A stretch of DNA of 64,000 nt from Rhodoplanes sp. Z2-YC6860 (GTDB lineage Bacteria; Pseudomonadota; Alphaproteobacteria; Rhizobiales; Xanthobacteraceae): assembly GCF_001579845.1 (NCBI RefSeq), contig NZ_CP007440.1:1678001-1742000 (forward strand). Reading direction: 5' to 3'. Each line of letters begins with the position of its first letter. Position 1 is the first letter of the stretch. The position numbers were made by a program, and so were the translations under genes. The notes under the pieces were generated by a model. It saw only the letters and a list, made by a program, of their open reading frames with translations, made no database searches and was not told the DNA's origin. Positions 1 through 64,000 of the stretch are shown in pieces.

Positions 1-222
1 CTGCTGCCGGGCATCCAGATCATCGACATCGACGACGAGCCGGTGATGTGCCCGGTGAAGCCGAACGCGAATTCGAACCTTTGGGGCCTGCCGGCGCCGA
101 AGAGCTGGGTCGAGGAGGCGACAAATTTCTCGGGCGTCGAGATCAAGCAGACGCAGGACGGCACGCCGATGACGGCGGAGCGCTATCTCGCGGAAAAGAC
201 CAAGGAGGCGGTGGCGACATAA
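1..222 (+). CDS. C-terminal fragment of an unidentified protein
   Basis: An open frame runs from the first base to a TAA at 220-222 and gives about 73 residues; the start lies outside the window. The visible part holds a CPVKPNANSN segment and ends in an acidic/lysine-rich helix (AERYLAEKTKEAVAT), with normal codon use for this genome. I do not recognise the family. A TRAP receptor follows about 100 bases downstream on the same strand, so this may be an enzyme of the same catabolic operon, which is inference only. Confidence 0.5.
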   Translation: MLPGIQIIDIDDEPVMCPVKPNANSNLWGLPAPKSWVEEATNFSGVEIKQTQDGTPMTAERYLAEKTKEAVAT

Positions 223-326
223 AGCTCGGTCGTTTTCCGGCGGAAACTTGCTAGATTGAACGCGGCCGCGAATCATTGCGGGCGCAATCGCCGTCGTCCC
301 GTCGCCGGGCCAGGAAGACAGACCGC

Positions 327-1472
327 ATGGCCAAGCGGACGACCGCCGCACCAACCAAAGGCAGCACGAAAATTGGCCGCCGGCGTTTCCTGCTGGCGGG
401 GCTTTCCGCGGGCCTTGGCGGCGCAGCCACGATCGCGATGCCGCAGGTGTCCCGCGCCCAGACCGTGAGCTGGCGCATCCAGAGCGCGTGGCCTGCAAAG
501 GATGTGTTCCACGAATTTGCCGTGGACTATGCCAAGCGGGTGACCGAAATGGCGTCCGGCCGGCTGCGCATCGACGTTGTCGCGGCGGGTTCGGTGGTGC
601 CGCCGCTGCAGATGGCTGACGCGACCCATGCCGGCATCCTCGACGGCTGCCACGGCACCGCGAGCCTCTGGTACAAGAAGCACAAGGCTTATGCGCTGTT
701 CGGCGCGCCGCCCTCGTTTGGCTGGAACTCGCACGGCTTCCTCGCCTGGTTCTATTACGGCGGCGGCGAGACGCTCTATCGGGAGCTGACCAACGAGATC
801 GTGCGGGCCAATCTCACCGGCTTCCTCTACGGCCCGATGCCCACGCAGGCGCTCGGCTGGTTCAAGAAGGAGATCAAGGAGCCGTCCGATCTCAAGGGCG
901 TGCGCTATCGCGGCACGGCTCTCGCGGGCGAGCTGTTTGCGAGCCTCGGCGCCACCATCATCAATGTGCCGGCCAATCAGGTCGCGCCCTTCATGGAGCG
1001 CGGCATGGTCGACGCCACGGACGGCAGCAACGTCGCGATCGATCTGCAGTCCGGCCTGCCTGAGGTCGCGAAGTTCTACATGCTGGGCAGTCATCACCGG
1101 CAGGCGGAGGCCTTCGAGATTGTTTTCAACAAGCAGAAGCATGATGCGCTGCCGGCCGAGCTCAAGGCGATCACGCGGCACGCCGCATTCTCGGCATCGA
1201 GCGATCAGCTCTGGAGCGCGCATTCGCGTTATCCCAAAGAATTCGACGAGATCAAGAAGCGTGGTGTCAGTGCGGTGAGGACCAGCCCCGGTGTCATCGA
1301 GGCGCAGCTCAAAGCCTGGGACGGGGTGATCGCCGAGTTGTCGAAGGATTCGTTCTTCGCCAAGGTGATCGCTTCGCAGAAGGCCTGGGTGAAGCGCACC
1401 CAGCCATTTTTTCAGGCCAACAATCTCGACACTGACGATCTCGCCGCGGCCTACAAACATTTTTTTGGTTGA
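327..1472 (+). CDS. TRAP transporter periplasmic solute-binding protein, DctP family
   Basis: A 381-residue receptor expected to bind an organic acid in the periplasm and deliver it to a DctQM-type permease. ATG 327 is chosen because AGGAAG lies about nine bases upstream and the twin-arginine signal (RRRFLLAG, residues 18-25) is then N-terminal; an upstream in-frame ATG at 276 lacks this support. The mature part starts after SRAQ. The DctP-typical segment DLKGVRYRG lies near residue 190, and length fits the family. No dctQ or dctM gene is visible, so it is either an orphan or its permease lies left of the window. The ligand is unknown. Confidence 0.85.
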   Translation: MAKRTTAAPTKGSTKIGRRRFLLAGLSAGLGGAATIAMPQVSRAQTVSWRIQSAWPAKDVFHEFAVDYAKRVTEMASGRLRIDVVAAGSVVPPLQMADATHAGILDGCHGTASLWYKKHKAYALFGAPPSFGWNSHGFLAWFYYGGGETLYRELTNEIVRANLTGFLYGPMPTQALGWFKKEIKEPSDLKGVRYRGTALAGELFASLGATIINVPANQVAPFMERGMVDATDGSNVAIDLQSGLPEVAKFYMLGSHHRQAEAFEIVFNKQKHDALPAELKAITRHAAFSASSDQLWSAHSRYPKEFDEIKKRGVSAVRTSPGVIEAQLKAWDGVIAELSKDSFFAKVIASQKAWVKRTQPFFQANNLDTDDLAAAYKHFFG

Positions 1473-1562
1473 CCGCGACAGCAGCGCGCAAAACTCAAGC
1501 GAGCGGTCTTGACGATCCGGTTGCAACGCAGCAAACAGTCGTTGCATTTTTCGAGGGTGAGT

Positions 1563-1964
1563 ATGATTGCAAGGAAATGGTATGCGGCTCTGGCAGCCGC
1601 GGTGATGATTTCGGAAGCAGCGATTGCGGTTCACGCACAAGAGGTCCCTTTCGAGGGTGAATTGTTGCTCGACGCCCGGCCGATGCCGGGCTCAAAGCGC
1701 ATTCCGAACATGGACGTCGCCGCCAACGGCACCATCGCACTTGAGATGTGGTGCAACCGGGTCGAGGGACAGGTTGTGGTCGCGGGCGACACTTTGACGG
1801 TCATCACCGGGCAGCCGACCGAACGCGACTGTTCGCCGGACCGGGCGCGCGCCGATGCGGAATTGATCGAGGCGCTGAACGCCGTCACCAACTGGCGCCG
1901 CCAGGGCGATTCCGTTTTGCTGATCGGCCCGAAGACTCTCCGCTTCAAAGTGCCGACGAACTAG
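1563..1964 (+). CDS. Secreted META-domain (HslJ-like) protein
   Basis: A 133-residue exported protein. ATG 1563 follows a GAGGGTGAG ribosome-binding site; an upstream in-frame ATG at 1509 would only add residues before the signal peptide. Residues 1-26 form a signal peptide ending near AVHAQ. The rest matches the small META/HslJ fold: an N-terminal strand, a MWCNRVEG segment, a TERDCSPDR segment with a conserved-type cysteine, and a C-terminal LIGPKTLRFKV strand. META-domain proteins are envelope or stress associated without a defined reaction. It sits between the TRAP receptor and a Tat oxidoreductase on one strand. Confidence 0.6.
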   Translation: MIARKWYAALAAAVMISEAAIAVHAQEVPFEGELLLDARPMPGSKRIPNMDVAANGTIALEMWCNRVEGQVVVAGDTLTVITGQPTERDCSPDRARADAELIEALNAVTNWRRQGDSVLLIGPKTLRFKVPTN

Positions 1965-2013
1965 GCAGGCGCATACCTCAACGGGCCTCGGTTCGGCGCT
2001 ATGGTGACCGGTC

Positions 2014-3855
2014 ATGACGATCACTCGCCGCGATTTCCTCAACGGCGCTGCACTGACCGTCGCCGCGGGGCTCACGCCTGCGGCGCAGCTTGGTGCGCAG
2101 CCCAATCTCTATCCGCCGGCGCTCACCGGCCTGCGCGGACAACACGCGGGATCGTTTGAAATCGCTCACGCGCTGCGCGACGGGCAAAGCTTTGCCTTGG
2201 GCAATGCGCCGATCGAGGAGCGCTACGATCTTGTGGTGGTCGGTGGCGGCATCAGCGGGCTGTCGGCCGCGTGGTTCTATCGCCGGGCGCGGCCTGAAGC
2301 CCGCATCCTCATCCTCGACAATCACGACGACTTCGGCGGCCACGCCAAGCGCAACGAGTTCACCATCGGCGGCCGCCGGATGATCGGCTACGGCGGCAGC
2401 CAGTCGCTGCAATCGCCGAATACGCTGTACAGCCCCGTCGCCAAGAAGCTTTTGACGGACCTCGGTGTCGATCTGAAGCGCTTCGAGAGCGCATTCGACC
2501 GCAATCTCTATTCGTCGCTCGGGCTCACGCGCGGCACGTTCTTCAACCGCGAGACCTTCGGTCGCGACGTGCTGGTGGCCGGCGAGCCGCCGGCTGCGAA
2601 TGCCGAGGAGAATCCGCAGCGCAAAGGCAACGCGCTCTTGGAATTCGTTGCGGCGTTTCCGATCTCGGCTGAAAGCCAGGCGCAGCTTCTCTCGCTCTAC
2701 TCCACGGCCAAAGATCTGATGGCCGGAAAATCGATCAAGCGCAAGAAGGCGCTGCTCAAGCGCATCAGCTATCGCGACTACCTGACCAAATTCGGTGGCT
2801 TGAGCGAGGAGGCCGCCAATTGCCTGCAGGGCCGCACGTTGGATTTCTACGGCCTCGGCGCCGATGCGGTACCGGCGGCCGACGCACGCGATCTCGGTTA
2901 TCCGGGCTTTGCCGGCTTGAAGCTTCCGCAAGACACCAACGCGGCCTGGAAGGAACCGTACATCTATCATTTTCCCGACGGCAATGCGGGGATCGCGCGG
3001 CTTCTGGTGCGCGCGCTCATTCCCGGCGTGGCCCGGGGCCATACCATGGAGGACTTGGTCGAGGCGCCGTTCGACTACGCGAAGCTCGATCGCGACGGGC
3101 AGGGCATCCGGCTGCGGCTCAACTCTACCTGCGTGAACGTCCGCGAGAGCGGCGGCAAGGTCCAGGTGGCCTATGTCCGTGACGGCGCACTCCGGCGTGT
3201 CGAAGCGCGTCATGCGGTGCTCGCCTGTTTCAACATGATGATTCCCTATCTCATGCCGCAGTTGCCCAAGCCGCAACGCGCCGCACTTGCGAAGAACGTC
3301 AAGACGCCGATCTGCTACACCGATGTCCTGATCAGGAATTGGCAGGCGTTTGCGGCGCTGAAGGTCCATTCGATCCATCTGCCGATGGGCTTCCACAGTC
3401 ATGTTTCGCTCGACTTTCCGGTGTCGCTCGGTGGCTACAAGAATCCGCGCGATCCCTCCGAGCCGATGCTGCTGCATCTCGTCCATATTCCGGGCGCGCC
3501 GAATCGCGGCCTCGACGCCCGCGAGCAATTCCGCATCGGCCGCGGCCAGCTCTACACCATGACGTTTGCGGACTTCGAAGCGCGCATCCGCGACGAGCTC
3601 GATCGGATGCTGGGCGCGGGCGGCTTCGCAAGCGACAGCGACATCGCGGCGATCACGGTGAACCGCTGGCCGCATGGCTACAGCTACGTCGCCAATTCGC
3701 TATTCGATCCGAACGACTACGAGAACCGCGTTCTGAAGGTGGCGCGGCAGCGCGCGGGCAATGTCGCGATCGCCAACACCGATGCCGGCGGCGACGCCTG
3801 GGTGCATTACGCCATCGATCAGGCGAACCGCGCGGTGCGCGAGCTGACGTCCTAG
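2014..3855 (+). CDS. Tat-exported FAD-dependent oxidoreductase, spermidine-dehydrogenase-like
   Basis: A 613-residue flavoprotein. Residues 3-10 (ITRRDFLN) are a twin-arginine signal, so folding and FAD loading occur before export. The Rossmann dinucleotide motif GGGISG is at residues 77-82, followed by an acidic residue (LDNHDDFGGHA) as in amine-oxidase-type flavoproteins. The C-terminal second FAD segment (NVAIANTDAGGDAWVHYAIDQA, split here for length) resembles the amine-oxidase closing motif. Overall length and N-terminus resemble the Pseudomonas SpdH group that oxidises spermidine. Substrate assignment is family-level only. No electron-acceptor partner is adjacent. Confidence 0.65.
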   Translation: MTITRRDFLNGAALTVAAGLTPAAQLGAQPNLYPPALTGLRGQHAGSFEIAHALRDGQSFALGNAPIEERYDLVVVGGGISGLSAAWFYRRARPEARILILDNHDDFGGHAKRNEFTIGGRRMIGYGGSQSLQSPNTLYSPVAKKLLTDLGVDLKRFESAFDRNLYSSLGLTRGTFFNRETFGRDVLVAGEPPAANAEENPQRKGNALLEFVAAFPISAESQAQLLSLYSTAKDLMAGKSIKRKKALLKRISYRDYLTKFGGLSEEAANCLQGRTLDFYGLGADAVPAADARDLGYPGFAGLKLPQDTNAAWKEPYIYHFPDGNAGIARLLVRALIPGVARGHTMEDLVEAPFDYAKLDRDGQGIRLRLNSTCVNVRESGGKVQVAYVRDGALRRVEARHAVLACFNMMIPYLMPQLPKPQRAALAKNVKTPICYTDVLIRNWQAFAALKVHSIHLPMGFHSHVSLDFPVSLGGYKNPRDPSEPMLLHLVHIPGAPNRGLDAREQFRIGRGQLYTMTFADFEARIRDELDRMLGAGGFASDSDIAAITVNRWPHGYSYVANSLFDPNDYENRVLKVARQRAGNVAIANTDAGGDAWVHYAIDQANRAVRELTS

Positions 3856-3858
3856 CCG

Positions 3859-4797
3859 TCAGTGCGGGTCGTCGCGGAACATCCGGTACTGCTCGCGCGA
3901 CTGCGGCTTGACGAACAAGGCGACGATCTCGGGATGGGCTGACCGCAGCTGGTGCTCGAGCGCGGCGACGCGCTGCTCGATCTCCGGCGTCGTCAGCCGG
4001 TCGGCGAATTCGAGGCTCAGCGCCAGCACGATCTCGTCGGGCGCGAGATGCACGGTCAGCATGCCGTTGACGCGTTCAACGCCGTCCTGCTTTCGCGCGA
4101 TCTCCATGATCGACTTCGTCACCCGTGCGCTGGCCGACTCGCCGATCAGCAGCTCCTTGCTCTCGCGAGCAAGCATCACTGCGGTGACAGCGAGCAACAG
4201 GCTGATACCCAGCGAGGCCACGCCGTCGAGCTCGGGACGGTCGAGATGATAAGACGCCACGTTGCCGCAGAGCGCAATCGCAAGGCCGATCAGCGCGGCG
4301 GTATCCTCGAACAGCACGAGAAACAGCGGCGCATTCTTGCTGCGGCGGAACGCCTGGTAATAGCTCTGGTCGCCCCTGAATTTGTTGAATTCGCGCCGTG
4401 CGATCAGCCACGACGTGCCTTCGAACACCGCCGAGACCGCGATCACCACATAATTCACGGCCGGATCGGTGATCGGATGCTTGTCGATGATCTGCGCGAT
4501 GCCCTCGTAGAGCGACACGCCGGCGCCGAGCGCAAACACCAGCAGCGCCACGATGAAGCTCCAGAAATAGAGCTCGCGGCCGAAGCCCAGCGGATGCAGA
4601 TCGTCGGGCGGGCGGTCCGCGCGCCAATGCCCGTAGAGCAGGAGGCCCTGGTTGCCGGTGTCGACCAGCGAATGCACGCCCTCGCTCAGCATCGCCGAAC
4701 TGCCGGTCCAAAAGGCCGCACCGAACTTGGTGATGGCGATCAGGAAATTGCCGGCGAGCGCGGCGTAGATCACCCGTTTGGAAGATGCTGCCGCCAT
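3859..4797 (-). CDS. Cation diffusion facilitator family transporter
   Basis: A 312-residue inner-membrane antiporter of the CDF family, expected to export Zn2+ or a similar divalent ion in exchange for protons. Several hydrophobic segments cover residues 10-210 and a soluble C-terminal domain follows. The metal-site motif HSLVD (H42, D46) is present in the second membrane helix. The second site reads FEDTAAL instead of the usual HxxxD, as in the ZnT9-like branch, so metal specificity is uncertain. It ends 4 bases from the convergent oxidoreductase gene and begins about 50 bases beyond the groEL terminator on the same strand. Confidence 0.85.
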   Translation of the reverse strand: MAAASSKRVIYAALAGNFLIAITKFGAAFWTGSSAMLSEGVHSLVDTGNQGLLLYGHWRADRPPDDLHPLGFGRELYFWSFIVALLVFALGAGVSLYEGIAQIIDKHPITDPAVNYVVIAVSAVFEGTSWLIARREFNKFRGDQSYYQAFRRSKNAPLFLVLFEDTAALIGLAIALCGNVASYHLDRPELDGVASLGISLLLAVTAVMLARESKELLIGESASARVTKSIMEIARKQDGVERVNGMLTVHLAPDEIVLALSLEFADRLTTPEIEQRVAALEHQLRSAHPEIVALFVKPQSREQYRMFRDDPH

Positions 4798-4845
4798 AGC
4801 GCTTCAACGCTGCCGGACGATCATTCGTTTCGCGGCCAAAAGAAA

Positions 4846-4870
4846 AGGGCCCGGCTTTTGGCCGGGCCCT
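4846..4870 (-). terminator. Intrinsic terminator of groES-groEL
   Basis: A perfect 10-bp stem (AGGGCCCGGC / GCCGGGCCCT) with a TTTTG loop. Read on the minus strand it is followed by TTTTCT. It lies 27 bases downstream of the groEL stop codon. Confidence 0.85.
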
Positions 4871-4896
4871 TCACGTTTTTGCCTTTCAGGGCAGGC

Positions 4897-6865
<1,969 letters not shown>

Positions 6866-6913
6866 GCTTTCCTCGTGGCGCGTGAGCGCTAGTGTTGGAA
6901 GAAAAGTGTTGTA

Positions 6914-6941
6914 TTGATAGACACTTAGCAGTCGAACCCAA
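6914..6941 (-). promoter_or_regulatory. Predicted promoter of groES-groEL
   Basis: On the minus strand a -35-like TTGGGT (6936-6941) and a -10-like TATCAA (6914-6919) are 16 bases apart, about 49 bases before the groES start. CTTGGG with CTATCAAT also resembles alphaproteobacterial RpoH sites. The CIRCE-like palindrome overlaps this promoter. Assignment is by pattern only. Confidence 0.55.
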
Positions 6942-6950
6942 GAGTGCTAA
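6925..6950 (-). promoter_or_regulatory. CIRCE-like HrcA operator
   Basis: The minus strand reads TTAGCACTC, 8 bases, then GACTGCTAA. The left arm is a perfect CIRCE arm. The right arm has one mismatch to GAGTGCTAA and the spacer is 8 rather than the usual 9 bases. Its position over the groES promoter supports HrcA repression. Confidence 0.8.
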
Positions 6951-7225
6951 ATGCCCGGCTGGAGATAGGCTGTCGGGCCCGGCGAGTCAAGATGAACGGC
7001 CCCATTCGTTAAGGCTGTCGGCCCTTTGGTTAATGTGTTGGGCCGGATTTGGCCGCTTTGGGCCTTTCGCTCAGGTCCGGCTAGACTGAATCGCACGACC
7101 CGGCCAACGCGGTTAGCGACTGGTTAAATTTGTACCGGTTAAGATGCGACATCGAGGTAGCCGCAATGGCATCGGGGACTGAAAGCCACCGCCGCCGTTC
7201 CTGAAGGCAGAGCAGGACACAAGTA

Positions 7226-7744
7226 ATGAGTGATGACCGTCGAACCCTTCCCATCGCCGCCCTGGCCGTTCTCGGCGCAGGCCTGACGCTCAGCGGCTGC
7301 GGCGGCAGTTTTAATATGCCGAGCTTCGGGGGCAGCACGCCCGAGCCCGCGCCGCCGCCAGCGGGGGCGTCCATGCCGTCCAAATACGCGCCCGAAGAGA
7401 TGATCGGTCGCTGGGGCTACACGTCCTATCAGAACGAGGCCGACAAGGCCCGCACCATCACCATCGCACGCGGTCAGTGCAAAAATCCGTATGTCATCGC
7501 GCGCGGTCCGACCGGCGGCGTGATGATGCATCTCGCCGACCAGCGGCAGCCGAGCGAACTGCGGCTCAAGGGCAGCTCCGATGGCCGCAACTACATCGGG
7601 CCCGAGGGCGAAGCCGGCAATCCGCAGGATCGCGAAATCCTGTCGTTCGACGGCCGCGTGCTGATCACGCGCTATGTCGATCCGGACTCGGCCAACCGCT
7701 ACGGCAACATGGTCTATGTGCGCTGCGCGCCGGGCCGCGGGTAA
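7226..7744 (+). CDS. Conserved hypothetical lipoprotein
   Basis: A 172-residue predicted lipoprotein. The N-terminus has a hydrophobic stretch and the lipobox LSGC with the lipidated cysteine at residue 25. A Pro/Gly/Ser-rich linker (residues 30-50) follows, then a compact domain (residues 55-170) with two cysteines (GQCKNP and VRCAPG) that could form a disulfide. No catalytic motif is recognised. It is the only gene on the plus strand between groES and uvrC. Function unknown; an envelope role is inferred from the lipobox. Confidence 0.7.
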   Translation: MSDDRRTLPIAALAVLGAGLTLSGCGGSFNMPSFGGSTPEPAPPPAGASMPSKYAPEEMIGRWGYTSYQNEADKARTITIARGQCKNPYVIARGPTGGVMMHLADQRQPSELRLKGSSDGRNYIGPEGEAGNPQDREILSFDGRVLITRYVDPDSANRYGNMVYVRCAPGRG

Positions 7745-7802
7745 TTCGCGGCCATAACGCGCGCGGCATCCGCAGCCGCCCGATACGCCGCACCCATGAA
7801 AA

Positions 7803-7828
7803 AAGCCCCGGACTTGCGTCCGGGGCTT
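7803..7828 (-). terminator. Intrinsic terminator after the first beta-barrel gene
   Basis: An 11-bp perfect stem (AAGCCCCGGAC / GTCCGGGGCTT) with a TTGC loop. A T-run follows on the minus strand (complement of the A-run at 7798-7804). It lies 22 bases past the stop codon at 7850. Confidence 0.8.
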
Positions 7829-7849
7829 TCGAGTTTGTCGCGTGGTTTC

Positions 7850-8515
7850 TTAGAAGCGATAGTTCAAACCAGCCCGCACGATGTTCATCTGCAGATCGAC
7901 GTTGGTCGCGGTGCCGCAAGAGGCCGCGGGGCACGTCGTGTCGCCGAGGTCGGCGTAGAGATATTCAACCTTGGCGGTCCAGTTGCCGGCGATCACGCCT
8001 TCGATACCGGCGCCAACCGTCCAGCCGGCATTGGTGTCGCTCGAGGTGCCAAAGCCGAAGCGATGAGCCTTGACGTCGCCGAACGCCACGCCGCCGGTGA
8101 AGTAGGGCATAAAGCGATCCCAGGCGTAGCCGACGCGGCCGCGCACGGTGCCGAACCATTCATTCTTGGTCTTGCAGGTGGTCGCGCCGCAAGCGGTGGT
8201 GTCGTCGACAAAGCTCGCGTCCACATCGCCTTCGAGGCCGAACACCCACGGGCTGCCCATGCCCTGCCAGTTGTAGCCGGCGGTCACGCCGATCATGCCG
8301 CCGCCCGGGCTGTTGCTGACGCCGAGGGCGTTCCAGTCGGAGTTGCCGAAGGCGCCGCCGCCGTTCACGCCGAGATAGAAGCCGCTCCAGTTGTACATCG
8401 GAGCGTACATCGGTGCCTTGTAGGGCATGCCACGCGCAGGAAGGTCCGCGGCCGAGGCCGGGACGGAAGCGACGAGCGCGAGTGCGCCGAGGGCCGCAGC
8501 GAGAGAACGATTCAT
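7850..8515 (-). CDS. Outer-membrane beta-barrel protein, Omp25/Omp31-like (copy 1)
   Basis: A 221-residue outer-membrane barrel. ATG 8515 is chosen because GGAGG lies eight bases upstream; an in-frame ATG at 8530 lacks it. A signal peptide ends at ASAADLP. The mature part has the family hallmarks WSGFYLGVNGG at its start, GLEGD and GRVGYAWDR in the middle, and a C-terminal AGLNYRF ending in phenylalanine for BAM insertion. Two cysteine pairs in predicted loops may form disulfides. It is the last of three paralogues on this strand, each apparently with its own promoter or terminator. Confidence 0.85.
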   Translation of the reverse strand: MNRSLAAALGALALVASVPASAADLPARGMPYKAPMYAPMYNWSGFYLGVNGGGAFGNSDWNALGVSNSPGGGMIGVTAGYNWQGMGSPWVFGLEGDVDASFVDDTTACGATTCKTKNEWFGTVRGRVGYAWDRFMPYFTGGVAFGDVKAHRFGFGTSSDTNAGWTVGAGIEGVIAGNWTAKVEYLYADLGDTTCPAASCGTATNVDLQMNIVRAGLNYRF

Positions 8516-8730
8516 TACGCTAACCTCCAAAATTCAAAGTTAGCGCAAAGTATTCAGCGGGTGCGGAAAGTCTAGTGTAGAAAAAGCACATTGGTTAGCG
8601 TTGACAAAGTATGAACGCAGAAACCTGCATTTTTCCTGGGATTTCTGGAGTCGCGTTTTTCGTATACACAAAATTTACTATAACGATGGTCAATAAATAC
8701 TAAACAATACTCAGCTCGAAGCGCCAAAAA

Positions 8731-8767
8731 AGAACCGCCCCGGACGGCAACCGTCCGGGGCGGTTCT
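8731..8767 (-). terminator. Intrinsic terminator after the second beta-barrel gene
   Basis: A 17-bp perfect stem (AGAACCGCCCCGGACGG and its complement) with a CAA loop. On the minus strand it is followed by a T-run (complement of 8725-8730). It begins 19 bases past the stop codon of the second barrel gene. Confidence 0.9.
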
Positions 8768-8785
8768 GCTTGGGTGGCTTCCGGA

Positions 8786-9454
8786 TCAGAACCGGTAGTT
8801 CAAACCGGCGCGCACGATGTTGGTGCGGAAGTTCGCGCTGGTGGCCGGAAGGCAGGCGCCGCAGTCGACGCGGCCGAGATCGGCGTAGAGATATTCGACC
8901 TTGGCGGTCCAGTTGGCGACGAGCGCTGCCTCGATGCCGGCGCCGACCGTCCAGCCGACATTGGTGTCGCTGGTGCTGGCAATGCCGGGCTGGCTCACCT
9001 TCACGCCGCCGAAGGCAGCACCGCCGGTGATGTAAGGCATCCAACGGTCAAACGCCCAGCCGATCCGGCCGCGCGCAGTTCCGAGCCAGTCGTTCTTGGT
9101 TTCGCATCCGAACGGGCAGGAGGCGCTGGTGAAGCTGCCCTTGATGTTGCTCCAATCGATATCGGCTTCCAAGCCGAACACCCAGTTGCCGGTCTGCCAG
9201 TTGTAGCCGGCCGTGACGCCGGCCAGGCCGCCGGACACATCCGTGCTGCCGATGCCATTGTTCCAGTGCGAGGTGCCCCACCCGCCGCCGCCGTTGATAC
9301 CGAGATAGAATCCGTTCCACGAATAGACCGCCGGAATATAGGCCGGCGCTTTGACCGGCGGCATCGCGCGCGGCAAATCCGCCGCCGCAGCGCTCGTGAC
9401 AGCCAGACCCAGCAGACCGATTGTGGCAAGAAGAACCCGACGCATACGCGGCAT
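8786..9454 (-). CDS. Outer-membrane beta-barrel protein, Omp25/Omp31-like (copy 2)
   Basis: A 222-residue paralogue of its neighbours. ATG 9454 follows GGGAGG at five bases; the upstream ATG at 9493 has no such site. Signal peptide ends at SAAAADLP. Hallmarks are WNGFYLGINGG, GLEADIDW, TARGRIGWAFDRW, YLYADLG and the terminal AGLNYRF. It shares the WTVGAGIE and WTAKVEYLYADLG blocks almost exactly with copy 1, which suggests recent duplication or gene conversion. A 17-bp hairpin terminates it independently of copy 1. Confidence 0.85.
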   Translation of the reverse strand: MPRMRRVLLATIGLLGLAVTSAAAADLPRAMPPVKAPAYIPAVYSWNGFYLGINGGGGWGTSHWNNGIGSTDVSGGLAGVTAGYNWQTGNWVFGLEADIDWSNIKGSFTSASCPFGCETKNDWLGTARGRIGWAFDRWMPYITGGAAFGGVKVSQPGIASTSDTNVGWTVGAGIEAALVANWTAKVEYLYADLGRVDCGACLPATSANFRTNIVRAGLNYRF

Positions 9455-9674
9455 ACCCGCCTCCCGTTTCTTGTGCGCCCGCACCCCCAACATCGCGAAA
9501 TGACAGTTGGTTCCTGGATTTTGGCGGCAGTTCTTAGAATCTTTGGCGGGACTGCGGTCTTATTGTGATTGCGCGCGTTGCAATGTGCGGCGTGACCTGG
9601 AAGTCACCCGGTCTGCGGCAAACCTACTGAAAGGAAATGGCGGCGTTCTGTTATGTCGCCGACACTGGCGCGGA

Positions 9675-10289
9675 TCAGAAGCGATAGTTCACGCCGAAGC
9701 GCAGCATGCTCGACGAGATTCCATGATCGGTGCCGTCGAGGGCGAACGTGCGCGAGTTCAGATCGACGTAGAGATACTCGGCCCTCGCGCTCCAGTTGCC
9801 GGTGAGCGCGACCTCCATGCCGGCGCCTGCGGCCCAGCCGAGACTGGTGCGTGAGTCATGGACGCCGAGCGAAAGGCTTTCGGCGCGCAAGGTGCCGTAA
9901 GCGAGGCCTGCGGTTCCATAGAGCAGGATGTTGTTCATCGCGTAGCCGGCGCGGCCGCGCAGCGTGCCGAACCAGGGGTTGGAGAATTTCCAGCCCGCAA
10001 AGCGGTCATCGGCATCCGACATCTGCAAGTCGGTCTCGCCGCCGAACACGAACTGTCCGGACTGCCAGTTGTAGCCGGCCTGGATGCCGCCCATCACGCC
10101 GCTCGGATCGGTGCCGGTGTTGCTCACCGAGCCCCACTGATAGCCGAGATTGGCGCCGACATAGGGGCCCTGCCAGAACATGCTGCGCGCGGGCGCGGGC
10201 TGCCCATAGGGCATGAGATCCGCCGCTGTCGTCGCGCCGGGCGCGAGCAAAAGCGTTGCAAGTGTTGCCGCGAAGGCCAATTTCTTCAT
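9675..10289 (-). CDS. Outer-membrane beta-barrel protein, Omp25/Omp31-like (copy 3)
   Basis: A 204-residue barrel. ATG 10289 follows GGAGG at five bases, so the upstream in-frame ATG at 10349 is not used. Signal peptide MKKLAFAATLATLLL ends near TTAADL. It keeps the family pattern (FWQGPYVGANLGYQWG, AGYNWQSG, RGRAGYAMN, YLYVDL, C-terminal FGVNYRF) but is more diverged than copies 1 and 2 and lacks their loop cysteines. No clear terminator follows it. It lies about 240 bases from the divergent uvrC gene. Confidence 0.85.
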   Translation of the reverse strand: MKKLAFAATLATLLLAPGATTAADLMPYGQPAPARSMFWQGPYVGANLGYQWGSVSNTGTDPSGVMGGIQAGYNWQSGQFVFGGETDLQMSDADDRFAGWKFSNPWFGTLRGRAGYAMNNILLYGTAGLAYGTLRAESLSLGVHDSRTSLGWAAGAGMEVALTGNWSARAEYLYVDLNSRTFALDGTDHGISSSMLRFGVNYRF

Positions 10290-10530
10290 CGCAACCTCCA
10301 CCTGACCCTTTGATTCACTCGAAGCGTTTGCCGCTTGCCTTGGGGTCACGCGGATCGATCGCTGCCGGGCTTGTCGCCCGCGTTTGTGCGGACAAGATGG
10401 CGGCGAGGACGCGCGTTGGAGGAATTTGTGCGGCCTTTTAATTTAAGTGTTTGTGAATCGGTAACGCTGCTGCCGCCTTAACGCTAACGAACCGTGTATT
10501 GGAGAGCGCGGCGGCAGGAACTATTTTACC

Positions 10531-12690
10531 ATGCCACAATCGGCCGCGGCTGACGCGCGGCACTTCGAGGAGCAAAACACCGGCATGGCCGGCGGCGACA
10601 AAGACATCGATCCGACGAGCGAACTCGTCGAAGAGGACGACGAGCAGGCGCTGCCCGAGCGCGACCTCGAGCTCGACGCCGCTTCGATCGAGCTTGGCGA
10701 CGCGAGCGGTCCGCTGGCGGCGGGCCGCGCCGTGCTGCTGCGCCACGCCAAACTCGCGCCATCGACGCCCGGCGTCTACCGCATGCTCGATGCGGCCGGC
10801 GAGGTGCTCTATGTCGGCAAGGCCAAGAACATCAAGAAGCGCTTTACGTCGTACACCCGGCCGACCGGGCACGACACCCGCATCGAACGGGTGATCGCCT
10901 CGACCGCGTCGGTCGAATTCGTCACCACGGCGACGGAGACCGAGGCGCTGCTGCTCGAGGCGAACCTGATCAAGCGCCTGCGGCCGCGCTTCAACGTGCT
11001 GCTGCGCGACGACAAGTCGTTTCCTTACATCATGATCACCGGCGACCATTGGGCGCCGCAGATCCTCAAGCACCGCGGCGCGCGGTCGCGTCAAGGCAGC
11101 TACTTCGGGCCGTTTGCTTCGGTCTGGGCCGTCAACCGCACCATCACGGCACTGCAGCGCGCCTTCCTTTTGCGCTCCTGCTCGGACGGCTTCTTCGAGA
11201 GCCGCACGCGGCCGTGTCTACTGCATCAGATCAAGCGTTGCGCGGCGCCCTGCACAAACGAGATCGATTTTGCGGGCTATGCCGAGCTGGTGCGGGAGGC
11301 CAAGGCGTTCCTCTCCGGCAAGAGCCAGGCGGTGCGCGACGAGCTGTCGGGCGAGATGGAGAATGCGTCCTCGGAACTCGATTTCGAGCGGGCCGCGATC
11401 TACCGCGACCGCCTGGCCGCGCTGTCGGCGGTGCAATCGACGCAAGGCATCAACCCGCGCAGCACCGAAGAGGCCGACGTGTTCGCCATCCATCAGGACG
11501 GCGGCTTCAGCTGCATCGAGGTGTTCTTCTTCCGCACCGGGCAGAACTGGGGCAACCGCGCCTATTTCCCCAAGGCCGATCGCACGCTTGGGCCCGGCGA
11601 GGTGCTGGGCGCGTTCCTGGCGCAGTTCTACGACGACAAGCCGCCGCCTTCGCTGATCCTGCTGTCGCACGACATCCCGGAATGCGAGCTGCTGGCTGCG
11701 GCGCTCACCACCAAGTCCGGCCGCAAGGTCGAGATTGCGGTGCCCCAGCGCGGCGAGAAGAAGGAACTGGTGGCGCATGCGCAGATCAACGCGCGCGAGG
11801 CGCTCGGGCGGAAGCTTGCCGACACCTCGTCGCAGCAGAAGCTTTTGAAGGGCCTCGCCGAAACCTTCAGCCTGCCGCGCGTGCCGCAGCGGATCGAGGT
11901 CTACGACAACAGCCACATCCAGGGCACCAACGCGGTCGGCGCCATGATCGTCGCGGGGCCGGAGGGCTTCCGCAAGAACCAGTATCGCAAGTTCAACATC
12001 CGCTCTGCGGAGCTCACACCGGGCGACGACTTCGGCATGATGCGCGAGGTGCTGGAGCGGCGCTTCAAGCGGCTGATGGCGGAAGCGCCGCGCGAGGCGC
12101 CGCCGGCCGACGCCGCCGAAGCGATCCAGGCCGCCGCCGAGGCAAATGAGGCCGCCGCCGAGGCGAATCAGGCTGCGGTGATTGCGGGCGACATGCCCCT
12201 GCCCGCGGACAACACCGAGGATGAACGTGAATCACCGTGGCCCGATCTGGTGCTGATCGACGGCGGGCAGGGCCAGCTCAATGCCGCTCGTGAGACTCTG
12301 GAAACATTGGGCGTCACCGGCGTGCCGATGATCGGCGTCGCCAAGGGGCCGGATCGCGACGCCGGCAACGAAACCTTCTATCTGACCGGCAAGCCCGCGG
12401 TGAAGCTGCCGCCGCGCGACCCGCTGCTCTATTTCATCCAGCGGCTCCGCGACGAGGCGCATCGCTTCGCGATCGGCTCGCATCGCACACGGCGCACGAA
12501 AAGCATTCGCGAAGGCGGCTTGCAGGAAATCCCCGGCATCGGACCGACCAGGAAGCGGGCCCTGCTGCACCACTTCGGCACTTTGAAAGCCATCGAACGT
12601 GCGTCGGTGACCGATCTGTCGCAGGTGCCCGGCATCAATGAAGAAACCGCGCGCAAGATTCACGGCTTCTTTCATGAGAAGGCGAGCTAG
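10531..12690 (+). CDS. uvrC: UvrABC system protein C (excinuclease subunit)
   Basis: The dual-incision nuclease of nucleotide excision repair. Domains in order: GIY-YIG nuclease (TPGVYRM, then VLYVGKAK, about residues 75-155), Cys-containing linker ([13 protein letters not shown]), UvrB-binding UVR domain near residues 270-305, RNase H-like nuclease (YDNSHIQG and [11 protein letters not shown]), and C-terminal helix-hairpin-helix pair ([14 protein letters not shown]). At 719 residues it is about 100 longer than usual, owing to an acidic N-terminal extension of about 65 residues and an Ala/Glu-rich insert near residues 520-570. ATG 10585 is an alternative start. Confidence 0.97.
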
Positions 12691-12728
12691 TATGCATTTC
12701 AGTCGGGACGATCAGATGTCGCGCCTCG

Positions 12729-13697
12729 TCATTCCGGCTTGAGATGGGCAGTTGCGATAACTCTGCTCCAGCGCTCGGTTTCGTCTTTGATGAACGTGGC
12801 GAAGCGGGCTGGATTTCCGCCAACGAATTCGAGACCTCGCCTGGAAAAATCGTCGCCCCACTTGGGTTGCGAGAAAATCTCGTTGCACAGAGCATTGTAG
12901 CGATTGACCGTATCGGATGGCGTTCCGGCCGGGGCCAACAATCCAAACCAAAGCGATACGTCGAAACCTTCGAGCCCGAGTTCCTTCAGTGTCGGAACAT
13001 CCGGGGCTAGAGGGGAGCGTGACTCGCTCGCTACGGCCAGTGCCCTGAGCTGACCGTCAGCCACGAGTGGGAGCGCTGTATCGACGGGCATGAACATCGC
13101 GTTGACATGCCCGGCAACTGTGTCGCGAACAGCTCCTGCGGAGCCCGGGTAAGGAATGTGTTCGGCCCGGGTTTTGGTCGCAATTTTGAACATCTCCATG
13201 ACCAGATGCTGAAGTGACATCGGGCCTGGCGAAGCGTAGTTCAACGAGCCCGAGGGGGGTTGGCCGAGTGCGATGTATTCAGCCAATGTCTTGGCTGGCG
13301 TTTTCAGGCTCACAGTCAGCAGCAAACGGCTTTTTGCGATGAGGATGATCGGCGCAAAGCTTTTCTCAGGATCAAAGTCAAATTTTCGAAACGGCGGAAT
13401 ATTCGTTGCAACGTGCGACGCTGTTGTGAGCAGCAGTGTGTTCCCGTCCGGCTCTGAGCGTGCGACGCGGTATGTTCCCAGATTGCCGCTGGCTCCCGCG
13501 CGATTGTCTGTAATAACTGGGACGCCGATGCGGTCCTTGAGCTGCTCACCGAGGATGCGCGACAAGTAATCCGGAATCGTGCCGGGCGTGAACGGCACCA
13601 CGATCGTTACGGGGCCGTTCTGCGATTTCGCAGCGTCAGACGCGAACCAAAGCGACGTCGCAGCAATGAAAGCACGGCGGCTGATGCGTCCGTTCAT
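12729..13697 (-). CDS. Bug-family tripartite tricarboxylate receptor
   Basis: A 322-residue periplasmic solute-binding protein of the Bug/TctC family. The start follows GGGAG at six bases. Residues 5-10 (ISRRAF) look like a twin-arginine or Sec signal ending near AAKSQ. Typical blocks are VTIVVPFTPG, RAGASGNLG, SEPDGNTLLL, APDVPTLKELG and FGLLAPAGTP. Bug proteins bind carboxylated or amidated organic molecules. No tctAB permease is nearby. It lies 87 bases downstream of the LLM oxidoreductase on the same strand and likely shares its transcript. Base composition looks less GC-rich than uvrC. Confidence 0.9.
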   Translation of the reverse strand: MNGRISRRAFIAATSLWFASDAAKSQNGPVTIVVPFTPGTIPDYLSRILGEQLKDRIGVPVITDNRAGASGNLGTYRVARSEPDGNTLLLTTASHVATNIPPFRKFDFDPEKSFAPIILIAKSRLLLTVSLKTPAKTLAEYIALGQPPSGSLNYASPGPMSLQHLVMEMFKIATKTRAEHIPYPGSAGAVRDTVAGHVNAMFMPVDTALPLVADGQLRALAVASESRSPLAPDVPTLKELGLEGFDVSLWFGLLAPAGTPSDTVNRYNALCNEIFSQPKWGDDFSRRGLEFVGGNPARFATFIKDETERWSRVIATAHLKPE

Positions 13698-13784
13698 CTG
13701 TCGACTCCCGTGGCCCCGGCTGTCTGTGGTTCAATCCGCTGATTGCGACGCTCGCATCGTCACCGGGGACCTCGTTTGGGATTG

Positions 13785-14873
13785 CTAAAACGGCTCGTGA
13801 TCCCGCAGCGCCGGGATGACCTGCTCGCCGAACAGTCGGATCGATCGCATCAGATCCTCTTCAGGCAAGTCGGCGAAGTTCATTTCGCACATCATCGTGT
13901 TGAAGAAGCCGATCTCCGAAGCCTTCCTGATTTTTTCCGCAACCGTTTTTGGCGAGCCGATAAACACAAGCTCGTTCTCCCTCATGTAGGCTGGGTCGAA
14001 CATGCTCGACATGATCTTGGCGGCGCCGTGTTCGCCCCGATCCTCGAAGCGTTTCCGCTGCTTTGCCAGTCGATCCTGAAAGGTTTCGCCGGGCTCGGCG
14101 AGCGGAAGCAGTCCGACATAGGCACGGCTTGCGCGCTCCAAGCCCCGTTCCATTGCCTTTTCATCGGTCTCGTCGACATAGACGACGGTGCTGTATGCGA
14201 TGTTTGGCTTTCGCTTGTGACCGTGCCGGTTCCAGTCATCCAGGAACTTGCGAAACCGCGGTCCCGCTTCGGCGCGCGAGACGCTGATGAAGTACCCGGT
14301 ATTGATGCCGTTCGCCGCACAAAACTCCAGCGTCTCCGGGTCACGGCTCATCATCCAAAGCGGAGGATGTGGACGTTGAAGCGGTTGAACGGCGAGCAGT
14401 GCGCTGTCGGTCGAGAAATTTTCACCCTTGAATGAGAAGGGCTGCTTTTCCCCGTAAGCAGTTCGCAGATAGTTGACGAACTCGAACGTTGGAGACTTCC
14501 GGAATTTATAATCGATGCCGAACGGCGTGAAGTATCCAGGGCTGATCCCCGGCACGAGGCCGCACTCGAAACGCCCGCCGGACATCTGATCGACGATGGC
14601 GATTTCCTCAGCAAGGCGCAGGGGGTGGTGAAGAGGAACCACAAACCCCATCGCACCCACACGAAGGCGCTTGGTCCGCGCGTTGCCGGCGACGGCGAAC
14701 AGCGCGGGCGACGACATCCAGCTTTCGTCGGGGCGAAAATGGTGTTCGACACAGAAGCTGTAATCGAAGCCGACATCATCGCAGAGCTGCAGTTCGCGCC
14801 ACAGCTGCTCATATCGCTCATGCGCCGTCATGTCGGGTTTGCCCCAGACGTGGGAGAAATGAGCGAATTTCAT
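13785..14873 (-). CDS. LLM class flavin-dependent oxidoreductase (luciferase-like monooxygenase)
   Basis: A 362-residue TIM-barrel flavoprotein predicted to use reduced FMN and O2 to oxygenate an organic substrate. Recognisable segments: EHHFRPDESW near residue 43, RLRVGAMGFVVPLHHPLRLAEE near residue 69 (quoted in part), VDQMSGGRFECGL, and a C-terminal FIGSPKTVAEKIRKA block typical of the bacterial luciferase family. GGAG lies eight bases before the ATG. It heads a minus-strand operon with a Bug receptor and is divergent from the dioxygenase operon, sharing a 390-base control region. A separate flavin reductase is not visible; substrate unknown. Confidence 0.88.
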   Translation of the reverse strand: MKFAHFSHVWGKPDMTAHERYEQLWRELQLCDDVGFDYSFCVEHHFRPDESWMSSPALFAVAGNARTKRLRVGAMGFVVPLHHPLRLAEEIAIVDQMSGGRFECGLVPGISPGYFTPFGIDYKFRKSPTFEFVNYLRTAYGEKQPFSFKGENFSTDSALLAVQPLQRPHPPLWMMSRDPETLEFCAANGINTGYFISVSRAEAGPRFRKFLDDWNRHGHKRKPNIAYSTVVYVDETDEKAMERGLERASRAYVGLLPLAEPGETFQDRLAKQRKRFEDRGEHGAAKIMSSMFDPAYMRENELVFIGSPKTVAEKIRKASEIGFFNTMMCEMNFADLPEEDLMRSIRLFGEQVIPALRDHEPF

Positions 14874-15263
14874 TTGGCTGGCTCCGCGTTGGAAGAAATC
14901 ACAACTGGCGACATCTTCGTCGCGGCTGCGGGAGGCTGTCGCGCTGAAAAGGTCTCAGGCTGGCAACTGTCAGAATCTCGCAGGGCGTTTTCCCAGGTGT
15001 GCTGTCATTGGCATCGCCAATGCTAAATTGCGTATCGGCGCCTGCAATGATCTCTTTGATATCCATCTATAAATTCTGCTTATGCTCCGGTCTTCGGAGA
15101 TGGGGCATCATCCATTTGAAAAACTTATGCACCCAGAAGTTTACAGCGCTCGGCTGTTGACTTCCCATGCCTCAGGCTGGCGCTCACGGTGCATGGCGGT
15201 GATACGCCTGCGATCCGCGCAGGGCTGCGGACCACTGTTGCCGCAGAGGGCATGAAAGTCGAC
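14874..15263. other. Divergent intergenic control region without a gene
   Basis: About 390 bases separate the divergent LLM and dioxygenase genes. No supported ORF lies here, although an in-frame GTG or ATG of the dioxygenase at 15189 or 15252 could shift its right border. It carries one perfect palindrome (15006-15022) and is the likely site of both promoters. No clear -35/-10 pair could be assigned. Confidence 0.5.
15006..15022. promoter_or_regulatory. Perfect palindrome, candidate operator of the catabolic island
   Basis: CATTGGC, then ATC, then GCCAATG: a 7+3+7 inverted repeat placed between divergent catabolic operons. Size and position suit a dimeric regulator. It could serve the nearby LysR protein or a regulator outside the window. 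Confidence 0.4.
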
Positions 15264-15833
15264 ATGACGCTCCCGATGGAAAATCCGACAGTCAATCTCG
15301 AGAGTTGGATCGAGGCGAACAAGTCAAAACTCAAACCGCCGATCGGAAATTTTCAATTCTACAAGGACACTTGGCAGAATTTCATCGTGATGATGGTCGG
15401 TGGTCCGAACTATCGGCCCGATTATCACGACGACCCGGGTGAAGAGCTTTTTATCCAGATCAAAGGAGACGTCACTCTCAACCTGATCGATCCGACCACT
15501 CGGCAACGCAGCCAGGTCGTGGTCAAAGAAGGAGAAATGTACCTTCTTCCCGCACATGTTCGCCATTCGCCGCAGCGGTCCGATGGTTGCGTCGGCCTCG
15601 TGATCGAGCGTTATCGCCAGCCCGGTGAGATCGACGCCCTGGAATGGTACGACGCCGCCGGCAATCTCGAATTTCGCGGGGAGTTTCTGGTCGCCAATAT
15701 CGAGCAAGACCTCGCCAGGGTGCAAGCTGCGTGGCGTGAATGGCAAGGAGATCAAAACCGCCGGACGCCAACCGTATGGAAGTGCAGTGCATCGAAGGTG
15801 GCAACAGCCAATTCGAGCACCAACCAGTCTTAA
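15264..15833 (+). CDS. 3-hydroxyanthranilate 3,4-dioxygenase-like cupin
   Basis: A 189-residue cupin extradiol dioxygenase. In the 3-HAO family it opens the ring of 3-hydroxyanthranilate to aminocarboxymuconate semialdehyde. The Fe(II) ligands are visible: H in RPDYHDDPGEE, E in GEE, and H in RHSPQR. The substrate arginines (YRPDYH, SPQR) and the later glutamate (VIERY) are kept. The second, rubredoxin-like iron site of bacterial 3-HAO is lost: WYCxxC is WYDAAG here. Start is uncertain (GTG or ATG at 15189, ATG 15252 or ATG 15264); homology begins about four residues into this choice. RidA follows 47 bases on. Confidence 0.8.
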   Translation: MTLPMENPTVNLESWIEANKSKLKPPIGNFQFYKDTWQNFIVMMVGGPNYRPDYHDDPGEELFIQIKGDVTLNLIDPTTRQRSQVVVKEGEMYLLPAHVRHSPQRSDGCVGLVIERYRQPGEIDALEWYDAAGNLEFRGEFLVANIEQDLARVQAAWREWQGDQNRRTPTVWKCSASKVATANSSTNQS

Positions 15834-15880
15834 AATCCTTGAAGCAACCGACGCCCTAACGCGCAATTCCGGAGAATCCG

Positions 15881-16267
15881 ATGGCTCGAACGATTTTCAA
15901 CAACCCTGATCTGCCGCGCTCCAAATCGCCGCATTCCAACGCGGTGAAAATCGGCAACCTCGTATTTGTGTCGGGCTTTCCCGGCTACGACAAGAACATG
16001 CAGATCGCCAAGGGCGATTTTCCGGCCCAGATGAGGCAAGCGCTCACCAACCTCAAGGCGGCCCTGGAATATGCAGGCAGCTCTCTGGATAAGGTCGCGA
16101 AGGTCAATGTCTACTTGGATCGACGAGCCGATTTTGACGAGATGAACGAGATCTATCAGGAGTTCTTCGGGAAGGATCCTTCGCGGTGGCCGGCGCGGAC
16201 CACGATCGAAGCCAGGCTGCCCCGGAAAGACTTCTTGCTTGAAGTCGATTGTATCGCCGAAGCTTAG
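15881..16267 (+). CDS. RidA/YjgF/Rid family protein, possible enamine or aminomuconate deaminase
   Basis: A 128-residue Rid protein that trimerises in the cytoplasm. RidA members hydrolyse reactive enamines and imines; a subgroup acts as 2-aminomuconate deaminase in nitro- and aminobenzoate pathways. The catalytic-type arginine is in WPARTTIEA (near residue 106), followed by the conserved LPRKDFLLEVDCIA block with its glutamate. It lies between the dioxygenase and an HbpS-like gene, whose start codon is 13 bases past its stop. This context favours a role on the ring-cleavage product rather than general detoxification, which is inference. Confidence 0.85.
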   Translation: MARTIFNNPDLPRSKSPHSNAVKIGNLVFVSGFPGYDKNMQIAKGDFPAQMRQALTNLKAALEYAGSSLDKVAKVNVYLDRRADFDEMNEIYQEFFGKDPSRWPARTTIEARLPRKDFLLEVDCIAEA

Positions 16268-16280
16268 GGGAGCGTGGCTG

Positions 16281-16682
16281 GTGAAAACCCGTCCATGCTT
16301 AACCTCCGACGATGCGCAACGGATCATGACGGCCTGCAAGGCAGAGGCAGAGAAGCATGGTTGGCGAGCGACAATCGTCATTGTCGACGAGTTTGGCGCG
16401 CTGATGTTGGCCGAGCGGCTCGAAGGAGCCGCTCCCATCTCGGCGGAAGTTGCTCTGAGCAAGGCCAAGACCTCGGCACTGACGCGACGCCCGACGAAGT
16501 TTTGGGAAGATCGAGCCAAGGACAGGCCTGGCTTCCTCAAATTCCCTGCGGATTCGATGCTGCAAGGCGGTATCCCGCTGACCTATCGGGGTGAGTGTGT
16601 GGGAGCGGTCGGCGTTTCGGGTGTGCAATCGAAGGAAGATGAACAGATCGCTCTCGCGGGCCAGAGCGCGCTTGAGCAATAG
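16281..16682 (+). CDS. GlcG/HbpS-like (DUF336) protein
   Basis: A 133-residue protein of the GlcG/HbpS fold. Family features seen are a SDDAQRIMTACKAEAEKHGW helix (split over its length), the strand IVIVDEFGALMLAERLEGA, and the glycine-rich QGGIPLTYRGECVGAVGVSG followed by EDEQIALAG. GTG 16281 is chosen: AGGGGAG lies eight bases upstream and RidA ends 13 bases before. An upstream in-frame ATG at 16239 would overlap RidA. Such proteins recur in catabolic operons, sometimes bind haem or small ligands, and have no settled reaction. Confidence 0.8.
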   Translation: MKTRPCLTSDDAQRIMTACKAEAEKHGWRATIVIVDEFGALMLAERLEGAAPISAEVALSKAKTSALTRRPTKFWEDRAKDRPGFLKFPADSMLQGGIPLTYRGECVGAVGVSGVQSKEDEQIALAGQSALEQ

Positions 16683-16753
16683 AGCCGCGTGCGTTCGGCT
16701 GGCCGGGCGTCTGCGCACGCGGGATTGTGGTCACTCAACGTGCGGAGATAGCC

Positions 16754-17728
16754 GTGAGAAAGCCTTGTCTGATCCTTGCCTTGCTCCTTGTCGCGTTAGG
16801 AGCCAGCGGTGGCTCTGCGGATGAATATCCGACACGCCCGATCCAGGTGATTTTGCCGTTCGCCGGCGGAAGCGGCAGCGACGTGATCGCGCGCGTGGTT
16901 TTGGATCGCATGGGTCAGAGTCTTGGGCAGCGTTTCGTTGTCGAGAACCGTCCAGGGGCTGGCGGTGTGACGGGCACAAAGGTTGTGACGGCTGCAGCGC
17001 CCGATGGCTATACGCTCGTTTTCACCGCTTCCGGGCCACTGACGGTCAACAAGGTCCTGATGGACCTTCCTTACGACCCGGAGCGGGACTTCGCGCCGAT
17101 CTCGCGGGTCGCGGCGATGCCCAACCTATTGGCTGTGAGCACCAAGCTTCCCGTGAACTCGGTTGCCGAGTTCATCGGCTATGCAAAGCACCGGCCGAAG
17201 ACATCGCGCGTCACATACAGTTCCGTCGGAGTCGGAAGTGCATCGCATCTGTCAGGCGCATACTTCGCCTACCTGACGGGAATCGAGATGACGCATGTGC
17301 CTTATCGCGCTGTCTCGCAGCTGGTTTCCGATCTGATCAGCGGTGAAGTGCCCGTCAGCTTCACGGTTCTTTCGAACGTGCTGGCGCCGATGCAGGCGGG
17401 CGATGTTAAGGCTCTTGCCGTGGGCGCCGAGAAACGCATGGCGTCAATTAAAGATGTGCCAACGCTTGCGGAAGCCGGATACGACCAGCCCGATTCGAGC
17501 GCTTGGTTCGCCCTGCTTGCCCCGCGGGGGACGCCCAAGGCCATCGTCGAGCGCCTCAGCAAAGAGGTCCGCGAAGCCACCTCCGATGTGGGTGTCCGGG
17601 AACGATTGACGACGCTGGGCGCCGTGCCGGTCACGGACACGCCGGACGAGCTGGCGGCCTATATCACGTTGGAGATTGCGCGCTGGCGCGATGTGGTCTC
17701 ACGCACTGGAATCAAACTCGAGCGCTAA
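16754..17728 (+). CDS. Bug-family tripartite tricarboxylate receptor
   Basis: A 324-residue periplasmic receptor. GTG 16754 follows GGAGA at six bases and gives a clean signal peptide (residues 1-22, cleavage near GGSADEYP). Bug blocks are present: YPTRPIQVILPFAGGSGSD (in part), VENRPGAGG, AAAPDGYTL, LPYDPERDFAPI, KDVPTLAEAGY and LLAPRGTP. It is the fourth gene of the dioxygenase-RidA-HbpS operon and overlaps the 3' end of the convergent LysR gene by 4 bases. It probably binds the substrate or a pathway acid; the ligand is not predictable. Confidence 0.92.
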   Translation: MRKPCLILALLLVALGASGGSADEYPTRPIQVILPFAGGSGSDVIARVVLDRMGQSLGQRFVVENRPGAGGVTGTKVVTAAAPDGYTLVFTASGPLTVNKVLMDLPYDPERDFAPISRVAAMPNLLAVSTKLPVNSVAEFIGYAKHRPKTSRVTYSSVGVGSASHLSGAYFAYLTGIEMTHVPYRAVSQLVSDLISGEVPVSFTVLSNVLAPMQAGDVKALAVGAEKRMASIKDVPTLAEAGYDQPDSSAWFALLAPRGTPKAIVERLSKEVREATSDVGVRERLTTLGAVPVTDTPDELAAYITLEIARWRDVVSRTGIKLER

Positions 17729-18681
17729 TGCAGCTTGGGCATCGAGCGTCTCGCCCATTTCCGCAGGGTCGCAAGAAACTGTGTTCCGGCCGGTGGCAGG
17801 GACCGCCCCCGCGCAGAGATCGCACAAATCTCTCTTGCGACCTGTGGTTCGATCAGGGGCCGCGCAACGATCGAATCGCCATGTCTGAGCGCGAGGGCGT
17901 AGGTCGGCAAAACGGCCAGACCCAACTCGGCTTCGACAAATGCCAAAGCTGTCGTCATTCCACTCACTTCATGGGCATGCCGGACGGCCAAGCCGGCTTT
18001 GTGCTGGCTTGCATCGACGAGGTGCCTTACGCCGCTCTCTGGCGTCAAGGCGATGAGAGGACGATCCTCCAACTCCTTCCAACGCACTGCTTCCTTCCGT
18101 GCCAGCTCGGATGCCGATTTGCAGAACACGAGAAGCGCATCGCGAACCAAGACGCTGCGTTCGATACCTTGCTCCTGGGGTGAGAAGGTGCCCACGCCGA
18201 GATCGACGCGTCCGCTTCTGATCAGTTCGGCGATGTCCGCTGTGGTGTCGATGAGCTTAACTTTGACGCCTTCGTACGCTTTTTGAAATTCGCTAATGAC
18301 GGCCGCCATGAGGACGGCCGACAAGGTCGGCGGCGCGGCGACGATCAATGAACCCCGCTTGCGCAATGCGAGGTCGCGCGCGCTGATCACGGCCTGTTCC
18401 AGATCCGTGAGCACCTTTGCAACCGCCTGTTCGAACTCGCGTCCCGCGGACGTGAGAACCGTCCGTCGAGACGTCCGATCGAACAGACGAAGGTCCAGGT
18501 CCAATTCCAATTGCCGGATGAGCAAGGACAAGGCGGGCTGGCTCAAGCCCAGGCGTTCGCCCGCCATGGTAAAACTGCTGAGCTCAGCGACGGCAAGAAA
18601 TGCACGAATATGCCGGAGTGAAACGTTCGTGGCGTCATGGCCGGGTCCGGTCACGTGCGCTCTCCTTGTCTCAGCCTTCAT
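17725..18681 (-). CDS. LysR-family transcriptional regulator
   Basis: A 318-residue LTTR from ATG 18681; an in-frame GTG at 18708 would add nine residues. The winged helix-turn-helix begins at VSLRHIRAFLAVAELSSFT and includes LGLSQPALSLLIRQLE. The effector domain follows (SLIVAAPPTLSAV, GRVDLGVG, LPTYALALRHGD). LTTRs usually control a divergent gene and respond to a pathway metabolite. Here the divergent neighbour is the amidohydrolase at 18901, and the convergent operon is the dioxygenase cluster, so both are plausible targets. Confidence 0.93.
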   Translation of the reverse strand: MKAETRRAHVTGPGHDATNVSLRHIRAFLAVAELSSFTMAGERLGLSQPALSLLIRQLELDLDLRLFDRTSRRTVLTSAGREFEQAVAKVLTDLEQAVISARDLALRKRGSLIVAAPPTLSAVLMAAVISEFQKAYEGVKVKLIDTTADIAELIRSGRVDLGVGTFSPQEQGIERSVLVRDALLVFCKSASELARKEAVRWKELEDRPLIALTPESGVRHLVDASQHKAGLAVRHAHEVSGMTTALAFVEAELGLAVLPTYALALRHGDSIVARPLIEPQVAREICAISARGRSLPPAGTQFLATLRKWARRSMPKLH

Positions 18682-18900
18682 GAGGCGCTTGAGGTCATAG
18701 GCTCTCACTTTGGCAGGGAGCGCGCCAGTGCTCGGCGCAGCTGCACCGGTGCAGAACTGGATTCCGGATCACTGCGCTGTCGTGCAGCTTCCGAAAATGA
18801 CGGCGGAGCAGGACGCGGACGTCGGTGGTACTGGACGCCAGACCCGGAACGCGGTCGAATGGCGACAGTCGAAAGCCGCTGCCGCCAAGGAGACCCATCC

Positions 18901-20136
18901 ATGCTCGATTACGTGATCCGCAACGCCCGCGTGCCGGGCGCGGCGAACGGCGGCAACGTCGACATTGGATTCTCCAAGGGAAAAATCGCGGCGATCGAGC
19001 CGAAGCTTGTCGCCGACTCGCCGTCCTATGACGCGCAAGGCTGTCTTTGTTGCGGCGGCCTGGTCGAGACCCACATCCATCTCGACAAATCGCGCATTAT
19101 CGATCGCTGTGCGCCGGAGCCGAGCCGCAGCGACCCGAGCCACATGAAGCGCGTGCAGGCGGTGAAAGATACCTTCACGGTCGAGGACATCTACAACCGT
19201 GCCAAGATCACGCTGGAGAACTGCATCAAGCAGGGCACCACGCGCATCCGCACCCATGTCGAGATCGATCCGCCGGTCGGTACCAAGAGCATGGAAGCGC
19301 TGAAGATGCTGCAGAAGGAATACGCCTGGGCGGTCGACCTCGAGCTTTGCGCCTTCGCGCAGGAGGGCCTCGCCAACATGCCGGAGACTGACAAGGCGCT
19401 GGTGCAGGCGCTCGAGATGGGCGCGACGTCAATCGGCGGTGCGCCGAACTACGACACCGATCATCCGTACCATATCAATCGCGTCTTCGAGCTCGCCCGC
19501 GAATACGACATCCACGTCGACATGCACATCGACTCGGGCCACGACCCGGCCACCATGGACAACATGATGGTCGCGGACATGGCGGAGAAATACCGATACG
19601 GCGGCCGCGTCGCCATGGGCCACATGACCAAGGTCGCGGCGCTGCCGCCGCAGAAGCAGAAGGACATCGCCAGGCGTCTCGCCGACACCGGCGTGGCGGT
19701 CACCGTGCTGCCGGCGACCGATCTGTTCGTCCTGGCTCGCCACAAGGACTACGACGTGCCGCGCTGCATCACGGATGCGAACCTGTTCGCGTCGCAGGGC
19801 TGCAATTGCTCGATTTCGACCAACAACATCCTCAATCCGTTCACCCCGTTTGGCGACTGCTCGCTGATCCGGATGGCGAACATGCATGCCAATGTCCTGC
19901 AGGTCGGCCAGCCGGATCAGCTGGCCGAGCTGTTCTCCATGGTCAGCGACCGTTCGGCGCGGCTGCTGAACCTGAAGGACTACGGCATCAAGGTGGGAAA
20001 CCAGGCCGAGGTGACGGTGGTCGACGCCCAGTCCCCCGCCGAGGCCATTGCGACCAACGCCCCGGTGCTGGCCGTGTTCAAGCGCGGCCGCCAGACCGTC
20101 AGCCGTCCGCGGCCGGAACTGCTGCGGCCGCAATAA
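18901..20136 (+). CDS. Metal-dependent amidohydrolase, cytosine-deaminase-like
   Basis: A 411-residue TIM-barrel hydrolase of the CodA/AtzC group that hydrolytically deaminates or opens N-containing rings. ATG 18901 follows AAGGAG. The metal motif is HIHLDKS (near residue 60), further ligands lie in HMHIDSGHD (near residue 205) and GHMTKV (near residue 240), and the conserved aspartate is likely in SISTNNILNPF or its surroundings, where the usual SDN/D appears altered. It is divergent from the LysR gene. Codon use is more GC-rich than the genes at 12.7-18.7 kb. Substrate unknown; a cyclic amide or aminopyrimidine is a family-level guess. Confidence 0.82.
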   Translation: MLDYVIRNARVPGAANGGNVDIGFSKGKIAAIEPKLVADSPSYDAQGCLCCGGLVETHIHLDKSRIIDRCAPEPSRSDPSHMKRVQAVKDTFTVEDIYNRAKITLENCIKQGTTRIRTHVEIDPPVGTKSMEALKMLQKEYAWAVDLELCAFAQEGLANMPETDKALVQALEMGATSIGGAPNYDTDHPYHINRVFELAREYDIHVDMHIDSGHDPATMDNMMVADMAEKYRYGGRVAMGHMTKVAALPPQKQKDIARRLADTGVAVTVLPATDLFVLARHKDYDVPRCITDANLFASQGCNCSISTNNILNPFTPFGDCSLIRMANMHANVLQVGQPDQLAELFSMVSDRSARLLNLKDYGIKVGNQAEVTVVDAQSPAEAIATNAPVLAVFKRGRQTVSRPRPELLRPQ

Positions 20137-20331
20137 AAGGCGGCCCGTTGCGGGGACCCCGCATGGCTCCCATGTGACGGTCTGTGCTGTCATCACACCG
20201 CCGTGACGCGATGGTAAGCGGCGATTGTGGTAGCCGATGGGACCGTAATCTCGCGGCAGCTTTTCACAGACGGCTGTGGTCAAAGCTGTTCGGGTGGTGT
20301 GGTTGTCTTTCAAGGAGGGCGCGGCAGGCCT

Positions 20332-20976
20332 ATGGTGGCAGAGACGATGGATACCGTTTCCAGCCCTCGCTTGCCGGCGCGGCCGCTCGCGCTGGCCAAC
20401 CTTCTGACCTACGGCCGGATCGCCGCGGTGCCGGTCGTTGTCGGGTTGATGTATTCCTACAGCATCTTGGACGGCGGTTTGTGGCTGCGCTGGACCGCGC
20501 TTGGCGTATTCATCGCGGCAGCCATCACCGACCTGCTCGATGGCTACATCGCGCGCGCCTACGACCAGCAGTCGTCGCTCGGCAAGATGCTCGATCCGAT
20601 CGCCGACAAGCTCCTGATCTCGGCCTGCCTCTTGATGCTCGCCGCCGAGGAGACGATCCGCGGCTGGTCGCTGCTCGCCGGCGTGATCATCCTGTGCCGC
20701 GAGATTCTGGTGTCGGGGCTGCGCGAATACCTCGCCGAACTGCGGGTGAGCGTGCCGGTGTCGCGGCTCGCCAAATGGAAGACCACCTGGCAGCTCGTTG
20801 CGGTGGGCTTCCTGATTTGCGGCGAGGCCGGCGATAAGCTCGCCTCCGACCTGGTGAGGCACGACCTTCCGGTGATCACCAATATGGGCCTCGCGCTGCT
20901 CTGGTTGTCCGCGCTGGTCACGCTATATACCGGCTGGGACTACATGCGGGCCGGTTTGCGGCATATGATCGACTGA
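20332..20976 (+). CDS. pgsA: CDP-diacylglycerol--glycerol-3-phosphate 3-phosphatidyltransferase
   Basis: A 214-residue membrane enzyme that makes phosphatidylglycerol phosphate, the committed step to phosphatidylglycerol and cardiolipin. The CDP-alcohol phosphotransferase motif is complete: DLLDGYIARAYDQ then SLGKMLDPIADK (D-G-x2-A-R-x8-G-x3-D-x3-D). Several hydrophobic helices span the chain. AAGGAGGG lies 13 bases before ATG 20332; ATG 20347 is an alternative. The stop overlaps the moaD start, so pgsA-moaD-moaE form one operon. Confidence 0.96.
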   Translation: MVAETMDTVSSPRLPARPLALANLLTYGRIAAVPVVVGLMYSYSILDGGLWLRWTALGVFIAAAITDLLDGYIARAYDQQSSLGKMLDPIADKLLISACLLMLAAEETIRGWSLLAGVIILCREILVSGLREYLAELRVSVPVSRLAKWKTTWQLVAVGFLICGEAGDKLASDLVRHDLPVITNMGLALLWLSALVTLYTGWDYMRAGLRHMID

Positions 20977-21227
20977 TGAAGCTTCTGTATTTCGCCTGGG
21001 TGCGTGAACGGATCGGCAAGGCCGAGGAGGAACTCGCGCCGCCCGCCGATGTGAAGACCGTGGCTGAGCTGATCCGCTGGCTCGGCGGCCGCGGCGAGGA
21101 ATACGCCCACGCTTTCGAGCAGGCGAAATCGATCCGCGCCGCGATCGACAAGCATCACGTGCGTCCGGACACGGCGATTGCCGGTGCGTGTGAAATCGCG
21201 TTCTTTCCGCCGATGACAGGCGGCTGA
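20976..21227 (+). CDS. moaD: Molybdopterin synthase sulfur-carrier subunit
   Basis: An 83-residue ubiquitin-fold protein that carries thiocarboxylate sulfur for molybdopterin synthesis. The C-terminal Gly-Gly (FFPPMTGG) needed for adenylation and thiocarboxylation is present, and the first strand MKLLYFAWVRERIG is typical. Its ATG overlaps the pgsA stop (TGATG) and moaE starts 9 bases after its stop. Confidence 0.96.
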   Translation: MKLLYFAWVRERIGKAEEELAPPADVKTVAELIRWLGGRGEEYAHAFEQAKSIRAAIDKHHVRPDTAIAGACEIAFFPPMTGG

Positions 21228-21236
21228 TCCGGGTGG

Positions 21237-21722
21237 ATGATGCAGACCACCGTGCGCCTTCAACGCGAGGACTTCGACGCCGCAGCCGAGCAGGCGGCGT
21301 TGACGCGTGGGCGCACCGATATCGGCGCGGTGGTGACGTTTGCGGGCATCTGCCGCGGTGCTGAATCCGGCGAGCCGATCGCCGCGCTGACGCTCGAGCA
21401 CTATCCCGGAATGGCCGAAGCCGAGATCGCGCGGCACGTGGAAGAAGCCAAGTCGCGCTGGCCGCTGATGGGCGTCACCGTGATCCATCGCTATGGCCGG
21501 ATCGAGCCTGGCGAAAACATCGTTCTTGTGGTCACGGCGTCGTCGCATCGCGAGGCGGCCTTCGCCGCGGCCGAGTTCCTGATGGATTATCTCAAGACCA
21601 AGGCGCCGTTCTGGAAGCAGGTCGAGCGCAAGGCCGGCACGGCCTGGGTCGAGGCCAAGGGCGCCGACGATGCGGCCGCCGCGCGCTGGGACAAGCCGCC
21701 CGGTAGCGAAGCCGCGGAATAG
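21237..21722 (+). CDS. moaE: Molybdopterin synthase catalytic subunit
   Basis: A 161-residue partner of MoaD that transfers two sulfurs to precursor Z to make molybdopterin. Family blocks are GAVVTFAGICRG, LEHYPGMAE, VIHRYGRIEPGE, VTASSHREAAF and the active-site lysines in LKTKAPFWKQVE. It may start at ATG 21237 or the next codon at 21240. It is the last gene of the pgsA-moaD-moaE operon; an independent secreted-protein gene follows 47 bases later. Confidence 0.97.
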   Translation: MMQTTVRLQREDFDAAAEQAALTRGRTDIGAVVTFAGICRGAESGEPIAALTLEHYPGMAEAEIARHVEEAKSRWPLMGVTVIHRYGRIEPGENIVLVVTASSHREAAFAAAEFLMDYLKTKAPFWKQVERKAGTAWVEAKGADDAAAARWDKPPGSEAAE

Positions 21723-21769
21723 CGGACGGCTCCGTTTTTTTGTCGAACACGTGGTGAGGGGACGACACC

Positions 21770-22723
21770 ATGCTTCGGACACTCGCACTATCATTGACGA
21801 CGCTGGCCTTCGTAACGTCAGCCACGGCCGAGAATCACGTCAGCTACTTTCCGGTCGCGCCTGGATCGGGCCCGCATGACGTCGCGCCGGCGCCGGACGG
21901 CAGCGTCTACTACTCAGCGCAGATGAAGGGCGCGCTCGGCAGGGTCGATCCTAAGACCGGCAAGGACGAACGCATCTCGATCGGCTCAGGCTCGGCGCCG
22001 CACGGCGTGATCGTCGGTCCCGACGGCTCGCCTTGGCTGACCGACGGCGGCTTGAACGCCGTCGTGCGCTACGACGTCAAAGCGAAAAAGTTCGACTACT
22101 TCGCGCTGCCGCCGCAGATGCCGAACGCCAATCTCAACACCGGCGTGTTCGACAAGGACGGCGTCTATTGGTTCACCGGGCAGAATGGCGTGCACGGTTC
22201 TGTCGACCCCAAGACCGGAAAGGTCCAAAGCTGGAAGTCGCCGCGCCGGGGCAGCTACGGCATCACGGTGACGCCGTCGAACGAGGTCTGGTACGTGGCG
22301 CTTGCGGGCGACCATCTCGGCCGGATCGACAAGTCGAACGGCAATGTCGCGATCTTCGAGCCGCCGAAGAAGGGCATCGGCCCGCGCCGGGTGTGGTCGG
22401 ATTCCAAAGGGCTGCTCTGGGTCAGCTTCTGGCAGTCCGGTGAGGTCGGCCGCTACGATCCGCAGGCGAAGGCCTGGAAAACCTGGCTTTTGCCGGGCAA
22501 TCCCGGTGCCAGCTGCTATTCGGTCCATGTCGACAACGAGGACAAGGTCTGGCTGACCGATTTCATGACCAACGCGATCGTCCGCTTCGATCCGGTCACC
22601 GAGAGGTTCGAAACCTTCCCGAGCAGCGAACGCGGTGCGCAAGTGCGGCAGATGGCGAGCCGCCCCGGCGAGGCCTGGGGCGCCGAATCCGGCAACAGCC
22701 GCCTGGTGCTCATCAGGTATTGA
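21770..22723 (+). CDS. Secreted virginiamycin B lyase-like beta-propeller protein
   Basis: A 317-residue exported protein. Residues 1-20 are a signal peptide ending TSATA. The mature part is a run of about six blades with Vgb/SMP-type repeats (GRVDPKTGKDE, VVRYDVKAKKF, GSVDPKTGKV, GRIDKSNGNV, GRYDPQAKAW, VRFDPVTERF). Vgb proper linearises streptogramin B, but most environmental members have unknown activity, so antibiotic resistance is not claimed. A DUF1460 gene starts 40 bases downstream and is probably co-transcribed. Confidence 0.75.
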   Translation: MLRTLALSLTTLAFVTSATAENHVSYFPVAPGSGPHDVAPAPDGSVYYSAQMKGALGRVDPKTGKDERISIGSGSAPHGVIVGPDGSPWLTDGGLNAVVRYDVKAKKFDYFALPPQMPNANLNTGVFDKDGVYWFTGQNGVHGSVDPKTGKVQSWKSPRRGSYGITVTPSNEVWYVALAGDHLGRIDKSNGNVAIFEPPKKGIGPRRVWSDSKGLLWVSFWQSGEVGRYDPQAKAWKTWLLPGNPGASCYSVHVDNEDKVWLTDFMTNAIVRFDPVTERFETFPSSERGAQVRQMASRPGEAWGAESGNSRLVLIRY

Positions 22724-22763
22724 TCGGACTTTGCTGGCGGCGCCGCGCCGCTGTGATAATTTG

Positions 22764-23555
22764 ATGGCGATGCAGCCCACAACCAGTCGCCGGAATCTGT
22801 TGCGGCTTGCGGTCGGTCTGCCGCTGTTGGGGCTCTTCCGGCCGGCATTCGCCGCGCGCGCGGCTCTGATCGAGCGGTTGATTGCCGAAGCGGGACCTCT
22901 GCCGCGCGTGTCGCAGCGGATGGACTACATTTCCGGCAAGCTTCTCGGCATCAGCTATCAGGCCAACACGCTGATCGGCAGTCCCGGCTCTCCGGAAAAA
23001 TTCGTGGTGCGCGACGACGCCTTCGACTGCGTCACCTATTGCGAGGTGGTGCTGGCCGCGGCACTGGCGCACGACATGGGCGAGTTCGAAACCGTCCTTC
23101 GCAAGATCCGCTACGACCGGGGCCGGGTGCAGTACGAGCAGCGCAACCACTATTGGGCCGAGTGGTGCCAGCGCAACATCGCGAACGGCGTTTGCCGCCC
23201 GATCGCAATCGAGCCGTCGGTGACGTACGAAAAGACGCTGACCTGGCATGGTGAGCTCGGCAAGCGCCGTGTCTCGATCAAGGCCATCAGCAAGGCGGCC
23301 ATGATGGACAATGCCAGGCTGCTGGAGCCGGGCGACATCGTCGGCTTCACGTCGGGCAGGGCGGGCCTCGACTACTATCACACTGGTCTGGTGGCGTTCG
23401 GCCGCAACGGCGAACTGCTGCTCCGCAACGCCTCGCAACGCCGCCGCCGCGTGGTCGAAGAGCGGATGTCGGAGTTTGCGGCGATCAATCCGGTGCGCTA
23501 CGTCACGCTGCTTCGTCCTGCGGAGCCGTCGGCCCCGATCGCGGAGCGCCATTGA
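22764..23555 (+). CDS. Tat-exported DUF1460 (NlpC/P60-like) protein
   Basis: A 263-residue protein with a likely Tat signal (TSRRNLLRLA, residues 6-15, cleaved near AFAARA). The DUF1460 fold is recognised by the candidate catalytic cysteine in DAFDCVTYCE and histidine in DYYHTGLV, with the later LLRNAS segment. Characterised relatives are amidases acting on peptidoglycan or small amides; no specific substrate is assigned. ATG 22770 is an alternative start. Its TGA overlaps the TTG start of prmB, so the two are coupled. Confidence 0.7.
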   Translation: MAMQPTTSRRNLLRLAVGLPLLGLFRPAFAARAALIERLIAEAGPLPRVSQRMDYISGKLLGISYQANTLIGSPGSPEKFVVRDDAFDCVTYCEVVLAAALAHDMGEFETVLRKIRYDRGRVQYEQRNHYWAEWCQRNIANGVCRPIAIEPSVTYEKTLTWHGELGKRRVSIKAISKAAMMDNARLLEPGDIVGFTSGRAGLDYYHTGLVAFGRNGELLLRNASQRRRRVVEERMSEFAAINPVRYVTLLRPAEPSAPIAERH

Positions 23556-24517
23556 ACGTGCGTAAGACTTTGAAGCGAAAGCGCGGCGTGCCGGCCAAGC
23601 CGGTGACGGTGGCGAGCCTGGTCCGTTCCGTCGCGGCTGATTTGAAGCGCGCCAAACTGGTCTTTGCTCACGGGACCGTCGATCCCATCGCCGAAGCGGC
23701 ATTCATCGTGGCAGAGACGCTCGGCATTCATCCGCATTTCATTGCGGCCCGCGCCGAGATGCCGGTCGCGGCCGCCAAGCAGAAGAAGATCGCCAGGCTG
23801 GTCGACCGGCGCATCCGGACACGCAAGCCGACGGCTTATCTGCTCAAGCGCATCTATATGCTCGGTGTGCCGTTTTACATCGACGAGCGCGCCATCGTGC
23901 CGCGGTCGTTTCTCGGCGAGGTTCTCGCCAGCGAATTGTTCGCCGGTCAGAGTTTTTCGCTGCTGCCGGACGCGGAAGCGGTCGGCAGCGTGCTCGACCT
24001 TTGCACCGGTTCGGGCTGTCTCGCGATTCTTTCGGCGATGCGGTTTCGCGGCGCCAAGGTCGACGCGGTCGAACTGTCGAAGGACGCCATTGAGGTCGCC
24101 CGGCGCAACGCCGCCGAACACAAGTTGAAAAAGCGCCTGCGCGTCCTGCGCGGCGATCTGTTCGCGCCGGTGGCGGATAAACGCTACGACCTGATCATCT
24201 CCAATCCGCCCTATGTGGACGATGCCGGCATGAAAGGCCTGCCGCCGGAGTGCCGGCACGAGCCCGCCATGGCGTTCGACGGCGGCACAGATGGATTGGA
24301 CATCGTGCGGCGGATCATCGACGAGGCCGGGCGGCATCTCACCAGGAACGGCGGTCTGCTGTGTGAGATCGGCCGCGGCCGCGAGGCGCTGGAGCGCGCC
24401 TATCCGAAGCTCAGGTTTCTCTGGCTCGATACGGAAGAAAGCAGCGGCGAAGTGTTCTGGCTGGATGCCGGCCAGCTTCGGGGAGCACCGGCCGTCATTC
24501 CGGGGCGCTCGCCATGA
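23552..24517 (+). CDS. prmB: Ribosomal protein uL3 glutamine N5-methyltransferase
   Basis: A 321-residue SAM-dependent methyltransferase that modifies a glutamine of ribosomal protein L3. The SAM motif LDLCTGSGCLAI is near residue 149 and the catalytic glutamine-binding motif NPPYV near residue 215. PRSFLGEVL and the N-terminal helical domain match PrmB rather than PrmC. The start is TTG 23552 overlapping the previous stop, or GTG 23558. The last seven codons (VIPGRSP) and the stop are supplied by a palindromic repeat that invades the 3' end, so the native C-terminus has been replaced or extended. Confidence 0.9.
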   Translation: MNVRKTLKRKRGVPAKPVTVASLVRSVAADLKRAKLVFAHGTVDPIAEAAFIVAETLGIHPHFIAARAEMPVAAAKQKKIARLVDRRIRTRKPTAYLLKRIYMLGVPFYIDERAIVPRSFLGEVLASELFAGQSFSLLPDAEAVGSVLDLCTGSGCLAILSAMRFRGAKVDAVELSKDAIEVARRNAAEHKLKKRLRVLRGDLFAPVADKRYDLIISNPPYVDDAGMKGLPPECRHEPAMAFDGGTDGLDIVRRIIDEAGRHLTRNGGLLCEIGRGREALERAYPKLRFLWLDTEESSGEVFWLDAGQLRGAPAVIPGRSP

Positions 24518-24631
24518 GCGCGTTCACGCGCGTCTTCGACGCGCTATGGCGAGCGAACCCGGAATCCAGAACCAATGTCGGTGTTTGCGGTTGGATTCCG
24601 GGTTCGGCGCTGCGCGCCGCCCCGGAATGAC
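24494..24631. repeat. GTCATTCCGGGGCGC-type intergenic palindromic repeat, copy 1
   Basis: Outer arms GTCATTCCGGGGCG and CGCCCCGGAATGAC bound the unit. Inner arms read CGAACCCGGAATCCAG and TGGATTCCGGGTTCG. It overlaps the end of prmB and precedes the end of ilvE. Three further copies lie at 28456, 42366 and 58328. Confidence 0.9.
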
Positions 24632-24637
24632 GACCTG

Positions 24638-25531
24638 TTACGCCGCTGCGGCCTTGCCGCCCTTCGGCTGCACTTCCGCGGTGTAGTCGTCCATCAGCTG
24701 CTTGGTGATCGCGGCCGGCGTGAACTTCCACTGCTCGATCTCGGACACGGCTGTGACTTCAGCTGCGGTGCCCGTGATGAAGCACTCGGAGAAGCCCGAC
24801 AGTTCGTCCGGCATGATGCGCCGTTCGATCACCTCGATGCCGCGCTTCTTCGCCAGCATGATCGCGGTCGCGCGCGTGATGCCGGCCAGGAAGCAATCGG
24901 CGATCGGCGTGTGGATCTTGCCGTCCTTGATGAAGAAGATGTTGGCGCCGGTGCATTCGGCGACGCGACCCTGCCAGTCGAGCATCATCGCGTCGGCATA
25001 GCCTTTGCGCTCGGCGCGATGCTTGGAGATCGTGCAGATCATGTAGAGGCCCGCGGCCTTGGCCATCGCCGGAGCGGTCGCCGGATCGGGCCGGCGGTAC
25101 TCGGCGAGATCAAGCCGGATGCCTTTCAGCCGCTGGGCCGGGTCGAAATAGCTCGGCCACTCCCAGGTCGCGACCGCGAGATGAATCTTGTTCTGCTGCG
25201 CCGAGACGCCGAGTTGCTCCGAGCCGCGCCAAGCGATGGCGCGCACGTAGGCTTCCTTCTGGTTGTTGCGGTCGAGCACCTGCCGCTTGGCGGCATCGAT
25301 CTCGGCGACCGAATAGGGGATCTCGAAGTCGAGAATGTTGGCGGAGCGCTTCAGCCGCTCCGAATGCTCGGTGCCCTTGTAGATGACGCCGCCATAGGCC
25401 CGCTCGCCCTCGAACACGCAGCTCGCATAGTGCAGCCCGTGGGTGAGAACGCTGATCTGGGTCTCGGATGTCGGCACGAGCTTGCCGTCCATCCAGATCA
25501 GGTCGGGACGTTGGTCGAATGGCACCGCCAT
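24638..25531 (-). CDS. ilvE: Branched-chain amino acid aminotransferase
   Basis: A 297-residue class IV PLP aminotransferase for the last step of valine, leucine and isoleucine synthesis. Family blocks: WMDGKLVPTSE near the start, THGLHYASCVFEGERAY, the region AKAAGLYM with the candidate PLP lysine, ECTGANIFFIKDG, and GITRATAIMLA, which contacts cofactor phosphate. Length is typical. It is divergent from the MarR operon and its 3' end abuts a palindromic repeat. Aminodeoxychorismate lyase is the alternative in this fold but is less likely given the length and motifs. Confidence 0.9.
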   Translation of the reverse strand: MAVPFDQRPDLIWMDGKLVPTSETQISVLTHGLHYASCVFEGERAYGGVIYKGTEHSERLKRSANILDFEIPYSVAEIDAAKRQVLDRNNQKEAYVRAIAWRGSEQLGVSAQQNKIHLAVATWEWPSYFDPAQRLKGIRLDLAEYRRPDPATAPAMAKAAGLYMICTISKHRAERKGYADAMMLDWQGRVAECTGANIFFIKDGKIHTPIADCFLAGITRATAIMLAKKRGIEVIERRIMPDELSGFSECFITGTAAEVTAVSEIEQWKFTPAAITKQLMDDYTAEVQPKGGKAAAA

Positions 25532-25766
25532 GGCATTCCTCCAAAAAGCTCAGTCAAACCCATGCTGCCGGGCAGAGATTGAAGGCCCTGCCGGACTTTT
25601 TGCGGCCACGTGCCGCTTTTGCGTCCCGGCCCGTCTGTCGATATGTTGCGGGCCGGATCATCATAGAGCGCGCTTCCCGAGCCGGTTCAATGTCAACCAT
25701 CGAAACCCGGCTGCCCGGTACGATCCTTTCGTCAAGGCGCCAGTTTAGGTAACAATAGAACCGAAA

Positions 25767-25787
25767 TATGTCAACATGGCTGACATA
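25767..25787. promoter_or_regulatory. Inverted repeat over the MarR start, candidate auto-operator
   Basis: TATGTCA, seven bases, TGACATA: a perfect 7-bp inverted repeat that includes the ATG at 25776. The AT-rich symmetric arms fit a MarR dimer site. If it is the operator, the true MarR start may be ATG 25800. Confidence 0.5.
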
Positions 25788-26321
25788 AATTTTTCCAGCA
25801 TGAATCAGCCGGCAGCGGCCGATTCAAGCGAGGGCGGCCCTTCCCAGGAGCCGATCTGGGACATCATCGAACTGTTGTTCTTCGCCTATCGGGACTTCGT
25901 CAGCGACCCGGACGACGTGCTGACGCGGTTCAACTTCGGCCGCGCGCATCACCGGGTACTGCACTTCGTCAATCGTCACCCCGGCATGATGGTTGCCGAC
26001 CTGCTCGACGTCCTCAAGATCACCAAGCAATCGCTGGGTCGTGTGCTCAAGCAACTGGTCGACGAGGGCTATGTGTTGCAGAAGGAGGGCGAGAACGACC
26101 GCCGCCAGCGCCTTCTTTATGTCACACCGAAGGGCGAGCAACTCGCCATGAAGCTTGCAGGCCTGCAGACCGAACGGATCGCGCGCGCGCTGAACGAGAT
26201 CGGGCCGCATGCCCATGAAGCGGCGCGGCGCTTTCTCACCGCGATGATCGACGCCGACGGCCGCGACGACGTGCAGAAACTGATCGCCCGCGCCGACCGG
26301 GCGCGGCGGTCGAAGGCTTGA
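25776..26321 (+). CDS. MarR-family transcriptional regulator
   Basis: A 181-residue winged-helix regulator. The DNA-binding core is residues 55-120: HPGMMVADLLDVLKITKQSLGRVLKQL (in part), then the wing KEGENDRRQRLLYVTPKG. ATG 25776 lies inside an inverted repeat; ATG 25800 is an alternative, and neither has a strong ribosome-binding site. The response regulator starts 3 bases after its stop and the kinase overlaps that gene, so the three form one operon. This MarR/OmpR/kinase arrangement suggests joint control of the same signal response. Confidence 0.9.
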   Translation: MADINFSSMNQPAAADSSEGGPSQEPIWDIIELLFFAYRDFVSDPDDVLTRFNFGRAHHRVLHFVNRHPGMMVADLLDVLKITKQSLGRVLKQLVDEGYVLQKEGENDRRQRLLYVTPKGEQLAMKLAGLQTERIARALNEIGPHAHEAARRFLTAMIDADGRDDVQKLIARADRARRSKA

Positions 26322-26323
26322 GC

Positions 26324-27043
26324 ATGGTCATGGCCGCAGTGCCCATCCCGATTCCGCCGGCGGACGACGCGCCGCATCTGCTCGTGGTCGACGACGATCG
26401 CCGCATCCGCGATCTCTTGTCGCGCTTCCTCTCGACCGAAGGCTATCGCATCAGCACCGCCGACAGCGCGGCGATGGCCCGCGCCAAGCTGTCGAGCCTC
26501 AGCTTCGATCTGCTCGTTCTCGACGTGATGATGCCCGGCGAGAACGGCTTCGATTTCGCCCGCGACATCCGCAAGTCGTCCGCTGTGCCGATCCTGATGC
26601 TGACCGCGCGCGACGGCGCCGAGAGTCGTATCGCCGGATTGGAGATCGGCGCCGACGATTACGTCTCCAAGCCGTTCGAGCCGCGCGAACTGGCGCTGCG
26701 CATCGCCAACATCCTCAAGCGCGCCAAGCCCGCGGCGACGCCGCCACCAGAGTCGGCGCGCTTCGGTCCGTTCGTCTATCACATCGCGCGCGCCGAACTG
26801 CGCCGCGGCGAAGAGGCGATCCGCCTCACCGACCGCGAGCGCGAGATGCTCACTGTGCTTTCGAGCGCACCCGGTGAGACCGTGCCGCGTGCGGCGCTCG
26901 CCGGCAACGGCGGCAGCGTCAACGAGCGCGCGGTCGACGTGCAGATCAACCGGCTGCGCCGCAAGATCGAGGTCGATCCGACCAATCCGCTGTTCATTCA
27001 GACGGTGCGCGGCACCGGTTACCGGCTGGTGATTTCGCCATGA
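26324..27043 (+). CDS. Two-component response regulator, OmpR family
   Basis: A 239-residue regulator from ATG 26324. The receiver domain (residues 16-130) has the acidic pocket VVDDD, the phosphorylated aspartate in LLVLDVMMPGENG, the threonine LTARD and the lysine VSKPFEP. The C-terminal winged helix (residues 150-239) contains RLTDREREML and the recognition region VDVQINRLRRKIE then FIQTVRGTGYRLV. Its stop overlaps the kinase start (ATGA), indicating translational coupling with its partner. Confidence 0.95.
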   Translation: MVMAAVPIPIPPADDAPHLLVVDDDRRIRDLLSRFLSTEGYRISTADSAAMARAKLSSLSFDLLVLDVMMPGENGFDFARDIRKSSAVPILMLTARDGAESRIAGLEIGADDYVSKPFEPRELALRIANILKRAKPAATPPPESARFGPFVYHIARAELRRGEEAIRLTDREREMLTVLSSAPGETVPRAALAGNGGSVNERAVDVQINRLRRKIEVDPTNPLFIQTVRGTGYRLVISP

Positions 27044-28449
27044 CGAGCCTTGACGTCGGCCTCGCACATTTGCGCACGGCGGCGTCCCATGTCCGGTCTG
27101 CGGCATTTCACGCAACGGAGCGCTGGAAGCGTTTCGACGCCTGGCTCAAGCACTGGCTGCCGAAAGGTCTCTACGCTCGCGCGCTGCTGATCATCATCGC
27201 GCCGATGGTGATCCTGCAGTCGGTGGTCGCCTTCGTGTTCATGGAGCGGCACTGGAATCTGGTGACGCGCAACCTCTCGGCCGCCGTGGTCGGCGACATC
27301 GCCTCGCTCGCCGAGATGACGCGGGTCTATCCGCAGGACCCCGATTTTTCGCGACTGAGGGGGATCGCGCAGAACCGCATGGGGCTGACGGTCGATTTCC
27401 TGCCGCTCGCCGACATGCCGCCGCCGGGACCGAAGCCGTTCTTCTCGCTGCTCGATCAGGCGTTGTCGGTGGAATTGCGCAAGCAGATCGGCCGGCCGTT
27501 CTGGATCGACACGGTGGGCCGTTCCAATTTGGTCGAGGTCAGGGTCCAGCTCGATAACGCCGTGATGCGGGTGTTCGCGCGACGGAGCGCAGCCTACGCG
27601 TCGAACTCGGAGATCTTCCTGCTCTGGATGGTCGGCACATCGCTGGTGCTGCTCACGGTGGCCATTGGCTTTCTGCGCAACCAGATCAGGCCCATCCTTC
27701 GGCTGGCCGACGCCGCCGAGAGCTTCGGCAAGGGCCGCGATGCGCCGGACTTCAAGCCGCGCGGCGCCCGCGAGGTGCGGCGTGCGGCGCAGGCGTTCAT
27801 GGAGATGAGGCAGCGTATCGAGCGCGCCATGGAGCAGCGCACCGCGATGCTCGCAGGCGTGTCGCATGACCTGCGCACCATCCTCACGCGCTTCAAGCTT
27901 GAACTGGCGCTGCTCGGCGACAGCCCTGAGATCGAGGCGATGAAGAAGGACGTCGACGAGATGGGCCGCATGCTCGAGGCCTATCTGTCATTTGCCCGCG
28001 GCGACACCGGCGAGCAGGCCGAACCGACCGACATGGCCGAATTCCTCGATGAGCTGAAGACCGACGCCGAGCGCAACGGCCACCAGACCAACGTGGCGTT
28101 CCACGGCTATCCGATCGTCACCGTGAAGCCCGCGGCTTTCAAGCGCTGCCTCGGCAATCTCGTGTCGAATGCCGCGCGCTTTGCCGACACCATCGACATC
28201 ACCGGGCACCGCGACCATCGCTATCTCACCGTCACGGTCGACGACGACGGCCCCGGCATTCCGACGCATCTGCGCGAGGACGTGTTCAAGCCGTTCCTGC
28301 GGCTCGACGACGCGCGCAATCAGGACGAGGGCGGCACGGGTCTCGGCCTCGCCATCGCCCGCGATATCGCCCGCTCGCATGGTGGCGACATCACGCTGGA
28401 TTCGAGCCCGCTCGGCGGCCTGCGCGTGCGGGTGAGGGTGCCGGTGTAG
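27040..28449 (+). CDS. Sensor histidine kinase with HAMP domain
   Basis: A 469-residue inner-membrane kinase. Transmembrane segments lie near residues 47-67 and 185-205 with a periplasmic sensor of about 115 residues between them. HAMP follows (IRPILRLADAAESFG), then the H-box SHDLRTILTRFKLEL (histidine near residue 275), N-box GNLVSNAARFA, D/G-box DDDGPGIP, and G-box GGTGLGLAIARDIA. The H-box has isoleucine where most kinases have proline (LRTPL). EnvZ-like organisation. A palindromic repeat begins 7 bases after its stop. Confidence 0.94.
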   Translation: MTSLDVGLAHLRTAASHVRSAAFHATERWKRFDAWLKHWLPKGLYARALLIIIAPMVILQSVVAFVFMERHWNLVTRNLSAAVVGDIASLAEMTRVYPQDPDFSRLRGIAQNRMGLTVDFLPLADMPPPGPKPFFSLLDQALSVELRKQIGRPFWIDTVGRSNLVEVRVQLDNAVMRVFARRSAAYASNSEIFLLWMVGTSLVLLTVAIGFLRNQIRPILRLADAAESFGKGRDAPDFKPRGAREVRRAAQAFMEMRQRIERAMEQRTAMLAGVSHDLRTILTRFKLELALLGDSPEIEAMKKDVDEMGRMLEAYLSFARGDTGEQAEPTDMAEFLDELKTDAERNGHQTNVAFHGYPIVTVKPAAFKRCLGNLVSNAARFADTIDITGHRDHRYLTVTVDDDGPGIPTHLREDVFKPFLRLDDARNQDEGGTGLGLAIARDIARSHGGDITLDSSPLGGLRVRVRVPV

Positions 28450-28455
28450 CAACGA

Positions 28456-28560
28456 GTCATTCCGGGGCGCGCCGAAGGCGCGAACCCGGAATCCATTCGA
28501 GAAGGCGGCGCTTGCGTCTGGATTCCGGGTTCGCTCGCTGCGCTCGCGCCCCGGAATGAC
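28456..28560. repeat. GTCATTCCGGGGCGC-type intergenic palindromic repeat, copy 2
   Basis: Same arms as copy 1 (GTCATTCCGGGGCGCG; CGAACCCGGAATCCA; TGGATTCCGGGTTCGC; CGCCCCGGAATGAC) in 105 bases. It lies between the convergent kinase and phoD genes and could act as a bidirectional terminator. Confidence 0.92.
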
Positions 28561-28572
28561 CGTGGGGCTCTA

Positions 28573-30156
28573 TTAGCCCTCGATCGCCCCGGCCTTTCCG
28601 CTCTCGACCACATAGCTCTTCAGTGTCGACACCGTGGCCTGCGGATCGGTGACATCCGACACCGTGCGATAGCGCGTCTGCATCCGCTCGCGCGTCAGAT
28701 CCACCGACACATAGCCGCGGAATTTGGGCTCGAAGAAACGGATGTGCGGATTGTCCCGCGCATAGCGCCGCATCTGCTCTTCCGGCGGCGGCGTTGCGGT
28801 GACCGATGTGCCGACGAATTCGGTCGCCACCACTGGCGAACTCGGCTTGTCGAAATCGAGCTTGAGGTCGTTGGTCCAGTACGAGTGAATATCGCCGCTG
28901 AACACCACCGGATTGCTGACCTTGGCGTCGCTGATGTGCTGCAGCACCCGCGCGCGGTTCGATGGATAGCCGTCCCACGCGTCGGTCCAATGGGCGTCGC
29001 GCAGATCGCCCTCATTGGTGCGAAGCCGTGCCATCATCACGTCCTGGCCGAGGATGTTCCAGCGCGCCGGTGATTGCGCGAAGCCGAGATACAGCCATCC
29101 CTCCTGCTCGGTGCCGAGTATCGAGCGGTTTTCGTCGAACAGCTCCGGACAGCTGGCCGCGGTCTCGAGATGACCGCGCCCCTTGCGCGGCGGCCCATAG
29201 CACGCCCCGCGCGAGCGATACTGCCGGCCGTCGAGCATCGAGACCCGTGCCAGCTTACCGAAATCGAAGCGGTCGTAGATGCGCATGCTCGGGCCATTGG
29301 GCCGCGACAGCCGCGGAGACAGCGGCATGTGCTCGTAGAAGGCCCGGTAGGCCGCGGCGCGGCGCAGCAGGAACTGCTCCGGCGCGATGAAGTTCGCCGA
29401 CCATTGGTCGCCGTAGTCGTTCTCGACCTCGTGGTCGTCCCAGGTGATCAGCCCCGGCGCCTCGGCGCGCAGCCGCTGCAGGTCGGGATCGGTGTGATAC
29501 TGCGCGTAGCGATTGCGGTAGGTCGGCAACGTCGTCGCCTCGACACCGTCGCTGTGCGCCCGCACGGTCGGATGCCGCTTCTCGATGTATTCGTAGATGT
29601 AGTCGCCGAGATACATCACGAGATCGGGATGCTCGTCGGCGAGATGCCGATAGGGCGAGAAATAGCCAAGCTCATAATGCGAGCAGGATACGGTGCCGAA
29701 GCGCAGGCGATCGAGATCGGCGCCCGCGGCCGGCGCCGTCATGGCGCGTCCGGTGCGGCTCACAGCCTCGCCGCTCATGAAGCGGTACCAATAGGGCCGG
29801 CCGGGCTCGAGGCCGTCGACCTCCAGATGCACCGAATAGGCGAAATCCCGGTCGGCCGACGTGATGCCGCGCACCGCGATGTCCTGGAACGCATCGTCGC
29901 GTGCGATCTCGTAACCGACGTCGATCGTCGGTCCGCTGATGCCGCCAAGCAGGCCGGACTCGGAAACGAAAGGCTCCGGCGCGAGCCGCGTCCACAGCAC
30001 AAAGCCGGTCGGCCGTGGACAGCCGGCCGCAACGCCCAGCGTGAACGGCGTACCGCTCCGCCAGGTCCGTTCCTGCCCGGCCGCGCGGCCGATCAACGCC
30101 GGCGCAACCACAGAGGACGCCGCGAGATGGAGAAACCGGCGCCGGTTGATGGTCAT
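28573..30156 (-). CDS. phoD: Alkaline phosphatase D (PhoD)
   Basis: A 527-residue Tat-exported metallophosphatase/phosphodiesterase that releases phosphate from organic esters in the periplasm. ATG 30156 gives the Tat signal NRRRFLHLA at once; ATG 30183 adds nine residues. Metal-site blocks are FGTVSCSHYE, YLGDYIYEY, TWDDHEVENDYG and VVFSGDIHSYW near residue 390, with the N-terminal PhoD domain (FTLGVAAGCPRPTGFVLWTRLAP, in part) before them. No clear Pho box was found. It lies 76 bases downstream of a LysR gene on the same strand. Confidence 0.92.
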   Translation of the reverse strand: MTINRRRFLHLAASSVVAPALIGRAAGQERTWRSGTPFTLGVAAGCPRPTGFVLWTRLAPEPFVSESGLLGGISGPTIDVGYEIARDDAFQDIAVRGITSADRDFAYSVHLEVDGLEPGRPYWYRFMSGEAVSRTGRAMTAPAAGADLDRLRFGTVSCSHYELGYFSPYRHLADEHPDLVMYLGDYIYEYIEKRHPTVRAHSDGVEATTLPTYRNRYAQYHTDPDLQRLRAEAPGLITWDDHEVENDYGDQWSANFIAPEQFLLRRAAAYRAFYEHMPLSPRLSRPNGPSMRIYDRFDFGKLARVSMLDGRQYRSRGACYGPPRKGRGHLETAASCPELFDENRSILGTEQEGWLYLGFAQSPARWNILGQDVMMARLRTNEGDLRDAHWTDAWDGYPSNRARVLQHISDAKVSNPVVFSGDIHSYWTNDLKLDFDKPSSPVVATEFVGTSVTATPPPEEQMRRYARDNPHIRFFEPKFRGYVSVDLTRERMQTRYRTVSDVTDPQATVSTLKSYVVESGKAGAIEG

Positions 30157-30232
30157 GGTGTTTCTCTTGAAGCGCGAAAGCATGAGGCAAGGAAGTAAGC
30201 CGCAAAACTAAACCGCCGGCTTTGTGATGTCT

Positions 30233-31141
30233 CTATGGCCGACCGGCGGTCCGCTTCATGCAGGCGTCGCGCACGCAGCCGCGAAGCCAGCGATGCGCGG
30301 GGGCAGCGTCGAGCCGCGGATGCCAGATTAGCGAAATCGTGATCTCGGGCACCGCGACGGGAAGGCGAAAGCTATGCATCCCGGCACGCAGGCTGCCGGT
30401 GTGGCGTTCGGGCACGCTGGCGATGAGGTCCGACGAGCGCGCCAGCGCCAGCGCGGTGGCAAAGCCGCCGACGATGGTGACGATCTGCCGTTCGAGCCCG
30501 AGCGGCTGCAAGGCTTCGTCGATCGGGCCGTTGTCGAGCCCGCGCCGCGAGACGATGACGTGCCGGCCGGCCGCATAGCGGGCGGTGGTGATCTTGCCGC
30601 GGCTCAGCGGATGGCCCTTTCGCACCACGCCGATGAACCGGTCGCGGAACAGCGCCTGCGCGCGCACCTCCGGACCGATGGAATCCCCGACCACGCCGGT
30701 TTCCAGATCGACCGTGCCGTCGCGCAGCGGCGTCGAGTCCTTGCTGGCCTTCTGCATGAAGCGCAGCCGCACACGCGGCGCTTCCCGGCCGACGCGGGCA
30801 ATAAGGTCGGGTCCGAAGCTCTCAACAAACCCTTCGCTGGTCCGCAGCGTGAAGGTGCGGTTGAGCTCTTTGATGTCCAGCGCCTCGGTGGGGCTCAACA
30901 CCGCATCGGCGTCCTGCACCAGCTGGCCGACGCGCCCGCGAAGCTCGAGCGCGCGCGGGGTCGGCACGAGGCCGCGTCCGGCGCGGACCAGCAGCGGATC
31001 GCCCATCGTGTCGCGCAACCGCGCCAGCGCGCGGCTCATCGCCGACGGGCTCAGCCGCAGCTTGTGCGCGGCGCGCGCCACGCTGCCTTCGGCGAGCAGC
31101 ACGTCGAGGGTCACCAGCAGATTGAGATCGGGCCGCGGCAT
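30233..31141 (-). CDS. LysR-family transcriptional regulator
   Basis: A 302-residue LTTR. The helix-turn-helix spans residues 1-60 (DLNLLVTLDVLLAEGSVARAA, in part, then LRLSPSAMSRALARLRD). The effector domain starts near residue 90 (RTFTLRTSEGFVE). The MPRPDLNLL start is typical of the NodD/PhcR-like branch. It is divergent from a DHA2-type MFS gene with about 130 bases between them, the standard layout for an effector-responsive efflux pump. Confidence 0.93.
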   Translation of the reverse strand: MPRPDLNLLVTLDVLLAEGSVARAAHKLRLSPSAMSRALARLRDTMGDPLLVRAGRGLVPTPRALELRGRVGQLVQDADAVLSPTEALDIKELNRTFTLRTSEGFVESFGPDLIARVGREAPRVRLRFMQKASKDSTPLRDGTVDLETGVVGDSIGPEVRAQALFRDRFIGVVRKGHPLSRGKITTARYAAGRHVIVSRRGLDNGPIDEALQPLGLERQIVTIVGGFATALALARSSDLIASVPERHTGSLRAGMHSFRLPVAVPEITISLIWHPRLDAAPAHRWLRGCVRDACMKRTAGRP

Positions 31142-31270
31142 GATGGATGCATAGCATGGTTTGGAAGCGATGTGGCGTTGAACGCACGAATAACATGCAA
31201 CTCGTGCATCTTACGCCATATCGCCGCAGGGGCTAGATTTGGACCGCGGGGCCAGATCTCGGAGTTGACG

Positions 31271-32707
31271 TTGAAACCGACCGTTGCAGGGCAAGGCGAG
31301 GCGCAGGCCGTGAGCGCAGAACAGTCATTCTCCGCTCGCCAGGTGTTGGCGAGCCTGTCGCTCTCCATGCTGCTGTCGTCGCTCAGCACCAGCATCGCCA
31401 ATGTCGGTCTGCCGACGCTGGCGCAGGCGTTCGGTGCCTCGTTCCAGGCCGTGCAGTGGGTCGTGCTCGCTTATCTTCTGGCGGTTACCACGCTGATCGT
31501 CAGCGCCGGGCGGCTCGGCGATCTCGTGGGTCGCCGCCGTCTGCTGCTCGCCGGGCTCACGCTGTTCACGCTCGCTTCGATCCTGTGCGGTCTGGCGCCG
31601 ACGCTCTGGCTGCTGATCGCCGCCCGCGCCGCGCAAGGGCTTGGTGCGGCCGTGATGATGGCGCTCACCATGGCGTTCGTGAGCGACACAGTGCCCAAAG
31701 AGAAAACCGGCAGCGCCATGGGCCTGCTCGGCACCATGTCGGCGATCGGCACCACGCTGGGTCCGTCGCTCGGCGGTGCGTTGATTGCAGGTTTCGGCTG
31801 GCGGGCGATCTTTCTGATCAACGTGCCGTTGGGCCTGCTCACCTTGCTGCTCGCGTATCGGTATCTGCCTGCAGATCGCCCGCGGCAGCCCGAGCGGGCA
31901 GGCTTCGACCATCCAGGCACGCTGCTCCTGGCGTTGACGCTTGCGGCCTATGCGCTTGCGATGACGTTGGGTCGTGGCAGCTTCGGCGCGCTCAATGTTG
32001 CGTTGCTGTCGGCAGCGTTGATTGGCGCGGGCGTGTTCGTGCTCGTCGAGGGGAAGGCCTCTTCACCGCTGGTCCGGCTCAAGATGTTCGACAATCCGGT
32101 CTTGAGCGCCGGCCTCGCGACGAGCGTGCTGGTCTCGACCGTCATGATGACAACGCTGGTGGTCGGGCCGTTCTATCTCGCCGGCGCGTTCGGACTTCAG
32201 GCGGCCCTCGTCGGGCTCGTTCTCTCCGTTGGTCCGCTGGTCGCAGCGTTCACCGGAGTGCCGGCCGGCCGCATCGCGGACCGTTTCGGCGCCGAGCGGA
32301 TGATCTTCGTCGGACTCGCCGGGATCGCGGCCGGGTGCTTCCTTCTGTCGTTGCTGCCCGATGGCATCGCGAGCTATGTCGCGTCGCTGGCGATCATGAC
32401 CGGCGGTTATGCGGTGTTCCAAGCCGCGAACAACACGACGGTCATGACCGATATTCAGCCGCAGCAGCGCGGCGTCGTCTCCGGCATGCTCAATCTGTCC
32501 CGCAATCTTGGGCTCATCACCGGTGCATCGGTGATGGGCGCCGTGTTCGCTCTCGCATCGTCGGCGCACGATGTCGCAACGGCGCAGCCCAACGCGTTGG
32601 CCATGGGGATGCGGATCACGTTTGCGATTGGCGGTATGCTGATGATCCTGGCGCTCGCGATCGCGCTGGGCGGCCGCGTTCTCGCATTGAAAAGCGTCGG
32701 TCGCTAA
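31271..32707 (+). CDS. MFS drug/metabolite exporter, DHA2 (14-helix) type
   Basis: A 478-residue inner-membrane major facilitator. The reading frame is open much further upstream, across the LysR gene on the other strand; TTG 31271 with GGAG six bases before is chosen, and GTG 31310 is an alternative. Motif A is GRLGDLVGRRRLLLAG near residue 80, motif C is GLLGTMSAIGTTLGPSLGG (in part) near residue 155, and hydrophobic segments alternate through the chain to about fourteen. The substrate is unknown; the divergent LysR regulator suggests induction by it. Confidence 0.85.
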   Translation: MKPTVAGQGEAQAVSAEQSFSARQVLASLSLSMLLSSLSTSIANVGLPTLAQAFGASFQAVQWVVLAYLLAVTTLIVSAGRLGDLVGRRRLLLAGLTLFTLASILCGLAPTLWLLIAARAAQGLGAAVMMALTMAFVSDTVPKEKTGSAMGLLGTMSAIGTTLGPSLGGALIAGFGWRAIFLINVPLGLLTLLLAYRYLPADRPRQPERAGFDHPGTLLLALTLAAYALAMTLGRGSFGALNVALLSAALIGAGVFVLVEGKASSPLVRLKMFDNPVLSAGLATSVLVSTVMMTTLVVGPFYLAGAFGLQAALVGLVLSVGPLVAAFTGVPAGRIADRFGAERMIFVGLAGIAAGCFLLSLLPDGIASYVASLAIMTGGYAVFQAANNTTVMTDIQPQQRGVVSGMLNLSRNLGLITGASVMGAVFALASSAHDVATAQPNALAMGMRITFAIGGMLMILALAIALGGRVLALKSVGR

Positions 32708-32760
32708 CCATTCAGCCCGTCGCCTTGAAAAAGCCGTTGCCGCTATTTACAGCTCAGTGT

Positions 32761-32777
32761 ACTTTGCGTTGTAAAGT
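32761..32777. promoter_or_regulatory. Imperfect inverted repeat upstream of the membrane protein/regulator pair
   Basis: ACTTTG, five bases, TAAAGT (5 of 6 arm bases pair), 24 bases before the start at 32801. This is a plausible operator for the winged-helix regulator encoded in the same operon. Confidence 0.3.
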
Positions 32778-32800
32778 TCCGCCCGATGCCATGGGGGCCG

Positions 32801-33433
32801 ATGAAAGACCTTGAACGGGCTTTGGCCGACATCGCCGAGATTCGCACCCAGGTGGCGCGCGGTGCCGAGTTCCGCGGCTATGGTCCTATGACGGTGGCGG
32901 CGACCGCGGTGCTTGCGGTCGCCGCGGGCGTGGCGCAGCAGCTCTGGCTGCCTGATCCTGCGGCCGAAATGGCCGGCTATCTGATGCTGTGGATCGCGAC
33001 TGCTGTCATCTGCGTCATCCTGATCGGCAGCGAGATGATCGCGCGCACGCGATGGATTCATTCCGGGATCGCCGATGAGATGATCCATGCCGCGACCGAA
33101 CAGTTCATTCCGGCAGGCGTTGCCGGCGCGCTTCTCACCTTCGTGCTGTTTCGCTTTGCGCCCGACACGCTGTGGATGCTGCCCGGGCTGTGGCAACTGA
33201 TCTTCAGCCTGGGCTTCATCGCCTCGTGCCGCTCGCTGCCGAAGCCGATGTTCGCGGTCGGCGTCTGGTATCTCGGTTCGGGCCTGGCATGTCTCGCTTA
33301 CGCCCACGGCGTGCACGCGCTCTCGCCCTGGGCCATGGCGCTGCCGTTTGGAGCGGGGCAGCTTGCCATGGCTGCGATTCTCTATTGGGGCGTGGGCGAC
33401 ACCAGCACTGAGGACGGCGATGCCGGACAATAA
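32801..33433 (+). CDS. Hypothetical inner-membrane protein
   Basis: A 210-residue protein from ATG 32801, preceded by GGGG. After an N-terminal soluble helix (residues 1-30) it has about five or six hydrophobic segments (AATAVLAVAAGVA, MLWIATAVICVILIG, AGVAGALLTFVLF, LWQLIFSLGFIA, FAVGVWYLGSGLACLAYAHG, AMALPFGAGQLAMAAILYWG, some in part). No transport or enzyme motif is visible. It overlaps the start of a winged-helix regulator by 14 bases, so the regulator is probably translationally coupled to it. Confidence 0.7.
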   Translation: MKDLERALADIAEIRTQVARGAEFRGYGPMTVAATAVLAVAAGVAQQLWLPDPAAEMAGYLMLWIATAVICVILIGSEMIARTRWIHSGIADEMIHAATEQFIPAGVAGALLTFVLFRFAPDTLWMLPGLWQLIFSLGFIASCRSLPKPMFAVGVWYLGSGLACLAYAHGVHALSPWAMALPFGAGQLAMAAILYWGVGDTSTEDGDAGQ

Positions 33434-33821
33434 CCAGAAGAACGATCAAAGCGGCCGCTTCGCCTATGACGGGCTCGACCGCGTCATTCACGAGAAGGCC
33501 CGGCTCGGCGTGCTGACCTCGCTGATCGCCCATCCCAAAGGGGTTGTGTTCGGCGAACTCAAGAAGATGTGCGCGCTCACCGACGGCAATCTCAGCCGGC
33601 ATCTGGCGGTGCTGGAAGAAGCCAAGCTGATCGAGATCGTGAAGGGCTACGAGCACAACCGCCCGCAGACCACCTGCCGGATCACTGCGCTCGGCCGCAA
33701 GCGCTATGTCGAATATCTCAAGGTGCTGGAGCAGGTGGTGCGCGACGCTGCGCGCGCGGCCAAAAGCGCCGGTGTGACGGATCTCGCGTCGCTCGGCCTC
33801 GGCAAGCTGAAACCGACTTGA
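33420..33821 (+). CDS. Winged-helix transcriptional regulator (MarR/HTH_34-like)
   Basis: A 133-residue DNA-binding protein. The winged helix covers residues 20-100: [22 protein letters not shown] (in part), recognition region [16 protein letters not shown], wing [20 protein letters not shown]. Relatives typically sit with a small membrane protein, as here, and repress their own operon. It overlaps the preceding gene by 14 bases; uppS begins 25 bases after its stop and may share the transcript. Confidence 0.88.
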
Positions 33822-33846
33822 AAAATTTTTACATGGAGACTTTGTA

Positions 33847-34578
33847 ATGCAAAGCGAGATGGTGCAGCAGGGTCGCCTGCACGTGGCGATCATCATGGAC
33901 GGCAACGGCCGCTGGGCGACGCGACGCGGCCTGCCGCGCTCCGCCGGCCATCGTGCCGGCGTACAGACGGTGCGGCGCGTGGTCGAGGCCGCGCCCGACC
34001 TTGGCATCGGAACGCTCACGCTGTTCGCGTTCTCGTCCGACAACTGGCGCAGGCCTTCGCAGGAGGTGAGCGCGCTGATGGCGCTGCTGCGGCACTATCT
34101 GCGCGCCGAGCTGGCCCGGCTGATCGACAACGGCGTGCGGCTCACCGTGATCGGCCGGCGCGACCGGCTGCCGGACGGCCTGGCCGAGGAGATCACCCAG
34201 GCCGAGCAGGCGTCGTCGACGGGTACGCGGCTGCATGTGCGGATCGCGCTCGATTATTCGTCACGCGATGCGATCGCGGCCGCGGCGGCGCGCTGGCAGC
34301 CCGATCATCTGCCGTCGCGCGAAGCCTTCGATCGCTTTCTCGCAGGACCCGAGGCCGCGTGCGGCCATGAGGTCGATCTCTTGATCCGCACCGGAGGCGA
34401 GAAGCGGTTGTCGGATTTCCTGCTCTGGGAGTCGGCCTACGCGGAGCTTTGCTTCATCGACGCGCTGTGGCCCGACTTTGACGCCGAGGGCCTGGGCGCC
34501 TGCGTCGCCGATTTCTGGCGCCGCGACCGCCGTTTCGGCGGCCTGTCGAAGCCCACGCCGCTGGTTGCCGCCGAATAG
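33847..34578 (+). CDS. cis-Prenyltransferase (UppS family)
   Basis: A 243-residue polyprenyl diphosphate synthase that condenses isopentenyl units to a cis-polyprenyl carrier lipid. Conserved blocks: [10 protein letters not shown] (catalytic Asp), [32 protein letters not shown] and [20 protein letters not shown] (in part). Length is normal. The usual uppS in this order lies in the frr-uppS-cdsA-dxr cluster; this copy sits after a regulator and a membrane protein, so it may be a second, specialised enzyme. ATG 33847 or ATG 33859 could start translation. Confidence 0.88.
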
Positions 34579-34584
34579 ACCGCG

Positions 34585-35316
34585 CTACAACGCGATGCGG
34601 TCGTCGTAATCTTCATCCCGATATCGCTCGCGGCGGCTTCTGCGGGCGCCGCGCAGCCGGTCACGGAACGCGCAAGCGGCTTCGGGAATGCGCAAGAGTT
34701 CGTCGAGTAGGCCGACGAGGCGCTGGCCGCGCGCCAGCTGGCTGTCGAGCGCCGCCAGCGTCTTGGTCTGATCGTCGTCGTCATCGACCCAGGTGCGCAG
34801 CACATTGGCGAACAGCATCGCCAGCCCTTGCGCTCGCACCATGCCCTTCGGGCCCGAGGCGTTGATGCCGGCCGCGGTCAGCATCCACTGCTGCGAGCGC
34901 ACCGTCATGGCGTTGAGCGCCAGCGTCAGCGGCGGATTGCGCCGCGCCGAGCGCATCAGCGAGCGCACCGCTTCCTTGTGCGGCGCCAGCAGTTCCAGGC
35001 GGCGCATCAGCACGTCGAACAGCCGCTCGCGGGGGTCTTCCTCATCCATATCGGCATCGCCGCCAGCGAGCACCTGGCGGTCGAGATCCTTCACGTGAGC
35101 GGCCAGAATCGCCATCGTCGAGGAGAATTCACCGCGCAATTCGGCGAGCGAGACACCGGCGCGCTCAGCGAGATCGGCAAATCCGATCTTCTCGATGGGC
35201 TGCTCGGCGAGCAGCGCCATGAAGGCTTCGACGATTTTTGCGCGAGGCGTGTCGGCGGGCGGCGGGGCGGCGGGAGTGGAGCGGCGGGCTTTGGAACGGG
35301 CGGCTTTGCGGGCCAT
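34585..35316 (-). CDS. TetR-family transcriptional regulator
   Basis: A 243-residue protein with a basic N-terminal tail (residues 1-25), then a TetR helix-turn-helix (AKIVEAFMALLAEQPIEKIGFADLAERAGVS in overlapping parts, residues 26-60). The ligand domain follows, and the tail is very basic/acidic (RRSRRERYRDEDYDDR). The recognition helix (LAELRGEFSST) is atypical, lacking the usual Tyr-hYF motif, so DNA binding may differ. It converges with uppS, their stops lying 6 bases apart. No target is evident. Confidence 0.8.
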   Translation of the reverse strand: MARKAARSKARRSTPAAPPPADTPRAKIVEAFMALLAEQPIEKIGFADLAERAGVSLAELRGEFSSTMAILAAHVKDLDRQVLAGGDADMDEEDPRERLFDVLMRRLELLAPHKEAVRSLMRSARRNPPLTLALNAMTVRSQQWMLTAAGINASGPKGMVRAQGLAMLFANVLRTWVDDDDDQTKTLAALDSQLARGQRLVGLLDELLRIPEAACAFRDRLRGARRSRRERYRDEDYDDRIAL

Positions 35317-35393
35317 GACGCGCCTCCTGGTTACATTGCTGCTAACTTAGTGCTGCGGCCCGGCCATTCCAAGGCAACTCAAGCAAGGCGACG

Positions 35394-36230
35394 CTACCCG
35401 GCAAGCTCCTTGCCTCGCCGCGTCGCCGCCGCAATCGCCTTGGTCATCAGCGGCGGCACGCCATCCGCGCTCATCAGCACATCAAGCGCGGCAGCCGTGG
35501 TGCCACCGGGCGATGTCACATTCTGGCGCAACGTCGCGGCCGGAAGCGGCGAGCGGTGGAGAAGCTCGCCCGAGCCTGCGACGGTTTCGCGCGCGAGCTT
35601 CTCGGCAAGCTCTTTCGGCAACCCTGCGGCTAAGCCTGCCTGCGCCATCGCTTCGGCGAGCAGGAAGACATAAGCGGGACCCGAGCCCGACACCGCGGTG
35701 ACGGCATCCATCAGCGCTTCGTCGTCGACCCATTCGACCGAGCCGGTCGCGGCGAGCAGGCCATGCGCAAGCTTCTTCGCCGGCGCTTTCACTTTGGCAT
35801 TGCCGACCGCGACCGTGATGCCGCGGCCGATCGCGGCCGGTGTGTTCGGCATGGCGCGCACCACGGCGGACGTTCCGAAATGCTTTTCGAGGAAGCCGAG
35901 CGGCCGGCCGGCCATGATCGAGACCACGACAGTCTTGGGTCCTGCGAGCGACGCAAGCGTCGGCAGCACATCGGGTGCTGTTTGCGGCTTCACCGCGAGC
36001 ACCATGGCGGCGACGTTAGCGATTGCGTCCTTGGGGTTGATGCGGACGCCGCGCCTGGCCAGCGCCTTGATCTGCTTCGACGGCTGCGGGTCGATGATGA
36101 CGACCTTCTTCGGCGGCAGCTTACGGGCGAGCCAGCCGTCGAGCATGGCGCCGCCCATCTTGCCGGCGCCGACCAGCACCAACGTGCCGGGAATGGAGGC
36201 GAGGGAGTTTGGTGTTGGCAATTTCGGCAT
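35394..36230 (-). CDS. proC: Pyrroline-5-carboxylate reductase
   Basis: A 278-residue NAD(P)H-dependent enzyme for the last step of proline synthesis. The Rossmann motif LVGAGKMGGAM is near residue 20, VLAVKPQ near residue 78, RAMPNTPAAIGRG near residue 125, and the signature DAVTAVSGSGPAYVF plus LRQNVTSPGGTT near residues 178-240. Full length. It lies among housekeeping genes on the minus strand; the repeat at 36251 separates it from the upstream YbjN-like gene. Confidence 0.97.
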   Translation of the reverse strand: MPKLPTPNSLASIPGTLVLVGAGKMGGAMLDGWLARKLPPKKVVIIDPQPSKQIKALARRGVRINPKDAIANVAAMVLAVKPQTAPDVLPTLASLAGPKTVVVSIMAGRPLGFLEKHFGTSAVVRAMPNTPAAIGRGITVAVGNAKVKAPAKKLAHGLLAATGSVEWVDDEALMDAVTAVSGSGPAYVFLLAEAMAQAGLAAGLPKELAEKLARETVAGSGELLHRSPLPAATLRQNVTSPGGTTAAALDVLMSADGVPPLMTKAIAAATRRGKELAG

Positions 36231-36250
36231 GATGGCGCACTTGCTCCGCT

Positions 36251-36340
36251 GTCATGCCCGGCCTTGGGCCGGGCATCTCGATAAGGATGGCACAGTTGTG
36301 CCTCCCTAAACGAGATGGCCGGGACAAGCCCGGCCATGAC
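36251..36340. repeat. Double-hairpin intergenic repeat (GTCATGCCCGGC type)
   Basis: GTCATGCCCGGC at the left pairs with the right end GCCCGGCCATGAC. Each end also folds by itself: TGCCCGGCC-TTG-GGCCGGGCA (36255-36275) and ATGGCCGGG-ACAAG-CCCGGCCAT (36315-36337). It lies between proC and the YbjN-like gene. Confidence 0.85.
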
Positions 36341-36364
36341 GTGGATAGAGCAGTGCGAAAAGGC

Positions 36365-36865
36365 TTAAGCCTCGCCCGAGGTCTCGAACATCGCAGCGTC
36401 CAGCGCGGCGCGAGCCGGCTTGCCAGCCCAGACCACGAACTGGAAGGCCGGGAAATAGCCCTCGCAAGCCTCCAGCGCGCTCGCCAGCAGCGCCTGGCAC
36501 TGCTGGCTCGTGGCGTCGACGCCGCCGGCCAGCACCAGCGAATGGCGGAACATCACCATGCCGTCGCTGCTCCACAGGTCGAAGTGCCCGACCCAGAGCT
36601 GCTCGTTGATCATGGCGATGAGCCGCTGCACCTCGTTGCGGCGGCGCTCCGGCACCTTGATGTCGAAGGCGCAGGCCAGATGCAGCGCTTCGATGTCGTG
36701 CATCCAGGTGAACGACACCTGGTAGTCACTCCAGCGGCCGCCAACCAGCATCGTGATCTCGTCCTCGCCAGCGCGCTCGAACGACCAATCGTTGATCGCC
36801 GCGATCCTCTCGACCACGTCGAGCGGATTCGCTCGAGACTGCTCTGGAAGCTGGAATTGCGCCAT
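36365..36865 (-). CDS. YbjN-domain protein
   Basis: A 166-residue cytoplasmic protein. ATG 36865 is chosen because AGGATA lies seven bases upstream and conserved sequence starts soon after; an in-frame ATG at 36973 would add 36 unrelated residues. The YbjN-like core has the pattern DWSFERAGEDEITMLVGG, then VSFTWMHDIEALHLACAFDI (in part) and LVLAGGVDATSQQCQALL. YbjN proteins are chaperone-like or regulatory in other bacteria, without a defined reaction. In related genomes it commonly neighbours proC. Confidence 0.75.
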   Translation of the reverse strand: MAQFQLPEQSRANPLDVVERIAAINDWSFERAGEDEITMLVGGRWSDYQVSFTWMHDIEALHLACAFDIKVPERRRNEVQRLIAMINEQLWVGHFDLWSSDGMVMFRHSLVLAGGVDATSQQCQALLASALEACEGYFPAFQFVVWAGKPARAALDAAMFETSGEA

Positions 36866-37174
36866 GCCGTATCCTGTTTCAGTCGCCTGGAAGTGAGCTG
36901 GCGCGCGCAAACTCACGCGCACGCGACGCAATACGGCACGCGATGACTCCGACACCGTTCCGGTGAGACGCAAGGTCTCCGAACCGACGATCCATTGACT
37001 CGATCGCCGCGAATCGCTTGCAGGACTGAATATACGCGGTTCGACTCGGCCCGCAACGCTGGGGTGCTACAACGAAGTCATTGAATCGTCGCGCAATTCA
37101 CAGGTAACGCGAGAACCTGCATAGAGGCTCGATTCTCGGGCTGTCAGGCCGCCGGTTTGAATGTGGATAGATTG
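36866..37174. other. Intergenic region with no recognised gene
   Basis: About 310 bases between the YbjN-like gene and the end of prs. It should contain the YbjN promoter (minus strand). No ORF, hairpin or repeat stands out. Confidence 0.5.
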
Positions 37175-38128
37175 TTAATCGAACAGGCTGGAGACGGATT
37201 CTTCGGCGGCGGTGCGGCCGATCGCTTCGCCGATCAGCGTCGCGATCGACAGCACGCGGATGTTGCGCGCCACGCGCACCGCTTCGGTCGGCTGGATGGA
37301 ATCCGTGATGACCAGTTCTTTGAGCTTCGATGCCGTGACACGCGCCACCGCGCCGCCCGACAACACGCCGTGCGTGATGTAGGCGGTTACCGCTTCGGCG
37401 CCGTTCTTGATCAGAGCCTCGGCGGCGTTCACCAGCGTACCGCCGGAGTCGACGATGTCGTCGATCAGGATGCAGGTGCGGCCGGCGACATCGCCGATCA
37501 CATTCATGACTTCGGATTCGCCGGCGCGCTCGCGCCGCTTGTCGATGATGGCGAGCGGCGCGTTGATGCGCTTGGCAAGGCCGCGGGCGCGCACCACGCC
37601 GCCGACGTCGGGCGACACCACCATCAGGTTGTCGAGCTTGTAGTGCTCCTTGATGTCGCGGACCATCACCGGCGAAGCGAACAGGTTGTCGGTCGGGATG
37701 TCGAAGAAGCCCTGGATCTGACCGGCGTGCAGGTCGAGCGTCATCACGCGGTCGGCGCCCGCATTGGTGATCAGGTTGGCGACGAGCTTGGCCGAGATCG
37801 GCGTGCGCGGCCCGGGCTTACGATCCTGCCGGGCATAGCCGAAATACGGCACCACCGCGGTGATGCGGCGCGCTGAAGAGCGGCGCAGCGCATCGATGAT
37901 GATCAGCAGCTCCATGAGGTGGTCGTTGGCCGGATAGGACGTCGACTGGATCACGAAGACGTCGGCGCCGCGGACGTTCTCCTGGATCTCGACGAACACC
38001 TCCATGTCGGCGAAGCGCCGCACCACCGCCGCCGCCATCGGCGTCGCGAGGTAGGAGGCAATGGCCTCGGCCAGCTTGGGATTGGAGTTGCCGGCGACGA
38101 GCTTGATTGCTCCGTTCTTGGCCGCCAT
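37175..38128 (-). CDS. prs: Ribose-phosphate pyrophosphokinase (PRPP synthetase)
   Basis: A 317-residue class I PRPP synthase that supplies PRPP for nucleotide, histidine and tryptophan synthesis. ATG 38128 follows AGGAG at six bases; the ATG at 38215 adds 29 unrelated residues. Key blocks: [23 protein letters not shown], the divalent-metal and ribose-5-phosphate site [18 protein letters not shown], catalytic DKRR, and PRPP loop [12 protein letters not shown] near residue 220. Full length and highly conserved. Confidence 0.98.
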
Positions 38129-38272
38129 GGCGCGCTCCTGGGGGTCGATCAGCGTACGCAGCATTGACGGGGTGTACCAAGGGGCTCCGAGCCCTTGCAA
38201 TATGCGGGGTTTCATTGTCCCGCAAGTTTTTCCGATGCGGGCCTGCCGGCAACAGCCGGGACGGTGATCCGC

Positions 38273-39067
38273 CTATTGTTCGAGGACCGCGGGTGTCACG
38301 GCGGCTGACCGGGTGGCGGGTGCAGCCGCCGCCGGGCGCCGCCTGGCGGGGGTCGCTGAAGGCGCAGGCGCCTTGCTGGTCGCCTCAGCCGGTGGCTCGC
38401 TTTGGGGCGTGGATTCGGGCTCGGAAACGGCCGTTGTCCGGAAAATGCCGGCAGCTTCCGGCGAATCGTCGCGATTTGACACCAGCACCGGCAGCAGCGG
38501 CTCGGTGACCGGGGGCTGAGCCTGGCCGGGCGTTGCCAGGAAGGTCGCGATCCGCTCCATGCCGGCCCGGGAGATGTCGCGCAGCACCCGCTCGTCGGCC
38601 ACCGTCCAAGCGTCCTTACCAGCATCCTTGCCGCGGTGGGCGCCGGCCGGTTCCTCGCCGTTGATGCGCAACGCCCGGTGCTTGTCGGCGTCATAAACGT
38701 CCCAGACCCAGGAGAACGAGGTCTTGTCGCGGTCGACCAGGGCTGTGACATAACCGCGAACCCGGAAGGTCGCAGCGGCCTGCCGCGGCACCACGGCGAT
38801 CTGGCGGGCCGCGGCCTCCTCGTTCAGCGAGGCGACGAGCTTCTTGAACACCTCGGGCGGAGGGCCGTCGATCGAATCGAAGGTGATGGTTGCACCCTGG
38901 ACCGAGGCCACGGTCGTCGGCGCGAATTGCGCCGCCTGTTGCGACGCGCAACCGGCCACGAGCGCTGCGAGCAGGGCTGCAGCCACGACGCCGGCCAGGC
39001 GCGACACAGACTCGTGTGACAGACGCGTCGGCACGCAGAACGCGCGCCGGACTCCACCGCACCGCAT
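38273..39067 (-). CDS. Hypothetical lipoprotein with Pro/Ala-rich tail
   Basis: A 264-residue predicted lipoprotein. ATG 39067 follows AGGGG at seven bases. After a signal with the lipobox LVAGC (cysteine near residue 39) comes a folded region of about 150 residues (ITFDSIDGPPPEVFKKLVASL, in part; SWVWDVYDADKHRALRINGEE). The last 60 residues are low complexity, rich in Pro, Ala and Arg, as in envelope proteins that reach through peptidoglycan. No family is recognised. It lies between pgeF and prs on the same strand, with 155 bases before it. Confidence 0.7.
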   Translation of the reverse strand: MRCGGVRRAFCVPTRLSHESVSRLAGVVAAALLAALVAGCASQQAAQFAPTTVASVQGATITFDSIDGPPPEVFKKLVASLNEEAAARQIAVVPRQAAATFRVRGYVTALVDRDKTSFSWVWDVYDADKHRALRINGEEPAGAHRGKDAGKDAWTVADERVLRDISRAGMERIATFLATPGQAQPPVTEPLLPVLVSNRDDSPEAAGIFRTTAVSEPESTPQSEPPAEATSKAPAPSATPARRRPAAAAPATRSAAVTPAVLEQ

Positions 39068-39222
39068 TGACGACCCCTGCTGGACCGCCGTCTTCTCATT
39101 TGAATCGAGACGACCGGACCATACCCCTGCGAACGGTAGCGGCATTTGCCGCCGCGGTCCATCGCACCGAACTGGAATCGGTCGAGGCTGTGGAGGAGCG
39201 AACAGCGAATAGAAGATTGATT

Positions 39223-39993
39223 CTATTCGCTATTGATCGCGATCGCGTTGATGTGCCGGCCGTAGTCCGGCTCCTTGCGATGCGTCGAGCGCCGGTACGA
39301 ATAGAACTGCGCCGGATCGCCGTAAGTGCAGAGGCCGAGATTTTCGATCTGCGTCAGGCCTGCCCGCTTCAGGCGTTCGACCACATAGCCCGGCAGATCG
39401 AACATGGCGTGACCGGCGCGTTCGCCTTTGGCGAAGTGGCGCGCGTTGGTCTTGTCGTCGGCCAGAAACCGATCGATCAAATCCTGGCCGACTTCGTAAT
39501 TGCGCTGGCTGATCATCGGACCCGCCGCGGCGGCGATGCGCTCGCGCTTGGCGCCGAGCCGCTCCATCTCGTGGATGGTTGCTTCGAGCACGCCGGTCAG
39601 CGCGCCGCGCCAGCCGGCATGGGCCGCGCCGACCACGCGCGCCTCGCCGTCGGCGAACAGCACGGGACCGCAGTCGGCGGTGCCGATGCCAACGCCCAGC
39701 CCCGGCGTGCGGGTCACGATGGCGTCGGCGCGCGGCCGCTCCGCGGCCGGCCACGGCGCATCGGCCACCACCACATTCGGCGAATGGATCTGATAGACGC
39801 TGAGAAAGTTCTCCGGCGTCACGCCAATGGCCGCCGCCATCCGGGCGCGGTTCTCCGCGACCTTCGCCGGCGCGTCGCCGGAGCCGAGCCCGCCGTTCAG
39901 GCTTTCATAGATGCCGTCCGACACGCCGCCCGTGCGCGTGAAGAAAGCGTGGCGGATACCGGGCAGGTCGGTGAGCGAGCGGGCCTGGAGCAT
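39223..39993 (-). CDS. pgeF: Peptidoglycan editing factor PgeF (laccase-domain protein)
   Basis: A 256-residue cytoplasmic protein of the YfiH/DUF152 family, shown in other bacteria to correct mis-made peptidoglycan precursors. Metal-site motifs are VGAAHAGWRG (near residue 137), GIGTADCGPV and the C-terminal CTYGDPAQFYSYRR. The family signature RHAFFTRTGGVS is at residues 14-25. It starts 15 bases after the MidA-like gene, within the lgt-midA-pgeF operon. Confidence 0.95.
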   Translation of the reverse strand: MLQARSLTDLPGIRHAFFTRTGGVSDGIYESLNGGLGSGDAPAKVAENRARMAAAIGVTPENFLSVYQIHSPNVVVADAPWPAAERPRADAIVTRTPGLGVGIGTADCGPVLFADGEARVVGAAHAGWRGALTGVLEATIHEMERLGAKRERIAAAAGPMISQRNYEVGQDLIDRFLADDKTNARHFAKGERAGHAMFDLPGYVVERLKRAGLTQIENLGLCTYGDPAQFYSYRRSTHRKEPDYGRHINAIAINSE

Positions 39994-40008
39994 TCAGGTT
40001 GGTCTCTG

Positions 40009-41103
40009 TTACTCGAAGCCCGGGACGGTCTTCATATCCGGGTGCGTGATGGCCAGCGCCTTGAACAGCCTGCCCATGCCGCCGCGGCCCTGGCCGAGAA
40101 GCCTCTGGCAGGCGCTGTCGATCTCCGCGCCCTTCTCGGGCGACGCATAGGTTTTCAGCGCGGCGGCGCGCTTCTCGATGCCGAGATTGCGCAACAGCCG
40201 CGCCTGATCGACCGGACCGTGAATGCGTGCGCCCATGCTGTCCGCGGTCGAAGCAATCGCCTCGAAATCGACGTGCGCTGTGAGATCGACCTCGCCGGGA
40301 TTGTGCAGCGCGCTGACGAAATTGTGGTTGCCGACCGCCTGCAAGGTGTCACCGGCCGCGCTCTTCAGATGCCCGTAGTCGATGATCAGCGCCGCACCCA
40401 GTTCACGCCTCATGCGCTGGCCGATGGCGAGCGCGAGGTTGTCGGTGCGCCATTCGTAGATCGAGCCGACCGGCGCGTCGCGCACGGCTGGTGGCACCAA
40501 CTGGTCGAACAACGGGATCACGTCGCTCGCGATTCCGAATGCCAGATTGCCGGAGGCATCGACCTCGACCACGCGCTCGTACCAGCCGTTGAACTGCTTG
40601 ATCGCCTGGTTGATCGGCAGCGCGTCGAAGAACTCGTTGGCAAGGATGATGGCAGGCCCGTCGGGCACCTCGTCGAACGTCTCGTGCCACATCGCCGGCA
40701 CGTCGATGGTGCCGAGCATCTGCTGCTGCCGCTCGCGGAGCTTGGGGTTGATCTCGACCAGATGCAGCACGATCGCCGCGCGGAAGGCGGGCACCACCTG
40801 CGCGGCGCGCATCGCATCGATCAGCATGGTGCCGCGGCCGGGGCCAAGCTCGATGAGCCGCACATTCTCCGGCTGACCCATCATGTGCCACGCCGATGCG
40901 GCCCAGAGCCCGATCAATTCGCCGAACACCTGGCTGATCTCGGGCGACGTGATGAAATCGCCGGACACTCCGAACGGATCGCGGGTGACGTAGTAGCCGT
41001 AATCCGGATGGGTCAGGCACATCGTCATGAACTGCCGGATCGGCATCGGTCCGGCGAGCTTGATGCGCTTTCGGATTTCGTTTTCGAGTGGCGACAGGTC
41101 CAT
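40009..41103 (-). CDS. MidA/NDUFAF7-like SAM-dependent methyltransferase (DUF185)
   Basis: A 364-residue class I methyltransferase. Relatives include NDUFAF7, which dimethylates an arginine of a mitochondrial complex I subunit. The SAM region is VRLIELGPGRGTMLID near residue 82, preceded by the family block YYVTRDPFGVSGDFITSPEISQ (in part) and followed by HLVEINPKLRERQ and NEFFDALPI. It lies 10 bases downstream of lgt and 15 bases upstream of pgeF. The target protein in this organism is unproven. Confidence 0.92.
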   Translation of the reverse strand: MDLSPLENEIRKRIKLAGPMPIRQFMTMCLTHPDYGYYVTRDPFGVSGDFITSPEISQVFGELIGLWAASAWHMMGQPENVRLIELGPGRGTMLIDAMRAAQVVPAFRAAIVLHLVEINPKLRERQQQMLGTIDVPAMWHETFDEVPDGPAIILANEFFDALPINQAIKQFNGWYERVVEVDASGNLAFGIASDVIPLFDQLVPPAVRDAPVGSIYEWRTDNLALAIGQRMRRELGAALIIDYGHLKSAAGDTLQAVGNHNFVSALHNPGEVDLTAHVDFEAIASTADSMGARIHGPVDQARLLRNLGIEKRAAALKTYASPEKGAEIDSACQRLLGQGRGGMGRLFKALAITHPDMKTVPGFE

Positions 41104-41113
41104 GGCGCCGACT

Positions 41114-41950
41114 TTAGGCGGTGGGTTGACCGGCCGGCAATGGCGGCCGCTTCAGCGCCACAGCGATAAAACCGAAACCCACCAGCATCAGTGGTATCGA
41201 GAGAAGCTGGCCCATGGTTGCGCCGCCCCAGAGGAAGCCAAGCTGCACATCGGGTTCCCGGAAAAACTCGCAGATGATTCGCGCGATCGCATAGCCCACA
41301 GCGAACAGCCCGATCGTCAGTCCGGGCCGCTTCAGCGCGCCGGCCCGCATGCAGAGAAACAGCACGAGTCCCAGCACCAGCCCTTCGAGGGACGCTTCGT
41401 AGAGCTGGCTCGGATGGCGCGGCAGCGGGCCCGCGCCTGGAAACACCATGGCCCAGGCCACGTCGGTCGGGCGGCCCCAGAGCTCGCCATTGATGAAGTT
41501 GGCGCAGCGGCCGAGCAGCAGTCCGATGGTGGCGGTGGCGCAGGTCAGATCGCCGAGCGACAGGAATGGAATGCCGCGCACGCGCGCGAACAGCACCACG
41601 GCAAGCACGCAGCCGATGAAGCCGCCGTGAAACGACATGCCGCCCTTCCAGAGCTGCACGATTTCGAGCGGGTTCTGCATGAAGTGCGGGAAATTGTAGA
41701 ACAGCACATAGCCGGTGCGGCCGCCGAGAATGATGCCGAGCGTCACCCACAGCACGAAGTCGTCGAAGTCGATGAGGGTCAGCGGCGCCGGCCCGCCCCA
41801 GTACCGGTCATTCTTGATCAGGGTGCGGGCATAGAGCCAGCCGAGCAGGATGCCGACGATATAGGCCAGCGCGTACCAGCGGATCGAGAACGGCCCGATC
41901 GTGACCAGCACGGGATCGAAAGCTGGAAACGGCAATGTGAGAGATGGCAT
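41114..41950 (-). CDS. lgt: Prolipoprotein diacylglyceryl transferase
   Basis: A 278-residue inner-membrane enzyme that attaches diacylglycerol to the lipobox cysteine of prolipoproteins. About seven hydrophobic helices are visible, with the signature [16 protein letters not shown], the catalytic HGG in [10 protein letters not shown], and [17 protein letters not shown]. It is the first gene of a three-gene operon. Several lipoproteins in this window would be its substrates. Confidence 0.98.
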
Positions 41951-42081
41951 GGAGCGGCCCGAAGGGTGAAAGCCCTGATGCGGTCAGGAACGCGGCGAAG
42001 TCAAGGCGCGGGCACTCTTGCAGCGCCGTCATCCCATCGCCATTGTGGTGGGATCAAACCATTTCATTCCCGGAGACACCG

Positions 42082-42345
42082 ATGACCCAGACCAACAACC
42101 GGTTCTTCGACGAGGCAGCGCGCCTGATGAACGATGCCGCCGGTGTCGCCCAGGGTGTGCGCCGCGAGTTCGATACGCTGCTGCGCAGCCAGGCCGAGCG
42201 GATCCTCGCCGACCTCGACGTGGTGCGGCGCGACGAATTCGAGGCCGTGAAAGACATGGCCCGGCTCGCCCGTGAGGAAAACGAGGCGCTGAAGGCCCGG
42301 ATCGCTGCGCTGGAGGCCAAGCTGGGGGCGACCGGGCAGGGTTAA
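42082..42345 (+). CDS. UbiK/BMFP family accessory protein
   Basis: An 87-residue coiled-coil protein. ATG 42082 follows GGAG at six bases; the frame is open further upstream but without support. Residues 1-50 contain DEAARLMNDAAGVAQGVRREFD (in part), and the C-terminal part is the BMFP-type coiled coil with VRRDEFEAVKDMARLAREEN (in part). UbiK in enterobacteria helps organise late ubiquinone synthesis and oligomerises. It is divergent from lgt with 131 bases between them. Confidence 0.88.
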   Translation: MTQTNNRFFDEAARLMNDAAGVAQGVRREFDTLLRSQAERILADLDVVRRDEFEAVKDMARLAREENEALKARIAALEAKLGATGQG

Positions 42346-42365
42346 TTCCGGCGCCAAAGTAGGGC

Positions 42366-42469
42366 GTCATTCCGGGGCGGCCCGCAGGGCCGAACCCGGA
42401 ATCCAGTACAACAGGCAGTCCCGATGGTCTGGATTCCGGGTTCGCGCCTTCGGCGCGCCCCGGAATGAC
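42366..42469. repeat. GTCATTCCGGGGCGC-type intergenic palindromic repeat, copy 3
   Basis: Starts GTCATTCCGGGGCGGCCCGC and ends CGCGCCCCGGAATGAC; inner arms CGAACCCGGAATCCAG and TGGATTCCGGGTTCGC. It lies between the ubiK-like gene and the rplY promoter. Confidence 0.92.
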
Positions 42470-42489
42470 AGCGGAGATTGCCGCTTTCC

Positions 42490-42518
42490 TTGTCTTTACC
42501 CCCCATCGCGGCTATACA
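42490..42518 (+). promoter_or_regulatory. Predicted sigma-70-type promoter of rplY
   Basis: TTGTCT (42490-42495) and TATACA (42513-42518) are separated by 17 bases, about 98 bases before the rplY start. It lies just after the repeat that likely insulates it from ubiK transcription. Confidence 0.5.
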
Positions 42519-42615
42519 GCCGCCGGTTTCGCGGCTCCAGCACCCCTGGAGGCATGCCGCGACCACAAAACCAGCAATCAAACGCTGAAACACGAAGGTT
42601 CAGAAAGGTTTAGTC

Positions 42616-43362
42616 ATGGCGACCGTCAAGGAAATCAAGGCGACGGCGCGTCCGCGGGCAGGCAAGGGGGCCGCCAGGTCGGAGCGTCGCGCTGGTCGAG
42701 TGCCGGGAGTGATCTACGGCGATAACAAACCCCCCATCACGATTTCGCTCGATTACAGCGAGCTGCGGCAGAAGGTTTATGCCGGACGGTTCCTGACCAC
42801 GATCTATGACCTCGAGCTCGACGGCCAGAAGCACCGCGTCATTCCGCGCGACTTCCAGCTCGATCCGATCCGTGACAACCCGCTGCATGTCGACTTCATG
42901 CGGCTCGGCGAGGGCGCGGTGATCCGCGTCGCGGTGCCGATCCGCATCACGAACGCCGACAAGTCGCCGGGCGTGAAGCGCGGCGGCACCGTCAACATCG
43001 TCGCCCACACCATCGACGTGGTGGTGAAGCCGGAGGCCATTCCGGAATTCATCGAGGTCGACGCCGGCGCGCTCGAGATCAACCACTCGATGCACCTGAG
43101 CGACATCAAGCTGCCGGAAGGCGTGAAGTCGGCGACGATCCGCGACGTGACTCTGGTCACCGTGGTGCCGCCGTCGGGCTACGCCGAAGAGCTGCGTCAG
43201 GCGGCTCAGGCGGCTGCTGCTGCGGCCACCGCCGCTGCGACGGCTGCGGCTGCTCCGGCAGGCGCTGCTCCTGCTGCGGGCGCGGCTCCTGCCGCGGGTG
43301 CTGCTCCGGCCGCAGGTGCCGCTCCGGCCGCTGCGCCGGCTGGCGGCGCTGCGAAAAAGTAA
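42616..43362 (+). CDS. rplY: 50S ribosomal protein L25/general stress protein Ctc
   Basis: A 248-residue two-domain L25 that binds 5S rRNA in the large subunit. The N-terminal L25 domain (residues 1-95) has the basic start TARPRAGKGAARSERR and VPGVIYGD; the C-terminal TL5-like beta domain runs to about residue 195. The last 50 residues are an Ala-rich tail with four GAAPAA repeats, then GGAAKK, which is long even for alphaproteobacteria. pth follows 24 bases later in the usual rplY-pth-ychF order. Confidence 0.97.
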   Translation: MATVKEIKATARPRAGKGAARSERRAGRVPGVIYGDNKPPITISLDYSELRQKVYAGRFLTTIYDLELDGQKHRVIPRDFQLDPIRDNPLHVDFMRLGEGAVIRVAVPIRITNADKSPGVKRGGTVNIVAHTIDVVVKPEAIPEFIEVDAGALEINHSMHLSDIKLPEGVKSATIRDVTLVTVVPPSGYAEELRQAAQAAAAAATAAATAAAAPAGAAPAAGAAPAAGAAPAAGAAPAAAPAGGAAKK

Positions 43363-43386
43363 GGAAGCCTCACGCGGGCGGTTGCA

Positions 43387-43995
43387 ATGCTGCTTTTCGT
43401 CGGGCTCGGAAATCCCGGCGCGAAGTATGCCGGCAACCGCCACAACATCGGCTTCATGGCTGTCGAGGCCATCGCCAAGCGCCACGGCTTGCCGCCGTGG
43501 CGCAGGCGTTTTCAGGGCGTCGCGACCGAAGGGCCGATCAATGGCGTGCGCGTGCAGCTCCTGCTGCCCGGCACGTTCATGAACGAGTCCGGCCGCGCGG
43601 TGGTCGAGGCCATGCACTTCTACAAGACGACACTGGCGGATGTGGTGGTGTTTCACGACGAGCTCGATCTGCCGCCCGCAAAGGTGCGGGTGAAGCTCGG
43701 CGGCGGCATTGCCGGCCACAACGGACTGCGTTCGATCACCGAGCACATCGGCAACGACTACCGGCGGGTGCGGCTCGGCATCGGACATCCCGGCAAGGAG
43801 CAGGTGCTGAGCTATGTGCTGAACGACTTCGCCAAGAGCGAGCGGCCCTGGGTCGAGGCGTTGACCGACATCATCGCCGACAACGCGCAACTGCTGGCGC
43901 GCGGCGAGGATTCGACCTTCCAGAACAAGGTGCACCTCGCCATGGACGCCAAGGGCTTCACCCCGGATGTCGTCGTCGGCAAGGCTGCGAACTGA
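43387..43995 (+). CDS. pth: Peptidyl-tRNA hydrolase
   Basis: A 202-residue esterase that frees tRNA from stalled peptidyl-tRNA. Family motifs: [20 protein letters not shown] (in part; the catalytic histidine is in NRHN), [23 protein letters not shown] with catalytic Asp, and [15 protein letters not shown]. Full length. It lies between rplY and ychF; a short repeated AAGGCTGCGAACTGAA just after the stop shows a small duplication in the intergene. Confidence 0.98.
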
Positions 43996-44074
43996 AAAGG
44001 CTGCGAACTGAACAAGCGCGTGCGTTGAAAAAATCAGCGCCAGCGGACATCGAGACACTGGGACTGAGACGATC

Positions 44075-45181
44075 ATGGGTTTCAAATGCGGTATCGTCGG
44101 CATGCCGAACGTCGGCAAGTCGACGCTCTTCAACGCGCTGACGCAGACCGCCGCGGCGCAGGCGGCGAATTATCCGTTCTGCACCATCGAGCCGAACATC
44201 GGCGAGGTGGCGGTGCCCGATCCGCGGCTCGATACGCTCGCCAAGCTTGCGAAGTCCGAGCAGATCGTGCCGACGCGGCTGTCGTTCGTCGACATCGCGG
44301 GCCTCGTGAAAGGCGCCTCGAAGGGCGAGGGGCTCGGCAATCAGTTTCTCGCCAACATCCGCGAGGTGGATGCCATCGCTCACGTGGTGCGCTGCTTCAA
44401 GGATGACGACGTCACCCACGTCGAAGGCCGCATCGATCCGACCGCCGACATCGAGACCATCGAGACCGAGCTGATGCTCGCCGATCTCGACAGTCTGGAG
44501 AAGCGCGTCGACAATCTGGAAAAGAAAGCCAAGGGTTCCGGCGAGGAAGCCAAAGAGGCCAAGGAAGCGCTGAGTCTGATCAAGCGCGCGTTGACGCTGC
44601 TGAAGGATGGCAAGCCGGCGCGGTTCGTGGAGCGCAAGCCCGAGGAGGAGAAGCTGTTTCACCAGCTCGGCATGCTCACCTCGTTGCCGGTGCTTTACGT
44701 GTGCAACGTCGAGGAAGCCTCAGCCGCCAACGGCAACGAGCTGTCGCAGAAGGTCGAGGCCCGCGCGAAGGAAGAGGGCGCGGCCTGCGTGGTGATCTCG
44801 GCCAAGATCGAGTCGGAGGTCGCGGCGCTGCCGGCCGAAGAACGCGAGATGTTCCTCGCCGATCTCGGCCTCAAGGAAACCGGCCTCGACCGGCTTATCC
44901 GCGCCGGCTACGACCTGCTGCATCTCGTCACTTATTTCACCGCGGGCCCGAAGGAGGCGCGCGCCTGGACCATCGTCAAGGGCACCAAGGGCCCACAGGC
45001 CGCGGGCGTGATCCACACCGACTTCGAGCGCGGCTTCATCCGCGCCGAGACGATCTCGTTCGATGACTTCGTGAAGTACGGCGGTGAGGCCGGCGCCCGC
45101 GATGCCGGCCGTCTGCGGCTGGAAGGCAAGGAGTACGTCGTCGCCGACGGCGACGTCATGCACTTCCGGTTTGCGACTTAA
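44075..45181 (+). CDS. ychF: Redox-regulated ATPase YchF (Obg-family)
   Basis: A 368-residue P-loop protein, a translation-associated and stress-related ATPase. Walker A GMPNVGKST at residues 9-17, FVDIAGLVKGASKGEG (in part) near residue 73, and the altered G4 motif NVEE (VCNVEEAS) that favours ATP over GTP. The C-terminal TGS-like domain has TYFTAGPKEARAW and HTDFERGFIRAE. Complete. A long palindrome 40 bases downstream probably ends the rplY-pth-ychF transcript. Confidence 0.98.
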   Translation: MGFKCGIVGMPNVGKSTLFNALTQTAAAQAANYPFCTIEPNIGEVAVPDPRLDTLAKLAKSEQIVPTRLSFVDIAGLVKGASKGEGLGNQFLANIREVDAIAHVVRCFKDDDVTHVEGRIDPTADIETIETELMLADLDSLEKRVDNLEKKAKGSGEEAKEAKEALSLIKRALTLLKDGKPARFVERKPEEEKLFHQLGMLTSLPVLYVCNVEEASAANGNELSQKVEARAKEEGAACVVISAKIESEVAALPAEEREMFLADLGLKETGLDRLIRAGYDLLHLVTYFTAGPKEARAWTIVKGTKGPQAAGVIHTDFERGFIRAETISFDDFVKYGGEAGARDAGRLRLEGKEYVVADGDVMHFRFAT

Positions 45182-45220
45182 CTCACAGCGAGAAACAACC
45201 GCTGCGGCGTCGGTGGTGCC

Positions 45221-45358
45221 TCACCCTCCCCTGGAGGGGGAGGGTCGCGAGCGAAGCTCGCGGGGTGGGGTGAACTTTCTCTGTCGTGAAGGATCACCCC
45301 ACCCCGACTGCCTTCGCTTCGCTGCGGCAGTCGACCCTCCCCCTCCAGGGGAGGGTGA
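45221..45358. repeat. Long palindromic repeat after ychF (TCACCCTCCCCTGGAGGGGG type)
   Basis: The outer arms 45221-45247 and 45332-45358 are perfect 27-base inverted repeats. Inside them GGGGTGGGGTGA (45262-45273) pairs with TCACCCCACCCC (45294-45305), and each side has a smaller hairpin (CGCGAGCGAAGCTCGCG; GACTGCCTTCGCTTCGC...GCAGTC). It sits between convergent ychF and a DUF4282 gene and can end transcription from both sides. Confidence 0.92.
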
Positions 45359-45400
45359 CGGTGCTCGTTGCACGATCGACTCTATTTCAAACAGTCCTGC

Positions 45401-45691
45401 TTAAATATCGCCTCGGCTTCGCAGCGCCCCGAGGTGCTCGTTGATGCGGAACACGATCAGGATGAACTCCGAGGCGATGCGGGCAAAGATGATGCCTGCC
45501 ATGGCGCCGACGATCGCGGCGAGCAGCATCAGGATGCCGGCGCCGGGGCTGATCACGATCAGCCGGAACGCCTGGGCGATCCCCGACAGCCCGAACAGGA
45601 TGATGATCGCGACCGCAAGCCAGAAGAACAGCTTGATGATCGACGGAGTCACAAACCGCTCCCACTGAAACAGGTCGTTGAAGCTGAACAT
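45401..45691 (-). CDS. DUF4282-type small membrane protein
   Basis: A 96-residue protein. The start FSFNDLFQWERFVTPSIIKLFFW (in part) is the DUF4282 pattern, with a short soluble region and then two hydrophobic helices near residues 18-36 and 50-75, and the closing FILIVFRINEHLGALR. Function unknown. It is convergent with ychF and separated from it by the 138-base palindrome. Confidence 0.85.
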   Translation of the reverse strand: MFSFNDLFQWERFVTPSIIKLFFWLAVAIIILFGLSGIAQAFRLIVISPGAGILMLLAAIVGAMAGIIFARIASEFILIVFRINEHLGALRSRGDI

Positions 45692-45828
45692 AAATCCTCC
45701 TGCCGCCCGGAAGCCTTCGACGAATCTAGCAATCCAAAACGATCATGTCCGATTCGTGCCGTTAATGCGGCAGATCGGACGCGATGTGAAGCCCTGTCGA
45801 AAACCGGCATTGTGGCCGGTGGATTGGC

Positions 45829-46146
45829 TCAGAGCCCCAGGCTTCGGACCAGGGCCGCAATGGCCGTGCCGGCCAGCATGGCGGCGAGGGCGCTGCGCGT
45901 GAACGCCATCACCAGCGCGGCCGTGCCGACCGCGATCCAGATGCGCGGTCCCGCCGTGGCCGTGCTGGACCAGGTGCTCGCGGCAACGATCGAGATCAGC
46001 ACCGACACCGACATATATTTGAGAAAGGCTTCGATGCGCGGTGTGATGGCGACGGTGGACATGATCCAGACGCCGCCGAGCCGCGTCGCCATCGTGACGA
46101 TCGCCAGAAGGGTGACGGCGGCGATCGCCGCAACGGTGTCAACCAT
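45829..46146 (-). CDS. azlD: AzlD-family branched-chain amino acid exporter small subunit
   Basis: A 105-residue membrane protein with three to four hydrophobic helices (VAAIAAVTLLAIVTMATRLGG in part; YMSVSVLISIVAAS; IWIAVGTAALVMAF; LAAMLAGTAIAALV). ATG 46146 lies inside the last codons of azlC (8-base overlap), the standard arrangement of the two-subunit AzlCD system that exports branched-chain amino acids or analogues. Confidence 0.88.
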   Translation of the reverse strand: MVDTVAAIAAVTLLAIVTMATRLGGVWIMSTVAITPRIEAFLKYMSVSVLISIVAASTWSSTATAGPRIWIAVGTAALVMAFTRSALAAMLAGTAIAALVRSLGL

Positions 46147-46876
46147 GGCGCCACACGCCCACAGCGCCTCCCGCGAGCGCGCCGGCGACGATGTGCCAGC
46201 CCGGCGGCAGCAGATAGGTGCCGGCGATTGCGACGGTCGCGGCGGCGATCCATGGCAACAGGTCGGCGGCCCCCTTGAATTGCCCGACAATCACCGCGGT
46301 GAAATAGGCCACCATCACGGCGTCGAAACCGAAGCGCGACACGTCGCCCAGCAGCGAGCCCGCCAAGGCGCCGGCGGCCGAGCTCGCGATCCACATGATC
46401 CACATGACGAGACCGCTGCCGAACAGCACGCCCGCGTCCATCTCGCCGCGATCCTGAGCCGCCATGGTGTAGGCAAAGTTCGCGTCGTTGATCAGACACA
46501 GCGCAGCGAACCGTCGGAAAATGGGAATCCGCAGCAGCCATGGCGCGAGCGCCGCCCCGAGCAGGATGTGGCGCGCATTGACCGCGAGGACCGTCAGCGC
46601 GAGCGTCGCCAGCGGCAGCGGCGCGTGCCAGAGGTCCAGCGCTGCGAACTGCGACGCGCCGGCGAAGATCGCGATGCTCATGAAGATGCTGATGCCCGGC
46701 GCGATGCCCTTGGCCGAGGCGGCAACGCCGAAGGCCAGGCCGAACGGGATCACGAATGCCGCAACGGGCGCAATCTCGATCGCGCCGCGCCGCACGCCGT
46801 GCGCGGTGAAACGCGGGTGTCGGAGTCTGTGTGAATCGCCCGGTTGGTCGGCCATGTCGTCCGGCATGGACGTCAT
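46139..46876 (-). CDS. azlC: AzlC-family branched-chain amino acid exporter large subunit
   Basis: A 245-residue inner-membrane protein. The AzlC core starts near residue 35 (PFGLAFGVAASAKGI), continues with FAGASQFAALDLW, LAVNARHILLGAALAPWL (in part) and LINDANFAYTM, and has about six hydrophobic segments. ATG 46876 or ATG 46855 may start it; neither has a strong ribosome-binding site. It overlaps azlD and forms a complex with it. No regulator is adjacent. Confidence 0.92.
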   Translation of the reverse strand: MTSMPDDMADQPGDSHRLRHPRFTAHGVRRGAIEIAPVAAFVIPFGLAFGVAASAKGIAPGISIFMSIAIFAGASQFAALDLWHAPLPLATLALTVLAVNARHILLGAALAPWLLRIPIFRRFAALCLINDANFAYTMAAQDRGEMDAGVLFGSGLVMWIMWIASSAAGALAGSLLGDVSRFGFDAVMVAYFTAVIVGQFKGAADLLPWIAAATVAIAGTYLLPPGWHIVAGALAGGAVGVWRHG

Positions 46877-46925
46877 TTGAGGCAGCGCGGCCGATCAATC
46901 AAGCCGCGGCTGTGCTGTGGACGAT

Positions 46926-47771
46926 CTAATCCCGGCCGTTCGTCGCGCCCTTGTCGGTCCACTTCGGCGGAAGTCCGAGGTTGTCGCCGACCATGCCGAC
47001 CAGACCGGGCGCTCGTCCAAAGGACTCGCAGGCCGGATACTTCGGGGCGCCGCCGAGAAGGGCCTTCAGGCGCGCGTGCGACGGCATCGATGGCGGCGCA
47101 CCGAATGGCGTCGCGCCTTTGACCAGCAGCATGCTGAAGTCGCCGCCGAAGTCGGCCGCCAGGCTGTAGGCATCGGCCTCTTCCGCGACTCGTCCGGAGC
47201 CCATGAATGCAGTGGCGCCACGCCCCCAGATCATTGCGGCTTTCTGATTGCCCTGCGGATCGCGCGCCTCGGCTTCCAGCGACAGGCTGCCGAGCCCGAT
47301 CGGGATGCGCGGCACGGGGACAGGCACGCCGGGCAGCAGCACGGACTTGGCGACCGATGCGCCTTTGGAAAAGCCGACCGCGATCGGGTCGGTCGGATTC
47401 ACGTGCGTCACGATGGCGTGGATCGTGAGATCGGCGGGCTGCGACGGGTCGACCACCTCGAAGCGCTCGCTCAGGCCTGTGCACAAGCTTCGGTCGACGG
47501 CGTTGGTGACGAGATTGCGCTGCTCTTCGGTGAAGGGCGTGGGCGCCGCGCTTGAAAATGTGGTCGGCACGATGGCCACGGTTTTTGCCGCGAGCACATC
47601 GTCCTTGTGCACATTCAGCAGCGTGCGGGTGAGCAGCCCATCCGAGGGCTTCAGATTGTCATAGGAACGAAGCGACCCGGCACGGTCCAGCGGCGCGCTC
47701 GCGCAGCCGCCGGCCAACAAGCTCAGCGACACCACCGCTGACCAGAGCCGCAGCGTTCCGGGGCGCTGCAT
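46926..47771 (-). CDS. Hypothetical lipoprotein, DUF3313-like
   Basis: A 281-residue predicted lipoprotein. ATG 47771 is chosen because it places the signal at the N-terminus, with lipobox LAGGC at about residue 23; an ATG at 47849 adds 26 residues. The chain has the DUF3313-like layout: a YDNLKPSDG start, VAIVPTTFSS, a central VDRSLCTGLSERFEVVDP (in part) and GLGSLSLEAEARDPQG. Function unknown. It is divergent from a TetR gene, and the palindrome at 47899 lies in its upstream region, so TetR control is possible. Confidence 0.6.
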   Translation of the reverse strand: MQRPGTLRLWSAVVSLSLLAGGCASAPLDRAGSLRSYDNLKPSDGLLTRTLLNVHKDDVLAAKTVAIVPTTFSSAAPTPFTEEQRNLVTNAVDRSLCTGLSERFEVVDPSQPADLTIHAIVTHVNPTDPIAVGFSKGASVAKSVLLPGVPVPVPRIPIGLGSLSLEAEARDPQGNQKAAMIWGRGATAFMGSGRVAEEADAYSLAADFGGDFSMLLVKGATPFGAPPSMPSHARLKALLGGAPKYPACESFGRAPGLVGMVGDNLGLPPKWTDKGATNGRD

Positions 47772-47898
47772 GCGAGCGCCGGGCGGCGAACGCCACGGCA
47801 GATGAACCTGATGACAGGCAGGAGCCGGGATCGTCGCCATTGCACACACTGTCGCCCCGCGCTTCGATCGAAGCGCATTCGGTGAGGAAGCTCGATAA

Positions 47899-47913
47899 TC
47901 GCACTGAGTGTAA
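47899..47913. promoter_or_regulatory. Candidate TetR operator, distal copy
   Basis: TCGCACTGAGTGTAA matches the proximal palindrome TTACACTGGGTGTAA at 12 of 15 positions. It lies 128 bases before the divergent lipoprotein start. Confidence 0.5.
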
Positions 47914-48007
47914 AAATATTTGGTGGCTGCTTTATGGCGGACCTGCGCGGCCGATGCGGTCGCGGTTGGCTTGGGCTCCCCTGGCCGTCGCGCTCATCAA
48001 GTCATTG

Positions 48008-48022
48008 TTACACTGGGTGTAA
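48008..48022. promoter_or_regulatory. Candidate TetR operator, proximal copy
   Basis: TTACAC-TGG-GTGTAA is a perfect 6+3+6 inverted repeat ending 30 bases before the TetR start codon. It resembles operators of AcrR-like TetR proteins. Confidence 0.6.
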
Positions 48023-48052
48023 TTCTCGACGGAATTATGCGAGAACCGCGTC

Positions 48053-48679
48053 ATGCGTGAGGCCACCTCCAGGCATGTCACCCCCGGGCATGCCGCACCC
48101 AGGCCGGAAGGACTGCGCGAGCGGAAGCGGCGCGAGACGTTTCAGCGGATCGCCGATGCCGGCCTGCGCCTGTTTCTCGCCAAGGGCTACGAGGCGACGA
48201 CGCTCGACGAGATCGCTGCTGCCGCCGGCATTTCCCGCAGGACGTTCTTTTATTATTTCGAGAGCAAGGATGATGTCCTCCTCGCCCAATTGACCGGCTA
48301 TGAGGAGATCATCAAAGAGTCGATTCTTGAAAAATCGCCGGCCGAGGCGCCGATCGATGTTGCGTGCCATGCGCTGCAGAAGGCCGCGGCCCGGTTTCCG
48401 GCGTCCCAGTCGCTGGCATTCGCGCGGCTGATGCGTGAACGCCAGGCGCTGCGCGCACGGCAGCACGGAATTGGTTTTCTGCGGTTCGAGCAGGTTCTGT
48501 ACGAGACGCTGCGTGAGTTGTGGCCGGCAAAAGGGCGCCGCGACCGCTTGCGTCTGGTCGCGATGGCGGCGATGTGCGCGATGCGCCTCGCCAGCGATAC
48601 CTGGATCGAGGAGGACGGCAAGCGTCCGCTCTCGAAATACATCCAAGACGCCTTCAGAGATTTGAAATCCGAAATTTGA
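48053..48679 (+). CDS. TetR/AcrR-family transcriptional regulator
   Basis: A 208-residue repressor. The HTH is residues 24-75: RKRRETFQRIADAGLRLFLAKGY (in part), TTLDEIAAAAGISRRTFFYYFESKDDVL (in part), with the canonical FFYYF recognition helix. The C-terminal ligand domain is of the AcrR C-17 type. Two copies of a TTACAC-type palindrome precede it, fitting autorepression and control of the divergent lipoprotein. The Bug-LLM-hydrolase genes start about 100 bases downstream on the same strand. Confidence 0.94.
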   Translation: MREATSRHVTPGHAAPRPEGLRERKRRETFQRIADAGLRLFLAKGYEATTLDEIAAAAGISRRTFFYYFESKDDVLLAQLTGYEEIIKESILEKSPAEAPIDVACHALQKAAARFPASQSLAFARLMRERQALRARQHGIGFLRFEQVLYETLRELWPAKGRRDRLRLVAMAAMCAMRLASDTWIEEDGKRPLSKYIQDAFRDLKSEI

Positions 48680-48786
48680 TCGCGGTGGCCCGCCGCGCGG
48701 GGTGCGGCCTGAAGCGCGCTTCCGATTTTGCGCGACCAGCATACAATCACGGCAACGACACAGAAGCCTGTCAGGGAGGATAAGCC

Positions 48787-49764
48787 ATGCTGCATCGGTT
48801 GATCGGCGTCATCGCGCTTGCGTTTGTTGGGGTGTGCGGCTTGTCGGCCCATGCCGGCGCGCAGACTTACCCGGCGCGGCCCGTCACCATCGTGGTGCCG
48901 AATGCCGCGGGCGGCGGCACCGACACGGTGGCGCGGCTGATCGCCGATCAGCTCTCGAAACAGATGAACCAGAGTTTCGTCGTCGAAAACAAGACTGGCG
49001 CCGGCATGGTGGTGGGAACGCTCGCCGTCGCGAAGGCTGCGCCTGACGGCTACATGCTGCTGACCGGATTGAACGGCAATCTGACCGTGAATCCCAGCCT
49101 CTACGCGAAGCTTCCTTACGATGCGGTGGCCGATTTCAGGCCCGTCGCCATGCTGGCGGAATACCCGTTCATGGTCGTCGTGAACAACGATCTGCCGGTG
49201 CACTCGATCAAAGAACTGATCGCCTATCTCAAGGCCAATGCCGGCAAGGTCGACTATGCGTCGGCCGGCAACGGCACGGGTCAGCATCTGGCGGCCGAGC
49301 TGTTCAAGATGATGACCGGCACCGAGATGACTCACGTCGCCTATCGCGGCGCGCAGCCGGCTTATCAGGACGTGATCTCCGGCCGCGTGCCGGTGTTCTT
49401 CGACAACATGTCGACCGCCATGAGTCTCGCCCAGGGCGGCAAGGTGCGGGCCCTGGCCGTCACCTCGAAGACGCGCTCGTCGCTGATGCCGGATGTCCCG
49501 ACGATGGAGGAGGCCGGTCTGCCGGGTTACGAGTACCACACCTGGTTCGGTCTCTGGGCGCCGAAGGCAACGCCCGACGCCATTGTCGAAAAGCTCAACG
49601 CCGAAGTGAAGAAGGCCTTGGCGGAGCCGTCCGTCCAGCAGCGCATCGCCGCCCAGGCCGGTGCTCCCTCGCACATGGAGCTGAAGGACATCGATCCTTT
49701 CGTGAAGGCCGAGATCGAGAAGTGGGCCGCGGTCGTCAAGCGCGCCGGCATCAAGGTGGAATGA
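48787..49764 (+). CDS. Bug-family tripartite tricarboxylate receptor
   Basis: A 325-residue periplasmic receptor. GGGAGG lies ten bases before the ATG. Signal peptide ends near HAGAQTYP. Bug blocks: YPARPVTIVVPNAAGGGTD (in part), VENKTGAGM, KAAPDGYML, KLPYDAVADFRPV, SSLMPDVPTMEEAGLPG (in part) and LWAPKATPD. It leads a probable operon with an LLM monooxygenase and an alpha/beta hydrolase, mirroring the LLM/Bug pairing at 12.7-14.9 kb. No permease genes are present. Confidence 0.93.
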   Translation: MLHRLIGVIALAFVGVCGLSAHAGAQTYPARPVTIVVPNAAGGGTDTVARLIADQLSKQMNQSFVVENKTGAGMVVGTLAVAKAAPDGYMLLTGLNGNLTVNPSLYAKLPYDAVADFRPVAMLAEYPFMVVVNNDLPVHSIKELIAYLKANAGKVDYASAGNGTGQHLAAELFKMMTGTEMTHVAYRGAQPAYQDVISGRVPVFFDNMSTAMSLAQGGKVRALAVTSKTRSSLMPDVPTMEEAGLPGYEYHTWFGLWAPKATPDAIVEKLNAEVKKALAEPSVQQRIAAQAGAPSHMELKDIDPFVKAEIEKWAAVVKRAGIKVE

Positions 49765-49890
49765 TCGGTGGGACGTCGCAGCTATGACAAGTCGCGCTGA
49801 CTGCGATGCGCGCGGCGTGGCGCCTGCGCGTTGAGCCGTGGCGCACGGCCACGTAGCTTACCAAACAACAGCCGCATCCAAGGAGCGTCC

Positions 49891-51120
49891 ATGAAAGTCT
49901 GCATGTTCCACCTGATGCCGTATCGGGATCTGCCTGCCGACTTCGAGGACCGCTACCAGACCGCCTATGTCGATCCGCTGTGGTTCGATGTCGCCGACGC
50001 CGACAAGGTGGGCGAATACTACAACGACACGCTGGATGAGATTCTGCACGCGGCCTCGGCCGGGTTCCACGGCGTCTGCACCAACCAGCACCATCAGAAC
50101 GCCTACGGCTTCATGGCCAATCCGAGCCTGATGGGCTCGGTGCTGGCGCGGGCGACCCGCGGCCAGAACGTCGCGATCATCCAGCTTGGCTCGACGCTGC
50201 CTTCGACCAGCCCGCCGACCCGCATCGCCGAGGAATATGCGATGCTCGACTGTATCAGCGGCGGCCGGCTGATCGCGGGATTTCCGACCGGCCTGCCGAC
50301 CGATGCCGTGATCTCCAACGGCGTCGTTCCGATCGAGCAGCGCGAGCGCTACCGCGAGGCGCTGAGCCTCGTGCTGAAGGCGTGGTCGGCGAAGGACTTC
50401 TTCGCCTGGAACGGCAAGCATTATCAGCTCGGCAAGGTGAACCTGTGGCCGCGGCCGATCCAGCAGCCGCATCCGCCGATCTGGATTCCGGGCTCCGGCA
50501 TTTCATCGACGGCGGAGTACGTGGTCAGCAACGACTACTGCTTCTGCCATCTCAGCTATCACGGCGCCAAGAACGCCACCTACACGGCCGACCGCTACTG
50601 GGAACTGGCCGCGAAGAAAGGCCGCGACGACAATCCGTATCGCTACACGTTTCTGCAGCTGATCGGCGTCGCGGACACCGACGCCGAGGCCGAAGAGCTC
50701 TACGCGCCGCACGTCGAGTATTTCTTCCGCAAGCTGCTGCACACGCCGTCGCACTATCAGCAAATTCCGGGCTGTCTCGAATACCCGGCGCTGGTGCAGG
50801 CGCTCACCAACAATCCGCGCGGCGGCTTCAACCTGCGCGAAATGCGGGCGCGCGATTTCTACGACAACGGCTTCGTGATCGTCGGCAGCGCGAAGACCGT
50901 GCGCGATCAGCTGGTCGAGCACATGAAGCGCCTCCGTGTCGGCCACCTGCTGACGCTGCTGCACTTCGGCTCGATGCCGACGGATCTCTGCAAGCGCAAC
51001 ATCGACCTGTTCGCGCGTGACGTGATGCCGTCGCTGCAGGGCCTGTGGAGCGACTACGAGGATCGCTGGTGGCCCGAACGTCTCAAGGCCTCCTCGCGCG
51101 CCATGGCCGCGGCCGAGTAG
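49891..51120 (+). CDS. LLM class flavin-dependent oxidoreductase (luciferase-like monooxygenase)
   Basis: A 409-residue FMN-dependent TIM-barrel enzyme. ATG 49891 follows AAGGAG. Family segments: NQHHQNAYGFMANPSLMGS (in part) near residue 68, IIQLGSTLPSTSPPTRIAEE (in part), MLDCISGGRLIAGFPTGLP (in part), WNGKHYQLG, PHPPIWIPGSGI and FVIVGSAKTVRDQL. It is about 45 residues longer than the one at 13.8 kb and belongs to another branch. Its neighbour is an alpha/beta hydrolase, as in pathways where a monooxygenase opens a ring or carbonyl and a hydrolase cleaves the product. Substrate unknown. Confidence 0.9.
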   Translation: MKVCMFHLMPYRDLPADFEDRYQTAYVDPLWFDVADADKVGEYYNDTLDEILHAASAGFHGVCTNQHHQNAYGFMANPSLMGSVLARATRGQNVAIIQLGSTLPSTSPPTRIAEEYAMLDCISGGRLIAGFPTGLPTDAVISNGVVPIEQRERYREALSLVLKAWSAKDFFAWNGKHYQLGKVNLWPRPIQQPHPPIWIPGSGISSTAEYVVSNDYCFCHLSYHGAKNATYTADRYWELAAKKGRDDNPYRYTFLQLIGVADTDAEAEELYAPHVEYFFRKLLHTPSHYQQIPGCLEYPALVQALTNNPRGGFNLREMRARDFYDNGFVIVGSAKTVRDQLVEHMKRLRVGHLLTLLHFGSMPTDLCKRNIDLFARDVMPSLQGLWSDYEDRWWPERLKASSRAMAAAE

Positions 51121-51135
51121 CGGCGGAGAACAGTC

Positions 51136-51936
51136 ATGGCGTCTTCCGAAACGCGCAGGCTCAAGCTCTGGCAGGGCCGGATCGAAACCGATGTCGAGAT
51201 CGCCGGCAGCGGCCCGCCGCTGCTTTATCTGCACGGGCCTTGGGGGCTGGCGCCGGACCGGGCCTTTGCGGCGCGGCTTGCCAGCCGGCACACCGTCTAT
51301 GCCCCGCGGTTTCCCGGCACGACGCCGGGCGACTCCGAAGGAGCGCACGCGCTCGATAGCTGGCTCGATCTTGCCGTCTACCACGCCGAGTTGCTCGATG
51401 CGCTGAAGCTCGATGCGCCCATCGTCGTCGGCCATTCCTTTGGCGGGCTCCTTGCTGCTGAACTTGCAGCCGCGATGCCACGCTCGGCCGCGCGTTTGGT
51501 GCTGATCGATCCGGTCGGGCTTTGGCGGGACGATCTGCCGGTGAAGAACTGGATGATCCTGAGCGAGCGCGAGCGCAAAGCCACGCTGTTCGCCGATCCC
51601 GAGGGCGAAGCCGCGAAAAAGTTCTTCGCCGTGCCGGGCGATCCCGCCGGACGGGTCGACACGCTGTCCCAGTTGATCTGGTCGCAGGCCTGCACCGGCA
51701 AGTTCGTCTGGCCGTTGCCCGATCGCGGACTGAAGCACCGGATCCATCGCATCGCCGCGCCAACCCTGATCGTCTGGGGCAAGGCCGACCGTGTGATCGA
51801 CCCGGCCTATGCGCAGGAGTTCGCCAAGCGGATCGCCGGTGCGAAGCCGCTCATGATCGACAGCGCCGGACATCTGCCGCATCTCGAGAAGTTCGAGCTT
51901 GTGGCCAAAGCAATCCAGGAGTTTGCCGGCGGTTGA
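51136..51936 (+). CDS. Alpha/beta hydrolase
   Basis: A 266-residue hydrolase fold enzyme. Nucleophile elbow GHSFGG near residue 98 (serine), oxyanion region LYLHGPWG near residue 27, an aspartate in VWGKADRVIDP near residue 215 and the catalytic histidine in SAGHLPHLEKFE near residue 245. Substrate could be an ester, lactone or carbon-carbon bond of a ring-fission product. It starts 15 bases after the LLM gene with GGCGGAG before its ATG, so both are co-translated. Confidence 0.92.
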   Translation: MASSETRRLKLWQGRIETDVEIAGSGPPLLYLHGPWGLAPDRAFAARLASRHTVYAPRFPGTTPGDSEGAHALDSWLDLAVYHAELLDALKLDAPIVVGHSFGGLLAAELAAAMPRSAARLVLIDPVGLWRDDLPVKNWMILSERERKATLFADPEGEAAKKFFAVPGDPAGRVDTLSQLIWSQACTGKFVWPLPDRGLKHRIHRIAAPTLIVWGKADRVIDPAYAQEFAKRIAGAKPLMIDSAGHLPHLEKFELVAKAIQEFAGG

Positions 51937-52041
51937 ACAGAGCAACAAACCGCGTAAAGCGATCCAACGGGTGGAATGTATTATAGCGAGCACTGCGTCG
52001 GTCAGAAGGTGGACGAGCGACTGAAGAACAGGGGCCCCCTT

Positions 52042-52800
52042 ATGAAAATTCTTGCCATCGCAACATTCGCAACGCTGCTGGCCTGGCCTCACGCCGCCGC
52101 AGCCCAAATCAAGGTGCTGATGTCGGGCGGCTTCTCCGGCGCCTACGAGCAATTGTTGCCGGAGTTCGAGCGGACGAGCGGCATCAAGGTCACGACCGGA
52201 TCGGGCGCGTCACAGGGCACGGGGCCGCAGACGATCGGCGGGCAGCTCGCAAGTGGCAGCACGGCGGACGTGGTGATCCTGTCGAAGGAGGGCCTCGAGG
52301 AGCTGGTTGCCGCCAAACGGATTGCCACGGGTACAGAAGTGAACCTCGCGCGCGTCGGCTTGGGCGTGGCGGTCAAGGCGGGCACGCCAAAACCGAACGT
52401 CGGCACGGTCGAGGCGTTCAAGCAGGTGGTGTTGGCGGCGCGGACCGTCTCTGGCGCCAGCACGAGCGGCATCTGGCTGCAGAAGGAGCTCTTTCCGCGC
52501 CTTGGCATTGCCGACAAGCTCGACGTCAAGATCGTGCCGCGCGGCACCGGTGCGGTGGCCATGGTCGTCGACGGCAGCGCCGGCGTCGCGGTGATGCCGA
52601 TCAGCGAAATCATCACCGCCAAGGGCGTCGATCTCGCGGGAGCGCTCGCGCCGGAAATCCAGTTTCCCCAAGTGTTCGCCGCCGCGATCGTCGCCGGTTC
52701 GGGTCAGGCCGACAACGCCAGGCGATTGATTGCTTTCCTCTCCTCGCCGCAAGCCGCGGCGGCGATCACGAAGAGCGGAATGGAGCCGATCGGGCGCTAA
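52042..52800 (+). CDS. ModA-like extracellular solute-binding protein
   Basis: A 252-residue periplasmic protein. ATG 52042 gives signal peptide MKILAIATFATLLAW ending at AAAAQ. The fold is of the molybdate-binding ModA type: IKVLMSGGFSGAYEQLLPEFE (in part), GQLASGSTADVVILSKEGLEEL (in part), a GIWLQKELFPRLG helix and VAVMPISEI. No modBC genes follow, and such ModA-like orphans often bind organic or unknown anions. It lies 105 bases after the hydrolase and may be part of the same operon. Confidence 0.8.
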   Translation: MKILAIATFATLLAWPHAAAAQIKVLMSGGFSGAYEQLLPEFERTSGIKVTTGSGASQGTGPQTIGGQLASGSTADVVILSKEGLEELVAAKRIATGTEVNLARVGLGVAVKAGTPKPNVGTVEAFKQVVLAARTVSGASTSGIWLQKELFPRLGIADKLDVKIVPRGTGAVAMVVDGSAGVAVMPISEIITAKGVDLAGALAPEIQFPQVFAAAIVAGSGQADNARRLIAFLSSPQAAAAITKSGMEPIGR

Positions 52801-53143
52801 AGAGGCGAGCCCAGCCAATCATTGTCGTTTGATGCCGCGCCTCGGACTTGGTCGGCCAGATGAATGTCGGCCAGATGAATGTCGGCCAAGTGAATGTCGA
52901 CAGGTGAATAGAGTCTCATGCGCGGCGCACTCTCGAGTTGCGTGCCGGCGGAAAACCAGCTATCGAGGCGCCCCGCAACACCATTGCTTGGAGGCGACCA
53001 TGTTGACGACCGTGCGCTTCCCGGGTTCGACGCGCGACATTTGACGCGCTGCCCGGGATTGATCCCGGGGCGAAATCCTAAAGCCCTCATCTCAATCGAA
53101 TCTGCCTGCGGACCTCTTTGGTTCGCGCTGCCGAATTGTTGTC
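52801..53143. other. Intergenic region with a tandem repeat and a hairpin
   Basis: About 340 bases without a supported gene. It holds a 15-base tandem repeat (52851-52909) and a perfect short palindrome CCCGGGAT-TG-ATCCCGGG (53052-53069) that may be a terminator. ORFs here are short and lack family features. Confidence 0.5.
52851..52909 (+). repeat. Tandem 15-base repeat, four units
   Basis: Two exact units GTCGGCCAGATGAAT, a third with two changes (GTCGGCCAAGTGAAT) and a fourth, shortened unit GTCGACAGGTGAAT. Confidence 0.9.
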
Positions 53144-54274
53144 ATGACTTCGAATCTCTTGCGGGTCCCGTGCCGGGGCGCCGTGCGTTCCGACATGCTC
53201 GAACGTCAGCTCCGGCGATACCATCCGCGTTTCCAGGGCGCCGTGTGCGCGCTGGCGACGCGGCACTCGCGCGTCGCGGACCTCGCCACGAGCTTTCCTG
53301 CGCTGCTCTTCGCGCTCGCCGTTCCGCGGCCGGGGCTTGATGCTGCGCGCGCGTTGGCGCACGTGATCGATGGCCGCGCGCTCGCCGAGGTCGCGGCGGC
53401 GGCTGACGTGCCGATGTGGCTCCGAAAATTGCCGCCGGAGGCATTCGCACGTCCAATTCCGCGACTGCCTGACGGCGAGCTGTTTCGCCGGCATATCGCC
53501 AATCACCTGCCGCGCTCGCGCAAGCTTTCGCCGGCCTGGCTGCAGATCGTGGCGCGCGTCGCCGAGCTTGCGCACGAGCCCGCGGCGGTGTGGATCGCGC
53601 GCGAGTTTCTCCGCGAGCCCCGGCATGTGAATCCCGAGCGATTGCGGCTGGTCAGCCTCTGGTCGTGGTTCTCCAGTCAGCCCGCAACGCTCGGACATTA
53701 TCTGATCGACAAGCCGTGGACGCCGGATGTGCATATCGGTCCGGCCCTTGCGGCTGCCGACGATTGGCGAACGATGATCGACCTGCATGTCAACCTTGGC
53801 TATCGGCCGATCGCCGATATGTGGCTCAAGCCCGCTCGGGTGGCCGGTTACGACTTCCTGCCTTTGAGTTCGATTGTCGCGATCACCGATGAGGCGGTCG
53901 CCATGAGCAATTGCGTTCGCACTTACGGCAACCTGCTGGCGCGCAACCGCTCGCGTCTGTGGAGCGTCCAGCGGGATGGCGCGCGCGTCGCCACGCTGGA
54001 GCTTGGCTTCCGTTGTGGTGACCCGCTGCCGTGCATCGTTCAGCTCAAGGGTGCAGGAAATGCCTCGGCCTCGCGGGAGCTGTGGTGGGCGGCGCGCCAA
54101 TGGCTGAACACGCACGACTTCTCGCAGATCAACTTGGAGCGGCGCGCCTGCGACCGGAGACCGCTCGATCGCACCACATGGCTGTCGCTTTGGCGGCCGT
54201 ATTGGCTCGCCAAGCGGCGCCTCCCGGAATGGTTGCCGATCGCGCCGTCGCTCCGCGCGCTGAGTGCGCTGTGA
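53144..54274 (+). CDS. PcfJ-like protein
   Basis: A 376-residue protein. The C-terminal third carries the PcfJ pattern: MSNCVRTYGNLL near residue 256, then a strand LWSVQRDGARVATLELGF (in part), then PCIVQLKGAGNASAS. PcfJ was named from a conjugative enterococcal plasmid, but its biochemical role is unknown. The N-terminal two thirds are helical with many Arg and Leu and are not recognised. No conjugation genes are near. The start could be ATG 53144 or the later ATG 53195. The gene stands alone between a receptor gene and MaoC-like genes. Confidence 0.6.
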   Translation: MTSNLLRVPCRGAVRSDMLERQLRRYHPRFQGAVCALATRHSRVADLATSFPALLFALAVPRPGLDAARALAHVIDGRALAEVAAAADVPMWLRKLPPEAFARPIPRLPDGELFRRHIANHLPRSRKLSPAWLQIVARVAELAHEPAAVWIAREFLREPRHVNPERLRLVSLWSWFSSQPATLGHYLIDKPWTPDVHIGPALAAADDWRTMIDLHVNLGYRPIADMWLKPARVAGYDFLPLSSIVAITDEAVAMSNCVRTYGNLLARNRSRLWSVQRDGARVATLELGFRCGDPLPCIVQLKGAGNASASRELWWAARQWLNTHDFSQINLERRACDRRPLDRTTWLSLWRPYWLAKRRLPEWLPIAPSLRALSAL

Positions 54275-54424
54275 GCCGGCAGAATCAGCCGGGCGGTGGC
54301 GTCACGTTGCAGGATTTTGGATCAATGACGCACGTCCCTGTGATTTTCTGTGATGGCTCGCGGGTTGACGTGGTCGTGCCGCGGTTCTACCGAAGCACTT
54401 CACCCGCCGAGAGTTCAGCCTCCA

Positions 54425-54886
54425 GTGTCTCAGCTTCATTGGGAAGACTTCACGCCCGGCCGGGCCTTCGAGCACGGGCCGCGCCGCCTGCCGCGCGACG
54501 AGATGATCGCGTTCGCGGCCGAGTTCGACCCGCAGCCGATGCATCTCGACGAGGCTGCGGCGCGCGAGACCATGCTCGGCGGCCTCGCGGCGTCCGGCTG
54601 GTATGTCTGCTGCATCCTGATGCGGATGTGCGTCGATGCCTTCCTCGGCCAGTCCGCCTCGATGGGCGCGCCCGGCGTCGACGAGGTGAAACTGCTCCGC
54701 CCGGTCCGGCCGGACGACGAACTCATGTTTCGCGCCACCGTGCTCGAAACCCGCGCCTCGAAAAGCCGGCCGGACATGGGCCTGGTGCGCTTCGAGTTCG
54801 TGATGTCCGACATGCAGGGCCGCCAGGCCGTGGTGCTCATCACCTCGCTGATGATCGGCCGCCGGCAGAAGGGCGACGCCGCATGA
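54425..54886 (+). CDS. MaoC-like hotdog dehydratase, subunit 1
   Basis: A 153-residue hotdog-fold protein from GTG 54425; an upstream ATG at 54350 adds 25 residues with no family match. The hydratase-type segment is FAAEFDPQPMHLDEAAA near residue 35, with the Asp and His of R-specific enoyl-CoA hydratases. Later blocks are VDEVKLLRPVRPDDEL and FEFVMSDMQG. Its stop overlaps the second MaoC gene (ATGA), so both are probably subunits of one enzyme acting on a CoA thioester. The ribosome-binding site is weak. Confidence 0.78.
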   Translation: MSQLHWEDFTPGRAFEHGPRRLPRDEMIAFAAEFDPQPMHLDEAAARETMLGGLAASGWYVCCILMRMCVDAFLGQSASMGAPGVDEVKLLRPVRPDDELMFRATVLETRASKSRPDMGLVRFEFVMSDMQGRQAVVLITSLMIGRRQKGDAA

Positions 54887-55377
54887 AGTTTCTCGAGGAC
54901 GTTCCGGTCGGCGAGCCCATCGATCTCGGCAGCCACACATTCACGGCCGACGACATCAAGAGGTTCGCCCGGCGCTACGATCCGCAGCCGTTTCATCTCG
55001 ACGAGACGGCCGCGGCGCGCTCGCACTTCGGTGCGCTGTGCGCCTCGGGTTGGCACACCGCCGCGACCTGGATGCGGCTGATGGTCGAGCATCAGGAGCG
55101 CTACGCCGCGGCTCAACGGGCCCGCGGTGAGGCGGTCGCGGAGCTTGGGCCGTCACCGGGCTTTCGCGAGATGAAGTGGCTTAGGCCGGTCTACGTGGGC
55201 GACACCATCAAGTATTCTACGGAAATTATAGACAAGCGCGTGTCCAACAGCCGTCCAGGCTGGGGAATCATCACGATTCGCAACATCGGGGTGAACCAGA
55301 AGGGCGAACCGGTGATATCGTTCGTCAGCGTGGTCTTTCTTCAGAGCCGCCACCAGCGCGTTTACGCGCGTCTTTGA
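54883..55377 (+). CDS. MaoC-like hotdog dehydratase, subunit 2
   Basis: A 164-residue partner with the same fold: FARRYDPQPFHLDETAAARSHFG (in part) near residue 27, GALCASGWHTAATWMRL, MKWLRPVYVGDTIKYSTE and GVNQKGEPVISFVSVV. Its ATG overlaps the preceding stop. The last residues (RVYARL) are encoded by a Arg-rich stretch ending close to the MFS gene, which begins 36 bases later. Substrate unknown; a 2-enoyl-CoA or methyl-branched CoA is expected for the family. Confidence 0.82.
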   Translation: MKFLEDVPVGEPIDLGSHTFTADDIKRFARRYDPQPFHLDETAAARSHFGALCASGWHTAATWMRLMVEHQERYAAAQRARGEAVAELGPSPGFREMKWLRPVYVGDTIKYSTEIIDKRVSNSRPGWGIITIRNIGVNQKGEPVISFVSVVFLQSRHQRVYARL

Positions 55378-55413
55378 CGCGCCCGGAGCGAAACGAGGTA
55401 ACCAGCTCGAGCC

Positions 55414-56652
55414 ATGACCGTGGCCAGCGAGGCGGCCGAACAACATGACGCGGCCCAAGTCAACGTGGCCGAAGTCAAAGCGAGAGAGCATCGCGCCATT
55501 GGCGTGGCGTCAGGCGCGCATGCGCTGCACGACGGCTACACCGATCTGATCTACGTGATGCTGCCGATCTGGCAGAGCGAGTTCGGCATCGGTTATGCGG
55601 CGCTGGGTCTGCTGCGCACCTGTTATTCCGGGACGATGGCAGGCCTGCAAATCCCGTCGGCGCTGTTGTCGGAGCGCCTGGGCGTGCCGCTGGTGCTGGC
55701 GATTGGCACCGCGTTGTCGGGGCTTGGCTATCTCATTGCTGGCACCAGCTCGGGTTTCGTCATGCTGGTGATCGCGCTCCTGATCGGCGGGCTTGGCTCC
55801 AGCACGCAGCATCCGCTGGCGTCGGCGCTGGTGGCGCGCGCCTTCGCGGGCCCGCGATCGTTGAAGGCGCTCGGCACCTACAATTTCGCGGGCGACATCG
55901 GCAAGATGTCGGTGCCGGCATTGGCCTCGCTGCTGCTGGTCGTGATGGCCTGGCGGCCGGTGGTCGCGATCCTGGGGTTTGCCGGCCTCGCCGCTGCGGT
56001 TGTGATCTATGCGCTGACGCCGAAAACGGTCGCGGAAGCGCCGGCAGCATCCAAGAGCGACGACAAAACCGAAGTCTCAGCGCCGGCGAGCCGCAGCCGT
56101 GCGGGATTTTGGCTGCTGCTCGCCATCGGCATGGTCGACAGCGCCACCCGCATGGGGCTTCTGATCTTCCTGCCGTTCATCCTGATCGGCAAAGGCGCGG
56201 CGCTGCCGACCATAGGCCTCGCGCTGACGCTCATCTTCGCCGGCGGCGCGGTCGGCAAATTGGTCTGCGCCTTCATCGGTGCGCGGCTTGGCGTGATTGG
56301 TACGGTGTGCCTGACCGAAGGCCTGACCACCGCGGGCATTCTCGCGCTGCTGCCGCTGCCGCTCGAAGCCGCGATGGTGCTGCTGCCCCTGATCGGCGTG
56401 ATGCTGAACGGCACCTCGTCGGTGCTTTACGGTTCGGTGCCGGAGCTGGTCGAGCCCGACAAGCGCACGCGGATGTTCGGCATCTTCTACACCGGCACCA
56501 TCGGTTCGGGCGCGGTATCGCCTGCGCTGTACGGCCTGGTCGGCGACGCATTCGGCGTTCCGATGGCGATCTGCGTGGTGGCGGCGCTCTGCCTGCTGAC
56601 CTTGCCGCTCGCGTTGCTGTTGCGGCCGGCGTTGCCGCAGTCGGCGCGCTGA
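55414..56652 (+). CDS. MFS transporter, fosmidomycin-resistance (Fsr)-like
   Basis: A 412-residue inner-membrane major facilitator with about twelve hydrophobic helices. The N-terminal segment GAHALHDGYTDLIYVMLPIWQ (in part) and QHPLASALVARAF match the Fsr branch, which exports fosmidomycin and other small molecules. A charged loop near residue 210 (ASKSDDKTEVSAPASRSR) joins the two halves. Substrate is not predicted. It follows the MaoC pair closely and may be in their operon; its stop overlaps a degraded small ORF. Confidence 0.87.
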   Translation: MTVASEAAEQHDAAQVNVAEVKAREHRAIGVASGAHALHDGYTDLIYVMLPIWQSEFGIGYAALGLLRTCYSGTMAGLQIPSALLSERLGVPLVLAIGTALSGLGYLIAGTSSGFVMLVIALLIGGLGSSTQHPLASALVARAFAGPRSLKALGTYNFAGDIGKMSVPALASLLLVVMAWRPVVAILGFAGLAAAVVIYALTPKTVAEAPAASKSDDKTEVSAPASRSRAGFWLLLAIGMVDSATRMGLLIFLPFILIGKGAALPTIGLALTLIFAGGAVGKLVCAFIGARLGVIGTVCLTEGLTTAGILALLPLPLEAAMVLLPLIGVMLNGTSSVLYGSVPELVEPDKRTRMFGIFYTGTIGSGAVSPALYGLVGDAFGVPMAICVVAALCLLTLPLALLLRPALPQSAR

Positions 56653-56807
56653 CGCGAGTTGCTTCAGGCCAAAAAAACACTGACAAAGAACAGTCTGCGC
56701 GGTTCATTGAAGCCGCGCGGCTGTTGGAGTCCGATGAAATCGGAAAAGAATTCGAACGAGCTTTCACCAAGATCATGCCGCCTAAGGCGGCGAGAAAACC
56801 TCGATAA
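56652..56807 (+). pseudogene. Start-less small ORF, remnant of a conserved hypothetical protein
   Basis: The frame from 56652 to a TAA at 56805-56807 encodes a clearly protein-like sequence (NTDKEQSARFIEAARLLESD, then GKEFERAFTKIMPPK). It contains no ATG, GTG or TTG near its beginning: the position expected to hold the start (before TDKEQ) reads AAC ACT. Small proteins of this kind are common hypothetical genes in Bradyrhizobium-type genomes, from memory. It is most simply a gene that has lost its start, lying next to a broken DUF3800 gene. Confidence 0.5.
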
Positions 56808-56814
56808 AATAGCC

Positions 56815-57626
56815 TTAGACGCGCCACTTGTGAGGGCACGTTGGATCATAACGCATAGTGATTTTTATGCCCCGTTGCTTCGGTGAATTGTTCGGGCGGA
56901 CGATGCGAAGCGGCATTTCATACATTGCCTCTTTTATCCAACCTCTTAGTACCGCCTCATCGTAGACGCTGTGCAGCCGTTTAATATCGCGCTTCGCGCC
57001 CCACGGTAGATCGAGGTGCTTAACTCCATCCCTGTTTCCATCTTGGTGCCACTTGCGCACCCACCACGCCCATAAATCGGCTGCTTGCAGGGGCATAAAA
57101 TCTTGGTCGTTCCGGTATATTGGGCAGTCACAAATGAGCCGCCGAACGTCTGGCGGAAATGATTTGCGAAACCAGTCCCAACCTGAAATCACGCGTTCCT
57201 TTTCCGATTCGTTGTCAAAAATGAAATCGATGGGTTCGAATAAACCTAATCTGTGCTGCTCTTGCGCTAGGTTCTCGACGATCAATCTGGATGCGTACAA
57301 ATACGGGTTAATCAGGCTTTGATAATTGCTTATCGAGCGGCCTACGAACTCATCTACAATTCGAACCAGAGCGGCTTTGTCCATCACGCAGGATATCGCC
57401 GCCAATATGTTGTGCTCTTCGATGGTTCTGTAGAAAAAGGCGGCAACCTCTGGACGTTGAGCCATCTCATGCGTCTTGAACGCACGTAAGCCAGCAAGAT
57501 CGCGCTTTCTTTCCATGCGTCAGAGAATTTGGCCCACTCATCAGCCTGAGCAACATAGCCAGCAATGACCAAGGTATTTGGGTCGCCGGTGCCGCTACCG
57601 TCTACGTACGCTTGAAGCATGGCCAT
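56815..57626 (-). pseudogene. DUF3800 gene disrupted by a frameshift
   Basis: Two minus-strand frames together make one DUF3800 protein of about 270 residues. The first part (57626 or 57620 down to about 57515) reads MLQAYVDGSGTGDPNTLVIAG, in part, with the acidic VDGSG motif, and ends SDAWKE. The second (56815-57516) continues RKRDLAGLRAFKTHEMAQ (in part) to the end. The frame changes within GGAAAGAAAGCGC (minus strand, about 57510-57521), consistent with a one-base indel in a purine run. DUF3800 proteins are RNase H-like and often lie on mobile DNA. Composition is less GC-rich than surrounding genes. Confidence 0.75.
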
Positions 57627-58327
57627 CCATCGGGTGGCCGCCGCTGGGCGAGGGATGCCAATAACAAGACCCCCAGACTGCCGCACATGCCAACGCGGGG
57701 AGAGGGTAACCACGGCTCACCCGCCAGCCAATAATGGCAATTTGGTTGGGTACGATAAGTACAATATGCCGCAAGATTTGATACCGCCTTTCCCCATTGA
57801 CGCACAGTAATGTTCATGATAAGTTCTCATTTACCTCGCTCACTGAGGCCGTCATCTAGAGACGTCTGTTTGGCGGAGCGAGGTGTGGCGCCTGCAGGCG
57901 TGGCCCGTGACCACGTCCCAGGGTGCGATGCCATCGTCCGTCCCCGATGAGGGGGCCGCCTTCAGTGGCAGGGCGCGATCGGGTGAAGGGCCAAGGCAAC
58001 GCGGCCTTAGGGAAGGGTTCGTCCCGCACCGTCCGATCGAATCTCGAACGAGGGTATCGCGTTAAGTCGCCACCAGTGGAGCGCCGGAAGGCGTGCGGGC
58101 TTCGCAACAAGCCCGCGGCACCCTCGCAAGGGGTGTCGACTGAGACGTGGCGCCAACCGGCGCTCCGCTCCCTCATTCATGTGAGGGACAAGGAAGAATA
58201 GAGGCGCCAGCCCCGCGCCTGCTTTGAAGGGGCCGATGAATCACGCCTGCATGGATGTTTGGATGGCGCGCGAAAGCGTTGGCTGTTGGACAAGCGGAGC
58301 TGAGAAGCGCGCGGTGCTCTCCCCACG
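57627..58327. other. Decayed and non-coding tract between DUF3800 and the fourth palindromic repeat
   Basis: About 700 bases with no supported gene. The left 190 bases are AT-richer and include a minus-strand ORF start resembling a MazE-type antitoxin N-terminus (MNITVRQWGKA, 57785-57817). The right part (about 57850-58210) is GC-rich with several inverted repeats (such as CGCCTGCAGGCG), and its short ORFs lack credible family features. It could be a structured RNA or an old repeat; neither is shown. Confidence 0.4.
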
Positions 58328-58435
58328 GTCATTCCGGGGTGCGAGCGTAAGCGAGCGAACCCGGAATCCAGACGGGGGTTCGGTGCTCGGTGCTGGATTC
58401 CGGATAACCGCGCTTCGCGCGGTTTCCGGAATGAC
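58328..58435. repeat. GTCATTCCGGGGCGC-type intergenic palindromic repeat, copy 4
   Basis: Starts GTCATTCCGGGGTGCGAGCG and ends TTCCGGAATGAC; inner arms CGAACCCGGAATCCAG and CTGGATTCCGG. It is more diverged than the other three copies on its right side. It ends 7 bases before the end of rsmE. Confidence 0.88.
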
Positions 58436-58442
58436 GGCACCC

Positions 58443-59234
58443 TCAGCGCCAATCGCCGAGCACCGCCTGCACGAGCGCCAGCGCCGCGACGGCCGCGGTG
58501 TCGGCGCGCAGAATCCGGGGGCCGAGCGACAGCCGCACCATGTTGGTGAGCTTGAGCACGACGGCGCGCTCCTCTTCGGAAAACCCACCCTCCGGCCCGA
58601 TCAGAAGCGCGATCGGCTGCCGGCCCTCGCTTCCCGCATCCGCCATGGTCAGCGGCAGCATCGCGGACGGCGATTGCCGCGCATCGGCCATCGCCTTGAG
58701 CGGGTCTTTCACGTCGGCGTCCTCATCGCAGAACACCAGGAGCCGCTCGGCCTCGCGTGCCGCAAGCGCGCGACCGAACGACAGCGGTTCGCCGATCTCC
58801 GGAACGGTGAGCACGCCGCACTGCTCGGCGGCCTCGATGGCGTTGGCGCGCATGCGATCGAGGTTCACCCGCGTCACCTGTGTGTGCTGGGTCAGGACCG
58901 GCTGCAGGCGCGAGACGCCGAGCTCAACCGCCTTCTGCACCATGTAGTCGAGCCGCTCGTGCTTCAGCGGCGCGAACAGATAGTGGAGATCGCAAGGCTC
59001 GGTCTGCTCTCTCGTCTGCTCGGTGATCGAGAGGGTTGTCGTCTTGCCCCGCGCCGTGACGGTGGCCCGCCATTCGCCGTCCTTGCCGTTGAACGCCAGC
59101 ACCGGGTCGCCGGGCTTCAGCCGCAGCACGTTGGTCAGGTAGTGGGCCTGCGGCTTTTCCAGCGCGATCTCGGCGCCCGGCGCGAGCGCGTCGTTCACAA
59201 ACAGGCGAGGCGTGCGAAAGTCGTAGCGGGCCAC
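58443..59234 (-). CDS. rsmE: 16S rRNA (uracil(1498)-N3)-methyltransferase
   Basis: A 263-residue SPOUT methyltransferase that methylates U1498 of 16S rRNA. GTG 59234 starts it (ARYDFRTPRLFVND follows). The PUA-like N-terminal domain is followed by YLFAPLKHERLDYMVQKAVELG (in part), RANAIEAAEQCG, and the SAM-binding knot LLIGPEGGFSEEERAV near residue 210, then LGPRILRADTAAVAAL. Full length. A palindromic repeat lies just past its stop. Confidence 0.96.
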   Translation of the reverse strand: MARYDFRTPRLFVNDALAPGAEIALEKPQAHYLTNVLRLKPGDPVLAFNGKDGEWRATVTARGKTTTLSITEQTREQTEPCDLHYLFAPLKHERLDYMVQKAVELGVSRLQPVLTQHTQVTRVNLDRMRANAIEAAEQCGVLTVPEIGEPLSFGRALAAREAERLLVFCDEDADVKDPLKAMADARQSPSAMLPLTMADAGSEGRQPIALLIGPEGGFSEEERAVVLKLTNMVRLSLGPRILRADTAAVAALALVQAVLGDWR

Positions 59235-59398
59235 GGCGGCATTCCGGATCGATGGGTCTGGCTTTATCGCCTTTTTGGGGGTCGGTGCCAGCCGTTAACG
59301 CTTTATGCCGCGGGCATTTGCCGCCCTATCGCCAGAATTGCAGGCTTGATAGAAGGCCCCGACAGGGGCGCGCCCGGATCAGGGAGCTGGGGACGGAA

Positions 59399-60202
59399 AT
59401 GACAGCGCATCGCTTCCTCGGGGTTTGGAACCTCCATTACGTGTTCGCCGGCGCAGCCGTTCTGCTGTGTGCCGCGCTGACGCCCGCCGCCGCGCAGTTC
59501 CCGTCGCCTCCCGGCCAGACCTCCTCGGCGTCGCAGGGCACCAGTCCGTTCCCCCCGCCCCCCGGCCAGCAGCAGCAGAAGCCGGCCAACAACCCATTTC
59601 CCGCGCCCGGACAGGCATCGGTCTCGCCCGGCGGTTTCGGCAGTCCGGCGCCGGGCGGCTTTGCCCCGGCACAAGGTGGTTTCGGGACCCCGGCGCAAGG
59701 TGGCTTCGGCAGCGCGCCGCAAGGCGGCGGCTTTGGCGGCGGCCCGGCGCAGGGCGGTTTTGTGCGGCCGGGCGGCTTCAGCCAAGGCGCGCCCCAACAG
59801 GTGCCGGAAGCGCAGAAGATCTGCCTGAACTTCCCGGCCATCCGCGAGGAGGTCGAAAAAGGCGCCGCCGGCATCCGGGCGGCGGGCGATCGCAAGGCGA
59901 GCCGCGAGGAGGTCTGTCCGCTGTTCAAGGCGTTCGCGGCCAAAGAAGAAAAAATGCTCAAGTTCCTCACAACCAACCAGAAGCTCTGCGGCGTGCCGCC
60001 GAACATCGTCACGCAGATGAGGCAGAACCACGCCAAGACGATTCAGATTCGCAACAACGTGTGCAGCACAGCTCCCGCTGGCCCCGCTGCCGTGCCCACG
60101 CTCAGCGATGCGCTGGGCGGGCCGATCCTTCCCGACGACACCTCGGTGAAATCCGGGCGTGGCACCTTCGACACCCTGACCGGCAACGTCCTGCAACGGT
60201 GA
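59399..60202 (+). CDS. Secreted Gly/Pro/Gln-rich protein with a C-terminal cysteine module
   Basis: A 267-residue exported protein. ATG 59399 gives a signal peptide (hydrophobic AGAAVLLCAALTPAAAQ). An upstream frame exists but without a ribosome-binding site. Residues 38-140 are low complexity (GGFGTPAQGGFGSAPQGGGF and similar repeats). The last 125 residues are a distinct four-cysteine helical domain: KICLNFPAIREEVE, EEVCPLFKAFAAKEEKM, NQKLCGVPPN and RNNVCSTAP. I do not recognise the family, though related hypothetical proteins next to ubiA are known from memory in Bradyrhizobium-type genomes. Probably periplasmic. Confidence 0.7.
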   Translation: MTAHRFLGVWNLHYVFAGAAVLLCAALTPAAAQFPSPPGQTSSASQGTSPFPPPPGQQQQKPANNPFPAPGQASVSPGGFGSPAPGGFAPAQGGFGTPAQGGFGSAPQGGGFGGGPAQGGFVRPGGFSQGAPQQVPEAQKICLNFPAIREEVEKGAAGIRAAGDRKASREEVCPLFKAFAAKEEKMLKFLTTNQKLCGVPPNIVTQMRQNHAKTIQIRNNVCSTAPAGPAAVPTLSDALGGPILPDDTSVKSGRGTFDTLTGNVLQR

Positions 60203-60221
60203 GCCGACCGAGGAGGCAGCC

Positions 60222-61157
60222 ATGAGCGACGCCTCGGGACGCGTCGCCGATGCCATCGGAAACTGGGTCGATCACAGTGCGCCCGGCTGGCTGAAGCCCT
60301 ACCTGCGGCTCACCCGTCTCGACCGGCCGATCGGCTGGTGGCTTTTGCTGTTGCCGTGCTGGTGGTCGTCGGCGATGGCCGCCGTCGCCGACCGGGCCTG
60401 GGGCCCGAGCCCGTGGCACATCTTTCTGCTGTTCGTCGGCGCCATCGTGATGCGTGGCGCGGGCTGCACCTGGAACGATCTGGTCGATCGCGACATCGAC
60501 GCCCGGGTCGAGCGCACGCGTTCGCGGCCGATTCCATCGGGGCAAGTGAGCGCGCGCGCCGCGCTGGTGTTCCTGGTGGTGCAGGCTCTGGTGGGTCTGC
60601 TGGTGCTCGTGCAGTTCAATCGCTTCGCGATTCTGGTGGGCATCTCCTCGCTCGCGGTGGTCGCGGTCTATCCGTTCATGAAGCGCGTCACCTACTGGCC
60701 GCAGATTTTTCTGGGCCTCGCCTTCTCCTGGGGCGCGCTGATGGGCTGGGCCGGCGCGCGCGGCGCGCTCGAACTGCCTGCGTATCTCCTTTACGCCGGC
60801 TCGATCGCGTGGGTGATCCACTACGACACGATCTACGCGCACCAGGACCGCGAGGACGACGCGCTCGTGGGTTTGAAATCCACCGCGCTGCTGTTCGCCG
60901 AAAAGACCAAGCCTGCGTTGATGGCGTTCTCGACTGCGGCGGTGGTGCTGATCGGGCTCGCCGGATATCTCGCCGGCGCGGGCGTGGTGTTCTCTCTCGG
61001 CTTGGCAGTCTTTGCGGCGCACCTCGCCTGGCAGATCGTGTACATCGACCTCTCTAATCCGGACTCGTGCTTGAAAATGTTTCGCGCCAATCGCGATGCC
61101 GGTCTGATCCTGTTCGGGGCTTTGCTGCTGGACGCGGTCGCTCATCGCATGTTCTGA
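60222..61157 (+). CDS. ubiA: 4-hydroxybenzoate polyprenyltransferase
   Basis: A 311-residue integral membrane prenyltransferase that attaches the polyprenyl tail to 4-hydroxybenzoate in ubiquinone synthesis. Both aspartate-rich motifs are present: NDLVDRDIDARVERTRSRP near residue 86 and YAHQDREDDALVGLKST near residue 205. About eight or nine hydrophobic helices follow the UbiA pattern (PIGWWLLLLPCWWS near residue 36). GGAGG precedes the ATG. It is 20 bases downstream of the secreted protein gene. Confidence 0.96.
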   Translation: MSDASGRVADAIGNWVDHSAPGWLKPYLRLTRLDRPIGWWLLLLPCWWSSAMAAVADRAWGPSPWHIFLLFVGAIVMRGAGCTWNDLVDRDIDARVERTRSRPIPSGQVSARAALVFLVVQALVGLLVLVQFNRFAILVGISSLAVVAVYPFMKRVTYWPQIFLGLAFSWGALMGWAGARGALELPAYLLYAGSIAWVIHYDTIYAHQDREDDALVGLKSTALLFAEKTKPALMAFSTAAVVLIGLAGYLAGAGVVFSLGLAVFAAHLAWQIVYIDLSNPDSCLKMFRANRDAGLILFGALLLDAVAHRMF

Positions 61158-61165
61158 TCCGCGTC

Positions 61166-62146
61166 ATGACCGTCATCGACATTCACACGCACATGATTCC
61201 GCAGGCTTGGCTGGACCTCCTGCAGCAGGACGGCGGCGGCTACGAGTTGAAGAAGACCCGCGCCGGGCAAACCGCGATCCATCTGGCCGGTGCGCCCTTC
61301 GTGACGCTGATGCCCGAGATGTTCGATTACGCGCTGCGGCTGCAAGCCATGGACGCCGCCGGCGTCGACATGGCGATGCTGTCGCTCACCGGCCCCAACG
61401 TGTTCTGGGGTTCGCGCGAGACCGGTGTGAAGGCCGCGCGCATCGCCAACGCGGCCTATGCGGAGGCGCAGAAGCAATATCCCGACCGCATCCGCTGGGT
61501 TGCTTCGATCCCGTGGGAATATCCCGACGATGCGCTGGCCGAACTCGCCCGCGCACGCTCCGATGGCGCGCGCGGCGTCGCGATGCTCGCCAACATCCGC
61601 GGCCGCGACCTGATCGATCCGCTGTTCGAGCCGGTCTGGGCCGAGATCGACCGGCAAGCCTTACCGGTGTTCGTGCATCCGACCATTCCGCTCGGCGGCG
61701 AGGATATGCGGCTCGACGAGTTCAGCCTCGCGACGCCTGTGGGCTTCATGGTCGACACGACGCTATCGTTCACGCGGCTCATTCTCTCCGGTTTCCTCGA
61801 TCGCTATCCCAACCTGAAGCTGATCGCGCCCCACGGCGGCGGCACGATGCCTTATCTCAGCGGCCGGTTCGACCGCTGCTACGACACCATTCCGGCCTGC
61901 CGCGCCGCGATCAAGGAAAAGCCAAGCGCCTATTTGCGCCGTATCTTTTACGACACCGTCGTCTATGAGCCCCGGGCGCTCGCGATGTGCATCGATATCG
62001 CCGGCGCCGACAACGTGCTCTACGGCACCGACTTTCCGCACAATGTCGGCGACATGGCGGGTATCCTCGCTATGGTACGGGACTTGCCTCAAGATCAGGC
62101 CGGAAAGGTCGCAGGCGGCAACGCGCGGCGGATTTTCGGACTCTGA
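61166..62146 (+). CDS. Amidohydrolase family 2 (ACMSD-like) protein
   Basis: A 326-residue TIM-barrel metalloenzyme of the ACMSD superfamily, which decarboxylates aminocarboxymuconate semialdehyde and related hydroxybenzoates. ATG 61166 follows ubiA by 8 bases. Metal ligands: HTHMIP at residues 7-12, the histidine in FVHPTIPLGG near residue 170, HGGG near residue 225, and the aspartate in LYGTDFPHNVG near residue 285. The specific reaction is not known; hydrolases and decarboxylases both occur in this family. A Bug receptor starts 42 bases after its stop and probably supplies its substrate. Confidence 0.85.
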   Translation: MTVIDIHTHMIPQAWLDLLQQDGGGYELKKTRAGQTAIHLAGAPFVTLMPEMFDYALRLQAMDAAGVDMAMLSLTGPNVFWGSRETGVKAARIANAAYAEAQKQYPDRIRWVASIPWEYPDDALAELARARSDGARGVAMLANIRGRDLIDPLFEPVWAEIDRQALPVFVHPTIPLGGEDMRLDEFSLATPVGFMVDTTLSFTRLILSGFLDRYPNLKLIAPHGGGTMPYLSGRFDRCYDTIPACRAAIKEKPSAYLRRIFYDTVVYEPRALAMCIDIAGADNVLYGTDFPHNVGDMAGILAMVRDLPQDQAGKVAGGNARRIFGL

Positions 62147-62187
62147 TTGATCGTGCGACGCGACGAGGGGTGACGACGAGGGGTGAC

Positions 62188-63165
62188 ATGGCGCGCTTCA
62201 AATTCCAATCATCGGTGCTGACCATCGCGGCGGTCGCTCTGGCGCTGCTCGCGCAACATCCGGCCCGCGCGGAAACCTATCCGACCCGCACCATCAAGCT
62301 CGTGGTGGGATTCGGCGCCGGTGGCGGCGTCGATATCGTGGCGCGGCTCGTCGCGCAGAAGATGCAGGAGTCGCTCGGCCAGAACGTCATCGTCGAGAAC
62401 CGGCCTGGCGGCAACGCCATGTTGGGTCCCGACATGGTCGCGAAGTCGGCGCCCGACGGTTACACGTTGCTCTATGCCGCCGCGGGTCAGATGTCGGTGA
62501 GTCCTGCGATCTATACGAAGATTCCCTATCAGCCGCTTCGTGACTTCGTGCCGATCTCCATGGTCGCAAGCTATCCGTTGCTGCTGATCGTCAGCCCCAA
62601 TCATCCGGCGAAGAACCTGAAAGACTTCATCGCCTGGACCAAGGCCAATCCCGACAAGACCAACTACGGCGCAGCTTCCGCGGGCTTTCAGCTTTCGACC
62701 GAGCTGTTCAAGCTGCGCACCGGCGCGGCCGGCCAGCCGATCGTGTTCCGCAGCACCAACGAGTCGGTCACCAACGTGATCGGCGAGCAGGTGACCTATG
62801 GTTTTGCCGAGCCGCCACCGAGCCTGCCGCAAGTGCAGGCCGGCAAGGCGCGGGCGCTGGCGGTGACGGCGCCGAAGCGAATTCCCGAGTTGCCCGATGT
62901 GCCGACCTTGCACGATGAAGGCATCGATGTGGATGTCCGGCTGTGGTCGGGACTTTTTGCTCCCGCCGGAACGCCGCCGGACATCATCAAGAAGCTCGAG
63001 GCCGAGTGCATGCGCATCGCGCAATTACCGGACGTCAAGGAGAGGCTCCGCGCGCTGTCGAGCGACGCGGTCGGCAGCAGCTCGGCCGAATTCACCAAGG
63101 AGCTCGGCGCCGAGATCAAGATGTGGACCGATGTGGCCCGGCAGGCAAAGCTGTCGTTCGAATAG
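62188..63165 (+). CDS. Bug-family tripartite tricarboxylate receptor
   Basis: A 325-residue periplasmic receptor from ATG 62188 (GAGGGG upstream). Signal peptide ends near PARAETYP. Bug blocks: YPTRTIKLVVGFGAGGGVD (in part), VENRPGGNA, KSAPDGYTL, KIPYQPLRDFVPI, PELPDVPTLHDEG and GLFAPAGTPPD. It is the fourth Bug gene in the window and lies directly after the ACMSD-like hydrolase, so the two probably form a substrate-uptake/degradation pair. No permease genes follow. Confidence 0.93.
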   Translation: MARFKFQSSVLTIAAVALALLAQHPARAETYPTRTIKLVVGFGAGGGVDIVARLVAQKMQESLGQNVIVENRPGGNAMLGPDMVAKSAPDGYTLLYAAAGQMSVSPAIYTKIPYQPLRDFVPISMVASYPLLLIVSPNHPAKNLKDFIAWTKANPDKTNYGAASAGFQLSTELFKLRTGAAGQPIVFRSTNESVTNVIGEQVTYGFAEPPPSLPQVQAGKARALAVTAPKRIPELPDVPTLHDEGIDVDVRLWSGLFAPAGTPPDIIKKLEAECMRIAQLPDVKERLRALSSDAVGSSSAEFTKELGAEIKMWTDVARQAKLSFE

Positions 63166-63172
63166 GGTGTGC

Positions 63173-63742
63173 TCAGTCGCGCGCGATGATCTCGCGCTCG
63201 TCGCGATGCACGGTGGCGCCAGGCGTGGGCCGTCCGGGCTTTCGTCGCATCAGAATCGAAGGCCTGCGCCAGCGGATCGCAGCGCGGCGCTTCTTGCGCG
63301 GCGCGGCGGTGCCGACGCTGATCTGTCCGAGCCGCTGGAACGGCTCGCGCAGCGCGCCTTCGCCGTCGTCGACCAGCAGCGGCACGCCGAGCACCCGGCT
63401 CCAGGATTTCCATTCGACCATCGCCTCGTCGCCGCGGTCGGCGACGAACAGCGGAACCGAGAGCGCGCTGTCGCGATGCTCGAGCATCACGGCGACGGCC
63501 GCCGGCTGGTCGCCGTCGGGCGGCAGGGTCTTGAGAGTGACCCCGCGGAATTCACGGATCGGCACGCCCACCTTCATGGGAATGCCGCGCACCGCGCGGC
63601 GCAATACGACGCGCTCGCGGTCGAGTTCGATGTTTCTGACCTGCCCATCCGCGCCGCCGTCGCGTGCTTCATAACGCGCAGGCAGAGCGTGAGGGTCGAG
63701 CCGCAACGCGCGGCTCGACCCCGAGGCACCTTCGGCACCCAT
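63173..63742 (-). CDS. Hypothetical protein, DUF6101-like
   Basis: A 189-residue cytoplasmic protein with no signal peptide. ATG 63742 has GAGG ten bases upstream; an ATG at 63790 would add 16 residues. The N-terminal two thirds form a beta-rich region (LDPHALPARYEARDGG; RVVLRRAVRGIPMKVGVPI in part; VAVMLEHRDSALSVPLF), and the last 45 residues are very basic (APRKKRRAAIRWRRPS). A resemblance to DUF6101 proteins that neighbour ubiA in Bradyrhizobium relatives is from memory and should be verified. It converges with the Bug gene. Function unknown. Confidence 0.6.
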   Translation of the reverse strand: MGAEGASGSSRALRLDPHALPARYEARDGGADGQVRNIELDRERVVLRRAVRGIPMKVGVPIREFRGVTLKTLPPDGDQPAAVAVMLEHRDSALSVPLFVADRGDEAMVEWKSWSRVLGVPLLVDDGEGALREPFQRLGQISVGTAAPRKKRRAAIRWRRPSILMRRKPGRPTPGATVHRDEREIIARD

Positions 63743-64000
63743 GTTTTGACGCCTCAAACTCTTCCCAGCCGGACTTATTCGCCCGGTCATGCCGCAATGA
63801 TGCCGCAGGCCTGTCTGGATAAGCTTAAGGGGTGCGGTTAACCCGCATTAGCGAAATGGGCTTTCCCGGCCATGCTTGACGAGACCTTTCGGGGCAAGGT
63901 GCAAATTTTGCAAACGCTCTCGAATTGCCAGGGATTCGGCCTTATCTCTGGATGGCCAGCGGCCAATCCCTTGTCAGAGTTGGCCCCCCCACCTAAACCG

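Follow-up and report, generated by a model that had tools for sequence, protein, structure and literature searches.

The gene at positions 53144 to 54274 (plus strand) of the window, the 64,000-nucleotide stretch of Rhodoplanes sp. Z2-YC6860 DNA analysed here, encodes a divergent PcfJ-like protein and is preceded by a short leader open reading frame (ORF) that is conserved together with it in its close relatives. It is tentatively proposed, with a little less than even confidence, that this PcfJ-like protein stands alone, carries a GNAT-like domain and is controlled by its leader ORF, and that its synthesis may follow translation status. The protein would have two parts: the ~220 N-terminal residues would form a helical region, and the PcfJ domain at the C-terminus would have a core topology like that of GNAT acyltransferases. 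It would work alone, with no obligate partner gene. The parts of the gene are as follows.

53144–54274 (+): PcfJ-like protein, 376 aa; ORF under purifying selection, PcfJ profile match at E=1.1e-14
53144–53815 (+): residues 1-224, helical N-terminal region; pLDDT block means 90-98 from residue 21, alignment A3
53816–54136 (+): residues 225-331, PcfJ domain, predicted b1-a1-a2-b2-b3-b4-a3, GNAT-like; model, fold search, profiles
54170–54271 (+): residues 343-376, C-terminal tail LWRPYWLAKRR-P-WLP; alignments A1 and A3

Coding status and relation to PcfJ

The ORF has no alternative start codon upstream in frame. Nine full-length orthologues (375-376 aa, 59-73% identity) were compared with it, giving dN values of 0.17-0.31 and dS values of 0.70-1.12, and in all nine comparisons the third position was the most diverged site of the codon. 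Because of the dN/dS values and the third-position excess the plus strand is taken to be the coding strand, and by these sequence comparisons the ORF is a real gene under purifying selection. An antisense ORF (53087-54115) was considered and rejected; it has no Pfam match, and it matches relatives with far lower identity than the sense frame does (46-55% for five of the six listed, 38% for one). The species genome collection yielded two named relatives only, a Hyphomicrobiales metagenome bin and Bradyrhizobium sp. AT1 (Alphaproteobacteria), both with ~70% identity. Residues L47, P52, G77, P90, W92, R94, W132 and W150 of the N-terminal region are invariant among 30 sequences, and the C-terminal tail is common to those relatives that also have the leader ORF.

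The first-pass annotation of this DNA had related the protein to PcfJ, and profile searches bear this out. A profile of 16 canonical PcfJ domains (A4), built without the query protein, matched the product of 53144-54274 in its own genome with E=1.1e-14 and 56.9 bits; the profile is not wholly independent, since 9/16 of its rows were found with the query protein or its close group and 7/16 came from a Pfam PcfJ search. Profile-profile alignment (hhalign) of the N-type group, to which the window protein belongs, with the canonical PcfJ group gave a probability of 99.8 over 94 columns. Furthermore, 17 of the 18 plasmid records matched by tblastn are annotated as PcfJ and one as hypothetical, at weak E-values of 2e-4 to 0.2. 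Taken at the level of sequence, homology of the C-terminal domain to PcfJ is practically certain.

The Pfam family PF14284 takes its name from the pheromone plasmid gene pcfJ. No match to it was obtained by hmmscan of the PcfJ-like protein; in a PF14284 search of the genome the protein was the sole match at E up to 1, with 12.3 bits against a cut-off of 25, and the nine orthologues scored 11.1-21.2 bits. Among 19 aligned proteins, 18 showed a PcfJ match at E up to 10, the exception being the window protein itself. The conserved HCV motif of PcfJ reads NCV in the window protein (N256), with the cysteine kept throughout. Because of the Pfam score below the cut-off and this change from HC to NC, the window protein is, judged by sequence, a member of a divergent PcfJ-like subfamily and not a curated member of PF14284. 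It shares with PF14284 a homologous C-terminal domain with the E...x-C-x3-Y, T and Q-x5-N motifs, and it differs from that family in its score, its NC, its WRPYWL tail, its chromosomal location and its leader ORF, as well as in the lack of plasmid or conjugation context among the scanned genes around it.

PcfJ proteins are encoded on plasmids, in phages and on chromosomes. Among viral predicted proteins matched by Foldseek at E up to 0.001, 15 of 28 are named PcfJ-like and the others carry no informative name. A tblastn search of 50,697 phage records with the window protein matched one, at E 0.1, and one scan of viral contigs with a single canonical-type relative gave no match. On another contig (G1273:C58) three PcfJ-domain matches (L094, L101, L102) lie within 6 kb, at 2976, 4440 and 8764. 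In the available portions of two papers PcfJ figures as a table entry only (PMC3084688; PMC10782964). No function of PcfJ was found in the literature searched, subscription papers lying mostly outside the search, in agreement with the earlier description of the family as uncharacterised.

The histidine of the PcfJ HC motif is present in 16/16 canonical domains and is replaced by asparagine in 27 of the 28 N-type sequences (histidine in one), which may reflect a loss of activity in the N-type proteins. The protein could thus be a catalytically dead PcfJ derivative that binds a ligand, RNA or protein and performs no transfer, the His to Asn change marking the loss. In line with this, E286, a frequent residue of the canonical domains (11 of 16), persists in 17 of the 28 N-type sequences, and eight of nine aligned orthologues have R, K or Q there; copies of the gene have also been lost or broken in several relatives. 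However, E250, C257 and N306 are invariant in all 28 N-type sequences and the gene is under purifying selection; moreover, any enzymatic activity of PcfJ in general is putative. We regard a dead derivative as rather unlikely.

Predicted fold and candidate activity

An AlphaFold2 model of the PcfJ-like protein, made with 30 sequences, has a mean pLDDT of 91.5 and a pTM of 0.85. Residues 11-218 are helical in this model, and residues 231-322 form, in order, strands, a helix, a helix, three strands and a helix. Comparison with the PDB by Foldseek gave no E-value below 0.06, and GNAT-fold proteins, among them LF-transferase and FemX, make up all 50 rows shown. With VIA-align all 50 rows have the GNAT fold, spanning residues 220-333 and mostly 225-331, at Z values of 5.6-7.9. 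Entries among the Foldseek and VIA-align rows that are unlabelled or named otherwise are presumed by us to have the GNAT fold.

A second model was made of a canonical PcfJ protein from 17 sequences, none of them in common with the first alignment. Taken as a whole this model is poor (pLDDT 66), but the blocks from residue 271 on reach 84-95 and show the same order of elements. With VIA-align, GNAT-fold proteins match inside residues 270-386 in 47 of 50 rows (Z 4.7-6.9), and IsdH, YopO and Fis1, which fill the three remaining rows, match only helices outside the PcfJ domain. For both models the Z values stay below 8, a range for which the tool warns that they may mirror a common arrangement. 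For the second model the Foldseek results were weaker and mixed, the top entry being PatZ, a GNAT of E. coli (E 0.16), and for neither model was there a Foldseek match in the PDB at E 0.001 or better. The fold had been called unknown in the first-pass annotation; that the family is uncharacterised stands, and a GNAT-like topology is now predicted for its domain, which matches GNAT-fold proteins in both models.

Identity as a GNAT at the sequence level was also considered and rejected. Profile-profile comparison with nine GNATs of the same genome gave a probability of 0.1, in a comparison run with no remote-GNAT positive control, and sequence searches against solved structures returned chance-level matches only. 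In the first model a strand after a3 is absent and the GNAT strands b5-b7 are not seen. In GNATs the [QR]xxGx[GA] motif is the acyl-CoA loop before a3, and it lies farther from b4. The stretch QLKGAG (300-305) of the window protein literally fits this motif, at a site closer to b4 than the GNAT loop; among the 28 N-type sequences position 300 is E in seven and position 303 is A in nine. Because the Z values are below 8, strands are missing and the profile comparison was negative, we speak of a GNAT-like topology and do not file the domain as a GNAT. From the two models such a topology is probable. The likeness to the GNAT superfamily (RimL, PA3270, HAT1) lies in the predicted b1-a1-a2-b2-b3-b4-a3 order over ~105 residues, and it extends to GNAT-fold aminoacyl-tRNA transferases (LF-transferase, FemX, L-PGS); unlike in the superfamily, the later strands are missing in the first model, and sequence similarity of the window protein to GNATs was undetected.

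On the basis of this modelled topology we infer that the protein would most likely bind or transfer an acyl or aminoacyl group. A putative pocket would be formed by E250, N256-C257, Y261 and the b4-a3 loop (QxxGxxN306). Since no sequence similarity to GNATs was found, transferase activity itself is doubtful.

Distribution and genomic setting

The gene is chromosomal, lying on a single contig of 8.19 Mb. In 22 of 391 genomes of the family a match to it was found at E 0.001, and in 11 of these 22 at least 275 residues are kept. Two of these 11 copies are damaged (frameshifted in G364, truncated in G367). Of the remaining matches, those in G330 and G340 comprise approximately the C-terminal 60 residues, and nine are short stretches of remote similarity. 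When the order was searched with a close-group profile, 30 of 297 genomes matched, the window genome included, in 22 of 123 genera and for the most part over more than half of the length. None of the ten other genomes of the genus has the gene. Comparison with these congeners revealed the following feature.

45772–54402 (no strand): segment absent from congeners, with pcfJ at its right edge; boundaries within ~15-200 bp

In all nine alignable congeners the flanks of this segment (left of 45.77 kb and right of 54.4 kb) are adjacent, ~65-230 bp apart; the tenth (G118) gave no match. Since the flanks adjoin in 9/9, the window genome carries 8.6 kb that are missing at this place in its relatives. 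No mobility gene was recognised in the segment. A single transfer of the whole segment from one donor found no support, as its luciferase-hydrolase pair, TctC gene and solute-binding gene each match different genomes; in this comparison, which scored two candidates per genome, no listed genome matches the whole segment. Beyond the right edge, a 233-bp piece of the MaoC gene (54402-54634) recurs with 92% identity at C1:1451603-1451835, and that copy is situated within ~2 kb of an ORF that by eye resembles a serine recombinase. Further on, two overlapping frames on the minus strand (57384-57713 and 56815-57516) seem by eye to be one broken gene (56815-57713), which we take to be DUF3800-like; neither frame has a Pfam match.

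The descriptions of the gene as a stand-alone, chromosomal copy far from conjugation genes agree with what was found: no conserved partner gene was detected, and no mobility gene is present among the genes between 45.8 and 57.7 kb that were scanned with Pfam. The genes scanned between 45.8 and 56.6 kb encode AzlCD, DUF3313, TetR, TctC, luciferase-like, alpha/beta hydrolase, solute-binding, MaoC and MFS proteins. A defence or mobile partner was sought and rejected, the neighbours of homologues differing between clades and none of nine proteins (the window protein, three relatives and five neighbours) having a PADLOC match; no known defence gene was found in this survey. Ten neighbouring ORFs of homologues were scanned (amidohydrolase, SbmA, ClpB, DNA ligase, acyl-CoA dehydrogenase, HNH protein and others), and those identified are ordinary chromosomal genes. 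Among the neighbours listed, common ones occur only within subclades (L058/L059/L003; L060/L061/L062/L063/L066; L069/L072; L074/L076), and with the window neighbourhood the listed ones have in common only generic TctC relatives and one distant ORF on the MaoC side. The HNH protein is a 185-aa protein near pcfJ that is 99-100% identical in three loci (L003:9981-10535, L058:7082-7636, L059:5986-6540), with a weak IscB match far below the cut-off.

The gene might be a leftover of a mobile element, a phage or plasmid PcfJ gene that was spread by transfer and is decaying without a role in the host. Its patchy occurrence in the family and absence from the ten congeners, the segment missing in the nine alignable ones, the broken, truncated or remnant copies (G364, G367, G330, G340) and a deletion in a further genome (G333, see below) all fit such a history. 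Against it stand the purifying selection seen in 9/9 comparisons, the neighbours common within subclades and the retention of the leader with the gene, and we consider it quite improbable.

The leader ORF and its RNA structure

The region upstream of the gene contains the following features.

52851–52899 (+): 15-bp tandem repeat (15 bp x 3.3), ~245 bp upstream of the gene
52990–52994 (+): Shine-Dalgarno sequence GGAGG of the leader ORF; GGAGG in 11/12, AGAGG in L010
53000–53044 (+): leader ORF of 14 codons, MLTTVRFPGSTRDI followed by the stop codon; ATG, 14 codons and TGA kept in 12/12 sequences
53020–53057 (+): predicted hairpin A, first CCCGGG (53020-53025) with second (53052-53057), inner GCGCG/CGCGC; from folding and pairing
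53052–53069 (+): predicted hairpin B, second CCCGGG with third (53064-53069); from folding
53108–53126 (+): predicted hairpin C, GCGGACC/GGTTCGC, 17 nt before the start codon; from compensatory change

Comparison of the 400 bp upstream of the close orthologues revealed a block more conserved than its surroundings. The set compared comprised 12 sequences, that of the window gene and those of 11 close orthologues; two of the orthologues are broken genes. The leader ORF is present in all of them, its stop codon lying 87-100 nt before the start of the gene. Its peptide follows the pattern M-x4-R-[FL]-[PL]-G-S-x-[RH]-D-[IH]-stop, R12 being H in L010, and this pattern has a single match in the 8.19-Mb genome, the backward control having none. 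The main gene itself has a start codon without a recognisable Shine-Dalgarno sequence.

A covariance model of the leader (R1) was searched against the 391 family genomes. The 11 top matches (79.8-111.3 bits) are the loci on which the model was trained, each preceding a gene that keeps at least 275 residues; they fit by construction, and the informative part lies in the other matches. The next one, in G333 (47.2 bits), looks by eye like what a deletion has left of the pcfJ locus. This remnant (L153, G333:C79:49790-49862) keeps the leader start and the first pcfJ codons, and tblastn finds no more of the gene. Beyond the training loci and G333 there were no matches above 30.1 bits in the 391 genomes, and none of the 11 checked matches of at most 30.1 bits has a copy of the gene nearby; two of these seem by eye to be chance matches. 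In the genomes searched the leader is, by these model matches, confined to the PcfJ-like gene.

Six deeper relatives (L029-L034, 38-40% identity) with a WRPYWL-type tail have an ORF of 13-14 codons led by a Shine-Dalgarno sequence, 116-142 nt upstream; these ORFs differ in sequence and one begins with TTG. L035 has a 13-codon candidate. No leader-type ORF was found in 14 relatives with other tails, in a search leaving out TTG starts. The leader has no match in Rfam, and no report of it was found in the literature searched on rhizobial leader ORFs, for which subscription papers lay mostly outside the search.

Codons 6-14 are constrained about equally at their three positions (0.091, 0.114 and 0.104), and codons 2-5 vary most at third positions. 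Because of the equal constraint in codons 6-14, what is conserved appears to be the RNA or the position of the ribosome and not demonstrably the peptide. This constraint at the nucleotide level, and the fact that CCCGGG is palindromic as DNA, would also suit a DNA element, i.e. a promoter or operator with CCCGGG palindromes, in place of a translated leader. Against a DNA element speak the ATG, the exact 14-codon frame and the TGA in 12/12 sequences, preceded by GGAGG in 11 and AGAGG in one, the ORFs of 13-14 codons in the six deeper relatives despite their sequence difference, and the compensatory changes in hairpin C. It is considered quite improbable. The block is with high confidence a real cis element of the PcfJ-like gene, and translation of the leader ORF is probable.

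The tandem repeat mentioned in the first-pass annotation as preceding the gene does exist; the leader ORF and the hairpins separate it from the gene. It could be assigned no role and was set aside, since it precedes the conserved block and since the genome contains the 314-bp upstream region only once. No sigma-70-type promoter was found upstream and no terminator-like site for an intrinsic terminator in the leader.

Hairpin A contains the stop codon of the leader ORF in its loop; its predicted energy is -17.1 to -24.4 kcal/mol in 12/12 sequences and 98.6% of its outer cells are paired. Hairpin B (-5.3 to -15.5 kcal/mol in the 12 sequences) excludes the outer stem of hairpin A, and an alternative A/B hairpin switch is thus predicted. 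Compensatory changes were found in 3/4 pairs of hairpin C, in 1/6 of hairpin B and in none of hairpin A. The covariation is modest, the observed values being reached by 0-8 of 500 shuffles in a comparison in which related sequences can beat shuffles without structure, and the folding energy of the whole leader is unremarkable (z -1.5).

The proposed reading would combine these elements as follows. Expression would be set by the mRNA leader of the gene itself. Ribosomes would translate the 14-codon leader, the last codons and stop of which lie inside hairpin A, and the position of the ribosome would decide between backward (A) and forward (B) pairing of the middle CCCGGG. The choice between A and B would then set read-through or translation of the main gene. 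Responsiveness of the protein to translation status, e.g. to starvation or ribosome-targeting antibiotics, would follow from this ribosome-position-dependent pairing. In a wider and more speculative hypothesis, which we think unlikely, the PcfJ domains of plasmids, phages and chromosomes would all belong to the GNAT-fold acyl- or aminoacyl-transferases, as a highly divergent branch; the alphaproteobacterial ones would have been domesticated as a transferase that is induced in translation stress, via the leader ORF, when ribosomes stall. The predicted fold class, the partnerless chromosomal branch and the conserved leader together make PcfJ function testable; the leader, an RNA element without Rfam counterpart, and its hairpins offer the first testable handle on the PcfJ-like family.

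By analogy, the leader can be likened to attenuators whose short translated ORF serves as a readout of translation. One of these is the toiL uORF of E. coli topAI-yjhQ, a short ORF led by a Shine-Dalgarno sequence and associated with RNA structure, which is proposed in the available part of the source to be a translation-stress sensor (PMC12121999). The window leader is likewise a short, Shine-Dalgarno-led upstream ORF with predicted RNA structure. Unlike the window leader, toiL is described there as pairing with the topAI start region (PMC12121999); for the leader studied here pairing with the start site varies from 0.00 to 0.58 and is not conserved, and a toiL-like sequestration of the start codon was rejected. 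Another case is the uORF leader of S. meliloti duf1127-1, which is also from the Hyphomicrobiales and has no intrinsic terminator, and of which, according to the accessible part of the report, the RNA and not the peptide sequence matters (PMC12218461). The window leader shares with it the order and the lack of an intrinsic terminator, and differs in the gene that it precedes and in its CCCGGG hairpins, which that part of the report does not mention (PMC12218461).
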